A DNA stretch of 59,713 nt from Brevundimonas sp. (lineage in GTDB: Bacteria; Pseudomonadota; Alphaproteobacteria; Caulobacterales; Caulobacteraceae): positions 1-59,713 of the forward strand of contig NZ_JANJTL010000161.1 of NCBI RefSeq assembly GCF_024711105.1, given 5' to 3'. The notes under the pieces are model-generated. The model did no database searches. It was given only the letters and a program-made list of their open reading frames with translations, and was not told the DNA's origin. A program made the position numbers and the translations under genes. This document shows positions 1 to 59,713 of the stretch, in pieces (position 1 is the stretch's first letter; every line of letters starts with the position of its first letter).

Positions 1-1043
1 GGCGCCGAGATCGCCGACGCGGCGGCCAGGCCGAGCCAGACCGCGCCCACCAGGACCAACAGCGCCGTCTCGAAATAGCTCAGCAGGAAGGTCGCCTGCA
101 GCCGCGCACGGCTCTGCTCAGCCTCACGATAGGCTTCGATCGAACGGACGCTCTCGTCGATGGCCGCGAGTGTTCCGTCAGGGAGCGGCCGAAGCACGTA
201 GAGATAGGCGTCCCCATAGCCCGGCAACGGATAAAGGGCCCGGAGAACGTCAGGGTCCTCGGTCGGCACGACGGGGACCGTGTCGCCCAGAGCCGCTTGC
301 TCGAAAGCCTCCGCCGGCGGCGCGAGATAGGGCGGGGCGCCGGTCTGTTCGCCTCTCGCCAGGATCTGGCCCTGGCCGTCGAGAACATAGATGGCGGGAT
401 AGCCGAAGAAGTCGCCGATGCCCGTCAAGGCGCCGCTGAAGCGGAGCCGGTCGGGAAAGAGCGGCTGCACAGCCCCAAGCTCGTTGGCCATGGTGACGAG
501 GTCACTTTCGAGCTGTTCGCCTACGTCCTGGACATAGCCACGGCCGATCTCGGCGCTGTTCTCGACGGCCGCGCGCACGTTCTGGCTGAACCAGCCCTCT
601 ACGCCTCGATTGACCAGAACGCCGAACACGAGGGCGACGAGGATGGCGGGCACCACCGCCACCAGGGAAAAGAGCGTCACGAACCGCAGGTGCAGTCGGG
701 CTCCGGCGTCTTCGGCCTGCTCGCGCACCAGCGCCAGAACCCGGAGTCCCACCGCCCCGGCGAGAACCGCGATGAGCAGGAGGTTGGCCAGCAGGACGCC
801 GAGCACCATGGTGCTGGCTCCGGCCAGGGCGCCCTCGCCCGCGCCGGCGGGCGCCGAAGCGACGAGCCAGACGCCGACCGCGGTGACAATGGCGGCGAGG
901 CCATAGGCCGTCCCGAAGACGATCCGCGCTCGCGTGCCGGTCAACCAGGCGATCGCCCGCGCCGCCCAGCGAGGGTTCTCAACGGCTTGCGCCGGAGCTG
1001 TGGCGGCCTGCGGCATGCCCGGGCTATCGCCCGCCTGTGCCAT
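1..1043 (-). CDS. ntrY: Nitrogen regulation sensor histidine kinase NtrY, N-terminal part (truncated by window edge)
   Basis: My minus-strand translation from ATG at 1043: MAQAGDSPGMPQ...LRFVTLFSLVAVVPAILVALVFGVLVNRGVEGWFSQNVRAAVENSAEIGRGYVQD..., typical of the NtrY membrane/sensor region; open to position 1. Confidence 0.8.
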   Translation of the reverse strand, partial: MAQAGDSPGMPQAATAPAQAVENPRWAARAIAWLTGTRARIVFGTAYGLAAIVTAVGVWLVASAPAGAGEGALAGASTMVLGVLLANLLLIAVLAGAVGLRVLALVREQAEDAGARLHLRFVTLFSLVAVVPAILVALVFGVLVNRGVEGWFSQNVRAAVENSAEIGRGYVQDVGEQLESDLVTMANELGAVQPLFPDRLRFSGALTGIGDFFGYPAIYVLDGQGQILARGEQTGAPPYLAPPAEAFEQAALGDTVPVVPTEDPDVLRALYPLPGYGDAYLYVLRPLPDGTLAAIDESVRSIEAYREAEQSRARLQATFLLSYFETALLVLVGAVWLGLAAASAISA

Positions 1044-1072
1044 TAAATCAACAACGATGTTGCGCGAAAGCG

Positions 1073-2092
1073 TCAGGCGGCGATCTGCCGCGGCTCCAGC
1101 CATAGCGCGGCGAGCCCGACCTCGACCTCTCCTGGAGTTTCCAGACGGCACAGCCGCGCCTTATCCGCACGCCGGACGCTCGGATCCGGCTCGAAGGGCG
1201 CGCCTTCGACATACCAGCCTAGGTGCTTGCGGAACATCTTGAGCCCCAGCCGATCTCCGTAGAAGGCCAGCGACCGGCGAAACTGGGCCAGCACGATCTC
1301 GAGGCGTTCAGACGGACCGGGCCCCTCCCCGGCCGCACCTCCCGTCAGGCCGCGCTCGATCTCGGCGGCGATCCACGGCTGACCGCAGACGCCGCGGCCG
1401 AGCATGACGGCGTCCGCGCCGGAATGCTCAAGCGCGGCTCGCGCCGTCTCGGCGTCGGTGATGTCGCCGTTGACGATCACCGGGATCGAGACCGCCGACC
1501 TGACCTCGGCCACCGCGCGCCAGTCGGCGGCGTCCTTGTAGAACTGCTGGCGGGTGCGGCCGTGGATGGTGATGGCCTGGACGCCGATCGCCTCGGCGCG
1601 GCGGGCCAGGTCGGACGCGTTGCGGCTGGCGTCGTCCCAGCCGAGACGGGTCTTGAGCGTGACGGGCCGTGACGTCGCCTTGACCACGGCCTCCAGGATG
1701 CGGCTGGCGGCGTCGAGATCGCGCATGAGGGCCGAGCCCGACGCGATGCCGGTGACCTCCTTGGCAGGGCAGCCGAAGTTGAGATCGACGATGTCGGCGC
1801 CGGCGCGCTCCGCCATGCGCGCGCCCTCGGCCATCATCTCGGGATTGGCGCCGACCAGTTGGATGATGGTCAGGCCGAGGCCCTCGCCGACGGCGGCGCG
1901 GCGCACCACGTCGGGCCGGCCCCGCGCCAGTTCTGCCGAAGCGACCATTTCGGTGGCGACATAGGCCGCGCCGAGCTCCGCCGCCGTCTGGCGGAACGGC
2001 AGATCGGTGACGCCGGTCATGGGCGCGGTCAGCACCCGTCCGGGCACGTGTACGTCGCCGATGGTGAGGCCCTGGGTCATGGCGCGCGGCAT
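1073..2092 (-). CDS. dusB: tRNA-dihydrouridine synthase DusB (NifR3 family)
   Basis: APMTGVTDLPFR, DLNFGCPAKEVTGIASGSALM, TIHGRTRQQFYK motifs. Confidence 0.93.
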   Translation of the reverse strand: MPRAMTQGLTIGDVHVPGRVLTAPMTGVTDLPFRQTAAELGAAYVATEMVASAELARGRPDVVRRAAVGEGLGLTIIQLVGANPEMMAEGARMAERAGADIVDLNFGCPAKEVTGIASGSALMRDLDAASRILEAVVKATSRPVTLKTRLGWDDASRNASDLARRAEAIGVQAITIHGRTRQQFYKDAADWRAVAEVRSAVSIPVIVNGDITDAETARAALEHSGADAVMLGRGVCGQPWIAAEIERGLTGGAAGEGPGPSERLEIVLAQFRRSLAFYGDRLGLKMFRKHLGWYVEGAPFEPDPSVRRADKARLCRLETPGEVEVGLAALWLEPRQIAA

Positions 2093-2122
2093 AGGCGCTC
2101 GGCGCGCGTCCGTCCACGCCGA

Positions 2123-2542
2123 CTAGAAGACGGCCATCGCCGTGCGCACGGCCAGGACGGCCAGGATCAGGGTGCTGACATTGAAGATGGCGAACCGCAC
2201 CAGGATGACGTTCGTCGTCGCCTGGACCAGGCTGTGCACGACGCGCAGGGCCACATAGGCCCAAGCCAGCCACAGGTTCAGCGGGTCGGCGTCCCCGATC
2301 ACCGCCAAAGTCAGGGCCGTGGCGTAGAACAGCGTCGGCTGCTCCATCAGGTGGTTGTAGTTGTCGGCCTTCCAGCGGACCTCGGGCGGCAGGTCGCCCA
2401 GTAGCTGGTCTCGCGTCAGGCGTGGATCGAGCTTGGTTCGGGCCCTGCGCATCGCCGGGATGCGGGTGGCGTAGAGCCAGACCCACATGACCAGCGTCCA
2501 CAGGACCAGCGCCATCAACGGCGCGAGAATGTCTTGGGTCAT
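2123..2542 (-). CDS. MAPEG family membrane protein
   Basis: MTQDILAPLMALVLWTLVMWVWLYATRIPAMRR...; hydrophobic helices and PTLFYA motif; internal ATG chosen over the 2590 start. Confidence 0.75.
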   Translation of the reverse strand: MTQDILAPLMALVLWTLVMWVWLYATRIPAMRRARTKLDPRLTRDQLLGDLPPEVRWKADNYNHLMEQPTLFYATALTLAVIGDADPLNLWLAWAYVALRVVHSLVQATTNVILVRFAIFNVSTLILAVLAVRTAMAVF

Positions 2543-2631
2543 CTGGCCCTCCCTGGCGGCGAAGCTTAGCGAAGCGGCGCCGACCGGCAAGCGGCCTCGC
2601 CTTGCGGCGCTCCTTTGCCTAGAAGCGGGCC

Positions 2632-3789
2632 ATGAGCTTCACCGCCATCGTCGTCGCCGCAGGCTCGGGCTCCCGCGCGGGCGGTCCCAAGCAGTGGACG
2701 CCGTTGGGCGGCAGGCCGGTCGTGCGCTGGTCAGTTGAGGCCTTCGTCAAAGCGGGGGCCGCCGAGGTGATCGTGGTGATCCCGGCCGGCAGCGAGACGC
2801 GGGCCGCGGAGGCGCTGGAGCGACTGTCAGGCTGGCGCGCCGTGACCGGCGGGGCGGAGCGGGCGGATTCGGTGCGCGCTGGGCTGGCGCAGGCCGATCC
2901 GGCCCTGCCGGTTCTGGTGCATGACGCAGCGCGTCCCCTGCTGAGCGGCCGGGTCATCGACGCACTGCTCGGCGCGCTTGAGACCGCCGAGGCGGCGGCG
3001 CCCGCCCTGGCGGTGGCGGACACCCTGAAGGCCGCAGAGGACGGGCGGGTGTCCCGCACAGTGCCCCGCGCGGGGCTGTGGCGGGTGCAGACGCCGCAGG
3101 CCTTCGCGCCCGGCGTGCTGCAGCGCGCCTACGAGGCCTGGACGGGCGAGGAGAGTCCGACCGATGACCTGGCCGTGGTCGAGGCGGCCGGGGGCGTGGT
3201 CCGGCTGACGCCCGGCGATCCGCGCCTGATGAAGCTGACCTATCCGGAGGATTTCGCCATGGCCGAGGCCCTGGTCGCGCAGGCGATGACGACGCGGGTG
3301 GGCATGGGCTTCGACGCCCATCGCTTCGGGCCCGGCCAGTCGGTCTGGTTGTGTGGCGTTGAAATCGCGCACGGCCAGGGGCTGATCGGGCATTCGGACG
3401 CGGATGCGGGGCTGCACGCCCTGACCGACGCGCTGCTGGGCGCGTTGGGCGAAGGCGACATCGGCGACCATTTCCCGCCGACCGACCCGCAGTGGAAGGG
3501 CGCCTCGTCGGACCGCTTCCTGGCGCATGCGCTGGGCCTCCTGAAGGAGCGCGGCGGGCGGATCGCCAGCGCGGACGTGACCCTGATCTGCGAGCGGCCC
3601 AAGGTGAAGCCGCACCGGGAAGCCATGCGGGCGCGGGTCGCCGAGATCCTTCAGGCGCCGCTTGGGGCCGTCAGCGTCAAGGCCACGACGACCGAGGGCA
3701 TGGGCTTCACCGGACGCGAGGAAGGCATCGCCGCCCAGGCCGTCGTGGCCGTCGAGTTGCCGGTCAGTCGGTCGTCGGCACCGAGGTAG
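2632..3789 (+). CDS. ispDF: Bifunctional IspD/IspF (MEP cytidylyltransferase / MECDP synthase)
   Basis: N-terminal [14 protein letters not shown] (IspD), C-terminal [12 protein letters not shown] / [38 protein letters not shown] (IspF). Confidence 0.95.
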
Positions 3790-4786
3790 CGGCCTCGGCC
3801 TGCAGGCGCTGGCGTTCGGCCATGCGGTCGACGCCGCCCGCGTAGGCGACCAGCGCCTGGATGCGTTTCTCGATCGGCGGATGGGTCGCGAACAGGCCCA
3901 TGAAGCCGCTCTCGTGGTGATCCAGGAACAGGCCGGCGACCTCGTCCGGCGCGTTCAGGTCGGAGCGGCCCGAAACCTTCTGAAGCGCGGAGATCATCGC
4001 GTCGGGGTTCTTGGTCAGCTCGACCGAGCCCGCATCGGCGAGGAACTCGCGCTTCCTCGATATCGCCATGCGGATGACCAGGGCCAGCACCCAGCCGATC
4101 GCCGCGATGGCGAAGCCCACCAGCACCAGCACCATGGCGCCGTTGTTACCGCCGCGCCGGTTGCTGCCGCCGAAGGCCATGAACCGCATCGAGCGGAAGA
4201 TCAGCTCGGCCACCACGCTGATGATGCCGACGAAGACCGAGGCGATGACCATGGTCCGCACGTCGCGGTTGATGATGTGCGTCAGCTCGTGGGCAAGCAC
4301 GGCCTCCAGCTCGTCCCGGTCGAGCGCCTCGACTAGACCGCGGGTGACGGTGATGGAGAACTGGCCGGAGTGCAGGCCGGTGGCGAAGGCGTTCAGCTCC
4401 GGCCGGTCGATGAGCCGCAGCGTGGGCGTCGTCATGCCGCGCGAGATCGCGAGGTTTTCGAGCAGGTTGTAGAGATCCGGATGGGTGTTGCGTTCGACTA
4501 CGCGGGCACCCGTCGCCAGGTCGATGATGGTCTGGTTGGCGAAATAGGCCACGACGAACCAGCCGCCGGCGCCCAGGAAGGCGAAGGGCGCCGTGGCCGG
4601 CAGCATCTGGACCGCATAGAGGAAGTCGCCCTCGACCGTCTTGGTCCCGGGGATGACCCCATAGCCCATCAGCACCACCTGGGCGGCGTAGAGAATGCCG
4701 AGCAGCAGGATGGGGAACCCGGCCATCAGGATGGCCGAGCGCGTGTTGTTGGCCCAGATGTGGGTCTTCAGGCCAACGACGGCCAC
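3764..4786 (-). CDS. M48 family zinc metalloprotease, HtpX-like
   Basis: [10 protein letters not shown] zinc motif, several TM segments, [15 protein letters not shown]-terminal motif. Confidence 0.88.
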
Positions 4787-4797
4787 GGTTCAAACCC

Positions 4798-5373
4798 TCA
4801 GCTGAACGAGACCTTCGGCGGGGCCGCGTCCATGGCCGCCCGCTGCTCCGTGCCGACGTCGAAGAAGGGCTTGTCCGAGCCGAAGCCGACCAGGCCGGCG
4901 AACAGGACGGTCGGGAACTGGCGGCGCACCGCGTTGAATTCGGACACCGCGTTGTTGAAGAAGCGGCGCGCGGCGGCCAGCTTGTTTTCGATGTCCGAAA
5001 GGTCGGACTGGAGCCGCATGAAGTTCTCGTTGGCGCGCAGCTGCGGATAAGCCTCCGACAGGGCGAAGAGCCGGCCGAGCGTGGCGGTCAGCATGTTCTC
5101 GGCCTCGACCTTTTCGTTGACGCCGGTCGCGTGGGTCGCGGCCGAACGGGCCTGGATGACGGCCTCGAGCGTGCCGCGCTCATGCGAGGCGTAGCCCTTC
5201 ACGGTCTCGACCAGATTGGGGATGAGGTCGTGGCGCTGCTTCAGCTGGACGTCGATGTCCGCGAAGGCCTGATCCGCCGTCTGGTCCAGGCCGACCAGGC
5301 GGTTGTACGCGCCGATGACGAGGAACAGCAGGACGACGACGACAACGCCGACGATGATCCAGACAAGCATCAC
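4798..5373 (-). CDS. LemA family protein
   Basis: N-terminal TM then YNRLVGLDQTADQAFADIDVQLKQRHDLIPNLVETVKGYASHE. Confidence 0.92.
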   Translation of the reverse strand: MMLVWIIVGVVVVVLLFLVIGAYNRLVGLDQTADQAFADIDVQLKQRHDLIPNLVETVKGYASHERGTLEAVIQARSAATHATGVNEKVEAENMLTATLGRLFALSEAYPQLRANENFMRLQSDLSDIENKLAAARRFFNNAVSEFNAVRRQFPTVLFAGLVGFGSDKPFFDVGTEQRAAMDAAPPKVSFS

Positions 5374-5443
5374 GGATTCCTCCAGTTGGATGGAGCCATG
5401 ATAGGGGCCGGTTCAGGCTTCGTCATGCGGAAAGCGTGGCCGC

Positions 5444-6205
5444 TCAACCGATCCTGACGCCGGTCATGGAGATGGAGCCGCCGTCGATCACGTCGTTGAA
5501 GAAGCTGACCTCTTCGCCCGGCCGCGCCTGGGCCGCGACGTAGAGCAGCGGCAGGAAGTGCTCGTCGGTCGGCACGCTGAGCTGGGCGTCCTCGGCCAGC
5601 GACACCCAGTCGACCAGCCGGTCGTGATCGCCGGAGATCAGGGCGGCCTTGACCGCCTCGTTGAAGCTGACCGCCCAGTCGTAGGCCTGGGCGCCCGGCT
5701 CGCGCCGCCAGGTCCTGAGGTTGTGCACGAAGTCGCCGGAGCCGGCGATCACCACGCCCTCGTCGCGCAGCGGCTGGAGCCGCCGGGCCAGGTCGTAGTG
5801 GCCCTGCGCATCGAGCGTGCGGTCGAGCGACAGCTGGATGACCGGCACGTCGGCCTGCGGCCAGACGTGGGCCAGCACCGACCAGGTCCCGTGATCCAGG
5901 CCCCAGTCCAGGCTCGGACGCGCGCCGGTCAGGCAGCCTACCCGCTCCGCCAGTACGGGCGAGCCGGGCGCGGGCCAGGTCATGGCGTGCAACTCGGCCG
6001 GGAAACCGCCGAAGTCGTGGATGGTCCGAGGCCGTTCGTCAGCGGTGACGAACAGCCCGGGCGTCTCCCAGTGAGCGGAGACCATGACGACGCCCGCCGG
6101 CTTGCCGATGTCGCGGCCGAGGTCGCGCCAGGCGTCCACGAAGGGACCGCCCAGTGCGTTCATCGGGTTGCCGTGGCCGAAGAAGACGGCGGGCGCGCTC
6201 ATCAC
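5444..6205 (-). CDS. ygiD: DODA-type extradiol aromatic ring-opening dioxygenase (YgiD-like)
   Basis: [33 protein letters not shown] motifs. Confidence 0.88.
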
Positions 6206-6804
6206 GCAGCCAGCTTCTTCGCGTTCTCGGCGACGTAGCGGCCCTGCCAGCGGGCGCCTTCGAGCTCATTGTCGGAAGGCATGCGCGAGCCGTCGCCGCC
6301 GGTGATGGTGGTGGCGCCATAGGGGCTGCCGCCGGTGATCTCGTCCATGCGCTGCTGGCCGGACCAGGCGTAGGGCAGGCCCGCGATGAGCATGCCGTGG
6401 TGCAGAAGGGTCTGGATGAGCCCGATCAGGGTCGTCTCCTGGCCGCCGTGCTGGGTCGCCGTCGAGGTGAAGGCCGCGCCGATCTTGCCGACGAGCGCGC
6501 CCTTGACCCAGATGCCGCCTGTCTGGTCGAGGAAGTTCCGCATCTGCGAGGCGGCGGTGCCGTAGCGGGTGCCGGCGCCCACAATGATCGCGTCATAGTC
6601 CGCCAGTTCGGCCGGCTGGGCGATCGGCGCGGCCTGGTCGAGCTTGTAGCCGCTCTTGCGGGCTAGCTCCTCGGGAACGAGTTCCGGCACCCGTTTGATG
6701 TCGACCGTCACCCCCTCGACCGACCGCGCGCCCTCTGCGACGGCCTCGGCCATCTTCTCGATATGGCCGTAGGTGGAATGGTACAGGACGAGGATTTTGG
6801 TCAT
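6202..6804 (-). CDS. wrbA: NAD(P)H:quinone oxidoreductase WrbA (flavodoxin fold)
   Basis: [54 protein letters not shown]. Confidence 0.93.
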
Positions 6805-6837
6805 CGGGGAGGCCTCCAGTTTCGCGTGAAACCGAGC

Positions 6838-6863
6838 AACAGTTCATAACTGCAACTCGTTCC
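6838..6863 (-). promoter_or_regulatory. Candidate EcfG-type promoter of wrbA-ygiD (GGAAC-N17-TGTT)
   Basis: Reverse complement reads GGAAC GAGTTGCAGTTATGAAC TGTT, about 34 nt upstream of the wrbA ATG. Confidence 0.5.
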
Positions 6864-6932
6864 GTTGCTGATTTAGGGAGGCGGCCGGCGGCTTCAAGCC
6901 GCCGGACACGAAATATCCGCGCCCGGCTTGCG

Positions 6933-8336
6933 CTAGAGGTGCAGGACCCGCTGGTACGCGTCGAGCGAGGCCTCGTGCATGGCCTCGGACATCGTCGGGT
7001 GCGGGTAGACGATGCCGTGGATGTCTTCCTCGGTGGCCTCCAGCGTGATGGCGGTCACGAAGCCCTGGATCATCTCGGTGACCTCGTGGCCGATCATGTG
7101 GGCGCCGACGAGCGCTCCCGTCTTCGCGTCGAAGATCGTCTTGACGAAGCCTTCGGTCTCTCCGGCGGCGACGGCCTTGCCGTTCACGCGGAACGGGAAG
7201 CGGCCGACCTTGACCTCGCGCCTGGCTTCGCGCGCGCCCTGTTCCGTCAGGCCGACCGAGGCGACCTGCGGCTGGGTGTAGGTGCAGCCGGCGATGGGGC
7301 TGACGACGTTCGGGGTCCGGTGGCCGGCGATATGCTCGGCGGCGTGGATGCCCTCGTGGCTCGCCTTGTGGGCGAGCCAGGGCGCGCCCGCGCAGTCGCC
7401 GATGGCGTAAAGGCCCTTCACATTGGTCTCGCCGTGCGGGCCGGTCTTGATGTGGCCGCGGTCGAGCTCGACGCCCAGCGCCTCCAGGCCGATGCCGTCG
7501 GTGTTGGCGGTGATTCCGACGGCCGAGATGCAGACCTCGGCCTCCAGCGTCTCGGACTTGCCGCCGACCTCGACGGCGACGGACACGCCGGAGCCGGTCT
7601 TGGAGACCTTGGTCACCTTGGCGCCGACGCGGAACCGGATGCCGCGCTTCTCGAAGGCCTTCTGGGCGGCCTTGGAGACCTCCTCGTCCTCGACCGGCAT
7701 GATGCGGTCGACGGCCTCGACCACGGTCACCTCGGCGCCGAGCGCACGGTAGAAGCTGGCGAACTCAAGCCCGATGGCGCCCGAGCCGATGACGACGAAC
7801 GACTTCGGCAGGCGCTTCGGCGCGAGCGCCTCGCGGTAGGCCCAGATCTTGTCGCCGTCGGCCTCCAGGCCGATCTGAGGCAGCGCCCGGGCGCGGGCGC
7901 CGACGGCCAGCATGACGGCCCGGGCCTCGACCGTGCGCGATCCACCGGCGTTCAGGGCCACGACGACCTTAGGAGCCGCAGCGCCCTTCTCGAGCTTCGC
8001 CGAGCCCTCGATCACCTCGATCTTGTGCTTCTTCATCAGGAAGGCGACGCCCTTGTTCATTGTCGCGGCGACGCCGCGCGAGCGGGCGATGATGGCGTCG
8101 AAGTCGAAGCCGACTTTCTCGGCCGACAGGCCGTAGTCCTTGAGGTGCGACAGGCTCTCGAACTTCTCGCCGGACTTGAGCAGCGCCTTGGTCGGGATGC
8201 AGCCCCAGTTCAGGCAGATGCCGCCGAGGTTCTCGCGCTCGACGATAGCCACCTTCTGGCCCAGCTGGCTGGCGCGGATAGCCGCGACGTATCCGCCGGG
8301 GCCCGAGCCGATGACGATGAGGTCGAAGTCAGCCAT
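6933..8336 (-). CDS. lpdA: Dihydrolipoyl dehydrogenase
   Basis: GSGPGGYVAAIRASQLG, GGICLNWGCIPTKALL redox motif, GDCAGAPWLAHKASHEG. Confidence 0.95.
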   Translation of the reverse strand: MADFDLIVIGSGPGGYVAAIRASQLGQKVAIVERENLGGICLNWGCIPTKALLKSGEKFESLSHLKDYGLSAEKVGFDFDAIIARSRGVAATMNKGVAFLMKKHKIEVIEGSAKLEKGAAAPKVVVALNAGGSRTVEARAVMLAVGARARALPQIGLEADGDKIWAYREALAPKRLPKSFVVIGSGAIGLEFASFYRALGAEVTVVEAVDRIMPVEDEEVSKAAQKAFEKRGIRFRVGAKVTKVSKTGSGVSVAVEVGGKSETLEAEVCISAVGITANTDGIGLEALGVELDRGHIKTGPHGETNVKGLYAIGDCAGAPWLAHKASHEGIHAAEHIAGHRTPNVVSPIAGCTYTQPQVASVGLTEQGAREARREVKVGRFPFRVNGKAVAAGETEGFVKTIFDAKTGALVGAHMIGHEVTEMIQGFVTAITLEATEEDIHGIVYPHPTMSEAMHEASLDAYQRVLHL

Positions 8337-8346
8337 GGCGCGTCCT

Positions 8347-9642
8347 TTAGGCCAGCATCGTCACGGGGTCTTCGACCAGCGGCTTGAAGGCCTGCAGGAA
8401 GCGGGCGCCGACGGCGCCGTCGACCACGCGGTGGTCGCAGGTCAGGGTGACGGTCATGACGGTGGCGACAGCCAGCTGGCCGTTGCGGACGACCGCCCTC
8501 TCCTCACCCGCGCCGACGCTCATGATCGCGCCTTGCGGCTCGTTGATGATCGAGGCGAAGGCCTTGATGCCGAACATGCCGAGGTTGGACACCGAGAAGG
8601 TGCCCCCCTGGAACTCTTCCGGCTTCAGCTTGCGGTCGCGGGCGCGCTTGGCGAGGTCCTTGGCCTCAGTCGCGATCTCGGCCAGCGACTTGAGCTCGGC
8701 CTGGCGGATGATCGGGGTGATCAGGCCGCCGTCGATGGCGACCGCCAGGGCCACGTCGGCGTGGTGGTGCATGGCGATGCCCTCGGGCGTGTAGGAGGCG
8801 TTCGCCTCCGGCACGGCCTTCAGCGCCATGGCCGCGGCCTTGAGGACGATGTCGTTGACCGAGACCTTCACGCCCTTGGCTTCGAGCATGGCGTTGATGC
8901 GCGCGCGGGCCTTGAGCAGGCCGTCGATCTCGCAGTCGATGGTCAGCGGGAAGTGCGGCACGTCGCGGAAGCTGTCGGTCAGGCGGCGAGCGATCGCCTT
9001 GCGCATGCCGTCGAGCGGGACGAGGTCGTAGGTGCCGGGCGCGATGCCCATCTGCTCCAGAGACAGCACCTTGCGGGGTTCGCCGGCAGAGGCGGCCGTC
9101 CCGGCCGCTGCCGGGCGGGCTGCGCCCGACTTCGAAGCGCCCTCGATGTCGGCCTTCACGATACGGCCGTGCGGGCCGGTCCACTTGATCGAGGCGAGGT
9201 CCAGGCCGGCCTGATGGGCCAGACGGCGCGCCAGGGGCGAGGCGAAGACGCGCTCGCCGGACGCCTTGGCCGGGACCGCCGTCTCGGCGGACTTGACGCC
9301 CTGAGGCGTGGCGACGGCCCGGCCGCTTTCATGGCCCGCCGGTTGCGGCTCGGCCTTGGCGGGCTCCGCCTTCGGAGCCTCGGCCTTGGGCGCGGCCGCG
9401 CCGCCCTCGCCTTTCAGCCGGGCGATGGGGGTGTTGACCTTGACGCCCTGGGCGCCCTCCTCGACCAGGATCTCGGCGACCTCGCCCTCGTCGACGGCCT
9501 CGACCTCCATGGTCGCCTTGTCGGTCTCGATCTCGGCGATGACGTCGCCGGCCTTGACCGTGTCGCCCGCCTTGATGTGCCACTTGGTGAGCGCGCCCTC
9601 CTCCATGGTGGGCGACAGCGCCGGCATGAGGATGTCGGTCAT
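8347..9642 (-). CDS. pdhC: Pyruvate dehydrogenase complex dihydrolipoamide acetyltransferase (E2)
   Basis: Lipoyl domain ([11 protein letters not shown]), E3-binding region, C-terminal catalytic [17 protein letters not shown]. Confidence 0.94.
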
Positions 9643-9644
9643 GC

Positions 9645-9956
9645 TCAGCTCTCCTTGGGCGCCTGACCGTGGGTCATGACCGTCTTCATCGGAATGCCCT
9701 TGGCGTCGTCCCAGCCCTGGCGGATCTGTTCGATCAGGGCCTCAGGCTCGCCGTGGCCCTGCGAGGCGTAGACCTGCGAGAAGTGGAAGGCGCATTCGCC
9801 CAGCAGTCGGCCGACGTTGCGCGGGTCCTTGAGCGCGGCGGACAGGACGAACTCCGGCCGGTCGTGCACCCAGAAGGCGCGGATCAGCTCGACGGCCTGG
9901 TCGGCGTGCGGGCCCTCACGGGCGCCGTCAGGGATTCTGAGCTCACGAGCCGGCAT
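9645..9956 (-). CDS. DUF5076 domain-containing protein within the pdh operon
   Basis: [55 protein letters not shown]...; between pdhB and pdhC, overlapping the pdhB end. Confidence 0.75.
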
Positions 9957-11331
9957 AGGTCACCTTCTTGACGGCGGCCACGATCTTCTCGACCGACGGC
10001 AGGGAAAGGGCTTCCAGGTTGGCGGCGTACGGCATGGGCACGTCCTCCTGGTGGACGCGCAGCGGCGGCGCATCGAGATAGTCGAAGGCGTGCTCGACCA
10101 CGCGGGCGCAGATTTCGGCGCCGACGCCCATGGGGCCCCAGCCTTCCTCGACCGACACCAGGCGGTTGGTCTTGCGGACGCTCTCGAGCACCGTCTCGTG
10201 GTCGAGCGGACGCAGGGTGCGCAGGTCCACGACCTCGGCCTCGATACCTTCCTTGGCCAGCTCTTCGGCGGCCTTCAGCGCCAGACCGACCATGCGGCTG
10301 TGGGCGGTGATGGTGACGTGGTCGCCCTCGCGGCGGACCTTGGCCTTGCCGATCGGCACGATCCAGTCGTCGACCTCCGGCACGTCGAACTCCACGCCGT
10401 ACATCATCTCGTGCTCGAGGAAGACAATGGGGTTGGGGTCGCGGATGGCGGCCTTGAGCAGACCCTTGGCGTCGGCGGCGTCGTAAGGAGCAATGACCTT
10501 CAGGCCCGGCACCTGGGCGTACCAGGCGGAGTAATCCTGGCTGTGCTGGGCGGCCACGCGGGCGGCCGCGCCGTTCGGACCGCGGAACACGATCGGGCAG
10601 CGGATCTGGCCGCCCGACATGTAGAGCGTCTTGGCCGCCGAGTTGATGATGTGGTCGATCGCCTGCATGGCGAAGTTGAAGGTCATGAACTCGACGATGG
10701 GCTTCAGGCCCGCCATCGAGGCGCCGACGCCCAGGCCCGCGAAGCCGTACTCGGTGATCGGGGTGTCGACCACGCGGCGGTCGCCGAACTCCTGCAGCAG
10801 CTCGCGCGAGACCTTGTAGGCGCCCTGGTACTGGGCGACTTCCTCGCCCATCAGGAAGACGGCCTCGTCGCGGCGCATCTCCTCGGCCATGGCGTCGCGC
10901 AGCGCGTCGCGGACCGTCGTCTTGACCAGCTTGGCGCCGGCCGGGATTTCCGGGTCCTTCAGCTCGACCTTCGGCGTGACAGGCGCGGGACCCTCGCCTT
11001 CCGGCTTGGGCGCGGCGGTTTCGGGCGCCTGCTTCTCGGGTTCGCCGGCGGCCTGGGGCGCGGGCTGCTGAGGCGCGGGCGCAGCGCCGCCGCCCTCGCC
11101 CTTCAGGCGCGCGATCGGAGTGTTGACCTTCACGCCTTCGGAGCCCTCGGCCACGAGGATTTCGGCCACTTCGCCCTCGTCGACGGCCTCGACCTCCATG
11201 GTCGCCTTGTCGGTCTCGATCTCGGCGATGACGTCACCGGCCTTGACCGTGTCGCCCGCCTTGATGTGCCACTTGGTGAGGGTCCCCTCCTCCATGGTCG
11301 GGGACAGGGCCGGCATCAGGATGTCGGTCAC
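9943..11331 (-). CDS. pdhB: Pyruvate dehydrogenase E1 beta with N-terminal lipoyl domain
   Basis: N-terminal lipoyl domain followed by [39 protein letters not shown]1-beta. Confidence 0.95.
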
Positions 11332-12347
11332 TGCGCGGCCTCCTGATAGACGTCAGTGTAGAGCTCGGACGGGTCCGGCTCGGGGCTTTCCTGGGCGAAC
11401 TGGACGGCCTCGGCGACGATGGCCTTGATCTCGTCCTCGATGGGCTTGAGGTCGGCCTCGGTCGCGCCGGCCTGGTCGAGCAGCATCTTCACGTGCTCGA
11501 TGGGATCGCGGGTCTTCTTGACCTCGTCGACCTCCTCCTTGGTGCGGTACTTGGCCGGATCGCTCATGGAGTGACCGCGATAGCGGTAGGTCTTCACTTC
11601 CAGGATGAAGGGGCCGCCGCCCTCGCGGGCGCGCTTGACGGCCCGCTCGGTGGCTTCACGCACCGCCAGCACGTCCATGCCGTCGACCTGCTCGCCCGGA
11701 ATGCCGAAGCTGGCGCCGCGCTGGCTGAGGTCGGTCGTGGCCGAGGACCGCTCGATCGAGGTGCCCATGGCGTACTGGTTGTTCTCGATGATGAAGATGG
11801 CCGGCAGCTTCCACAGCTGGGCCATGTTGAAGCTCTCGTAGACCTGGCCCTGGTTGGCCGCGCCGTCGCCGAAATAGACGAAGGCGACGTTGTCATTGCC
11901 GCGATAGCGGTTGGCGAAGGCGAGCCCCGCGCCCAGCGCCACCTGGCCGCCGACGATGCCGTGGCCGCCATAGAAGCCGGTCGCCACGTCGAACATGTGC
12001 ATGGAGCCGCCCTTGCCCTTGGACGAGCCGCCGATGCGCCCGGTCAGCTCGGCCATGACCTCCTTGGGGTCCATGCCGGCGGCCAGCATGTGGCCGTGGT
12101 CGCGATAGCCGGTGATGACCTGGTCGCCCTGCTTGAAGGTCGCCTGCACGCCCACCGCCACGGCCTCCTGGCCGATGTAGAGGTGGCAGAAGCCGCCGAT
12201 CAGGCCCATGCCGTAGAGCTGGCCGGCGCGCTCCTCGAAGCGGCGGATCAGCAGCATCTCACGGTAGTACTTGAGCAGTTCGGCCTTGTCGGCCTTTGGC
12301 GCCGGCGGGGCCTTGCCCGATGCGCTCTTGCTGGCGGCCTTCGCCAT
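11328..12347 (-). CDS. pdhA: Pyruvate dehydrogenase E1 alpha
   Basis: [38 protein letters not shown] motif [20 protein letters not shown]. Confidence 0.95.
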
Positions 12348-12491
12348 CCGGCGTCCTCCAATAGGTCTGTACAGCCAGCGACGGCGGCGCTTCGCTTCGT
12401 CCGGCGGGCTCGGCTGTCGCTACGGAAGCGGGCTTTAGCAGGCTTCGTTCCCGAAAGGCAAAGCCCCTCGGCCGCCTGATCACGACGTTGG

Positions 12492-12794
12492 TCAGGAGGG
12501 CCGCGTCTCGCGGATCACATAGTCGTTGGGACGGACATAGCCGAGCACCACGCGCGCCCGCTCTTCCAGCACGTCGAGCGACAGGTGGCGCGACGACAGG
12601 CCGTCCACGCGCGCCTGCAGTTCGGCCTTCTGGGTCTCGAGGGACGCCAGCTCGGCCTGTCGCTCGGCCAGCTCGCGCTTGCGCTCGCCGTCATTCAGCA
12701 GACCCCGCTCGCCCGTCAGGGCCTGGGCCGTGAAATAGACGATCAGGAAGCCGAGCACGCCCAGACGCGCATAACGGCGGAGGTTCAGAGACAC
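12492..12794 (-). CDS. FtsB/DivIC-like septum formation initiator
   Basis: Single TM then heptad-rich coiled coil (ERQAELASLETQKAELQARVDGL) and LDVLEERARVVLGYVRPNDYV. Confidence 0.8.
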   Translation of the reverse strand: MSLNLRRYARLGVLGFLIVYFTAQALTGERGLLNDGERKRELAERQAELASLETQKAELQARVDGLSSRHLSLDVLEERARVVLGYVRPNDYVIRETRPS

Positions 12795-12880
12795 CTGGCG
12801 GAGGCCCTCAAGGGTGCGTGGTCACGACTCGTTAAGCGTGCCGTCCAAGCCCTTAAGGAAGCGTGGATTTCGCCCGCGCC

Positions 12881-15190
<2,310 letters not shown>

Positions 15191-15195
15191 GCAAA

Positions 15196-15222
15196 ACGGC
15201 GCGCCGGGGTCCGGCGCGCCGT
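15196..15222 (-). terminator. Hairpin downstream of rpmF
   Basis: Perfect 12-bp stem ACGGCGCGCCGG-ggt-CCGGCGCGCCGT followed on minus strand by TTTT. Confidence 0.6.
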
Positions 15223-15250
15223 CAGGCTAATCCAGTTTGGCGAAGAAGAC

Positions 15251-15433
15251 TTAGTCTTCCTTCTGCTCCAGCACCTGGCGGCCCTTGTACATGCCGGACT
15301 TCAGGTCGATGTGGTGCGGGCGGCGCAGCTCCCCGGTGTCCTTGTCCTCGACGTAGGCATTCGTGCCCAGGGCGTCGTGCGAGCGACGCATGTTGCGCCG
15401 CGACGGCGAGGTTTTGCGCTTCGGAACGGCCAT
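15251..15433 (-). CDS. rpmF: 50S ribosomal protein L32
   Basis: [22 protein letters not shown]... Confidence 0.96.
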
Positions 15434-15541
15434 GTCCGTCTCTTCTTGGTCTGAGTGCGCCGAACCGGGCGCGAAAATGGAAGCGGCGGCCGTGAAGGCC
15501 GCCCCGTGAGCGGGGGCTTATGCCCGAACCTCCACTCCATT

Positions 15542-17751
<2,210 letters not shown>

Positions 17752-17873
17752 CTAGCTTACCTTCGATTCGGCCCGGCCGAAGCCGGCTTGAAATGCTTCC
17801 GCCTCTCCCGGCGCGGCCGGGAGGCGGAGGAGGCTCTGCTGGCGGGAGGGGCGGCGGGAGAGCCGCCCCGGGG

Positions 17874-18284
17874 TCATTGCGCGGGCGTCTCGGACGAAGC
17901 GGCTTCGCCGCCGCCGACCGGCAGGTTGTCGAGCGACAGGCTGTCGCCCTGCGCCGGCGGGGTCGCCGGGGCCTGGGGTTCCGTGGGAGCCGCCGCGCCC
18001 GGCTCAGCGCCGACCGAACGGCCGATGTCCTCGGCGTCGAACGACGAACCCGTGCGCTGGTTGAAGTTGCCGATGATCGTCAGGGCGATGGCGCAGGCCG
18101 CGAACGCGCCGCCCAGCCACCAAGTCAGGGTGGTCAGCAGATTACCGGCGCCGCGCGCGGTCATGAAACCGGTCGGGCCGCCGCCCATGCCAAGGGCTCC
18201 ACCCTCGGAGCGCTGCAGCAGCACCACGCCGATCAGGCCGATCGAGATCAGGATCATGACGACGAGGAGAATGGTCTGGAGCAT
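17874..18284 (-). CDS. secG: Preprotein translocase subunit SecG
   Basis: ILISIGLIGVVLLQRSEGGALGMGGG...GFMTARGAGNLLTTLTWWLGGAF. Confidence 0.9.
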   Translation of the reverse strand: MLQTILLVVMILISIGLIGVVLLQRSEGGALGMGGGPTGFMTARGAGNLLTTLTWWLGGAFAACAIALTIIGNFNQRTGSSFDAEDIGRSVGAEPGAAAPTEPQAPATPPAQGDSLSLDNLPVGGGEAASSETPAQ

Positions 18285-18346
18285 GGCGTCTTACATCGGG
18301 CGCAGGGCCGCGCCGTTCAAGCCGGCGCGTCTAGCACCGCTCCGGC

Positions 18347-18724
18347 TCAGACGCCAGTGGGTCGCAGGACCCAGAGGGCGACCGCGAGCGCGAGTGTCAT
18401 CCAGACCACCGCTACGAGCAGGAGTCCGAGGCGACTGCGCGGAGGCTCGATCCTGTCCGCCCGTTCGCGAAGCTCGTCCATGAGTTCGGAGGGGATCAGC
18501 CGGACGGCCAGCCAGACACCCAGAGGCACGAGGATCAGGTCATCGACATAGCCAAGCACCGGGATGAAGTCCGGGATCAGATCGACCGGGCTGAGGGCGT
18601 AGGCCGCTGTCAGCGCCGCCATGAGTTTGGCGCCCAATGGGGTCCGCCGGTCCCGCGCCGCCAACCAGAGCGCGGTCACGTCCCGGACGATCCGGGACGC
18701 CCAGCGCTTCAGCGCGGCCAGCAT
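18347..18724 (-). CDS. YkvA/DUF1232 family membrane protein
   Basis: DRRTPLGAKLMAALTAAYALSPVDLIPDFIPVLGYVDDLILVPLGVWLAVRLIP. Confidence 0.88.
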   Translation of the reverse strand: MLAALKRWASRIVRDVTALWLAARDRRTPLGAKLMAALTAAYALSPVDLIPDFIPVLGYVDDLILVPLGVWLAVRLIPSELMDELRERADRIEPPRSRLGLLLVAVVWMTLALAVALWVLRPTGV

Positions 18725-19470
18725 CAGGCCGCCCGGATGATCCCGAGGAAATCGGCGGCCTTGAGCGACGCGCCGCCGACCAGCGCTCCTCCGACTTCGG
18801 ACACGGCCAGAATTTCCGCGGCGTTGACGGGCTTGACCGAGCCGCCGTACAGGATCGGCGCCGTTCGGCCGCCCTCACCCAGGCGCTCGACCATAGCCGC
18901 GCGCACCGCGGCGTGGACCTCCTCGATCTGCTCCAGGGTAGGCGTGAGGCCGGTGCCGATGGCCCAGACAGGTTCATAGGCCACGGCGAAGCCCGTGCCG
19001 CCCAGCGACGCGGGCAGCGAGCCCATGACCTGGCCACGCACGACCTCGACGGCGCGTCCGGCCTCGCGTTCCTGCAGGGTCTCGCCCACGCAGATGATCG
19101 GTTCCAGACCGGCCCGAAGCGCGGCCTCGGCCTTGGAAGCGACCAGGGCGTCCGTCTCGCCGTGGCCGGCGCGGCGCTCGGAGTGGCCGAGAATCACGAG
19201 CTTGGCGCCCGCGTCGGCGAGCATCTCGGCCGACACGTCGCCGGTGAAGGCGCCGGACACCTCGGCGCGGCAGTCCTGTCCGCCGACCTCCACCGTCCCC
19301 TCGCGCAGGAACCAGGCCATGCGCGCGATCAGGGTGGCGGGCGGGCACAGGGCCACGCGGGTGGCTGCGGGCTGGTCCGCCAGCGCCTGCATCAGGGCCT
19401 GGGCCTCGGACAGGTCGGCGCCTGTCCCGTTCATCTTCCAGTTACCGGCGATCAGTCGAGCTTGGGTCAT
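18724..19470 (-). CDS. tpiA: Triosephosphate isomerase
   Basis: [53 protein letters not shown]. Confidence 0.97.
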
Positions 19471-19538
19471 GCGCGCTCTCTAGCCGGACACAGCCCCATG
19501 CGTATAGGCTTCCGCTACGCGGTTCGGGGGAGCGGGCG

Positions 19539-20417
19539 ATGGTGGTGACGATCCTGCTGGGCGCGCTGGGGCTGTTGGCGCTGGCCTACGCGATCCTGCT
19601 CTGGCGCACGGCCGCCGCGAAGGGCGCCGGGCGTCCTTCGCTCGAAGGGATAGGCCTGGGTGCGATCACCAACTTCTTTGACACGCTAGGCATCGGTTCC
19701 TTCGCGCCCACGACGGCGTGGATCAAGCTGCGGCGACTGACGCCTGACAGCTACATCCCGGCGACGCTGAATTCCGGCCACGCCCTGCCGGCGATGGCGC
19801 AGTCGGGCATCTTCCTCGTGCTGCTGGGCGTCAGTGTGGACCCGGTGCTGCTAGCGTCCTGCGTCGGAGCGGCGGTGCTGGGCGCCGCGGTCGGCGCGCC
19901 GCTGGTGCTCAAGGCTCCGGTCCGTCTGGTCCAGGGCATGATCGGCCTGGCGCTCGTCATTGCGGCTTGTCTCTACGCGGCGGCCAATCTGGACCTGATG
20001 CCCGTGGGAGGCTCGGCCTCTGGTCTCGAAGGCCCCGCGCTGTGGCTGGCCATCGCGGCCCACTTCGTCCTCGGGGCCCTGATGACTTTCGGCATCGGCC
20101 TGTACGCGCCGTCGTTGATCCTGCTTAGCCTGATGGGCCTGGATCCACGCCTCGCCTTTCCGGTGATGGCGTCCGCCTGCGCCTTCCTCATGCCGGTCGG
20201 CGCCTTCCGCTTCGTGCGCAGCGAGCGCATCGACCTTCGGCTGGTCCTGGGACTGGCTCTGGGCGGCGTCCCCGCGGTGCTGATCGCAGCCTTCGTGGTC
20301 AAGGAGCTGCCCGTCGAGATGCTGCGCTGGGGCGTGGTGGCGGTGGCGCTCTACGCGGCGGTCCTGCTGCTGCTCGCAGCTATTCGTCCCAGCCAGGCCG
20401 AGGACGCCGAGACCTAG
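19539..20417 (+). CDS. TSUP/TauE-SafE family membrane permease
   Basis: Multiple TM helices; LGAITNFFDTLGIGSFAPTTAWIK repeat motif. Confidence 0.8.
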   Translation: MVVTILLGALGLLALAYAILLWRTAAAKGAGRPSLEGIGLGAITNFFDTLGIGSFAPTTAWIKLRRLTPDSYIPATLNSGHALPAMAQSGIFLVLLGVSVDPVLLASCVGAAVLGAAVGAPLVLKAPVRLVQGMIGLALVIAACLYAAANLDLMPVGGSASGLEGPALWLAIAAHFVLGALMTFGIGLYAPSLILLSLMGLDPRLAFPVMASACAFLMPVGAFRFVRSERIDLRLVLGLALGGVPAVLIAAFVVKELPVEMLRWGVVAVALYAAVLLLLAAIRPSQAEDAET

Positions 20418-21733
20418 GCCTCAGCCGGTTCCGCCTCGGCGGCCTTGAGCACCTGATGGAAGATCAGCTTGTCGATGCGGCGGTCGTCCATGTCGACGAC
20501 CTCGACCTCGAAGCGCCCGACCTGCAGCCGCTCGCCCTCCTCCGGGATACGCGACAGCTCATGCAGGATCAGGCCTGCGACCGTGTGAAAGCCCTCGGGC
20601 TCTCCGAAGTCCTCGCCCAAGGTGTCGGCCAGTTCGTCGAGGTCGGTCTGTCCGTCGACCAGCCACGACCCGTCCTCGCGCTGGATGATGCGGACGTCCG
20701 GCTCGTCGTGTTCCTCGTCGAAATCGCCGGCGATCATCTCCAGCAGATCGGTCGCAGTGACCACGCCTTCGAAGGCGCCGTACTCGTCGACGATGAAGGC
20801 CATGTGGATCTTGGAGGCCTTTAGGATTTCCAGCGCCTTCAGCACCGAGGTCGACTGCGGAATGAAGGCGGGGACCTGGACATAGCGCTCGACATTGAAC
20901 TCCCCGTTGTCGAGGAAGCTGTCGAGCATGTCCTTCTTGTGGACCACGCCGATGGGGTTATCGACGTCGTTCTCCTTGGCCACGACGATCCGCGAGTAGG
21001 GACAGTTGCGGACTTCCTGGCGCAGCACCTCCTCAGGGTCGTCCAGCGCGATCCAGAAGACCTCGTGACGCGGCGTCATGGCCACGCGGATGGGTCGGTC
21101 GCCGAGCGTGAGGATCTCCTCGATCATCTCCTGCTCTTCCGGTTCGATGGCGCCCGAGGCTGTGCCCTCGGCGATCATCGTCTCGACCTCTTCCTGGGTG
21201 ACGTCCGAGCCGTCGCGGTCCCGGATGTTGAAGAGCTTCAGGATGCCCGACGTCGAAAGGGTCAGCAGGATCACGAAGGGGTGCATGATCATCGATAGGC
21301 GCGAGATCGGGCCGGCCATCTTGGCGGCGATCGCCTCGGGGAAAATCAGCGCCAGCCGCTTGGGCACCAGCTCGCCGATGATGAGCGAGAAGTAGGTGAT
21401 CAGCACGACCACGAGGGCGGTCGCGATGATGTGGGCGTAGGGGGCCAGAGCCGGAGACACGGCGCCTAGCATGGTCGTCAGTTCGCCTGCGATGGCCTGC
21501 TGGCCGTAGGCGCCGGCCAGAATGCCGATCAGGGTGATCCCCACCTGCACGGCGGACAGGAAGTGCGTCGGCTCCTCGGCAAGGCTCAGCGCGCGGCGCG
21601 CGCCCTTGTCGCCCCGCTCGGCGCGGGACTGGAGCTTGGACTTGCGGGACGAGACGACCGCCAGTTCGGTCATGCTCAGAAGGCCGTTCAGCACGATGAG
21701 GAGCAGAACGACGACGATGGCGGTGGCTAACAT
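20414..21733 (-). CDS. Hemolysin-family CNNM/CBS/CorC_HlyC protein
   Basis: N-terminal CNNM TM domain, CBS pair, C-terminal CorC_HlyC (TVAGLILHELSRIPEEGERLQVGRFEVEVVDMD). Confidence 0.92.
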   Translation of the reverse strand: MLATAIVVVLLLIVLNGLLSMTELAVVSSRKSKLQSRAERGDKGARRALSLAEEPTHFLSAVQVGITLIGILAGAYGQQAIAGELTTMLGAVSPALAPYAHIIATALVVVLITYFSLIIGELVPKRLALIFPEAIAAKMAGPISRLSMIMHPFVILLTLSTSGILKLFNIRDRDGSDVTQEEVETMIAEGTASGAIEPEEQEMIEEILTLGDRPIRVAMTPRHEVFWIALDDPEEVLRQEVRNCPYSRIVVAKENDVDNPIGVVHKKDMLDSFLDNGEFNVERYVQVPAFIPQSTSVLKALEILKASKIHMAFIVDEYGAFEGVVTATDLLEMIAGDFDEEHDEPDVRIIQREDGSWLVDGQTDLDELADTLGEDFGEPEGFHTVAGLILHELSRIPEEGERLQVGRFEVEVVDMDDRRIDKLIFHQVLKAAEAEPAEA

Positions 21734-21880
21734 CGAGTGGGGAAGAACCCGGCGCGGCCTCGAGGCCGCAGCGATAGCTTAGGGCCTCGCCGGGCCGGAC
21801 GCCATGGGATTGTAGTTGCGCCATCTCTCTCTTGACGAAGTCGCGCGACGGGCGGGGAATGCCGCCGGGAGGGACCTGCA

Positions 21881-23170
21881 ATGTTCAATCGCAGACAGGC
21901 GCTGCTCGGCGCGGCGGGGCTGGCGACGGCCTGCGCGGCGCCGTCGTCGGAAAACCCCGATGTCGTGGTGGTGGGCGCGGGTTCGGCAGGCATTGGTGCG
22001 GCCCATGCCCTTCAGGCCGCCGGACGAAGCGTCCTGGTGCTGGAGGCCATGGATCGGGTCGGAGGTCGCGCGTTCACCGACACCGCGACCTTCGGCGCGC
22101 CCTTCGACGTCGGCTGCGCTTGGCTGCACAAGTCAGACGACAATCCCTACACCAGCTACGCCCGGGCGCAGGGCTACACGCTACAGCCCCACGAGTATGA
22201 CCTGGAGCGGGTCTGGTTCGGCGGCCGCCCGGGTGAGGCGGCGGCGGTGAACACGGCCGAGGAAGAGATCGCCGAGGCCATCGTCGGGGCCACATCGGAC
22301 ACCGACGCCCTGTCGGTCGCCGGCATAGACAATCCGGTCGAGGAAGCTGCTGGCGACTACCTCGGGGCGCTCGACATGGCGGTGGACCTGGAGGACCTGT
22401 CGACCTTCGACTACGCCAACGCGGACGACCTCGAGCCGAACCTGCTCTGTGCCGAGGGCTTCGGCTCCATCGTGCGCCGCCGCTCGGGCGGTCTGCCGAT
22501 CCGGCTATCCACGCCGGTGCGGGCGGTGCGGTACGACGGACCGGGCGCGGTCGTCGAAACCGACCAGGGAGCCATCCGGACCAGCGCCGTGATCGTCACG
22601 GCGTCGACCGGCGTCCTGTCGTCGGGCGCCATCCGCTTCACCCCCGACCTGCCGGTGGCCACCCGCCAGGCCATCGAAGACCTCCCGATGGGCATGCTCG
22701 CCAAGATCCCTCTGCAAGTTCCCCTTGGCGCGCTGGGGTTGGATCCGTTCACAGACCTGATACTGGCCCGGCCTGGCAAGCAGGATCTGTACTTCCTGTG
22801 CCATCCGTTCAGCTACGATTTGATGGTCGGCTTTGTCGGCGGGGATTTGGGTTGGGACCTGACTCGCGCAGGACGTGAGGCGGCGGTCGATTTCGCGGTC
22901 CAGGGACTGGTCCAGATGTTCGGCTCCAATGCTCGCGGACTGGTCGGACGTTCGGGCCTCACCCTATGGGGCTCCAACGAGTGGACGCGCGGCGCCTACG
23001 CGGCCGCGCGGCCCGGGCGATATGAGGCGCGCGCCGCCCTTGCGCAGCCTGTGGCCGATCGGGTCTTCTTCGCGGGCGAGGCCCTGGCGGGGGGTCTGAT
23101 CCAGACCTGCGGCGGCGCCTACAGGTCCGGCGAAGCGGCCGCGCGCGCCGCGATCGCCGCCTTGAGCTAG
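21881..23170 (+). CDS. FAD-dependent flavin monoamine oxidase-like oxidoreductase
   Basis: VVVVGAGSAGIGAAHALQAAGRSVLVLEAMDRVGGRAFTD; FFAGEALAGGLIQTCGGAYRSGEAAA. Confidence 0.88.
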   Translation: MFNRRQALLGAAGLATACAAPSSENPDVVVVGAGSAGIGAAHALQAAGRSVLVLEAMDRVGGRAFTDTATFGAPFDVGCAWLHKSDDNPYTSYARAQGYTLQPHEYDLERVWFGGRPGEAAAVNTAEEEIAEAIVGATSDTDALSVAGIDNPVEEAAGDYLGALDMAVDLEDLSTFDYANADDLEPNLLCAEGFGSIVRRRSGGLPIRLSTPVRAVRYDGPGAVVETDQGAIRTSAVIVTASTGVLSSGAIRFTPDLPVATRQAIEDLPMGMLAKIPLQVPLGALGLDPFTDLILARPGKQDLYFLCHPFSYDLMVGFVGGDLGWDLTRAGREAAVDFAVQGLVQMFGSNARGLVGRSGLTLWGSNEWTRGAYAAARPGRYEARAALAQPVADRVFFAGEALAGGLIQTCGGAYRSGEAAARAAIAALS

Positions 23171-23746
23171 CTACTCGCTCGGCACAGCCCCGCCGGCCGG
23201 CCAATCGCTCTCGCCGATGCGGCGCAGGGTCATCTCGATGGTCGGCCGGGGCTCCATGCCCTCGCGCATATAGGCGCCGACCTCGTGCCAGACACCGTCC
23301 TGCACCGTCGCCGTGTAGCGCACCACTGCGCCCGGTCCGGCCGGAACCTCCCAGACGAATCCGGTGTCAGTGCGCTCGAAGCGGAAGTCGCCGTCGTGAC
23401 CGTTGGCCCAGGAGCGGAAGCGGTAACGGTCCTCTCGCTCGTCCCACGAGATCACCGCCATGGCGTTGAACACCGTCACTCCGGCGGCGTCATAGCCCCG
23501 GCCCTCGACGACCCGGATCGAGCCTCCGAGGAGCGGCCCGACGCGCTCGGTCTGGGTCAATGTTGTTCGGCTGCCGTCGCGGTTGAAGATGACCGCCTCT
23601 CCACGCCATTCCCCGTCCAGGAACGACAGGTCGGCCACCTGTTGGCGCTGCTCGTCGGAACCGGCCGGGTTCATCGCCTGGGCCATGGCCAGCCCGGGCG
23701 CGCTCAGCGCCAGGACAGCCGAAAACACGATCGCACGCATACGCAT
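23171..23746 (-). CDS. Secreted hypothetical protein (DUF1579-like lipocalin fold suspected)
   Basis: Signal peptide MRMRAIVFSAVLALSAPGLAMA then FLDGEWRGEAVIFNRDG... Confidence 0.6.
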   Translation of the reverse strand: MRMRAIVFSAVLALSAPGLAMAQAMNPAGSDEQRQQVADLSFLDGEWRGEAVIFNRDGSRTTLTQTERVGPLLGGSIRVVEGRGYDAAGVTVFNAMAVISWDEREDRYRFRSWANGHDGDFRFERTDTGFVWEVPAGPGAVVRYTATVQDGVWHEVGAYMREGMEPRPTIEMTLRRIGESDWPAGGAVPSE

Positions 23747-23837
23747 GGGGTCCCTCCCTTGCGGCTATGCTTTGCGTTATAAAGTGCTTGTTCACATGTC
23801 GTCAAGTTGGGCGCGGATCGCCTGTCGGCGGAGCCGT

Positions 23838-24494
23838 TCAGGCCCAGAGGTGATGTTGGCGGAAGGAGCCGTCTGCTTTGACGAACGCAAGGTTCACCTG
23901 CCCCAATGCGCCATCCCTCGGTCGCGTCAGGTAGTGGACGATGTCGTAAACGACGAAGCCGCGATCAGCCATCCAGCGGATCACCTGGGTGAACTGGTTG
24001 TCGTCGTACACACCTGCGGCCTTGAACATCTGTACCTCCATGAGGACCAGATCGGCCATTTCGAGCAGCTTCGGCGCGCCCCGAACGACGTCGATGTCGG
24101 CGCCCTGGCAGTCCGTCTTGATGAACAGAGGGCCCTCAACCGGTCCTTGGACCAGATCATCGAGACGGCGCACAGGGATGGTTCGGCGATCGCCGCCCCC
24201 CCAGTTTGGGTTCGAGATGAGACTCGCGGCGTCCTTCGCCTGCGGCGGCACCCTCAGTTCCGCTTCGGTGTTTTTCGAACCAGCGGCGCACAGGTGATAC
24301 TCGCCCTTCAGCCGCTTGAGGATGTTCTGAAGGGTAGGCTCCATCTCGGCGAGGGGCTCGACCAGAACATAGTAGGCGTCCGGGAACGTCCCGTAGATCT
24401 CCGGAGTGCCCCACGCCACACCGACATCGATCACCGTCTTGGGGGCGAAGCCCCGCTCTGCGAGAAACGCCATGAACTGCGGCATGTCTCGCAT
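23838..24494 (-). CDS. FkbM family methyltransferase
   Basis: FAPKTVIDVGVAWGTPEIY, FIKTDCQGADIDVVRGAPKLLEMADLVLMEV. Confidence 0.82.
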   Translation of the reverse strand: MRDMPQFMAFLAERGFAPKTVIDVGVAWGTPEIYGTFPDAYYVLVEPLAEMEPTLQNILKRLKGEYHLCAAGSKNTEAELRVPPQAKDAASLISNPNWGGGDRRTIPVRRLDDLVQGPVEGPLFIKTDCQGADIDVVRGAPKLLEMADLVLMEVQMFKAAGVYDDNQFTQVIRWMADRGFVVYDIVHYLTRPRDGALGQVNLAFVKADGSFRQHHLWA

Positions 24495-24522
24495 GCGGGG
24501 TAAACTCCTTCGAAACCGCGGC

Positions 24523-25383
24523 CTAGTGCGCGACGTTGCGCCAGATGCGGCGGTAGCTGAACCAGGTCAGGACCGCGAAGCCCAGCAGATAGATCAGCAC
24601 GACCAGGCCGGTTTTCTTGCGCTCCACCTGATGTGGATCTGACGCCCAGGCCAGGAAGGCGGCGACGTCCTGGGCCATCTGGTCGACCGTCGCCTCGGTG
24701 CCATCGTCGTAGGTGACCGCGCCGTCCATCAGCGGCGGCGCCATGGCGATGAAGCCGCCCGGCGGCACATGGTGGCTGTCGCCGTCCCAGAACGGGCTTA
24801 GATCGCCGGCCATGTAGGCGTTGTAGTGCTGGCCGGCGCCGATGCGCAGGCCGGCCGGCGGCTCACGATAGCCAGTCAGGAGCGAATAGACGTACTCGGC
24901 GCCGCCGTGGCGGGCCTTGGTGATCACCGATAGGTCCGGCGGCGCGGCGCCGCCGTTGGCGAAGGCGGCGGCCGTCGCATTCGGGAACGGGCTGCGGAAC
25001 CGGTCCGCCGGGGTCGCCGCGCGCATGATCGGCTCGCCGGTCTCGGTGTCGAGGTCGCCGACCTCGATCTGGGCGGCGATGGCCTTCACATAGGGATTGT
25101 CGTTCGGGTTCGGGTGTTCCTCGGAATAGAAGGGTCCGCCCTCCTGGCCGAGGTTCCGGTACGACATCAGGTTCATCGAGTGGCAGGCCGCGCAGACCTG
25201 CTCATAGACCCGGTAGCCGCGTTGCAGCTGGCCCTGATCGAAGGTCCCGAACGGTCCCTCGAAGCTGTAGTCGACGTTGCGCGGATGGAGCGCCCCGCCT
25301 TCGGCCTGAACGGCTCCGGCGCCCATCAGGGCGGCGGCGGCCACGACACCGGCCGCGATGCGCTTGGAAAGCGTGGAGAACAT
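24523..25383 (-). CDS. petC: Cytochrome c1
   Basis: CAACHSMN heme site, C-terminal TM anchor, location in pet operon. Confidence 0.94.
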   Translation of the reverse strand: MFSTLSKRIAAGVVAAAALMGAGAVQAEGGALHPRNVDYSFEGPFGTFDQGQLQRGYRVYEQVCAACHSMNLMSYRNLGQEGGPFYSEEHPNPNDNPYVKAIAAQIEVGDLDTETGEPIMRAATPADRFRSPFPNATAAAFANGGAAPPDLSVITKARHGGAEYVYSLLTGYREPPAGLRIGAGQHYNAYMAGDLSPFWDGDSHHVPPGGFIAMAPPLMDGAVTYDDGTEATVDQMAQDVAAFLAWASDPHQVERKKTGLVVLIYLLGFAVLTWFSYRRIWRNVAH

Positions 25384-25389
25384 CGCGCG

Positions 25390-26694
25390 TCAGCCCTTCT
25401 GTTCGGCTTCGACGCCGGGCAGGACCGGCTCGGAAATGGTCGCCGGGATCGGCGAAGGCGTCTCCTTCAGGCCGACCCAGGGCATCAGCACGACGAAGAA
25501 GATGAAGTAGTAGGCGGTCAGGATGCGGGTCAGCCACAGGTAGCTGTTGATCATCCCGTCGAAGAGCTGGAAGCCGCCGCCGATGCCCGGGATCACCGGG
25601 GCGTCCGGCAGCTGGGCTCCGCACCAGCCAAGACCCAGGCACACCACCACGAAGATGATGAACAGGGTCCGCATCGTCGGGCGGTAGCGCATCGAGCGCA
25701 CCCGCGAGGTGTCCAGCCACGGCAGGATGAACAGCACGCCGATGGCGCCGAACATGGCCAGCACGCCCCCGAACTTGTCCGGGATGGCCCGCAGGATCGC
25801 GTAGAAGGGCAGCAGGTACCACTCGGGCACGATATGCGCCGGCGTCTGCAGCGGATTGGCCTGGATATAGTTGTCGGCGTGGCCCAGCGCGTTCGGATTG
25901 AAGAAGACGAACACGGCGAACATCATCAGGAACAGGATGATCGCGAACCCGTCCTTGACCGTATAGTACGGATGGAACGGCACCGTGTCGCGCGAGCGCG
26001 TCTCCTTGGGGATCAGGATGCCGACCGGGTTGTTCTGGCCCGCGTGGTGCAGCGCCCACAGGTGCAGGAACACCACGCCCGCGATGGCGAACGGCAGCAG
26101 GTAGTGGAGCGAGAAGAAGCGGTTCAGCGTCGCATTGTCGATCGCCGGGCCGCCGCGCAGCCACACCAGGATGGGCTCGCCCAGGACCGGGATGGCGCCG
26201 ATCAGGTTGGTGATCACCTCGGCGCCCCAGTAGGACATCTGGCCCCACGGCAGGACGTAGCCGAGGAAGGCGGTCGCGATCAGCAGGAAGAAGATGATGC
26301 AGCCGAGAATCCAGATCATCTCACGCGGCTGCTTGTACGAGCCGTAGTACAGGCCCCGCAGCATGTGGATGTAGACGGCGATGAAGAACATCGACGCGCC
26401 GTTGGCGTGCACGTAGCGCATCAGCCAGCCACCCGGCACGTCGCGCATGATGCGCTCGACCGAGGCGAAGGCCAGCTCGGTGTTCGGCACATAGTGCATG
26501 GCCAGAACGATGCCGGTGACGATCTGCGTCATCAGACAGACGGTCAGGATGGCGCCGAATGTCCACCAGTAGTTCAGGTTCTTCGGCGTCGGCAGGGCCA
26601 TGTAGTCGGCCCCGAAGCGGACGATCGGCAGGCGCGCGTCCAGCCACTTCTCCACGCCGGTCTTCGGCACGTAGGTCGATTCGTGATCGCTCAT
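25390..26694 (-). CDS. petB: Cytochrome b of bc1 complex
   Basis: [62 protein letters not shown]. Confidence 0.97.
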
Positions 26695-26701
26695 CGTTGT
26701 C

Positions 26702-27271
26702 TCAGCCGATCCGGATGCGAGTGTCGGACAGGTATTCGTATTCCGGAACCGCCAGGTTCAGCGGCGCCGGACCCTTACGGATACGGCCGGAGGTGTCGTA
26801 GTGGGAGCCGTGGCAGGGGCAGAACCAGCCGCCGTAGTCGCCGGTGCCGAAGGTCGGCACGCAGCCCAGGTGCGTGCACGAGCCGACCAGAACCAGGTAC
26901 TGCTCGTGACCCTCGATAACGCGCTCTTCGTCCGTCTGAGGGTCCTTGAGGTCCGACAGCGGAGTCGCCCGGGCGGCCTCGATCTCGGCCGGGGTGCGAT
27001 AGCGCACGAACACCGGCTTGCCTTGCCAGCGCACGACGACCTGCTGGCCTTCGGACACCTTCGTCAGGTCGAACTCGATGGAGGCCAGCGCGACGGTGTC
27101 GGCGGCCGGGTTCATCTGGTTGATCAGCGGCCAGAGGACCGAGACCCCCGCGCCCACCGCCGCGGCGCCCGCGGCGATGTGGATGAAGTCGCGGCGATTC
27201 GGATCGCCATCGCCGTGGTCGGCGCCGTCGCCATGAACGACCTGATCGGTCACTGGGCTCACCTTTGTCAT
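26702..27271 (-). CDS. petA: Ubiquinol-cytochrome c reductase Rieske iron-sulfur subunit
   Basis: [28 protein letters not shown]; start MTKVSP. Confidence 0.95.
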
Positions 27272-27401
27272 GGACGGCGGAGACAGCCTCTCCGCCGCAA
27301 ACAGATTGCCGCCCGGCCTGGTCCCCCCGGCCGCGCGTGCGCCGGGATTAGAGCGCGGCCGGGGCTTTTTCAACCGGTCAGTGACGGAAACCGGTGCTTC
27401 C

Positions 27402-28706
27402 TCAGCTTGCGCCCGCTCCGTCCAGCTGTCCGAGCGTCCCGTAGGGGGCCGGATCATCCGCAAGTTCGCGCGCCACGGCTTCCACCTCACGCATGACGCG
27501 GAGCACGTTTCCGCCCGCCAGCTTGGCCAAGTCCTCGTCGCTCCACCCGCGCCGGGCGAGTTCGACAAGCAGGTCGGGATAATCTTCCACCCCATTCAGG
27601 CCATCGACCGTATCGGTGATGCCGTCAAAGTCGCCGCCGATACCAACGTGGTCGATCCCGGCGACGTCGCGCACATGCTCAATGTGATCGGCGACCTGGC
27701 TCAGGGTGGCGGCCGGGCGCGGGTTGGCGGCCTCCCAGGCTGCGATGTCGGCGTCTTCCTGGGCTCCGGACGCCACATCCATGTCGGGCCCTCCCGTTTC
27801 GCGCCGACTGCGCTCCAACTCCGCCGTGCGGGCCAGGCTCCAGGCGCGCAGCTCCGGCGAGACGAACCCTGGCACGAAGGTGACCATGACCACTCCGCCG
27901 TTCTCAGGCAGCCGGCGCAGGACGGCGTCCGGCACGTTGCGGGGATGGTCAGCCACCTCCCGCGCGGACGAGTGCGAGAAGATGACCGGAGCCCGGGTCG
28001 CATCCAGCGCATCATTCATGCTGGCCTCGGAAACGTGGCTGAGATCGACCAGCATCCCCAGCCGGTTCATCTCGCTCACCACCGCCACGCCAAAGGGGGT
28101 CAGGCCGTCGTGCTCGGGCTCATCGGTCGCGGAGTCCGCCCAGGGCAGATTCTGCGAATGAGTCAGGGTCATGTAGCGGACCCCGGCCTCGAACAGGGTC
28201 CGCAGCACCGGCAGCGATTCGGCGATGCCGTTACCGCCCTCCATGCCGATCAGCGAGGCGATCCGCCCTTCTCCGTGGATGCGCTCGACGTCGGCGGCGG
28301 TGAAGGCCAGCTCGAAGACGTCCGGGTGCCGGCGCGCCAGTTCGCGCACCAGATCGATCTGCTGCATCACCGCGACAGTGGCCTCGCCGCCTGACAGCTG
28401 CGCCGGGACGTAGACCGACCAGAACTGCCCCCCGACGCCGCCCGCCCGCAGACGCGCGATGTCCGTGTGCATCGGCGGCTCCAGCCGCGACAGATCGGCG
28501 GTCAGGTCCAGCTGCGTCGCGTCGCCCGCCCAGCGCTCGCGCACCTGCCAGGGCAGGTCATTGTGCCCGTCAATCAACGGCGTGGCGGCCAGCACCGCGC
28601 GGACCCGCTCCTCCTCGGGCGTACGGCGGTCGGGCTGTTCGTCCTGCGCCAGGGCGGGCGTGGAAAGGCAGGCCAGCGCGGCCCCGAGCATCAGCAGGCG
28701 GTGCAT
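27402..28706 (-). CDS. Membrane dipeptidase (M19 family), secreted
   Basis: Signal peptide; LIDGHNDLPWQVRERW; VDLSHVSEASM; IFSHSSAR; VGIGGDFDGI. Confidence 0.9.
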   Translation of the reverse strand: MHRLLMLGAALACLSTPALAQDEQPDRRTPEEERVRAVLAATPLIDGHNDLPWQVRERWAGDATQLDLTADLSRLEPPMHTDIARLRAGGVGGQFWSVYVPAQLSGGEATVAVMQQIDLVRELARRHPDVFELAFTAADVERIHGEGRIASLIGMEGGNGIAESLPVLRTLFEAGVRYMTLTHSQNLPWADSATDEPEHDGLTPFGVAVVSEMNRLGMLVDLSHVSEASMNDALDATRAPVIFSHSSAREVADHPRNVPDAVLRRLPENGGVVMVTFVPGFVSPELRAWSLARTAELERSRRETGGPDMDVASGAQEDADIAAWEAANPRPAATLSQVADHIEHVRDVAGIDHVGIGGDFDGITDTVDGLNGVEDYPDLLVELARRGWSDEDLAKLAGGNVLRVMREVEAVARELADDPAPYGTLGQLDGAGAS

Positions 28707-28954
28707 GAGGAACTCCCGTTTCGAACCACCCTAGCCGCCTTGCCGCGCAAGGGAAAAGGGGTTTGCGGGCGTCACCCGTCCCCCTCCCCCGCCGAGGGCC
28801 TAACATGACGACCGGGCCGTTCTTCCCCCGCGCCTCCTGTCCGGACTGTTCGGACGGTTTGGACAGTGTTTTTTCGGGCATGCCGAGCGTCACGGCAGTT
28901 CGTACGCAACGTTCCGGACGTGACGCCCCGGCCCGCCTGTGATTGAAGCCGCTC

Positions 28955-29845
28955 ATGACCGCCGCTCCTTCCCTCGACCTCGATCTCGCCGAACGCCAGG
29001 AAATCGCCCGCGCCTGGTTCGAGACCTTCCGAGACCGGCTGTGCGAGGCGCTCGAGGCCCTGGAAGCCGAGGCCCCCGCCGACCTCTTTCCCGGCGAACC
29101 AGGCCGCTTCGAGCGCAAGCCCTGGACACGTCCCGAGGGCGGCGGCGGCGTCGCCTCCATGCTGCACGGCCGCCTCTTCGAGAAGGCCGGCGTCCACGTC
29201 TCGACGGTGCACGGGACCTTCACGCCGGAGTTCGCGAAATCGGTGCCGGGCGCCGAGGAGGATCCCCGCTTCTTCGCCACCGGCGTCAGCGTCATCATCC
29301 ATCCGCGTAGCCCGCGCGTTCCGGCCGCGCACATGAATACGCGGCTGATCTCGACGACGAAGTCCTGGTTCGGCGGCGGCGGCGACCTGACCCCCGTGCT
29401 CGACGTCCAGCGCAACCAGGAGAACCCGGACGCCCTCGCCTTCCACGCCGCCTACAAGGCCGTCTGCGACGCCCACGACCCGGGCGAAGGCTGGTACGCC
29501 CGCTACAAGGCCTGGTGCGACGAATACTTCTTCCTGCCGCACCGGAACGAGCCGCGCGGCATCGGCGGCATCTTCTACGACCACCACGACTCGGGCGATT
29601 TCGGGCGCGACTTCGCCTTCACGCGGGATGTCGGCCTGGCCTTCCTCGACAGCTACGTCTCGATCGTGCGGGACCGCATGGCCGAGCCCTGGACGCCCGA
29701 GGAACGCGAGGAGCAGCTGATCCGCCGCGGCCGGTACGTCGAGTTCAACCTGCTCTACGACCGCGGCACCCTGTTCGGGCTGAAGACGGGCGGCAACGTG
29801 GAGTCGATCCTCAGTTCCATGCCGCCCGAGGTGAAGTGGCCCTAG
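28955..29845 (+). CDS. hemF: Aerobic coproporphyrinogen III oxidase
   Basis: [66 protein letters not shown]. Confidence 0.97.
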
Positions 29846-30309
29846 CCCTTCTCCCGCATCAGCCGGGCCTTGTCGCGCTGCCAGTCGCGTTCGGCTGAGG
29901 CCTCGCGCTTGTCGTGGGCCTTCTTGCCCTTGGCGAGCGCCACCTCGAGCTTGGCCAGGCCGCGCTCGTTGAAATAGAGCTTCACCGGCACGAGAGTCCG
30001 CCCTTCGCGCTGGACCGCGCCGATCAGCTTGTCGATCTGGCGGCGGCGCATCAGCAGCTTACGCGGCCGGCGCGGCTCGTGGTTGAAGCGGTTGGCCTGG
30101 CCGTAGGTCGGGATGTCGGCGTTGACGAGCATGAGCTCGCGACCTTCGACCGCGGCGTAGCTCTCGGCGATGTTGGCCCGTCCGCTGCGCAGGGACTTCA
30201 CCTCGGTTCCGGTCAGAGCCAGCCCGGCCTCGAAGCTTTCCTCCAGAAAGTAGTCGAAGCGCGCGCGCCGGTTCTCGGCGATCAGCTTGCGGGCCGGCGC
30301 GTCGTTCAT
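29842..30309 (-). CDS. smpB: SsrA-binding protein SmpB
   Basis: [36 protein letters not shown]; start MNDAPA. Confidence 0.95.
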
Positions 30310-31193
30310 GCCGTGACGCCGGCCAGGCTCACCGCCGCGTCGATCCGGGGCTTCACGGCGTCCCCGCACGGGATGAGCGGCAGGCGCAGTTCCTCGGCGC
30401 AATGGCCTAGCTTCGAAAGCACGTACTTCGTCGGGGACGGCGAGCTGTCGAGGAACAGCGCCTTGTGCAGATCGATGAGCCGGTCCTGCTGGGCGCGCGC
30501 GGCCTCCCAGTCTCCGGAGGCGGCGGCGGCGTAGAGGTGCGCCATGGCCGCGGGCGCGACGTTGGAGGTCACCGAGATCACCCCATGCCCGCCGTGCGCC
30601 AGGTAACCAAGGAAGCTGGGATCATCGCCCGAGATCAGGGCGAAGCCTTCGGGACAGTCGTTCCGCATCCGGCTGATGCGGCCCATGTCGCCGGTGGCGT
30701 CCTTGATGCCGACGATATTGGGCAGTTCAGCCAGCCGCGCCGTCGTGGCGTCGGCGAGGTCCACGCCCGTGCGGCCGGGCACATTGTACAGCAGCACCGG
30801 TAGCTGCACCGCGTCGTTGATGGCCACGAAATGGGCGTAGAGCCCGTCCTGGCTGGGCCGGTTGTAATAGGGCGTCACCACCAGCGCGCCGTCCGCGCCG
30901 ACCGTCTTGGCGTGGCGGACCAGATCGATGGCCTTGTCGGTCGCTGAGGCGCCCGCACCCGCGATCACCCGCACGCGCCCGGCGGCGACCTGGACGCACA
31001 GTTCGACGATCCGCTTGTGCTCATCAAGGCTGACGGTCGCGCTCTCGCCCGTGGTCCCGACGGGCACCACGCCATCGACGCCGCCCTCGATCTGGCGCTC
31101 CAACAGGAACCGGAACGCGGCCTCGTCCACTTTTCCGTCACGAAATGGTGTGATCAGGGCAGTGATCACGCCCTTGAAAAGGGGGCGGTTCAT
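30306..31193 (-). CDS. dapA: 4-hydroxy-tetrahydrodipicolinate synthase
   Basis: [41 protein letters not shown]. Confidence 0.95.
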
Positions 31194-31285
31194 GGTCAGA
31201 CCGGTTTCTCGGTTGAGGGGTCCGCAAACCTAAGCGCGCCGGAACAGCGCGGCAAGCATCGGCAGGCACAGAAGGAGCGTAAGGT

Positions 31286-33268
31286 ATGATGGGCTGGTTC
31301 CAGGCGGCAATCGCGGCGATCGCGGCCTTCTTGCAGCCCGTCACCACGACCGTCGGCCTGACCGCGACCACCGTTCAGATCGAGCAGCCCGGCGCGACTG
31401 AAACCCTCTCGCAGGGCTTGGCTGCCGCGCGCTCCCGTAACGTGAACCTGGCCCAGGCCTACGCCTCGAGCGGCGATCCGATACAGCGACAGATCATTCG
31501 ATGGGCCCTGATTGACGTGGTCGGCGCCGACCTCGGCTTCAGCGAACTGGAATCGGCCTCCCGCGAACTCGGGGCCTGGCCCCGGGCCGAGAGCCGTCAG
31601 GCGGCCGCGGAACAGGCGCTGTCGACGTCCTACGCCTCGCCCCAGCAGGTGATTGACTTCTTCGCCACCACCCCGCCGCAGACCGCCGTGGGCGCCTTTG
31701 CGCTCGCCCAGGCCCTGAGCGCGACCGGCCGCACCGCGGAAGCCCAGACGCTTGTGCTCGACTGGTGGAGAAACCGGTCCTTCGACCTGGGTCTCCAGGA
31801 GCGGATGCTGGCGGCCTATGGCTCCTGGTTCACGGTCGCGGACCATGAAAAGCGGCTGGATACGCTTCTCTACGGCCCGCAAGGACCCGCCACGCGCGCC
31901 ATGATGGCGCTGGTGTCCAACGAATACCGTCAGGTCGCCGAGGCCCGGATCGCGCTGCGCAACGGCGGCTCGGCGCCCTACGTGCCGGCGCAATTCGAAA
32001 ATGACGCCGGCCTCGCGGTCGAGCGCGCCCGCCGCTACCGCCTCAACGGCGCCGAGAGCATGGGCTTCCAGCACCTGTCTCGCTTCCCGGCCGCCCCGAC
32101 GCACACCGAGGGGCAGGACCTGCTGTGGACCGAGCGGCGCAACTATTTCATCGATGCGCTGCAGGCGCGTGACTACACCAGCGCCTATCACGCCATGGCC
32201 GGCCACGGCTTCCCTGGCGGCGACCGCCGGGTCGACGCCGAGTTCTTCGCCGGCTGGATCGCGCTGACCAAGCTGAACAATCCGGCCCAGGCCGCTCGCC
32301 ACTTCGAGGCGCTACGGACCATGAGCACGACGCCGATCACGCAGAGCCGGGCGCTGTACTGGCTGGGCCGCGCGGCTGAAGCCCGGGGCGATACGGCTGC
32401 GGCGAACGCCTACTATCGCGAGGGCGGGCAGTACACCTGGGCCTTCTATGGTCTGCTTGCGGCCGAACGCTCCGGCGACCGGACGCTGCGTCTGCCGCCC
32501 GAGCCGCAGCCGACCGCGGCGGACCGAGCGCGATTCGAGGCCTATCCGCTGATCCAGGCCGTGCGCCGCCTGGCGGCCGCCGGCGAGACAAGCCTGGTGC
32601 GCGTCTTCGTCATGCACATCGACGACAGCCTGACGAGCGCGGTGGACTATGCGCTCCTGGTCGATCTGACCCGCGGCTACGACATGCAGGACCTGTCCAT
32701 GCACGTCGCGCGCACGGCCGCGCAGCGCGGCTTCCCTCTCGCCGAGCGGGGCTATCCGGTCATCTCGGTCCCGGACGTCCCTGGCCGGCCCGACCCGGCC
32801 TTCGTGCACGCGATCATCCGCCAGGAGAGCGCGTTCGACCCTCGCGTCCGCTCCAGCGCCGATGCGCGGGGCATGATGCAGATGCTTCCTTCGACCGCGA
32901 GCGGCGCGGCCCGGCGGCTCGGCGTGACCTGGCGTGGCGCGGAGTCGCTGTACGATCCGGATTACAACGTACAGCTCGGCACCTATCACCTCGGCGAACT
33001 GCTGAGCGATTTCGGCGGCTCCTATCTGCTGACGACCATCGGCTACAACGCCGGCCCGGCCCGCCCGCCGCAGTGGATCCCCTATTGCGGCGATCCTCGC
33101 GGCGCAGGCGTCGATCCCATCGACTTCATCGAGTGCGCGCCCTTCACAGAGACCCGCAACTACATGATGCGAGTCATGGAAAACATGCAGGTTTATCGAG
33201 CACGACTGAACGGCGGAGAGGCCCAGATCAACCTGAGCCAGGAACTGGCGCGGGGCTCCGCCTACTAG
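31286..33268 (+). CDS. slt: Soluble lytic murein transglycosylase
   Basis: Superhelical N-terminal region then SLT domain IIRQESAFDPRVRSSADARGMMQMLPSTA, TIGYNAGP. Confidence 0.9.
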   Translation: MMGWFQAAIAAIAAFLQPVTTTVGLTATTVQIEQPGATETLSQGLAAARSRNVNLAQAYASSGDPIQRQIIRWALIDVVGADLGFSELESASRELGAWPRAESRQAAAEQALSTSYASPQQVIDFFATTPPQTAVGAFALAQALSATGRTAEAQTLVLDWWRNRSFDLGLQERMLAAYGSWFTVADHEKRLDTLLYGPQGPATRAMMALVSNEYRQVAEARIALRNGGSAPYVPAQFENDAGLAVERARRYRLNGAESMGFQHLSRFPAAPTHTEGQDLLWTERRNYFIDALQARDYTSAYHAMAGHGFPGGDRRVDAEFFAGWIALTKLNNPAQAARHFEALRTMSTTPITQSRALYWLGRAAEARGDTAAANAYYREGGQYTWAFYGLLAAERSGDRTLRLPPEPQPTAADRARFEAYPLIQAVRRLAAAGETSLVRVFVMHIDDSLTSAVDYALLVDLTRGYDMQDLSMHVARTAAQRGFPLAERGYPVISVPDVPGRPDPAFVHAIIRQESAFDPRVRSSADARGMMQMLPSTASGAARRLGVTWRGAESLYDPDYNVQLGTYHLGELLSDFGGSYLLTTIGYNAGPARPPQWIPYCGDPRGAGVDPIDFIECAPFTETRNYMMRVMENMQVYRARLNGGEAQINLSQELARGSAY

Positions 33269-34020
33269 GCCCGCGTGAGGTGGGGTATTCGCTCGCCGTC
33301 CGCGGCCACGACCCATTTCGCCCGAATGCCGAACACCTCGCGCAGCAGCCTTTGCGTGAGCGCTCGCCCCGGCGGGCCGTCGGCCATCACGCGGCCGCCA
33401 TCAAACACCACCACACGATCCGCGTAGCGCGCGGCCAGGCCCAGGTCGTGCAGGGTCAGGAGAACGGCCCCGCCCGCCCGCGTATGGTCCCGAAGTCGCT
33501 CCAGGCAGAGCAGCTGAGCGTCGGGATCCAGACCCGCGACCGGCTCGTCGGCGACCAGGAGCGGCGCCTCTGTGGCGAACAGTCGGGCCAGCAATACTCG
33601 CGCCCGCTCTCCGCCGGACAACTCGAAGACTGACCGGTCAGCCAGTTCCCCGACATGGAACAGCTCGAGCGCGGCCATGGCCCGCTCCCGTGCCGCCTGG
33701 GGAGGGGCGAGCGGCGCGCCGAGCGCCGCCACCTCAATGGCCGGCAGGCCCCAAGCCAGGCGGCGCTCCTGAGGCAGATAACCGACCCGCTCGGCCCGGC
33801 CTCGCGGATCGAGCCTGAACACATCGACGTCACCGAGAGTCGCCTCGCCAGAGCGCGCCTTAACGAGCCCGAGCGCGGCTCTGAGCGCAGTTGTCTTGCC
33901 CGCGCCGTTCGGCCCAAGCAGCGCCACCATTTCGCCGGGTTCGACCGAAAAGCCCACCTCGTGGAGCACCTCGCGCCCGGCCTGGACAACCGACAAGCCG
34001 CTGACCGAGAGCGCGCTCAT
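33265..34020 (-). CDS. ABC transporter ATP-binding protein (BtuD/FecE-like)
   Basis: LLGPNGAGKTTALRAALGL Walker A, LSGGERARVLLARLFATEAPLLVADEPVAGLD; start MSALSV. Confidence 0.9.
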   Translation of the reverse strand: MSALSVSGLSVVQAGREVLHEVGFSVEPGEMVALLGPNGAGKTTALRAALGLVKARSGEATLGDVDVFRLDPRGRAERVGYLPQERRLAWGLPAIEVAALGAPLAPPQAARERAMAALELFHVGELADRSVFELSGGERARVLLARLFATEAPLLVADEPVAGLDPDAQLLCLERLRDHTRAGGAVLLTLHDLGLAARYADRVVVFDGGRVMADGPPGRALTQRLLREVFGIRAKWVVAADGERIPHLTRA

Positions 34021-35003
34021 GTTCGCCAGCTCCGCGCCGCGCGGAGCGCGATCAGGGCGAACAGCGGCGCCCCGATGAGAGCCGTGAAGACCCCGAGCTT
34101 CAGCTCCTGGTCCGTCGGAGTGATGCGAGCCAGCAGGTCCGCGAGGACCAGGATCAGGGCCCCGGCGATCGCAGCGGGAGCGAGCAACCGGCCCGCGTCC
34201 TCCTTCACGGCCGCGCGTACGAGGTGCGGCGCGGCCAGTCCGACGAAGCCGATGACGCCGGCCATGGCGACCGCGGCGCCCGTCGCCAGCGACGCAGCCA
34301 GGACCGCCGTGAGCTTGAGCCGCTCCATCTCGAGTCCCGAAGCAGCTGCGGCGTCCTCTCCAAGCGTGAGCATGCGAAGGGCCGGCGCGGCCTTCAGGGC
34401 CATAAACAGGGCGACCGCCAGAGCCGGGGCGGCCCAGAGGACGTCGCCCCAACTGCGCGCCTCGACCGAACCCATGAGCCAAGAAAGGACTTCGGCGGTC
34501 GCGACCGGGGACGGCGACAGGTTGAAGATCAGGGCGGTGGCCGCGCCGAAGAAGCTGGAGAGCGCGACGCCGAACAGGATCAGGGCCTCCGGCTCACGGA
34601 AGCGGGCGGCGAAGGCGGCCAGCGCCAGGCCGGCCGCGCCAGCACCCAGCCATGCGGCGAACTCGACCAGTCCGGGGGTCAAGGCCAGGCCGAGCACGAT
34701 GGCCAACGCCGCGCCGAATGCGGCCGTCGCGGAAACGCCAAGCACGCCTGGATCTGCCAACGGATTGCGCAAGAGCCCCTGCAGCAGAGCCCCTGACAGC
34801 CCGAGCGCTGCGCCGACCAAACCGGCGACCACGGCGCGGGGAGCCCGCACCGCCCAGAGCACCTCGGCGGCCGGCGAGGACGGTGTCGTGAAGGCCGCCA
34901 GATATTGATCGGCGGTGAGCGCCGTTTCGCCCCACACCACAGCGGCGACCGTGGCGAGCAGGAGCGCCGCCGCCAGCCCGCCATTCAGACGCCAGCCCGT
35001 CAT
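34017..35003 (-). CDS. FecCD-family ABC transporter permease (BtuC-like)
   Basis: LSGALLQGLLRNPLADPGVLGVSATAAFGA, GVIGFVGLAAPHLVR. Confidence 0.9.
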   Translation of the reverse strand: MTGWRLNGGLAAALLLATVAAVVWGETALTADQYLAAFTTPSSPAAEVLWAVRAPRAVVAGLVGAALGLSGALLQGLLRNPLADPGVLGVSATAAFGAALAIVLGLALTPGLVEFAAWLGAGAAGLALAAFAARFREPEALILFGVALSSFFGAATALIFNLSPSPVATAEVLSWLMGSVEARSWGDVLWAAPALAVALFMALKAAPALRMLTLGEDAAAASGLEMERLKLTAVLAASLATGAAVAMAGVIGFVGLAAPHLVRAAVKEDAGRLLAPAAIAGALILVLADLLARITPTDQELKLGVFTALIGAPLFALIALRAARSWRT

Positions 35004-35794
35004 CTGGCCGGAGAGGCTCGCGCGATGCGCCACGCGCCGTCGGCCGCGAACCATGCAGGACAGCCGAGCATGGCTCCTGGCAGGGACACCACCGCGCCTC
35101 GCATCGTTCGGCGCGCCACGCTGGGGTGCCGGCCCGCACCGCGCCGATCCGTTCTGAGGCTGTCGAAGAAGCCGAGCACAAAGCGCCGGGGCGGCTGAAG
35201 GATCAGCCGCTCGACCGACACCGGCGCGAAAGCCGGGCCGGCCCAGGCGTTGGACATTCCCGCGGCGGCGAGCATGGCGTCGATCAGGGTACCGCCCCCG
35301 GCGGTCCAGCCGCTGGGCGTCAGATAGAGCGCGCTCTCGCCGGCCCAGGCCTCGCGGCTGCGATCCAGGCGGCGATCCATGTCGGCAACGAGGTCACGCC
35401 CGCGGCCCCGGCGGTTCAGGGCGGCGGACACGCGATCGATGTTGGCGCGGACGCCCTCGAAGTCGACAGCGTCCTCGACGCGGACCACACGCACGCCGCG
35501 GTGCTGCAAGGCCTGTAGCAGCCGCTCGTCACCGCCCCAGTAGCGGACGACGATCTCGGGACGAGCCGCCAAGATCGCCTCGAGCGTAGGCCGGGCACGA
35601 TGGGCGGCGGCTCCGCGCGAACGGAGCCAGGAATCCCGATCGTCGGCGCGCGGAGAGACGGCCGCCACGGACGCCGGATCGGCGAGGGCGAGCACATACT
35701 GATCGGCGCATTGATCCAGGGAGACCACGCGCGGCGATGCGCTTGCCGACCCTGCAGCGAGGGCTGCGGCGAGGGCCGCGAGCGTCAGCCTCAT
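35000..35794 (-). CDS. ABC transporter substrate-binding protein (BtuF-like)
   Basis: Signal peptide, RVVSLDQCADQYVLALADPASVAAVS, VRVEDAVDFEGVRANIDRV; operonic with FecCD/ATPase. Confidence 0.85.
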   Translation of the reverse strand: MRLTLAALAAALAAGSASASPRVVSLDQCADQYVLALADPASVAAVSPRADDRDSWLRSRGAAAHRARPTLEAILAARPEIVVRYWGGDERLLQALQHRGVRVVRVEDAVDFEGVRANIDRVSAALNRRGRGRDLVADMDRRLDRSREAWAGESALYLTPSGWTAGGGTLIDAMLAAAGMSNAWAGPAFAPVSVERLILQPPRRFVLGFFDSLRTDRRGAGRHPSVARRTMRGAVVSLPGAMLGCPAWFAADGAWRIARASPAR

Positions 35795-36414
35795 TCCGAA
35801 ATCAGGTCGCTGAGAATTGCTTCGAGCACGCCGCAAACCAAGGTCTCGCGCGCCGCCCAGTCGAAGTAGGGCTTGGTGATCATCAGGGAGACCACGCCGT
35901 GCGCCCCGGCCCAAAGCATCTGGGCGGCGGCGTCGGCATCGGTCCGCAGCCGGCCCTGAACCTGCAGGGTTTCGAGAGGCTCCCGAAAACGCTCGAACAG
36001 GCTGCGTCCGACGCGCTGGGCCACCACCTGGGCCCCGCCCGCCTCGCCGGGTCGCGTCATGTAGATGAGGCGATAGGCGTTCGGGTTTTCGAAACCGAAG
36101 GCGACGTAGGCCTGCAGGCGCCGTTTCACGGCCTCTCGCGGCGAATAGGCCTCCGCATCGATGGCCTCAGTCAGGGCCAGGAGCTTGGCGAAGCCCGCTT
36201 CGCAGATTTCCAGCAGGATTTCGCTCTTGTCCCGGAAGTGCATGTAGAGCGCGGTCGACGAGACGCCGACCTCGTCCGCGATCCGCCGGATCGTCGCGCC
36301 CTCGTAGCCGCACTCAACGAAGAGGCGTTCCGCCGCCTGAAGGATTTCCGCCCGCCGGACATGCCCCTCACCCTTCGCCTTGCGGGCTGAGCGAGACGCC
36401 TTCTCGGCAGTCAT
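35791..36414 (-). CDS. TetR/AcrR family regulator
   Basis: ILQAAERLFVECGYEGATIRRIADEVGVSSTALYMHFRDKSEIL HTH. Confidence 0.92.
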   Translation of the reverse strand: MTAEKASRSARKAKGEGHVRRAEILQAAERLFVECGYEGATIRRIADEVGVSSTALYMHFRDKSEILLEICEAGFAKLLALTEAIDAEAYSPREAVKRRLQAYVAFGFENPNAYRLIYMTRPGEAGGAQVVAQRVGRSLFERFREPLETLQVQGRLRTDADAAAQMLWAGAHGVVSLMITKPYFDWAARETLVCGVLEAILSDLISE

Positions 36415-36620
36415 AGGTAGGGCGGTCAAGGGACTCTCAAGCTCCGCAGCGACGCCGACCCTTACCGGCTTTCGCGCATCTCCCGCAACCTGCCCCGACG
36501 CCGCATCACCTTCAGCGCGCGCGGAAGTCGAGTGTTTTCTGAAACTTCGCGCAACCGCGCGTTGCTTGCCCGAACGGCGGTCGACGGGCCTCTGGCGTTC
36601 GGGAGCGGCTGGGGAGACCA

Positions 36621-38129
36621 ATGCCACCATCGGAGGTGACAGGGCCCCCGCGCGCCGAGAGCGCCGCTTTCGCCGGCCTGTCCGCGCGCCAGGCGCTCGG
36701 CCTCGGCGCCCTCGTCCTGGCCGCGGCCGCGCTCCACGCCTGGAAGCCGGGTCTGTCGGCAACGCTGGGGCATCATCTGCTCTGGAGTTTTTTCCTGCTC
36801 GGCATCCTGTGGCGTTGGTGGGCGCTCCGGCAACAGGCGCTCACGATCGCCGATCGCGAGCCCGGGCCAGAGCCGACCGAGCCTTACTCGGTGATCGTCG
36901 CCCTTAGGGACGAGGCCGCGATCGTGCCCCAGCTGATCCACCGACTGTCGCAGCTAGATTATCCGCAGGGCCGCCTGCACGGATACATCGTGGTCGAGGC
37001 GGACGATGACGCAACGGCGTCGGCCTTCCACAATGCAGCGCCGCCGGATTGGCTGGAACTGCTGGTCGCGCCGCCCGGCCGCCCGACCACCAAGCCCCGC
37101 GCTCTGAATGTCGCTCTCTCCCGCATCGAGCGGGGTCTGGTCACCGTCTATGACGCCGAGGACGCGCCGGATCCCGAGCAGCTTCGCGAGGCGGCGGCGC
37201 GGTTCGCGGCCGCGCCCATCAGTCTTGCCTGCCTCCAGGCGCCTCTGCGGGTGAGGACGTCCGAGGCCTCGACCTGGCTCGAGCGCCAGTTCGCTGGCGA
37301 ATACGGCGCCTTGTTCGAAGTGGTCCTGCCCGCGATGGCGCGCCTGGGCATGCCGATGCCGTTGGGAGGCACCAGCAATCACTTCCGCGTCGACGCCCTG
37401 CGCAAGGTCGGGGGCTGGGACCCTTTCAACGTCACCGAGGACGCGGACCTGGGCTTCCGTCTTTGGCGCGCAGGTTACCGGACGGGCGTGCTGAGCCGTC
37501 CGACCTGGGAATCGCCTCCGGCCGGGCTCAAGGCCTGGCTGCCGCAGCGGACCCGATGGCTGAAGGGTTACATGCAGACCTGCGGCGTGCATCTGCGCGA
37601 TCCGCTCGGCCTTGGTTCGAGGGGGCTGGCCGCGCTTCTCCTGACGATCGGGTCGACCATCGCCGCGGCCTGTCTGCAGGCGCTGGTGATCGCCTGGCTG
37701 GCGGCCGTTCTGCTGGCCTGCGCGATCCAGGGCGTGACGCCCGTCCTGCCCGTCGCGGACGCAGCGCTGCTGGTGCTGGGCTGGACGACGGCGGCGGTCT
37801 GTTGCCACGCCGGCTCGCGGCGCGCGGGCGTGCGGTACGGGCTGTGGGACGCGCTGACGAGCCCGCTCTACTGGGGTCTGATGTCAGTGGCCCAGGCCCA
37901 CGCTGTTTGGCGACTGGCGACGCAGCCATTCCATTGGGACAAGACCCCTCACCTGCCTGACGAGGAGCCGACGGCTGGACGGGGGCCCATGGCCGCCGTA
38001 ATCCCGGGCCCATGGCTCCAAGGCTCGCCGACACTCCGCAAATCCTCCGCACCCGCGGCTGGGCCGACTACGGCCTCGTCGACAGCGGCGACGGCAGGAA
38101 GCTCGAGAGGTACGGCGCGCAGAAGGTGA
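36621..38129 (+). CDS. GT2-family membrane glycosyltransferase
   Basis: EPYSVIVALRDEA, VYDAEDAPDP, TEDADLGFRLW, QRTRWLKGYMQT (QxxRW), C-terminal TM helices; last ~118 bp overlap the next gene. Confidence 0.85.
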   Translation: MPPSEVTGPPRAESAAFAGLSARQALGLGALVLAAAALHAWKPGLSATLGHHLLWSFFLLGILWRWWALRQQALTIADREPGPEPTEPYSVIVALRDEAAIVPQLIHRLSQLDYPQGRLHGYIVVEADDDATASAFHNAAPPDWLELLVAPPGRPTTKPRALNVALSRIERGLVTVYDAEDAPDPEQLREAAARFAAAPISLACLQAPLRVRTSEASTWLERQFAGEYGALFEVVLPAMARLGMPMPLGGTSNHFRVDALRKVGGWDPFNVTEDADLGFRLWRAGYRTGVLSRPTWESPPAGLKAWLPQRTRWLKGYMQTCGVHLRDPLGLGSRGLAALLLTIGSTIAAACLQALVIAWLAAVLLACAIQGVTPVLPVADAALLVLGWTTAAVCCHAGSRRAGVRYGLWDALTSPLYWGLMSVAQAHAVWRLATQPFHWDKTPHLPDEEPTAGRGPMAAVIPGPWLQGSPTLRKSSAPAAGPTTASSTAATAGSSRGTARRR

Positions 38130-38899
38130 TCCGGCCCGAGCCCCAGTGCCTGTGGCGCCCCGCACAGCCGGAGCTCTGGCATCAGGCCACAGCCACCTTC
38201 GATCCATCGGACGAGGACGAGGCGGGGAACTGGCGCTTCACCAGCAAGCCGCCCGAGACCTGGGAACTCGGCTGGGGCCGGGCCCGGTTCAATGCGCGGT
38301 TCACGGCCTTTCGGCACCTGGCCTTCTTTCCGGAGCAGGCCGCCAACTGGGAATGGCTGGAACAGGCGGTCAGCGCGCGGGAGCGGCCGCGGGTGCTGAA
38401 CCTGTTCGGCTACACCGGCGTGGCCAGCCTGGTCTGCGCGGCGGCCGGCGCCGAGGTGACCCACGTCGACGCCTCGAAGAAGGCCGTCGGCTGGGCGCGG
38501 GAGAACGCCGCCCTGTCGGGGATCGAGAACGTCCGCTGGATCGTCGAGGACGCGCGCAAGTACGTCCAGCGCGAGGCCCGGCGCGGCAGCCGCTATCACG
38601 GGATCATCCTCGATCCGCCGAAGTATGGGCGTGGGCCGGACGGCCAGGTCTGGCGGCTGTTTGAGGACACGCCTGCGCTGGTCGAGCTGTGCGCCGAACT
38701 GCTGGCGGACGACGCGGCCTTCCTGCTGGTCAACGCGTATGCGGCGAGGATTTCGGGGATGGCCCTGGCGCACCTGCTGGCCGACCGGCTCAAGGAGCGC
38801 GAGGGCGTGATCGACTGGGGCGAGCTTGGCCTGGTCGAGGAAGGCGCGCGCGGCGCCGAGATCGGCCTTTCCTTCTTCGCCCGCTGGTGCGCGGCATGA
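38012..38899 (+). CDS. Class I SAM-dependent rRNA methyltransferase (RlmI-like)
   Basis: YGLVDSGDGRKLERYG, VLNLFGYTGVASLVCAAAGAEVTHVDASKKAVGWARENAAL, IILDPPKYGRGPDGQVW. Confidence 0.9.
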   Translation: MAPRLADTPQILRTRGWADYGLVDSGDGRKLERYGAQKVIRPEPQCLWRPAQPELWHQATATFDPSDEDEAGNWRFTSKPPETWELGWGRARFNARFTAFRHLAFFPEQAANWEWLEQAVSARERPRVLNLFGYTGVASLVCAAAGAEVTHVDASKKAVGWARENAALSGIENVRWIVEDARKYVQREARRGSRYHGIILDPPKYGRGPDGQVWRLFEDTPALVELCAELLADDAAFLLVNAYAARISGMALAHLLADRLKEREGVIDWGELGLVEEGARGAEIGLSFFARWCAA

Positions 38900-39705
38900 G
38901 CGGGCGAGTTCGCGAGATCACCTCCCTGACCAACGAGACGGTCAAGGCCGTGCGGGCGCTGAACTCCAAGAAGGACCGGCAGGAGACCGGCCGCTTCCTG
39001 GCCGAGGGACTCAAGTTCGTCGGCGAGGCGCTCGATCTCGGGCAGACGCCGCGGCTGCTGATGGTCGGCAAGGACGCCCGGCCGCATCCGCTGCTGGACC
39101 GCGCCCGCGCCGAGACGCTGAAGGCGGGCGGCGAGGTCATCGAGGTCACCCGCGAGATCCTCGAGAAGGTCTCGCGCAAGGACAACCCGCAGACGGTGCT
39201 GGCCGTGTTCGAACAGCGGTTTACGCCGCTGGACCAGATGGACCCGGGCCAGGCGCCCTGCTGGGTCGCGCTGGAGCAGGTGCGGGATCCCGGGAACCTG
39301 GGCACCATCATCCGCACGGCGGACTCGGCCGGCTGCGGCGGGGTGATCCTGATCGGCGAGTGCGTCGATCCGTTTTCGGTGGAGGCCGTGCGGGCCACCA
39401 TGGGCTCCATCTTCGCCGTCACGATCAGCAAGGCCTCCAGCGAAGAGTTCCTGGCCTGGCGCCAGCGGTGGCCGGGCTCGGTCGTGGGGACGCGGCTGGA
39501 CGCGACCGCCGGCTATCGCGCGGCGCCCTACCGGAGCCCCGCCCTGATCCTGATGGGCAACGAACAGGCCGGACTTACCGATCGCCTGGCGGCGGCCTGT
39601 GACGTCAACGTCAAGATTCCGATGCGCGGCCGGGCCGACAGCCTGAACCTGGCGGTGGCGACCGGCGTGATGGTCTACGCAGTGACGGACGCGCTGGCGG
39701 GTTAG
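38896..39705 (+). CDS. TrmH/SpoU family RNA 2'-O-methyltransferase
   Basis: ITSLTNETVKAVRALNSKKDRQETGRFLAEGLKFV, LEQVRDPGNLGTIIRTADSAG, LILMGNEQAGL, IPMRGRADSLNLAVATGVMVY. Confidence 0.93.
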   Translation: MSGRVREITSLTNETVKAVRALNSKKDRQETGRFLAEGLKFVGEALDLGQTPRLLMVGKDARPHPLLDRARAETLKAGGEVIEVTREILEKVSRKDNPQTVLAVFEQRFTPLDQMDPGQAPCWVALEQVRDPGNLGTIIRTADSAGCGGVILIGECVDPFSVEAVRATMGSIFAVTISKASSEEFLAWRQRWPGSVVGTRLDATAGYRAAPYRSPALILMGNEQAGLTDRLAAACDVNVKIPMRGRADSLNLAVATGVMVYAVTDALAG

Positions 39706-40430
39706 GCCTTGCGGTGTCGCTCACAAACAGAGCGACAGAGCGACAGAGCGACAGAGCGACAGTAGGTTTACATTAGAAATCATTTCCTTAGCGGAATAGG
39801 GACCAGCGGGAGCGCCAGATTATCGGAAATTTCATCCCGCTTCCGACGGCGGCGGAGCCTGCGGGGGCGCGCAACGGAGGACGAACCGCTGAGGCGCGGA
39901 ACGCTGGGAGTCGGTATGTGAAAGACCGGAAGCCAGTCTAGCCCAGTCCCGGACGACGGGGAGAAACGACGGTGGATTTTCCGCAAGCGGCGGATCCCGT
40001 GCGGGTTGTTGGATAGAAATGGGGGATTGGCCTTCTATGGCTGCGAGCCGCTCTGACCCGCACCCCTGTGATGCCGACGCCCGGTCTCTGACAAGAACTC
40101 AGCACCCGAGTGCGTCCCGACACCCCCTCGAATCCCACTCGCCGTTTACCGGGCAGTCACCTCCATCAGCACCGCATAGGCCTCTGCCTCACTGGTTTGT
40201 GCGCGATGAGCTTGATCAGCCGACACCTTCTTGATCACGTATCGCGACGTCAAATGGCCGACATCAGCCTCGATGAAATGCTGCTTTCCACGCCTCAGGA
40301 CGGCTACCCCATTTCCTACGAAGATGGTCTGAGGCTTTGTGAACCATAGCATCTCTTGCCTGCCCCGCTCAGCACTTCAGCCTAGTGCTGTCCGTACTTA
40401 CCATGCTCACAACTTGGCAAACATCCAACA
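39706..40430. other. Atypical-composition intergenic island of unknown function
   Basis: Visibly more AT-rich than its flanks; only short, mutually overlapping ORFs with atypical codon usage. Confidence 0.5.
39715..39762. repeat. Four tandem copies of 8-mer AGCGACAG (39731-39762) preceded by a complementary arm TGTCGCTC (39715-39722)
   Basis: Direct reading: tgtcgctc acaaaca gagcgacagagcgacagagcgacagagcgacag. Confidence 0.95.
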
Positions 40431-42950
40431 TCACCCGCCTCGCGGCTTTGCCCGCGTAGTGGGGAGCGCGTTGGCCGGATCCTCGGGCCAGAGGTGCTTC
40501 GGATAGCGGCCGCGCATGTCGCTGCGGACGGCGGACCAGGAGCCCTTCCAGAAGCCGGGCAGATCGCGGGTGACCTGGATGGCCCGGTGGGCGGGGCTGA
40601 GCAGTGCGAAGGTGATCGGCACAGGCGGGCGGCCGACGGTCGGATGGGCCGAGACGCCGTAGAGTTCCTGGACCCGGACCGCGACGGTGGGCCCCTGGGG
40701 CGCCTCGTAGTCGATGAGCAGGCGCGAGCCGGTCGGGGCCTCGAAGCGTTCTGGCGCCTCGGCGTCGAAGCGGCGGACCATGTCCCAGGGAATGCGCGCC
40801 CGCAGAGCGGCCTCCAGCGCCGAGTCGGAAAGGTCCGACAGGCGTCGACGGCCTTCGAGAAGGGGCAGGAGCCAATGGTCGAGATCGGCCATGAGGGCCG
40901 TGTCCGAGACATCCGGCCATGCGTCGTCGCCCCGTCGCAGGAAGGCCAGGCGCGCGCGGAGACCTCGGGACCGGTCGCCCCACGGCAAGGCGGCCAGGCC
41001 CCTGGCCTTCACTTCCGACTGCAGGGCGCGGGCGACGAGCGCGGGGTCGGGCTGGTCGATGCGGCGCTCCTCGACCACGATCTGACCCAGGCGGGTGAGC
41101 CGGCGCGCGGTGGCGCCGCCTGGGGCGTCCAGGTCGAGACGGTCCTCGATGGTCAGGCGGTCGGCGAAGGCGGTCCGAAGCTCCTCTTCATCGAGCGGCG
41201 CGGCCAGCAGGATGCGGTCACGGGCGTCGCCGCTTCCCAGTTCGGCCACCGCCAGCCAGGGCTGGCGCGCCAGGGCGTCGGTGGGTTCGATCCAGACGCC
41301 GCGGCCGGAGGCGAGGAGGAACTCGCCGGGCTTGCCGCGCGCCCTGGCGATGCGGTCCGGGAAGGCCTCGGCGAGGAGCCCTCCAGCCGTCATCCTCGGG
41401 CTTGTCCCGAGGGTCCACGGTTCAGCGGCACCGCCCTTGGTCATCTCGGCCTCCCGAGCTTCGGCGCGGTGGGCCCTCGGGACAAGCCCGAGGGTGACGG
41501 CCTGCGCCTGCTTCGCCCACCGGCCGGCCAGGGCCCGGGCATCGCGGGCGCGGGGCGAGCCGTCGCGGTCGAGGCGTTCCAGGCGGTGGACGAGGTCGGC
41601 GTCGTTTCCGCCGAGCCCGCGCTCGGTCAGCAGGACGGCGATGCGCGCAGCGATGTCCGCCTGGCCGCATCCGGCAGCCTTGAGCAGCATCTGCCCCAGC
41701 GGCGCGGGCAAGGGCAGCTCCGACAGGGCCCGGCCATGCGGCGTCAGGGCGCCCGCGTCATCCAGCGCGCCCATGTGGGCCAGTTGGACCCGCGCCTGAG
41801 TCCAGGCTCCTGAAGGCGGCAGGTCGAGGAAGGTCAGCTCGGCGGGGTCCCGGGCGCCCCAGCGGGCCAGGGAAAGCGCCAGGCCGGTCAGGTCGGCCTC
41901 GAGGATTTCCGGCCGGTCGAAGGGGACCGGGCCGCGCGTCTCCTCCTCTTCCCACAGGCGGTAGCAGACGCCGGGTTCGGTCCGGCCCGCGCGGCCGCGC
42001 CGCTGATCGGCCGAGGCGCGCGAGACGCGGACTGTCTGCAACCGGGTCAGGCCCGAGCCCGGGTCGAAGCGGGGCACGCGCGCCAGGCCGGAGTCGACCA
42101 CCACACGCACGCCCTCGATGGTCAGGCTGGTCTGGGCGATGGAAGTGGCCAGCACGACCTTGCGCTTGCCCGCCGGCGCGGGGCTGACGGCCAGGTCCTG
42201 CTCGGCGAAGGTCAGGGCGCCGTAGAGGGGCGCGAGGATCACGTTCGGATCGCGGATGCGCTCGGCGAGCCGCTCGTGCGTGCGGCGTATCTCGGCCTGG
42301 CCCGGCAGGAAGGCAAGGATGGAGCCCGTCTCCTCCGCCAAGGCCTTGAGCACGGCGCGCGCGACGCCGTCCTCCACCCGTGCCTCGCGGCCCAGGTAGC
42401 GGGTTTCGACCGGGAAGGCGCGGCCGTGGCTTTCGATCACCGGGGCCTCCAGGCGGCCGGCGATGGCGGCGCCGTCGAGGGTGGCCGACATGACCAGCAG
42501 GCGCAGGCCGGGCCGCAGCACGGCCTGGGAGTCGCGCGCCAGCGCCAGGCCGAGGTCGGCGTCCAGGCTGCGCTCGTGGAACTCGTCGAACAGGACCGCG
42601 GCGACGCCTTCCAGCCCCGGATCGTCCAGGATCATTCGGGTGAAGACGCCCTCGGTGACGACCTCGATTCGCGTCTTGGGCCCGACCCGGCTTTCCATGC
42701 GGACGCGATAGCCGACCGTCTCGCCGGGCTTCTCCCCCAGCGTCTCGGCCATGCGGCGCGCGGCGGCGCGGGCGGCGAGCCGGCGAGGCTCGAGCACGAT
42801 GATCCTGTGGCCTTCGAGCCAGGCCTCGTCCAGCAGGGCCAGGGGCGTGACCGTGGTCTTGCCCGCCCCCGGCGGAGCGATCAGCACGGCCGACGTCCGC
42901 TCGGCGAGAGCGGCCTTCAGCGCGGGCAGGGCCTCGTGGATGGGAAGCAT
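40431..42950 (-). CDS. hrpB: ATP-dependent helicase HrpB (carries a palindromic insert)
   Basis: APPGAGKTTVTPLALL, FDEFHERSLDADLGLALARD, VMSATLDGAAIAGRL, DQRRGRAGRTEPGVCYRLW; start MLPIHEALPALKA. Confidence 0.95.
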   Translation of the reverse strand: MLPIHEALPALKAALAERTSAVLIAPPGAGKTTVTPLALLDEAWLEGHRIIVLEPRRLAARAAARRMAETLGEKPGETVGYRVRMESRVGPKTRIEVVTEGVFTRMILDDPGLEGVAAVLFDEFHERSLDADLGLALARDSQAVLRPGLRLLVMSATLDGAAIAGRLEAPVIESHGRAFPVETRYLGREARVEDGVARAVLKALAEETGSILAFLPGQAEIRRTHERLAERIRDPNVILAPLYGALTFAEQDLAVSPAPAGKRKVVLATSIAQTSLTIEGVRVVVDSGLARVPRFDPGSGLTRLQTVRVSRASADQRRGRAGRTEPGVCYRLWEEEETRGPVPFDRPEILEADLTGLALSLARWGARDPAELTFLDLPPSGAWTQARVQLAHMGALDDAGALTPHGRALSELPLPAPLGQMLLKAAGCGQADIAARIAVLLTERGLGGNDADLVHRLERLDRDGSPRARDARALAGRWAKQAQAVTLGLVPRAHRAEAREAEMTKGGAAEPWTLGTSPRMTAGGLLAEAFPDRIARARGKPGEFLLASGRGVWIEPTDALARQPWLAVAELGSGDARDRILLAAPLDEEELRTAFADRLTIEDRLDLDAPGGATARRLTRLGQIVVEERRIDQPDPALVARALQSEVKARGLAALPWGDRSRGLRARLAFLRRGDDAWPDVSDTALMADLDHWLLPLLEGRRRLSDLSDSALEAALRARIPWDMVRRFDAEAPERFEAPTGSRLLIDYEAPQGPTVAVRVQELYGVSAHPTVGRPPVPITFALLSPAHRAIQVTRDLPGFWKGSWSAVRSDMRGRYPKHLWPEDPANALPTTRAKPRGG
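41389..41498. repeat. Palindromic element inside hrpB: 30-bp inverted arms around a 50-bp core
   Basis: Left arm GTCATCCTCGGGCTTGTCCCGAGGGTCCAC (41389-41418), right arm GTGGGCCCTCGGGACAAGCCCGAGGGTGAC (41469-41498); 28/30 complementary; core has its own CTCGG/CCGAG stem. Confidence 0.9.
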
Positions 42951-43105
42951 GGCCGCTCCTAGCGCGGCGCTGCCCCGCAACAAAAGCGTCGTCCGACGTT
43001 CACCGGACAGAAACCGCGTTGCGCGCGAACGCTGACCCCGTTAGCGTCCGCGCCACTGTGCAAGACCCGCTCGGGGGAGTTGGGTCCAAGGGAGGGGTAG
43101 GGCGC

Positions 43106-44767
43106 ATGTCCGAGACCATGAGGCCGCCGGGACCGCGGCTGTTCATCAAGAAGTCCATCGCCCAGATCCAGCGTGAAGCGGCCCGGAGCGAACTGAAGCG
43201 TTCGCTTGGCCCGATCAACCTGATGAGCCTGGGTATCGGCGCCATTATCGGGGCCGGCATCTTCGTCCTCACCGGTCAGGTGGCCTCGGCCAACGCGGGC
43301 CCGGCCATCATGCTCTCGTTCGTTGTCGCCGGCATTGCCTGCGCGCTGGCGGGGCTCTGCTACGCCGAGCTTGCTTCGACCATGCCGGTGTCGGGCTCGG
43401 CCTACACCTACGCCTACGGAACCCTCGGCGAGATTTTCGCCTGGATCATGGGCTGGCTACTGGTGCTGGAATACGGCGTGGCGGCCTCGACCGTGGCGGT
43501 CGGCTGGTCGGGCTATGTGGTCTCGATCCTCAGCGATTTCGGGATAAGTCAGCAGATATTCCCGATGATCCAGTACGCTGGCGGCGAGGGACCCCAGTGG
43601 GCCACGCCGCTCGTGCAGCTGGTGCAGCCTGAAGGCGCCGCGGCCTCCTTCCCGATGACGGGGACCTTCAACCTCGTCGGCGCCATCGGCATCGCGGCCG
43701 TCTGCGGCCTGCTGGTGCTCGGCGTGTCGGAGAGCGCCAACATCAACAACGCCATCGTGGTCATCAAGGTCATCGTCCTGCTGACCTTCATCGCGGTGGG
43801 CTTCAGCTACATCAATCCGGACAACTGGGTGCCGTTCATCCCCGAGGCGACCGGTCAGCCTGGACAGTTTGGCGTCGGCGGCATCTTCCGCGGAGCGGCG
43901 ATCATCTTCTTCGCCTACGTCGGCTTCGAGGCGGTCTCGACTGCCGCAGCCGAGGCCAAGAACCCGTCCAAGGACGTGCCGGTCGGCATCCTGGGTGCCC
44001 TGTTCGTCTGCACCCTGATCTACATGGCGGTCGCCGCCGTGATGACGGGCGTGGTGCCGTATCTGGAGCTGGCCTCGCCGGCCCCGATCGCGGTGGCGAT
44101 TGACCGGATGGGTCTCGAATGGGCCGACCTGCCGGTCACCCTGGCCGACGGCTCGCCGATGAACGCGATCAGCTTCCTGATCAAGATCGGCGCGATCACC
44201 GGCCTGTCCTCGGTCATGCTGGTGCTGTGCTACGGCCAGACCCGGATCTTCTACACCATGGCCCGCGACGGCCTGCTGCCGAAGGCCTTCGCCCGGGTGC
44301 ACCCGAAGTTCCGCACCCCCTGGATCGGCACCATCCTGCTGGGCGTGGTCATCGCCATCGCGGCGGCCTTCCTGCCGATCTCGATCCTCGGTGACCTCGT
44401 GTCACTGGGAACCGCGACGGCCTTCGCCATCGTCTGCCTCAGCGTCATCTACCTGCGCATCAAGCACCCGGAACTGCCCCGGCCGTTCCGCGTGCCGGGT
44501 GGGGTGTGGACGGCGGGAGCCGGCATCGCGGCCTGTCTGTTCCTGGCCAGCCAGAACCTGATCCCGATGTTCCAGCACGCCGCGGACGACAATCCGCTGC
44601 CTCTGATGCTGCTGGGCGGCTACGCCGCTGTCGGGGCCGTGATCTACCTGATCTACGGCTTCTGGAACTCGAAGCTCGCCAAGGGCATCGACGTGGTGGA
44701 AGATCACGCGCTGGCCACGCCGGAGGAGGCGCTCGGCGGCCACGTCGACAACGTCAAGGAAGACTGA
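43106..44767 (+). CDS. APC-superfamily amino acid permease
   Basis: LGPINLMSLGIGAIIGAGIFVLTGQVA; ~12 TM segments. Confidence 0.92.
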   Translation: MSETMRPPGPRLFIKKSIAQIQREAARSELKRSLGPINLMSLGIGAIIGAGIFVLTGQVASANAGPAIMLSFVVAGIACALAGLCYAELASTMPVSGSAYTYAYGTLGEIFAWIMGWLLVLEYGVAASTVAVGWSGYVVSILSDFGISQQIFPMIQYAGGEGPQWATPLVQLVQPEGAAASFPMTGTFNLVGAIGIAAVCGLLVLGVSESANINNAIVVIKVIVLLTFIAVGFSYINPDNWVPFIPEATGQPGQFGVGGIFRGAAIIFFAYVGFEAVSTAAAEAKNPSKDVPVGILGALFVCTLIYMAVAAVMTGVVPYLELASPAPIAVAIDRMGLEWADLPVTLADGSPMNAISFLIKIGAITGLSSVMLVLCYGQTRIFYTMARDGLLPKAFARVHPKFRTPWIGTILLGVVIAIAAAFLPISILGDLVSLGTATAFAIVCLSVIYLRIKHPELPRPFRVPGGVWTAGAGIAACLFLASQNLIPMFQHAADDNPLPLMLLGGYAAVGAVIYLIYGFWNSKLAKGIDVVEDHALATPEEALGGHVDNVKED

Positions 44768-44791
44768 TCCATCCCAATGCGGATAGGTCGG

Positions 44792-44826
44792 GAAGCCCGG
44801 GGTTCGCCCCGGGCTTCTTTCTTTTG
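44792..44826 (+). terminator. Rho-independent terminator after the permease
   Basis: Perfect 11-bp stem GAAGCCCGGGG-ttcg-CCCCGGGCTTC followed by TTTCTTTT. Confidence 0.88.
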
Positions 44827-44849
44827 AAGCCCGCAGCTATCTGAGGCGC

Positions 44850-45515
44850 ATGACATCGCCCTCCCCCATCGGCGTCTTCATCGCGCCCGTCACGCCCCTC
44901 CAGCAGAACTGCACGACCGTCTGGTGCACGAAGACCAATAAGGCGGCGGTGATCGATCCGGGGGGTGGGCTGGACCAGATCCTGGCGGAGATCGCGCGTC
45001 GGGGTCTGACGCTCGAGAAGATCTGGGTCACCCACGGCCACCTCGACCACGCCGGCGCCACGGCCGAGCTCAAGCGGCGCACGGGCTGCCCGATCGAGGG
45101 CCCTCATCCCGACGACCAGTTCTGGATCGACGGCATCGAAGCCCAGGGAATGATGTACGGCATGCCCGAGGCGAAGGGCTTCGTGACTGACCGCTGGCTG
45201 CACGACGGCGACACGGTCGAACTTGGCGAGACGACCTGGGAGGTGATCCATTGCCCCGGCCACACGCCGGGCCACGTGATTTTCTTCAATCGCGAGGCGC
45301 GGTTCGCCCAGGTGGGCGACGTGCTGTTCAAGGGTTCGATCGGGCGCACCGACTTCCCGCGCGGCAATCACCAGGATCTGCTGGACGCCATCACGAAGAA
45401 GCTGTGGCCGCTGGGCGACGACGTGCGGTTCGTGCCCGGTCACGGACCCATGTCGACCTTCGGCGAGGAGCGACACAGCAATCCGTTCGTCGCGGACAGG
45501 GTTATCGGCCGATAA
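44850..45515 (+). CDS. MBL-fold metallo-hydrolase (glyoxalase II-like)
   Basis: WVTHGHLDHAGATAELK, CPGHTPGHVIFF, FVPGHGPMSTFGEE. Confidence 0.92.
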   Translation: MTSPSPIGVFIAPVTPLQQNCTTVWCTKTNKAAVIDPGGGLDQILAEIARRGLTLEKIWVTHGHLDHAGATAELKRRTGCPIEGPHPDDQFWIDGIEAQGMMYGMPEAKGFVTDRWLHDGDTVELGETTWEVIHCPGHTPGHVIFFNREARFAQVGDVLFKGSIGRTDFPRGNHQDLLDAITKKLWPLGDDVRFVPGHGPMSTFGEERHSNPFVADRVIGR

Positions 45516-45588
45516 ACTTGACCTGAGCGTCAGCTGTTCAGTATGCGGCGAACAGAGGCGCGCCGCGCCTGATTGTCGGGGTGTACGC

Positions 45589-45954
45589 TTGCGCGCATTA
45601 CTGGTCGAGGACGAGGCGCTTGTCGCGCTCATCGCCGAGGAGGCGCTAAGCGGCTTTGGCTTCCGGGTCACTGTGGCCGGCTCGGGCGCCGAGGCGCGCC
45701 GGGCCTTCGCCGAAGGCGGCCTCGACCTGGCCGTCATCGACGTCGGCCTCCCCGACATCAAGGGATATGACCTCGCCGGGGAGCTGCGCAGCCAGGCCCC
45801 CGACCTGCCAATCCTGATGGCCAGCGGCTACGACGCCGGCGATGTGGCCGCCCGCTTCCCCGATGACACCCGCGTGCGGGCGCTCGGCAAGCCGTACACG
45901 GAAGGCGACCTGGCCGAGGCCATCCGCTCGCTCGGGCTGCAAATCCAGGGCTGA
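45589..45954 (+). CDS. Single-domain response regulator (receiver only, FATGUY-like)
   Basis: LLVEDEALVALIAEEAL, LAVIDVGLPD phosphoacceptor, PILMASGY, GKPYTEGDL; TTG start. Confidence 0.85.
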   Translation: MRALLVEDEALVALIAEEALSGFGFRVTVAGSGAEARRAFAEGGLDLAVIDVGLPDIKGYDLAGELRSQAPDLPILMASGYDAGDVAARFPDDTRVRALGKPYTEGDLAEAIRSLGLQIQG

Positions 45955-46007
45955 GCGCACCCTTCCCGGGCGCGGGGCGTTGTTTCCTGATCAGCAGGAG
46001 ACCCGCC

Positions 46008-46166
46008 ATGACCTATGTGGAGCCCACGCCTCCGGGCGCGCCCGAGATCGACCAGCCGCCCCAGCCGGGACCGGAACACGACCCCTCCGCCATTCCTGAC
46101 GAGACCCCGCCGATCGATCCCGGCGGAGGCGGGCCGGGCGACTCGCGTCCGCATGACGCAGGGTGA
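46008..46166 (+). CDS. Small Pro-rich acidic protein (52 aa)
   Basis: MTYVEPTPPGAPEIDQPPQPGPEHDPSAIPDETPPIDPGGGGPGDSRPHDAG; aggag RBS-like upstream; too short for the supplied ORF track. Confidence 0.55.
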   Translation: MTYVEPTPPGAPEIDQPPQPGPEHDPSAIPDETPPIDPGGGGPGDSRPHDAG

Positions 46167-46174
46167 ACAGGGAC

Positions 46175-46199
46175 GGAACCTCCCGCCCGATCCGGGGTT
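46175..46199 (+). promoter_or_regulatory. Candidate EcfG-type promoter of the KGG gene (GGAAC-N16-GGTT)
   Basis: ggaac ctcccgcccgatccgg ggtt. Confidence 0.6.
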
Positions 46200-46233
46200 T
46201 GAAATGCCACAGACCAACGCGAGGACGCCCCTG

Positions 46234-46458
46234 ATGGCTGACGGACAGACCACTCCCATGAAAGGCACGTCGAAGCGCGGGTTCGCGTCCATGGACCCGC
46301 AGCGCCAGCGCGAAATCGCCCGCAAGGGCGGCGCGAGCGTGCCGAGCGAGAAGCGCAGCTTCTCCCAGGACCGCCAGCTGGCGGCCAAGGCGGGGCGAAA
46401 GGGCGGAGAATCCTCCCACGGTTCGCGCCGGCGCACGGGATCTTCGGGCGAAGCCTGA
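46234..46458 (+). CDS. KGG-repeat (con-10/YciG-like) general stress protein
   Basis: GTSKRGFASMDPQRQREIARKGGASVPSEKRSFSQDRQLAAKAGRKGGESS, two KGG repeats; ATG at 46204 is an alternative start. Confidence 0.85.
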   Translation: MADGQTTPMKGTSKRGFASMDPQRQREIARKGGASVPSEKRSFSQDRQLAAKAGRKGGESSHGSRRRTGSSGEA

Positions 46459-46482
46459 AGCGCCAAAAGCGAGCTCTGAACG

Positions 46483-46512
46483 GGCGCGCGGGTCAAGCCC
46501 GCGCGCCTTTTT
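46483..46512 (+). terminator. Rho-independent terminator after the KGG gene
   Basis: GGCGCGCGGG-tcaag-CCCGCGCGCC-TTTTT. Confidence 0.9.
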
Positions 46513-46562
46513 CGTGGCCGCGAGCGAAGAGGATTCAAGGAGTTGATGCGTCGGTTTGTCCC

Positions 46563-46587
46563 GGAACGGCCCCGGAGTCGATGCGTT
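46563..46587 (+). promoter_or_regulatory. EcfG-type promoter upstream of ecfG (GGAAC-N16-CGTT)
   Basis: ggaac ggccccggagtcgatg cgtt, exact match to the GSR consensus as I recall it. Confidence 0.75.
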
Positions 46588-46643
46588 AGCTAACTGAAGG
46601 CGACGGAGAGCTCGATCCGCGCCGGAGTAGCGAAAGTACCGAC

Positions 46644-47219
46644 ATGATGGATCCCGGCCAGGGCCTGTCGCTCCCGACAGAGGAGGCCCGCGGAACCACA
46701 GACATCGAGGAGTGGCGCGAGTCGCTCGTCGAAATGATCCCGTCTTTACGGGCCTTCGCCTGGTCGCTCAGCCGGGATGGATCCCAGGCCGACGATCTGG
46801 TGCAGGACACCCTGATCAAGGCCTGGACGAACCGTGAGAAATTCCAGGCCGGCACAAATCTTCGCGCTTGGCTCTTCACCATTCTCAGGAACACCTATTA
46901 CAGCGCCGCCATCCGCAAGCGCCGCGAGGTCCAGGACACTGACGGCGTGATGGCAGGCCGCCTGACGACCGAGGCGTCGCAGGATTGGCGCGTCGCCTTC
47001 ACCGATCTGCGCGAGGCCCTGGCCAAGCTGCCGGACGAGCATCGCGAGGCCCTGATCCTGGTGGGCGCAGCGGGCCTGTCCTACGAGGAGGCCGCCGACA
47101 TCTGCGGCTGCGCGCTCGGCACCATCAAGAGCCGCGTGAACCGCGCGAGGACCAAGCTGCTGGCCCTGCTCGAGGCGGAAGACGCCGCCGCCGCCATGCC
47201 GGATCCGAGGTTCGCCTAA
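46644..47219 (+). CDS. ecfG: EcfG/SigT-type ECF sigma factor (general stress response)
   Basis: DLVQDTLIKAWTNREKFQAGTNLRAWLFTILRNTYYSAAIRKRREVQDTDG; EALILVGAAGLSYEEAADICGCALGTIKSRVNRART. Confidence 0.88.
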   Translation: MMDPGQGLSLPTEEARGTTDIEEWRESLVEMIPSLRAFAWSLSRDGSQADDLVQDTLIKAWTNREKFQAGTNLRAWLFTILRNTYYSAAIRKRREVQDTDGVMAGRLTTEASQDWRVAFTDLREALAKLPDEHREALILVGAAGLSYEEAADICGCALGTIKSRVNRARTKLLALLEAEDAAAAMPDPRFA

Positions 47220-47386
47220 GGGGTCTCGGTCCGACGTGGACGCGGCAGGGTCTTGAGATCGGGGAGCGCCGTCGGCGCCCTCTCCTTCTTGATGGCCTCG
47301 AACATGGCCTTGAGGCGATCATCCAGCCTGGCCTCGAGCGAGGCGTCCGGACTCGCTGGCTCCTCGCCCGGCGACTTGCGCGGCAT
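47216..47386 (-). CDS. Putative NepR-like anti-sigma factor (56 aa), convergent with ecfG
   Basis: My translation: MPRKSPGEEPASPDASLEARLDDRLKAMFEAIKKERAPTALPDLKTLPRPRRTETP; LKAMFEAIKKERAPTALPDLKTL resembles NepR core LRxLYDEVVxEPxPDRxLDLLxxL; ggagg RBS; absent from the supplied ORF track. Confidence 0.55.
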   Translation of the reverse strand: MPRKSPGEEPASPDASLEARLDDRLKAMFEAIKKERAPTALPDLKTLPRPRRTETP

Positions 47387-47486
47387 GCCCCCTCCGACGT
47401 TGCGCGCGCCGACTATTCACGGACCGTCGTGCGTCCTCAAGTGGGCCCCGGAGCGAGACCGCCCGGGTGTGTCTGCAAGGCGACGC

Positions 47487-48692
47487 TCAGGCGCGAGCCG
47501 CGTGACGCCCAAACTCCAGCTTGGCGATCGTGCGGTTATGCACCTCGTCGGGACCGTCAGCGATCCGGAGCGTACGGATCATGGCGTACATGGCCGCCAG
47601 ATCGGTGTCGCCCGACACGCCAGCCCCGCCGTGCGCCTGGATGGCGTCGTCGATCACCTTGAGCGCCATGCGCGGGGCCGCAACCTTGATCTGGGCGATT
47701 TCGGACCGGGCGTTCTTGGCCCCCACATGGTCCATCATCCAGGCGGCCTTGAGCACCAGGAGGCGGCACATCTCGATCTCGGTGCGAGCCTCGGCGACGC
47801 GCTGTTCCCAGACCGAATGCTCACCGACCAGCTTGCCGAAGGCGCGACGCGACATCAGTCGCTTGCACATCAGCTCGAGCGCGCGCTCGGCCGCGCCTAT
47901 GGTCCGCATGCAGTGGTGGATACGGCCCGGTCCCAGGCGTCCCTGCGCGATCTCGAAGCCCCGACCCTCGCCGGCGATCAGGTTCTCGGCCGGGACGCGG
48001 ACATTCTCCAGAACCACCTCGGCGTGGCCGATCGGCCGCTCGTCATAGCCGAACACCGTCAGCATCCGCTCGACGCGAAAGCCAGGCGTATCGACGGGCA
48101 CGATGATCATCGACTGCTGGGCGTGGGTCGGGCCGTCGGGGTCGGTCTTGCCCATGACGATGGTCACCGCGACGTTCGGGTGAGCCATGTTGGTGGACCA
48201 CCACTTGCGGCCGTTGATCACATAGTGATCGCCGTCGCGCTCGATCCGGGTCTCGATGTTGGTGGCATCCGAGGACGCCACCGCCGGCTCGGTCATCAGG
48301 AAGGCCGAGCGGATCTCGCCGGCCATCAGCGGCTTGAGCCAACGTGCCTGCTGCTCCGCATTCCCGTACATATGGAGGACTTCCATATTGCCGGTGTCGG
48401 GCGCGTTGCAGTTGAACACCTCGGCCGACCACAGGGCTCGGCCCATGATCTCGGCCAGCGGCGCGTATTCGAGGTTGGACAGGCCCGCCCCGTCCTCACC
48501 GGGCAGGAACATGTTCCACAGACCCTCCTGCCGGGCCTCCGACTTCAGCTGCTCCATGACCGGCGGCTGCCGGCCGGGATTTTCATGAACCTGCGCCCAG
48601 TACTCGGCCGCCGAAGGAAAGACCCGCCGCTCCATGAAGGCGGTCAGCCGGTCTGCCCAGGCTTTCGCCCGGTCACTGGGCGCGAAGTTCAT
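47487..48692 (-). CDS. Acyl-CoA dehydrogenase family protein
   Basis: [83 protein letters not shown]. Confidence 0.93.
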
Positions 48693-48699
48693 CTTGGGA

Positions 48700-49005
48700 T
48701 CAGCCCTTCAGAACCGGTTGGAGCGCAAGCGCGTCCATCGGATTGCCGTCGATCTTCATCTTGCCCGACATGTAGGCGCCCATCGGATCCAGGCGGCCGG
48801 CCGCCAGGCTCTGGAAGTCGTCCCAACTCATGTGGATGGTGCAGTCGGCCGGGCCGTCGTCGTTCGACACGGTCTGGCCGTTGATGAGGATCTTTCCGTC
48901 CCCGCCGAAGTCGAGTTTGTAGCTCTTGGCGAGCGGCGCGGCGGCGCTGACGCGCTGCTGAATCTGCGAGGTCACTTCAGCCAGGTCGGCCATGGGGGTC
49001 TCCAT
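48700..49005 (-). CDS. SCP2 sterol-binding domain protein
   Basis: [46 protein letters not shown]. Confidence 0.88.
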
Positions 49006-49078
49006 CGGAAAGCGTGGCCGAAACCGATAGACCCCAAGCCGAACGGCGCCAAGCGTGACCCAGCGTCAAGGGCGGCTG

Positions 49079-50146
49079 CTAGCGCCCCAGCAGAGGCAGC
49101 GGGTCGACCGGACGAGGACGGTCCGCCGGCGACGGCGTGTAGCGAATCTCGAAGTGGACCTGAGGCTGGGTGACGCCGCCCGAAGTGCCAGTGGTTCCGA
49201 TGACCTGACCCTGGGTGACCGTCTGCTCCATGCGGACTCGCGCCGCCCCCAGGTGCGAATAGGCCGTGACCCACCCTTCGCCGTGCACGATCACCACAGT
49301 GGTTCCGAGGCCCGGCAGGGAGTCGCCGGCATAGGCCACGCGGCCGGCCGCCGAGGCGACGACTTCCGTTCCCGCCGGCGCGCCGATGTTCACGCCATCA
49401 CTGCGCAGGCCTGAGCCCATGACGCCGAAGCGGGTCAGGATCTCACCGCGTACCGGCCAGGCGAACCGTCCGCCCGCTCGCCGCTGAAGCTCAGCCGCAT
49501 CGGGGAAGTCGGTGGTCTGAATCTGAGGCTCGCCCTGACGCTGCACGGGCGGCGGCGGAGGCGGCGGAGGCGGCGTTTCCGGGCGCGGCTGAGACGGCGG
49601 CGACCGGGTCTCGACAACGGGCTCTGTTGGGGCCGCCAGGCCGACCGGCGACGGACCTGTGGCATAGGGGTCCGACCCGGCGTCCCGCGCGCCCGCGGGC
49701 AGGATGATGCGGGCGCCCGCAGCGATCTGGCCGTTTTCCGGAAGGCCATTGAGGCTCATCAGCGTGCGTACCGGCGTGCCGAAACGCCGCCCGATCCCCG
49801 AAAGGGTGTCCCCAGGCTGGACGACATAGACCTCACCCGGGACGACGTTCACCGGAGGCGGAGGTGGCGGAGGCGGCGGCGGTGGTGGCGGCGTCTCCCG
49901 CCCGGCGAGCGGCGGCAGGGCCTCCGCCTCGACCGCGTCAGTAGGCGCTGGCGGCAGGACGCTCTCGGAATAGGGATCGGGATCCTCGGCGGTGGTCAGG
50001 GGCGCCACCGGCGGTGCGGCCGGCGGCGGCACATCCTCCATCCTTGTCGGGTAGCGCGGCTGGCTCGGCAGGGCGTATCCGCCCCCGCACGCGGACAGCA
50101 TCGCGCCCGCCAGGGCCAAGACCGCCAACCTGATCGCCGGCTTCAT
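49079..50146 (-). CDS. LysM / M23 peptidoglycan-binding lipoprotein (NlpD-like)
   Basis: Lipoprotein signal LAGAMLSACGGG; LysM YVVQPGDTLSGIGRRFGTPVRTLMSLNGL; M23 FAWPVRGEILTRFG, TSGGVTQPQVHFEIRY; poly-Pro tracts. Confidence 0.88.
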   Translation of the reverse strand: MKPAIRLAVLALAGAMLSACGGGYALPSQPRYPTRMEDVPPPAAPPVAPLTTAEDPDPYSESVLPPAPTDAVEAEALPPLAGRETPPPPPPPPPPPPPVNVVPGEVYVVQPGDTLSGIGRRFGTPVRTLMSLNGLPENGQIAAGARIILPAGARDAGSDPYATGPSPVGLAAPTEPVVETRSPPSQPRPETPPPPPPPPPVQRQGEPQIQTTDFPDAAELQRRAGGRFAWPVRGEILTRFGVMGSGLRSDGVNIGAPAGTEVVASAAGRVAYAGDSLPGLGTTVVIVHGEGWVTAYSHLGAARVRMEQTVTQGQVIGTTGTSGGVTQPQVHFEIRYTPSPADRPRPVDPLPLLGR

Positions 50147-50295
50147 GCCCGCCTCCCTCGATCTCGTCGCATATGGGACCACATGGCGCGCGGAAATATG
50201 GCCTCAAGGTTAACGAAACCCGCGCCCGATTGTCGCTTCCGCCTGTGGCCGGCCTGGTTTACGGCGTTAACCTGAGCACGTCAGAGAGAGGTTGA

Positions 50296-51159
50296 ATGAC
50301 CGTCCGATTCCAGGGCACCCGCGACTACATCGCCACCGACGACCTGCGGATCGCCGTGGACGCCGCCGTGGCGCTTGAGCGGCCGCTGCTGATCAAGGGC
50401 GAGCCCGGCACCGGCAAGACCGTCCTGGCCTATGAGATCGCTCGCGCCTTCGCCGCGCCCCTGATCACCTGGCACATCAAGTCGACCACCAAGGCGCACC
50501 AGGGCCTGTACGAATACGACGCCGTCACCCGCCTGCGCGACAGCCAGCTGGGCGACCCGCGCGTGGCGGACATCTCGAACTACATCAAGCGCGGCAAGCT
50601 GTGGGAGGCGTTCGCCGCGCCCGTCCGCCCCGTCCTGCTGATCGACGAGATCGACAAAGCCGACATCGAGTTTCCCAACGACCTGCTGCAGGAGCTCGAC
50701 CGGATGGAGTTCTACGTCCACGAGACGGACGAGACGATCCGCGCCGAGGTCCGGCCCATCGTGGTCATCACCTCGAACAATGAAAAGGAGCTGCCGGACG
50801 CCTTCCTGCGCCGCTGCTTCTTCCACTACATCCGGTTCCCGGATCCCGAGACGATGAAGGCCATCGTCGACGCGCATTATCCGAGCATCCAGACCCGGCT
50901 GGTGTCCGAGGCGCTCAAGGTCTTCTACGAGATGCGCGAGACACCGGGTCTCAAGAAGAAGCCATCGACGTCCGAACTGCTCGACTGGCTCAAGCTGCTG
51001 CTGGTCGAGGAGATCGATCCGGAGACCCTGCGCGAGCGCAATCCGTCCAAGCTGATACCGCCGCTGCACGGAGCTCTGCTCAAGACCGAGCAGGACGTGC
51101 ACCTGTTCGAGCGGCTGGCGTTTCTGACCCGGCGCGAGACGACACGTCCGGGGCAGTGA
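50296..51159 (+). CDS. MoxR-family AAA+ ATPase
   Basis: LLIKGEPGTGKTVLAYEIARAF, LLIDEIDKADIEFPNDLLQELDRMEF, VVITSNNEKELPDAFLRRCFFHYI. Confidence 0.92.
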   Translation: MTVRFQGTRDYIATDDLRIAVDAAVALERPLLIKGEPGTGKTVLAYEIARAFAAPLITWHIKSTTKAHQGLYEYDAVTRLRDSQLGDPRVADISNYIKRGKLWEAFAAPVRPVLLIDEIDKADIEFPNDLLQELDRMEFYVHETDETIRAEVRPIVVITSNNEKELPDAFLRRCFFHYIRFPDPETMKAIVDAHYPSIQTRLVSEALKVFYEMRETPGLKKKPSTSELLDWLKLLLVEEIDPETLRERNPSKLIPPLHGALLKTEQDVHLFERLAFLTRRETTRPGQ

Positions 51160-51243
51160 TGTGGCCGCCGTGCGGCTTACTGCGATTTCACTAGGTCGCG
51201 AGAAGGATTGCGGCCAAGTTTCAGGCCAAGAAGGAGATTGACC

Positions 51244-52026
51244 ATGCGCTCCCCCCTGGTCCTCACCACCTGCCTCGTCGCCGGCCTTTTGGCCGCCGCC
51301 TGCGACCCGAACCCGTCGCTGCGCATCACCAAGCGCCATGAGACGTCTGACCGCGGCGGCCCTGTGCGCGCCGTCGAGACCCTGTCCTGCCCCGAACACC
51401 AAGGCGCGCTGACCCGGGTTTCGACCGCGTCTGACGGCCTGTCGTGCCGCTACGCGGGTCCGCGCGGCTCCGAGGTGACTCTGCGGCTGGTCGCCCTCGC
51501 CGACGGCCAGGACGCCGAGGCCGCGCTCCTGCCTTTCGAGGCGGGCTTGCGCGACCTCATGCCCCACACCATCGAACGGGCCGGCGCAGGCCGGGAACCC
51601 GGCGCGCCTGCGGAAGGCGGGCTCGTGAACGTCCGTTCGGAAGGCGATTCAACCAGCGTGCGGCTGCCCGGCCTGTCGGTGGATGCGGACGGCGACACCT
51701 CTTCGGTCCGGATCGGGCCGATCCACATCAACGCCGACGACAGCGATGGCTCGGCGGAGATCAGCACGGGTGACGAGGTCGTTTCGGTCACCGCCAACAA
51801 CGAGGCGGCCGAAATCCGGGCGCGCTCAACTCGCGAGGCCCTGCGCGCCACCTATGTGCTGGTGGACGAACAGGCGTCCGAGGCCGGCTGGCGCCGCGTC
51901 GGCTATGAGGCCCGTGGGCCGATCGACGGCCCCCTGGTCGTTGCGATCATCCATTCCAAGAGCCACAGCGAGGACGAGGCCTTCGACGCCGCCGAGGAGC
52001 TGGTTCAGCTGAACGTCGGCGGCTGA
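51244..52026 (+). CDS. Lipoprotein of unknown function
   Basis: MRSPLVLTTCLVAGLLAAACDPNPS lipobox; no recognised domain. Confidence 0.7.
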   Translation: MRSPLVLTTCLVAGLLAAACDPNPSLRITKRHETSDRGGPVRAVETLSCPEHQGALTRVSTASDGLSCRYAGPRGSEVTLRLVALADGQDAEAALLPFEAGLRDLMPHTIERAGAGREPGAPAEGGLVNVRSEGDSTSVRLPGLSVDADGDTSSVRIGPIHINADDSDGSAEISTGDEVVSVTANNEAAEIRARSTREALRATYVLVDEQASEAGWRRVGYEARGPIDGPLVVAIIHSKSHSEDEAFDAAEELVQLNVGG

Positions 52027-52029
52027 TCC

Positions 52030-52398
52030 TCAGACCGGCTGGATGTCCGTCACCTTGTAGGCCAGCGGACGGCCGTCATCGTCGGCCACCGAGACGTACT
52101 CGCCGACCGCGAACCTGTGCTCGCCCAGCCGATAGACAGCTTCGTCGTCGGCCTCCCCCTCGGCGTAGTCGAAGAACCAGTTGGAGCCCTTGCGCGCGAG
52201 ACGCCCTTCCTGGGCGTCCTCGTCGGGCGCGAAGCGCCGGACGGTGCAGGCCTTCTGATTCTGCCTGAATGCCGACTCGTCGAGCTGGCCGTCCTGGGTG
52301 AGCGGCGCCACGACGGCGTAGCCGCGATGATCGTCCCCGTCCGCAAACTCCGTCCCGGGATTGCGGGCCAGGCGCATGACGATTCGGCTCAAGGACAT
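52030..52398 (-). CDS. Conserved hypothetical protein
   Basis: MSLSRIVMRLARNPGTEFADGDDHRGYAVVAPLTQDGQLDE...; tightly packed, complete ORF. Confidence 0.65.
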   Translation of the reverse strand: MSLSRIVMRLARNPGTEFADGDDHRGYAVVAPLTQDGQLDESAFRQNQKACTVRRFAPDEDAQEGRLARKGSNWFFDYAEGEADDEAVYRLGEHRFAVGEYVSVADDDGRPLAYKVTDIQPV

Positions 52399-52490
52399 GG
52401 CGTCTCCTTCTCATCCGGCCATTGACTTAAGGCCATAATGAGCCAACTCCCAACCCCCGCATCGGCTCCCGGGCCGGGCGTCACCGTAAG

Positions 52491-53117
52491 TTGAAAGTCG
52501 AACGATTGGCCAGGGCCGCCGCCACCAAATCCGGACCGCCGCCGCGCGCGTGGCAGCGCATGCTGTCGGGACGACGCCTGGACCTGCTCGACCCGTCCCC
52601 CCTGGACATCGAGATCGAGGACATCGCCCATGGCCTGGCGCGCGTGGCCCGCTGGAACGGCCAGACCGTTGGCGAGCATCCGTTCTCGGTGGCCGAACAC
52701 AGCGTGGTGGTCGAGCGGATCGTGGGCTTCATCAAGCCGAACATCGAGCGGAAGTGGCGGCTGGCCGCCTTGCTCCATGACGCGTCCGAGTATGTGATCG
52801 GCGACATGATCTCGCCCTTCAAGAGCGCGCTCGGCGTCAACTACAAGGATTTCGAAGCGCGGCTTGAAGGCGCCATCCACCTCCGGTTCGGCCTGCCGGC
52901 CAGGACGCCCGCGGAGATCAAGACATTGATCAAGAAGGCGGATCGGGCCTGCGCCTACTTCGAGGCGACCCAGCTGGCCGGATTCGGCAGGACGGAGTCG
53001 CTGAAGTTCTTCGGTCGGCCGCCCGCGGGGCTGGAGCTGAAACTCGAGCCCCTGTCGCACTCCGCCGCCCAAGCCCTCTATCTGGAGCGTTTTCACCAGT
53101 TGGCGCGCGGGGCCTGA
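52491..53117 (+). CDS. HD-domain hydrolase (YfbR-like)
   Basis: NGQTVGEHPFSVAEHSVVVERI...LAALLHDASEYVIGDMISPFK; TTG start. Confidence 0.87.
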   Translation: MKVERLARAAATKSGPPPRAWQRMLSGRRLDLLDPSPLDIEIEDIAHGLARVARWNGQTVGEHPFSVAEHSVVVERIVGFIKPNIERKWRLAALLHDASEYVIGDMISPFKSALGVNYKDFEARLEGAIHLRFGLPARTPAEIKTLIKKADRACAYFEATQLAGFGRTESLKFFGRPPAGLELKLEPLSHSAAQALYLERFHQLARGA

Positions 53118-53120
53118 GGC

Positions 53121-54077
53121 ATGGCGCAGGCCTCGGTCACGATCGGTCTCTCCGCCGTCGTCATGGCCCTGGTCGATGGCGAGCTCGCGGTCCTGACGGT
53201 CCAGCCCAGTCAGGCCCAGTTGCCCGCCCTGCCTTCGGGTCCCTTCGATCCCGCGGGACATCGGACCTTCGAGCTCGCCCTGCGGGCCTTCGTGGCGGCC
53301 CAGACAGGCCTGGATCTCGGCTACGTCGAACAGCTCTACACCTTTGGCGACGCCGGCCGTGACGCGCCGCAGGCCACGATCGGCGATACGACGCACGGCG
53401 AGGCCGACAGGGTCGTCTCGGTGGGCTATCTCGCCCTGTCCCCGCTGGCGGGCGACGTGACCCGGGCCGGCGTCGAGTGGCGGCCCTGGACGGACTTCTT
53501 CCCTTACGAGGACTGGCGCCTCGGCAGACCCGAGGTGATAGATTCCGTCATCGCGCCAGCCGTGTCGGACTGGGCCGGCAGGAGCGCTCCACGCCGGGCA
53601 CGGGCCGAGGCGCTGTTCGCCCTCACGCCCGACTTCCGCTGGCGCGAGGATCGGGTGCTCGAGCGCTATGAGCTGCTCTACGAGATGGAACTGGCGCCGG
53701 AAGCGGGCCGCGATCACCAGGCGCATGGCCCTGACGCGGGCGCCAATCTCGGCCAGCCGATGCTGTCGGATCACCGGCGGATCCTGGCGACCGGCCTGGG
53801 GCGGCTGCGCGGCAAGCTCCGCTATCGGCCCGTGGCCCTGGATCTGGTGCCCGAGACCTTCACCCTGTCGCGGCTCCAGCGCGCTGTCGAGGCGGTGACG
53901 GGCCTGTTGATGCACAAGCAGAATTTCCGCCGCGGTGTGGAACGTACCGGCCTCGTCGAGGCGACCTGCCAGATCGAACCGGTCACCGGTGGACGACCCG
54001 CGGAACTGTTCCGTCGCCGACCCGTCGCGGCCGGTGACGCCCAGGCTCTGGGCCTGCCGCTTCCGGTCCTCAGATAG
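53121..54077 (+). CDS. NrtR-like NUDIX/winged-helix protein
   Basis: Degenerate N-terminal NUDIX fold; C-terminal LVPETFTLSRLQRAVEAVTGLLMHKQNFRRGVERTGLVEAT. Confidence 0.8.
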   Translation: MAQASVTIGLSAVVMALVDGELAVLTVQPSQAQLPALPSGPFDPAGHRTFELALRAFVAAQTGLDLGYVEQLYTFGDAGRDAPQATIGDTTHGEADRVVSVGYLALSPLAGDVTRAGVEWRPWTDFFPYEDWRLGRPEVIDSVIAPAVSDWAGRSAPRRARAEALFALTPDFRWREDRVLERYELLYEMELAPEAGRDHQAHGPDAGANLGQPMLSDHRRILATGLGRLRGKLRYRPVALDLVPETFTLSRLQRAVEAVTGLLMHKQNFRRGVERTGLVEATCQIEPVTGGRPAELFRRRPVAAGDAQALGLPLPVLR

Positions 54078-54080
54078 CAA

Positions 54081-54110
54081 AGGCCCCGCCGGATCGCTCC
54101 GGCGGGGCCT
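54081..54110. terminator. Bidirectional hairpin between convergent genes
   Basis: Perfect 13-bp stem AGGCCCCGCCGGA-tcgc-TCCGGCGGGGCCT. Confidence 0.75.
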
Positions 54111-54155
54111 CGCCTTGGTTCAGACCGTCAGGCCTGATCTCGATCGACCGCTCCT

Positions 54156-55223
54156 TTAGCGGTTGATGTTGATCGTGGCGCGACGGTTCAGCGGCTCGCG
54201 CACGCCATCCGGGGTCGGACGGGCGAGATCGGTCTCGCCGCGGCCCTCGGTGGTGATGGCGCCGCCGGTCACACCCTGGGCGACCAGGGCGTCACGGACG
54301 GTGGCCGCGCGACGCTGCGACAGGCGCACATTGTAGGCGGCCGAGCCCGAAGTATCGGCGTGGCCCACGATGTGGACGCGGGTCGCGCCGCCGGCGCGGG
54401 CGTGGGCCGCGGCCTGGCGAACCACTTCCTGGGCCTGAGGCGTCAGGTCGTAGCGATCCCAGTCGAACAGCACCACGACCTCACGCGCCTGCCACGGCGG
54501 AGGCGGCGGAGGCGGAGGCGGCGGAGGCGGCGGGGGAGGCGGCGGCGGGGGAGGCGGCGGCGGAGGCGGAGGCGGCGGAGGCGGCGGCACCTGGCCGAAC
54601 GAATGCCGGATGCCGATCGTCACCGAATGGTCGCGGTAGTCGCCGGTGATGGTGTCCACACCGTCGTCGAACTCGAGGTCCGAGATGTTGAAGTAGCGGT
54701 AGGTGAGGTCGAGGTTGGTCCGGGGGCCCATCATCCAAGCCAAGCCGGCGATGCCCTGCCAGGCGAAGCCTGAGTCATCCAGGGTGTCGGTGCCGTCGTC
54801 GAACTCCACCTTGCCGTAGCCCACGCCGGCGCCGATGAAGGGCCGCATGCGGGCGTTCGGATCGCCCATGTCGAGCAGTATGTTCAGCATCCCGGACATG
54901 GCGTCGGCGTCGACGTCGCTGACCGAGATCGGGCCGATCGATTCGACATCGCCCCAGCGGCCGCCGAGTTCGCCTTCGAAGCGGAAGCCGGGGCTCAGGC
55001 GAACGCCGAATCGGCCAAAGGCGGCGAAGCCGTTGCCGAGTTCCACCTCGACAGGAGCGCAGACCACGGCGATGGTGCCCGTGCAGGCCTCGCCGTCGAG
55101 TGCGCTGGGCCAGTGGTAGCCGATGTCCCCCGCGATATACGGGCCGTTCGGATCGGCCAGGGTCGGCGTCGCGACCAGTCCGAGTGCGAGGCCGGCGACG
55201 CCGGCCATCAGAGCGCGTTTCAT
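54156..55223 (-). CDS. OmpA-family outer membrane protein with 31-residue polyproline linker
   Basis: Signal peptide (MKRALMAGVAGLALGLVATPTLA), beta-barrel, P31, OmpA domain REVVVLFDWDRYDLTPQAQEVV...VHIVGHADTSGSAAYNVRLSQRRA. Confidence 0.92.
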   Translation of the reverse strand: MKRALMAGVAGLALGLVATPTLADPNGPYIAGDIGYHWPSALDGEACTGTIAVVCAPVEVELGNGFAAFGRFGVRLSPGFRFEGELGGRWGDVESIGPISVSDVDADAMSGMLNILLDMGDPNARMRPFIGAGVGYGKVEFDDGTDTLDDSGFAWQGIAGLAWMMGPRTNLDLTYRYFNISDLEFDDGVDTITGDYRDHSVTIGIRHSFGQVPPPPPPPPPPPPPPPPPPPPPPPPPPPPPPPWQAREVVVLFDWDRYDLTPQAQEVVRQAAAHARAGGATRVHIVGHADTSGSAAYNVRLSQRRAATVRDALVAQGVTGGAITTEGRGETDLARPTPDGVREPLNRRATININR

Positions 55224-55340
55224 GGTTCCTCCCAATGCCAAGCTTGGCATGTCCTGAACGCCGCCAATGTAACGCCGTTCCCAGCGCCTGAAAATATCTT
55301 CGTTCGTCGAGCGAACCTTGCGCTGGATCAAAAAAGCAAA

Positions 55341-55366
55341 GGCCCCGGAGATCGCTCTCCGGGGCC
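55341..55366 (-). terminator. Hairpin downstream of second OmpA gene
   Basis: GGCCCCGGAGA-tcgc-TCTCCGGGGCC; minus strand followed by TTTGCTTTTTT. Confidence 0.85.
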
Positions 55367-55409
55367 CCGCTTTGGTTCAGACCGTCAGGCCTGATCTCGA
55401 TCCACCGCC

Positions 55410-56432
55410 TTAGCGGTTGATGTTGATCGTGGCGCGGCGGTTCAGCGGCTCGCGAACGCCATCGGCGGTCGGACGGGCCAGATCGGTCTCGCCACGGCCT
55501 TCGGTCGTGATCGAGGCGCCGGTCACGCCGTTGGCCACCAGGGCGTCACGGACGGTCGCGGCGCGGCGCTGCGACAGACGCACGTTGTAGGCGGCCGAAC
55601 CGGAGGTGTCGGCGTGACCCACGACGTGAACCCGCGTGGCGCCGCCGGCACGGGCGTGAGCCGCGGCCTGGCGAACGATTTCCTGCGCCTGCGGCGTCAG
55701 GTCGTAGCGGTCCCAGTCGAACAGCACCACGAACTCACGCGCGTTCCAGACCGGCGGAGGCGGCGGAGGCGGCGGCGGCGGCGGAGGCGGCGGGGGCGGA
55801 GGCGGCGGCGGCGGCGGCGGCGGCGGCGGGGTCACCCAGCGGCCACCGAAGCGGCGGACGTAGGAGATGGTGTAGACGTTCGCGTCGCCGTTGGCCGGAC
55901 CCGGATAGACGTCCGAGTAGAAGCCGTCGTCCTGGTTGTCGAAGCGGGTGTAGTCGACGCGCAGGCCGTTGGCGCCGCCACCGAAGAACCACTGGGCGCC
56001 GACACCGTAGTTGATCGAGTTCGACTCGGAGTCGCCAAGGCCCTCAACACCAAGCGTGTTGGTGCCGTAACCGAGGCGGAACAGCAGTTCGAAGCTGTTC
56101 GAAGCCGGAGCCACGCCGACCAGGTAGGCGGCGTACTGGCGTTCGAGGTTGACGTTGCCGATCGGCGTGTCTTCCTCGTCGAAGCCCATCGAGCCTTCCA
56201 GCTCGGCGCCGAACCAGCGGTTGAAGCGCAGACCACCGCGCAGGGTGGCGGCGTTCAGGCCCACGTCGCCAGGACCGCCAACGGCCGGACCGTCAGCGTG
56301 AACCTCGAAGCGGGACACGCCCACGTTGATGTAGGGGCTCACGCCCTCGTACCAGACCCATTCCTGGGCCGTGGCGGCCGATCCCGCCGCCAGAAGGGCG
56401 ACGGCGGACGCCGATGCCAGAACGAACTTCAT
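55410..56432 (-). CDS. OmpA-family outer membrane protein with 26-residue polyproline linker
   Basis: Signal MKFVLASASAVALLAAGSAATAQ, barrel, P26, OmpA domain nearly identical to the neighbour. Confidence 0.92.
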   Translation of the reverse strand: MKFVLASASAVALLAAGSAATAQEWVWYEGVSPYINVGVSRFEVHADGPAVGGPGDVGLNAATLRGGLRFNRWFGAELEGSMGFDEEDTPIGNVNLERQYAAYLVGVAPASNSFELLFRLGYGTNTLGVEGLGDSESNSINYGVGAQWFFGGGANGLRVDYTRFDNQDDGFYSDVYPGPANGDANVYTISYVRRFGGRWVTPPPPPPPPPPPPPPPPPPPPPPPPPPVWNAREFVVLFDWDRYDLTPQAQEIVRQAAAHARAGGATRVHVVGHADTSGSAAYNVRLSQRRAATVRDALVANGVTGASITTEGRGETDLARPTADGVREPLNRRATININR

Positions 56433-56688
56433 CGATGTCACCTCGAAAAGCTTAGGCGGCCCTCCCGCCATCATTTGACTGATAAGCGGGACTGCCGAAG
56501 GTTCATAGGGTTCAAGGCCCCGGGCCGGGGCGAAACGCCGCAGGGCGCGGCATTTCGGCAACGGTGTGACCAAACCATGGCGTAGCGTCACGGTTCGCCG
56601 CGAAGCTGAACCGCGGCCCAGCAGCGGTCAACCCGCGCGCTCGCGAAAACGCTTCTTTCAACGCCGGTTTTCCGGGGCTAAGGCCGCA

Positions 56689-57885
56689 ATGTCACGTCGG
56701 GAGCCTGTCTTGAGCGCGCAATCCACCCCCTCGGGCGCGGTCATCGCCGCCACCGGGCTGTTTACGCCGGAGCAGTCGATATCGAACGCGGAGCTCGTCG
56801 AGGCCTTCAACGCCTACGTCGAGCGCTTCAACGCTGCCAATGCGGACCGAATCAGTTCGGGCGCGATCGAACCCCTGGCGCCGTCTTCGGTGGAGTTCGT
56901 GGAGAAGGCATCGGGGATCCGCTCGCGGTTCGTGCTGGACAAGGCCGGGATTCTAGATCCCGAACGCATGACCCCTCACCTGCCGGAGCGCTCGAACGAG
57001 GAGCTGTCCATCCTGGCGGAGATCGCGGTGAAGGCGGCGGAGGACGCGATCCGACGCTGGGGCAAGCCCGCTTCGCGAATCGATGCGGTGCTCTGCGCGG
57101 CCTCCAATATGCAACGCCCCTACCCCGCTATGGCCATCGAGGTGCAGCAGGCGCTGGGCATCGAGGGCTTCGCCTTCGACATGAACGTCGCCTGCTCGTC
57201 GGCCACCTTCGGCATCAAGACAGCGGCGGACTTCATCGCCTCGGGGTCCTGCCGAGCGGTGCTCGTGGTCAATCCGGAGATCTGCTCGGCCCACCTGAAC
57301 TTCCGCGACCGGGACAGCCACTTCATCTTCGGCGATGTGGCCACCGCCGTGATCGTCGAGCGCGCCGACGAGGCGGTGGGGGGCTGGGAGATCCTGGGCA
57401 CGCGGCTGAAGACGGTGTTCTCGAACAACATCCGCAACAACTTCGGCTTTCTTAACCGCCCCGCCCGTCCGACTGACCGGCTGGAATCGGGCGAGTCCAA
57501 CGGCGAGGGGGCCGATCCGCTGACCGACCGGCTGTTCGTCCAGCAGGGCCGAAAGGTCTTCAAAGATGTGGTGCCGATGGTCTCCGACCTGATCGTCGAC
57601 CACGCTCACGACCTGGGGCTGGATCCCGCGGCCCTGAAGCGGCTGTGGCTTCACCAGGCCAACATCAACATGAACGACTTCATCGGCCGCAAGGTGCTCG
57701 GACGTGATCCGACGCCCCGGGAGAACGTCATCATCCTGGACGAGTACGCCAACACCTCCTCGGCCGGCTCCATCATCGCCTTCCATCTCAACAGCGATGA
57801 CCTGCACGCCGGGGACACCGGCCTGATCTGCTCCTTTGGCGCCGGCTATTCCGCCGGGACGGTCTTCGTGAGGAAACGCGCATGA
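56689..57885 (+). CDS. Beta-ketoacyl-ACP synthase III (FabH-like)
   Basis: DMNVACSSATFGIKTAADFI active-site Cys, WLHQANINMNDFIGRKVLG, NTSSAGSIIAFHL. Confidence 0.88.
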   Translation: MSRREPVLSAQSTPSGAVIAATGLFTPEQSISNAELVEAFNAYVERFNAANADRISSGAIEPLAPSSVEFVEKASGIRSRFVLDKAGILDPERMTPHLPERSNEELSILAEIAVKAAEDAIRRWGKPASRIDAVLCAASNMQRPYPAMAIEVQQALGIEGFAFDMNVACSSATFGIKTAADFIASGSCRAVLVVNPEICSAHLNFRDRDSHFIFGDVATAVIVERADEAVGGWEILGTRLKTVFSNNIRNNFGFLNRPARPTDRLESGESNGEGADPLTDRLFVQQGRKVFKDVVPMVSDLIVDHAHDLGLDPAALKRLWLHQANINMNDFIGRKVLGRDPTPRENVIILDEYANTSSAGSIIAFHLNSDDLHAGDTGLICSFGAGYSAGTVFVRKRA

Positions 57886-58319
57886 CGCTGGACCGCACCG
57901 ACATCGGCGCCGTGATCGACGCCATGTATGCCTCCATTTCCGGACCGGCGGGGCCGCGCGACTGGGCGCTTTCGGCCCAGGCCTTCCATCCGGACAGCCG
58001 CCAGGCGCGCACCGGGGTCGACGCCCAGGGCCGTCCATGGATCAAGATCATGGATCAGTCCGCCTATCAGGCGGACGTCGAGCCCTTCTTCGCCGCCAAC
58101 AGCTTCTACGAGGTCGAAACGGCGCGCCGCGTCGACGTCTTCGGCAACATGGCCCACGTCTGGAGTGTCTATGAGGCGCGCACCCACCCCGACGACGCCG
58201 AGCCGGAACGGCGGGGCATCAATTCTATCCAGCTCTACCGAGACGATGAGGGCCGCTGGTCGATCCTGAACATGATCTGGGACAACGAACGGCCCGGCCT
58301 GACCGTCCCGCCGCTCTAG
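57882..58319 (+). CDS. NTF2-like/SnoaL-type protein
   Basis: VIDAMYASISGPAGPRDW...VETARRVDVFGNMAHVWSVYEAR...GINSIQLYRDDEGRWSILNMIWDNE. Confidence 0.78.
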   Translation: MTLDRTDIGAVIDAMYASISGPAGPRDWALSAQAFHPDSRQARTGVDAQGRPWIKIMDQSAYQADVEPFFAANSFYEVETARRVDVFGNMAHVWSVYEARTHPDDAEPERRGINSIQLYRDDEGRWSILNMIWDNERPGLTVPPL

Positions 58320-59494
58320 CGCTCGGGCGGGTGCTCGGCCTTCCACTCCATGGCCATGCGGATCCGGTTCTCGACGCTGGGATGGTCGTAGAAGAAGAAC
58401 TCCTCGATCGGCGACGGTGACGGCGCGCGATACTCCGCCGTCTTGATCAAGGCGGCGGCCAGGCCGTCCGGCTCGTTCGCGTGTTCGAGCGAGAACCGGT
58501 CGGCGTCCGTCTCGATGGTGCGGATCATGGTGTTGAAGACCGGCGTGGCCAGCACCGCCAGGAAGCTCAGCACCACGCCCAGAACCGGAAGTCCCGCGGG
58601 GTCCTCGATCCCGCCGACGCGGTTCGCGCCCAGCAGGCGGCGCGCTACCGGATAGAGCCGGTCAGCCAGCCAGAAGGCCGACATGGCCAGCACACCCATG
58701 ATCGCGGTCATCCAGAGCGCATGCATGTGGACGTAGTGGCCCATCTCGTGACCCACGACACCACGGACCTCCGCAAGATCAGCCCCCTGCTGAAACATGA
58801 CATCGCTCATGGCCACGCGCGCCGTGCCGAACAGGCCCGAGACATTGGCCGTGTAGCGGTCCGATTGCCGGCTCCCGTCGTAGATGTAGATCTTGTCCGA
58901 GGGCGTTCCCGTCCGCTCGGCGAGTTCGACCACCGCGTCGCGGACCGGTCCGTCCGGCGCGGGCGTATAGGTGTTGAACAGCGGCTCGATGAAGATCGGC
59001 GCGGCCAGCAGCATCAGGGCGATGAAGGCGGCGGTCAGACCGCCCGCCCAGGCCCACCAGAGCCGGCCCGCACGGCGGATCAGGGCGTAGATGCCGATCA
59101 ACAGGACGGCGCTCAGGAGCGTGGAGATGGCCGCGGACATCGCTCCCTCCGCGAGCCAGCCGCCCACCGGCTGGCTGGTCAGGCCGTATTCCGTCTCACG
59201 CCGCCAGCCGGACCACCAGGCCCAGGGCAGGCTGAGCAGCCAGGTCAGGACGGCGTAGACGACGGCGATCGCGGCGACCGTGAGGTTGGGCCGGCTGCGG
59301 CTCCGGTTGAGGCGGTCGCGGACGCCGGTGAGCAGGCCCATGCGGATGATCAGCCATCCGACCACGACAGAGACGACGAAGCCCCACAGGATCAGCCAGT
59401 GCGATCCTTGCGTGTAGCTGACCGCCCGTTCGAGCTCCTCCGGCGACATGGTCGCAAGCCAGCGCGCGGTTTCCGCCTGGACGTCCACAGCCAT
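58316..59494 (-). CDS. M48 family metallopeptidase (Ste24-like)
   Basis: VVGHEMGHYVHMHALW (HExxH), TM segments, ETDADRFSLEHANEPDGLAAALIKTAEY. Confidence 0.92.
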   Translation of the reverse strand: MAVDVQAETARWLATMSPEELERAVSYTQGSHWLILWGFVVSVVVGWLIIRMGLLTGVRDRLNRSRSRPNLTVAAIAVVYAVLTWLLSLPWAWWSGWRRETEYGLTSQPVGGWLAEGAMSAAISTLLSAVLLIGIYALIRRAGRLWWAWAGGLTAAFIALMLLAAPIFIEPLFNTYTPAPDGPVRDAVVELAERTGTPSDKIYIYDGSRQSDRYTANVSGLFGTARVAMSDVMFQQGADLAEVRGVVGHEMGHYVHMHALWMTAIMGVLAMSAFWLADRLYPVARRLLGANRVGGIEDPAGLPVLGVVLSFLAVLATPVFNTMIRTIETDADRFSLEHANEPDGLAAALIKTAEYRAPSPSPIEEFFFYDHPSVENRIRMAMEWKAEHPPER

Positions 59495-59539
59495 GACCGC
59501 CCCCCCTGTTTCCCGGGCGGGAGAAGAGCCCGAGCCAGG

Positions 59540-59713
59540 ATTTCGGACAAGAGAAAAGGCGCGCCCGACCAGCCCGCGCGGGGCGCGGTGGCCGGGGGCG
59601 GCCGTCCGCTCGCGTTGGCGGCCCGCGGCGACCTGCTCGACCGCCTGTGCCTGGAGCTGTCGCGGCCGGGCGTGTCCGTCGTGCTCGGCACCCCGGCCTT
59701 CATCGAGGATCTG
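59540..59713 (+). CDS. Possible 5' part of an unidentified CDS running off the window
   Basis: Open frame SDKRKGAPDQPARGAVAGGGRPLALAARGDLLDRLCLELSRPGVSVVLGTPAFIEDL; start uncertain (ATT 59540 or GTG 59588). Confidence 0.3.
   Translation, partial: MSDKRKGAPDQPARGAVAGGGRPLALAARGDLLDRLCLELSRPGVSVVLGTPAFIEDL

Follow-up and report, generated by a model that had tools for sequence, protein, structure and literature searches.

The hrpB locus

The window analysed here, a stretch of 59,713 nucleotides from a Brevundimonas genome, contains the helicase gene hrpB, and within its reading frame lies an inverted repeat with the following parts.

40431-42983, minus strand: hrpB, ATP-dependent (DEAH-box) RNA helicase; intact open reading frame, 850 amino acids from the first TTG
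41388-41498, minus strand: peptide encoded by the insert, VTLGLVPRAHRAEAREAEMTKGGAAEPWTLGTSPRMT, 37 amino acids, in frame; expected to be part of HrpB
41386-41501, no strand: whole inverted repeat as read from the sequence, including one or two host-context bases per side
41388-41499, no strand: head-to-head dimer of CGTC-tagged REPs (CGTC-REPs), 112 bp, ends CGTCAYC...GRTGACG; from the family end profile, the pattern matching both ends
41388-41417, plus strand: REP 1, with CGTC tag, stem ATCCTCGGG/CCCGAGGGT, loop CTTGT and tail CCA; from the sequence and family stem covariation
41470-41499, minus strand: REP 2 (inverted), with CGTC tag, stem ACCCTCGGG/CCCGAGGGC (first pair A-C unpaired), loop CTTGT and tail CCA; from the sequence and family stem covariation
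41418-41469, no strand: spacer between the REPs, 52 bp, its type differing among copies, with a small CTCGG/CCGAG stem at 41445-41458

A Pfam scan of the residues from 42947 matched all HrpB domains (HrpB_C at 1.4e-47, Helicase_C and DEAD) in a full-length open reading frame, and the E. coli HrpB structures 6HEG and 6EUD match the window HrpB with E = 1.9e-187. Across the insert the frame is stop-free and reads ...AKQAQ-A-VTLGLVPRAHRAEAREAEMTKGGAAEPWTLGTSPRMT-A-GGLLAEAFP..., and the insert would, as far as can be judged from sequence, be translated as part of HrpB. Neither Pfam nor Rfam returned a family for the element or its peptide. An AlphaFold prediction of the window HrpB with three sequences had a mean pLDDT of 43.8, too low to be informative. 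On the opposite strand an open reading frame of 439 codons (window 40494-41813, plus strand) spans the element; it was rejected as a gene on a codon log-likelihood ratio of -76 and is regarded as a shadow ORF.

Anatomy of the element

The 30-bp arms described in the first-pass annotation, lying in the hrpB frame without a stop, hold up: 41389-41418 and 41469-41498 form an inverted repeat that matches at 28 of 30 positions, while 30 shuffled versions of hrpB gave at best 20/30 for 30-bp arms placed in the same way. Single-strand DNA folding of a 130-nt segment gave -51.3 kcal/mol versus -27.7 +/- 2.9 for shuffles (z = -8.1). The palindrome reaches outward to 41386 and 41501; the element proper is taken to be 41388-41499 (CGTC...GACG, 112 bp), because copies of its family have exactly these ends.

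According to the main text of Di Nocera, De Gregorio and Rocco (2013; PMC3733652), a CGTC-tagged REP consists of a CGTC tag, an 8-9 bp stem with A-T first pairs, a loop of 4-5 nt and a CCA tail, and such REPs form inverted dimers with 20-100 bp spacers, lie between convergent or tandem ORFs near 3′ ends, and occur without a dedicated transposase. Both window arms begin with CGTC and carry CCA after the stem, and the consensus arm, CGTC-ATCCTCGGG-CTTGT-CCCGAGGAT-CCA, has a 9-bp stem and a 5-nt loop, in keeping with the published lengths and with A-T as first and second pairs; the window arms themselves start with A-T then T-G (left) and A-C then C-G (right), both common variants within the family. 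The tags point outward around the 52-bp spacer. On this anatomy the hrpB insert reads as a head-to-head dimer of two CGTC-tagged REPs (repetitive extragenic palindromes) that fits the 2013 definition, a repeat class found dispersed among alphaproteobacteria. The small CTCGG/CCGAG stem previously pointed out in a 50-bp core is present (41445-41449/41454-41458) and probably incidental, since it belongs to the spacer, whose sequence changes between copies.

Orthologs and the unoccupied site

The genome groups with Brevundimonas, from which its closest named HrpB records come. The insert is absent from the HrpB orthologs found in the genus (125 of 131 same-genus genomes were matched) and from those of the order's other families. 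Same-genus matches split exactly around it, at query residues 1-481 and about 519-837, and when a 150-aa query was searched against the 131 genomes, HSPs among the matches listed ended near residue 66 and restarted near residue 104. The proposal that this segment is not ancestral helicase sequence therefore survives the comparison, no HrpB ortholog found in the genus or the order having it.

The gap that the first-pass annotation had predicted, clean and of about 36 residues, is seen in the alignments but is not clean. Specifically, the linker between RWA and LLAEAFP has 46 residues in the window and 16-20 in every ortholog read (17, 19 and 19 in the nearest three), with 114 bp of DNA in the window where relatives have 25-37 bp. 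About 8-11 residues (about 25-34 bp) of linker are missing, and the net gain is 26-30 residues, about +29. On this DNA comparison, insertion combined with replacement is the preferred reading of the event, and the incoming element would have taken the place of some hrpB linker DNA; a shorter ancestral linker is a possible alternative to replacement, because the relatives are only 60-70% identical in protein sequence. An insert-free ortholog aligns with E. coli HrpB (6HEG) through the linker region, around NVRGGEADSSLIAP, and conservation there is poor.

In one same-genus genome (G094:C1:1667058-1667429, minus strand) an in-frame TGA occurs in the HrpB linker region, possibly owing to a frameshift, decay or a sequencing error.

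A repeat family dispersed between genes

A DNA search for the element matched 33 of 61 genomes, namely 32 of the 37 from the same genus and one of the 24 others in the order. A strict pattern with both exact arms was found in 22/131 genomes (reversed control 0), and a single-arm pattern in 55 of 398 genomes of the order, mostly of the window's genus (control 0). The copies examined are the best matches in a subset of genomes rather than a whole-genome census. The 101 dimers fall mainly into two length classes and two kinds of stem and loop (CTTGTCCC and CTTGACCC), and their spacers differ widely; the CTTGACCC subfamily has tails other than CCA. At the 202 ends of these dimers the C, G, T and C of the tag are each present at 97-99%.

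Sorted by their neighbours, 55 of the 101 copies are tandem, 32 convergent, 3 divergent and 2 undetermined, and 9 overlap a called gene. Convergent placement exceeds divergent placement (sign test p = 4e-7), and the nearest gene 3′ end lies at a median of 14 bp from convergent and 18 bp from tandem copies, so that the family, like published CGTC-REPs, mostly occupies intergenic sites close to 3′ ends, normally just past a stop codon, where the neighbouring ORFs are convergent or tandem. Apart from the hrpB copy, the overlapping copies are found close to or at the called start of a gene, the choice of start being uncertain there. Only the hrpB copy has in-frame coding sequence on both sides, among the 101 copies and still so when 29 more were added (130). 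These intragenic counts rest on a home-made codon model, for which HrpB orthologs served as the training set and to which an insertion that breaks a gene out of frame is invisible. An earlier codon model, based on the longest ORFs, implied several intragenic copies and was rejected, having taken antisense shadow ORFs; an edge-coding test for disrupted genes was dropped as too insensitive, the hrpB copy itself having failed it.

The suggestion that an intergenic repeat family has reached the HrpB linker is thus supported, and the element's DNA is not peculiar to this gene, its family being dispersed in the genus and nearly always lying between genes. Single-arm matches in the nearest relatives number 16 in G064 (about eight dimers) and fewer in G112 and G142. 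In the window's own genome, where copies were counted from pattern and BLAST searches, there are several apparently intergenic CGTC-REP dimers with CCGGG-type stems (contigs C45, C171, C174, C34 and C49; L191-L202, L204). The same searches found no further complete copy with a CTCGGG stem beyond that of hrpB, and because the other elements detected in this genome have CCGGG stems, none of them was identified as the source copy. A partial DNA match at C166:100-123 was discarded, inspection revealing no element. A lone half element lies at C19:3183 (L100).

The hairpin as the constrained unit

The whole palindrome had been thought able to fold as one cruciform of 110 bp, which is not borne out: the stem pairs covary locally within each arm, and the constrained unit is therefore two separate hairpins, arranged as a head-to-head REP dimer, and not one long cruciform. 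In 109 distinct arms, positions 6 and 26 are paired in 102 (shuffle mean 77, maximum 85), as T-A or C-G in 98, and pairs 7/25, 8/24, 9/23 and 13/19 likewise form more often than in every shuffle; the shuffles keep column composition and not relatedness, so that p-values from this covariation test are not exact. At pair 6/26 the left and right arms of one element disagree in 23 of 90 cases, yet each arm pairs locally.

Stronger evidence for constraint on the hairpin than this shuffle test comes from compensated changes in place. At one orthologous intergenic site (L235-L239) the arms have changed to CCTAGGCCTTGTGCCTAGG, with every change compensated and the spacers still recognisable. Over the wider site (L235-L242, around L105 1493-1598), CTCGGGCTTGTCCCGAG is replaced by CTAGGCCTTGTGCCTAG between species through several compensated substitutions, also in one arm only, while the spacers are similar. 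Judged from these alignments, the L235-L242 site would be a case of in-place hairpin turnover.

Comparison with known repeats

The closest counterpart is the CGTC-REP of PMC3733652, whose tag, stem, loop, tail, dimeric arrangement, location, lack of a dedicated transposase and occasional intragenic copies, as its main text gives them, are all like those of the window family. Intragenic CGTC-REPs are reported there from several species, with many of them in genes for DNA repair and some within RNA helicases; the hrpB copy, a single dimer coding for 37 residues, is above the 20-30 residues typical there. Neither Brevundimonas nor Caulobacter is mentioned in the paper's main text, its figures may list a relative, and a literature search by arm sequence returned no relevant paper.

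The comparison with Rickettsia palindromic elements drawn in the first-pass annotation holds, since the main text of PMC3733652 identifies RPE-4 as a CGTC-4 REP and RPE-6 as a CGTC-1 REP. Like these, the hrpB copy is a CGTC-REP in frame in a conserved protein gene and absent from the orthologs; unlike in R. conorii, where intragenic RPE-4 and RPE-6 copies are frequent, such a position is taken by 1 of 130 copies in the window family. Rickettsia RPE-1 and Wolbachia WPE are also palindromic elements in protein genes, where they are translated, but they are longer palindromes of other sequence; Wolbachia CGTC elements are, in the same main text, unrelated to WPE.

Two further systems resemble the family in part. 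The CcrM-associated intergenic repeats (CIR) of Caulobacter, from the same order, are also intergenic, about 100 bp long and built of arms that form separate stem-loops, but they are defined by GANTC sites, which occur in 13 of 101 cores of the window family (below the 21 expected by chance) and not in the window copy; identity with CIR was rejected on this GANTC (CcrM) content. CIR have been reported as not found intragenically (PMC2229807). REPINs, built of GTAG-tagged REPs, share with the family the inverted pairs of small hairpins dispersed between genes; they carry a GTAG tag and are mobilised by RAYT, whereas the window element has a CGTC tag and RAYT (PF01797) is absent from 127 of 131 genomes, so that it is not a REPIN.

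Origin and status of the insert

The account that best covers these observations, to which we assign a probability of roughly 0.88, is that a CGTC-REP dimer was copied into the hrpB linker, kept the frame and has been tolerated there as passenger DNA. One dimer would have been copied, in this lineage, into the linker ahead of the conserved LLAEAFP motif, a variable stretch rich in Gly, and would have replaced about 25-34 bp of linker DNA. The frame survived because the element happens to have no stop in this phase and altered the length by a whole number of codons; a mean of 2.4 of the six frames of a copy (about 40%) is stop-free, and therefore a copy that likewise changes the net length by whole codons can persist at a site where a loop accommodates extra residues. 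HrpB would then be expected to carry about 29 extra residues in a loop, if translated as predicted. Passenger DNA is the most likely status of the insert, which would then be neutral.

A different possibility is that hrpB is inactivated or decaying in this lineage, with the element as one symptom and its frame open by chance, as the stop-free proportion just given would allow. HrpB indeed seems dispensable over evolution, being unmatched at E <= 1e-50 in 13 of the 61 genomes searched, several of them complete genomes from other families. Against decay stand the full-length ORF with all domains, a fully gene-like codon usage (log-likelihood ratio 217 under the codon model trained on HrpB orthologs) and low dN/dS on both sides of the insert. 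More specifically, NG86 dN/dS between the window hrpB and its nearest relatives is about 0.15-0.22 on either side of the insert, where the computed ortholog pairs span 0.10-0.39, and for this reason the gene does not look dead; purifying selection has evidently been kept on both sides, and decay is improbable.

It would be quite improbable, too, that the insert is regulatory, its hairpins acting in the hrpB transcript as sites of RNA processing, pausing or termination that tune HrpB output. The family's stems are under structural constraint and its copies sit at gene 3′ ends, where REPs are thought to act on RNA (PMC3733652, main text), but the insert occurs in one genome only, and a role inside hrpB is unsupported.

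Palindromes are troublesome for genome assemblers, and the genome in question (2.69 Mb) is a draft of 181 contigs, which might point to an assembly artefact or a chimera formed at the repeat. The element is, however, in the middle of a 59.7-kb contig with hrpB continuing in register on both sides, and searches of the genome gave no second full copy of these arms with which it could have been joined, which makes an artefact very improbable. That the segment belongs to HrpB as genuine conserved sequence, with codons palindromic by chance, is scarcely credible and already refuted by the ortholog alignment, for although it is in frame and stop-free in an intact gene, it is missing from the orthologs of 125/131 same-genus genomes, whose matches split around it, and of other families, and the same DNA ends recur at dozens of unrelated intergenic places.

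With the insert read as a tolerated REP dimer, the palindrome itself is ordinary for these bacteria, and the hrpB copy adds a clean case to a kind of event that is known but uncommon, intragenic CGTC-REPs having already been described. It is a well-documented one, in which a normally intergenic REP dimer has, by prediction, turned into protein sequence in a free-living bacterium; the orthologs are unoccupied and selection on the host gene is retained, and therefore the neutrality of such inserts is testable.

Spread of the family

The copies also provide a large genus-level data set for how CGTC-REPs without a known transposase spread. Of 131 genomes, 4 gave a match to RAYT (PF01797, Y1 transposase), the window's own not being among them; the 127 without it include element-rich ones. 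Mobilisation by RAYT is thus unsupported, and the family, in a search that covered PF01797, agrees with CGTC-REPs in having no dedicated transposase. Target-site duplications, by which MITEs are judged, did not appear either, the flanks of the 101 copies having no excess identity at any offset for lengths of 2, 3, 4, 5 and 8.

Spread may have occurred by recombination or template-switch copying at single-stranded hairpins, or by a transposase acting in trans or since lost. These routes are favoured because no RAYT was found in the window's genome. Recombination or template switching would fit better than cut-and-paste transposition because linker DNA seems to have been replaced, duplications are lacking and orthologous sites carry unrelated spacers. 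At several such intergenic sites, different species have REP dimers with a different stem type, a different length and an unrelated spacer, as if swapped or re-inserted (L038 1410-1519, L180 3959-4092, L144 2501-2637, L162 2501-2609, L124 1493-1616, L166 2396-2529); core identity there is 0.37-0.57, and 0.46 for random pairs.

The scarcity of intragenic copies (1/130), though genes cover most of such a genome, implies that such copies are strongly removed or that insertion is aimed at the ends of genes. It is tempting, if doubtful, to suppose that CGTC-REP dimers are still spreading in Brevundimonas without a Y1 transposase, by insertion with replacement at hairpins; new or swapped elements would then be expected in the same intergenic niches across species and, now and then, in genes such as hrpB.

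Irrespective of how the neighbouring genes are oriented, the 10-15 bases outside the 101 copies are poor in G on the left and poor in C on the right, which suggests a target or context preference.
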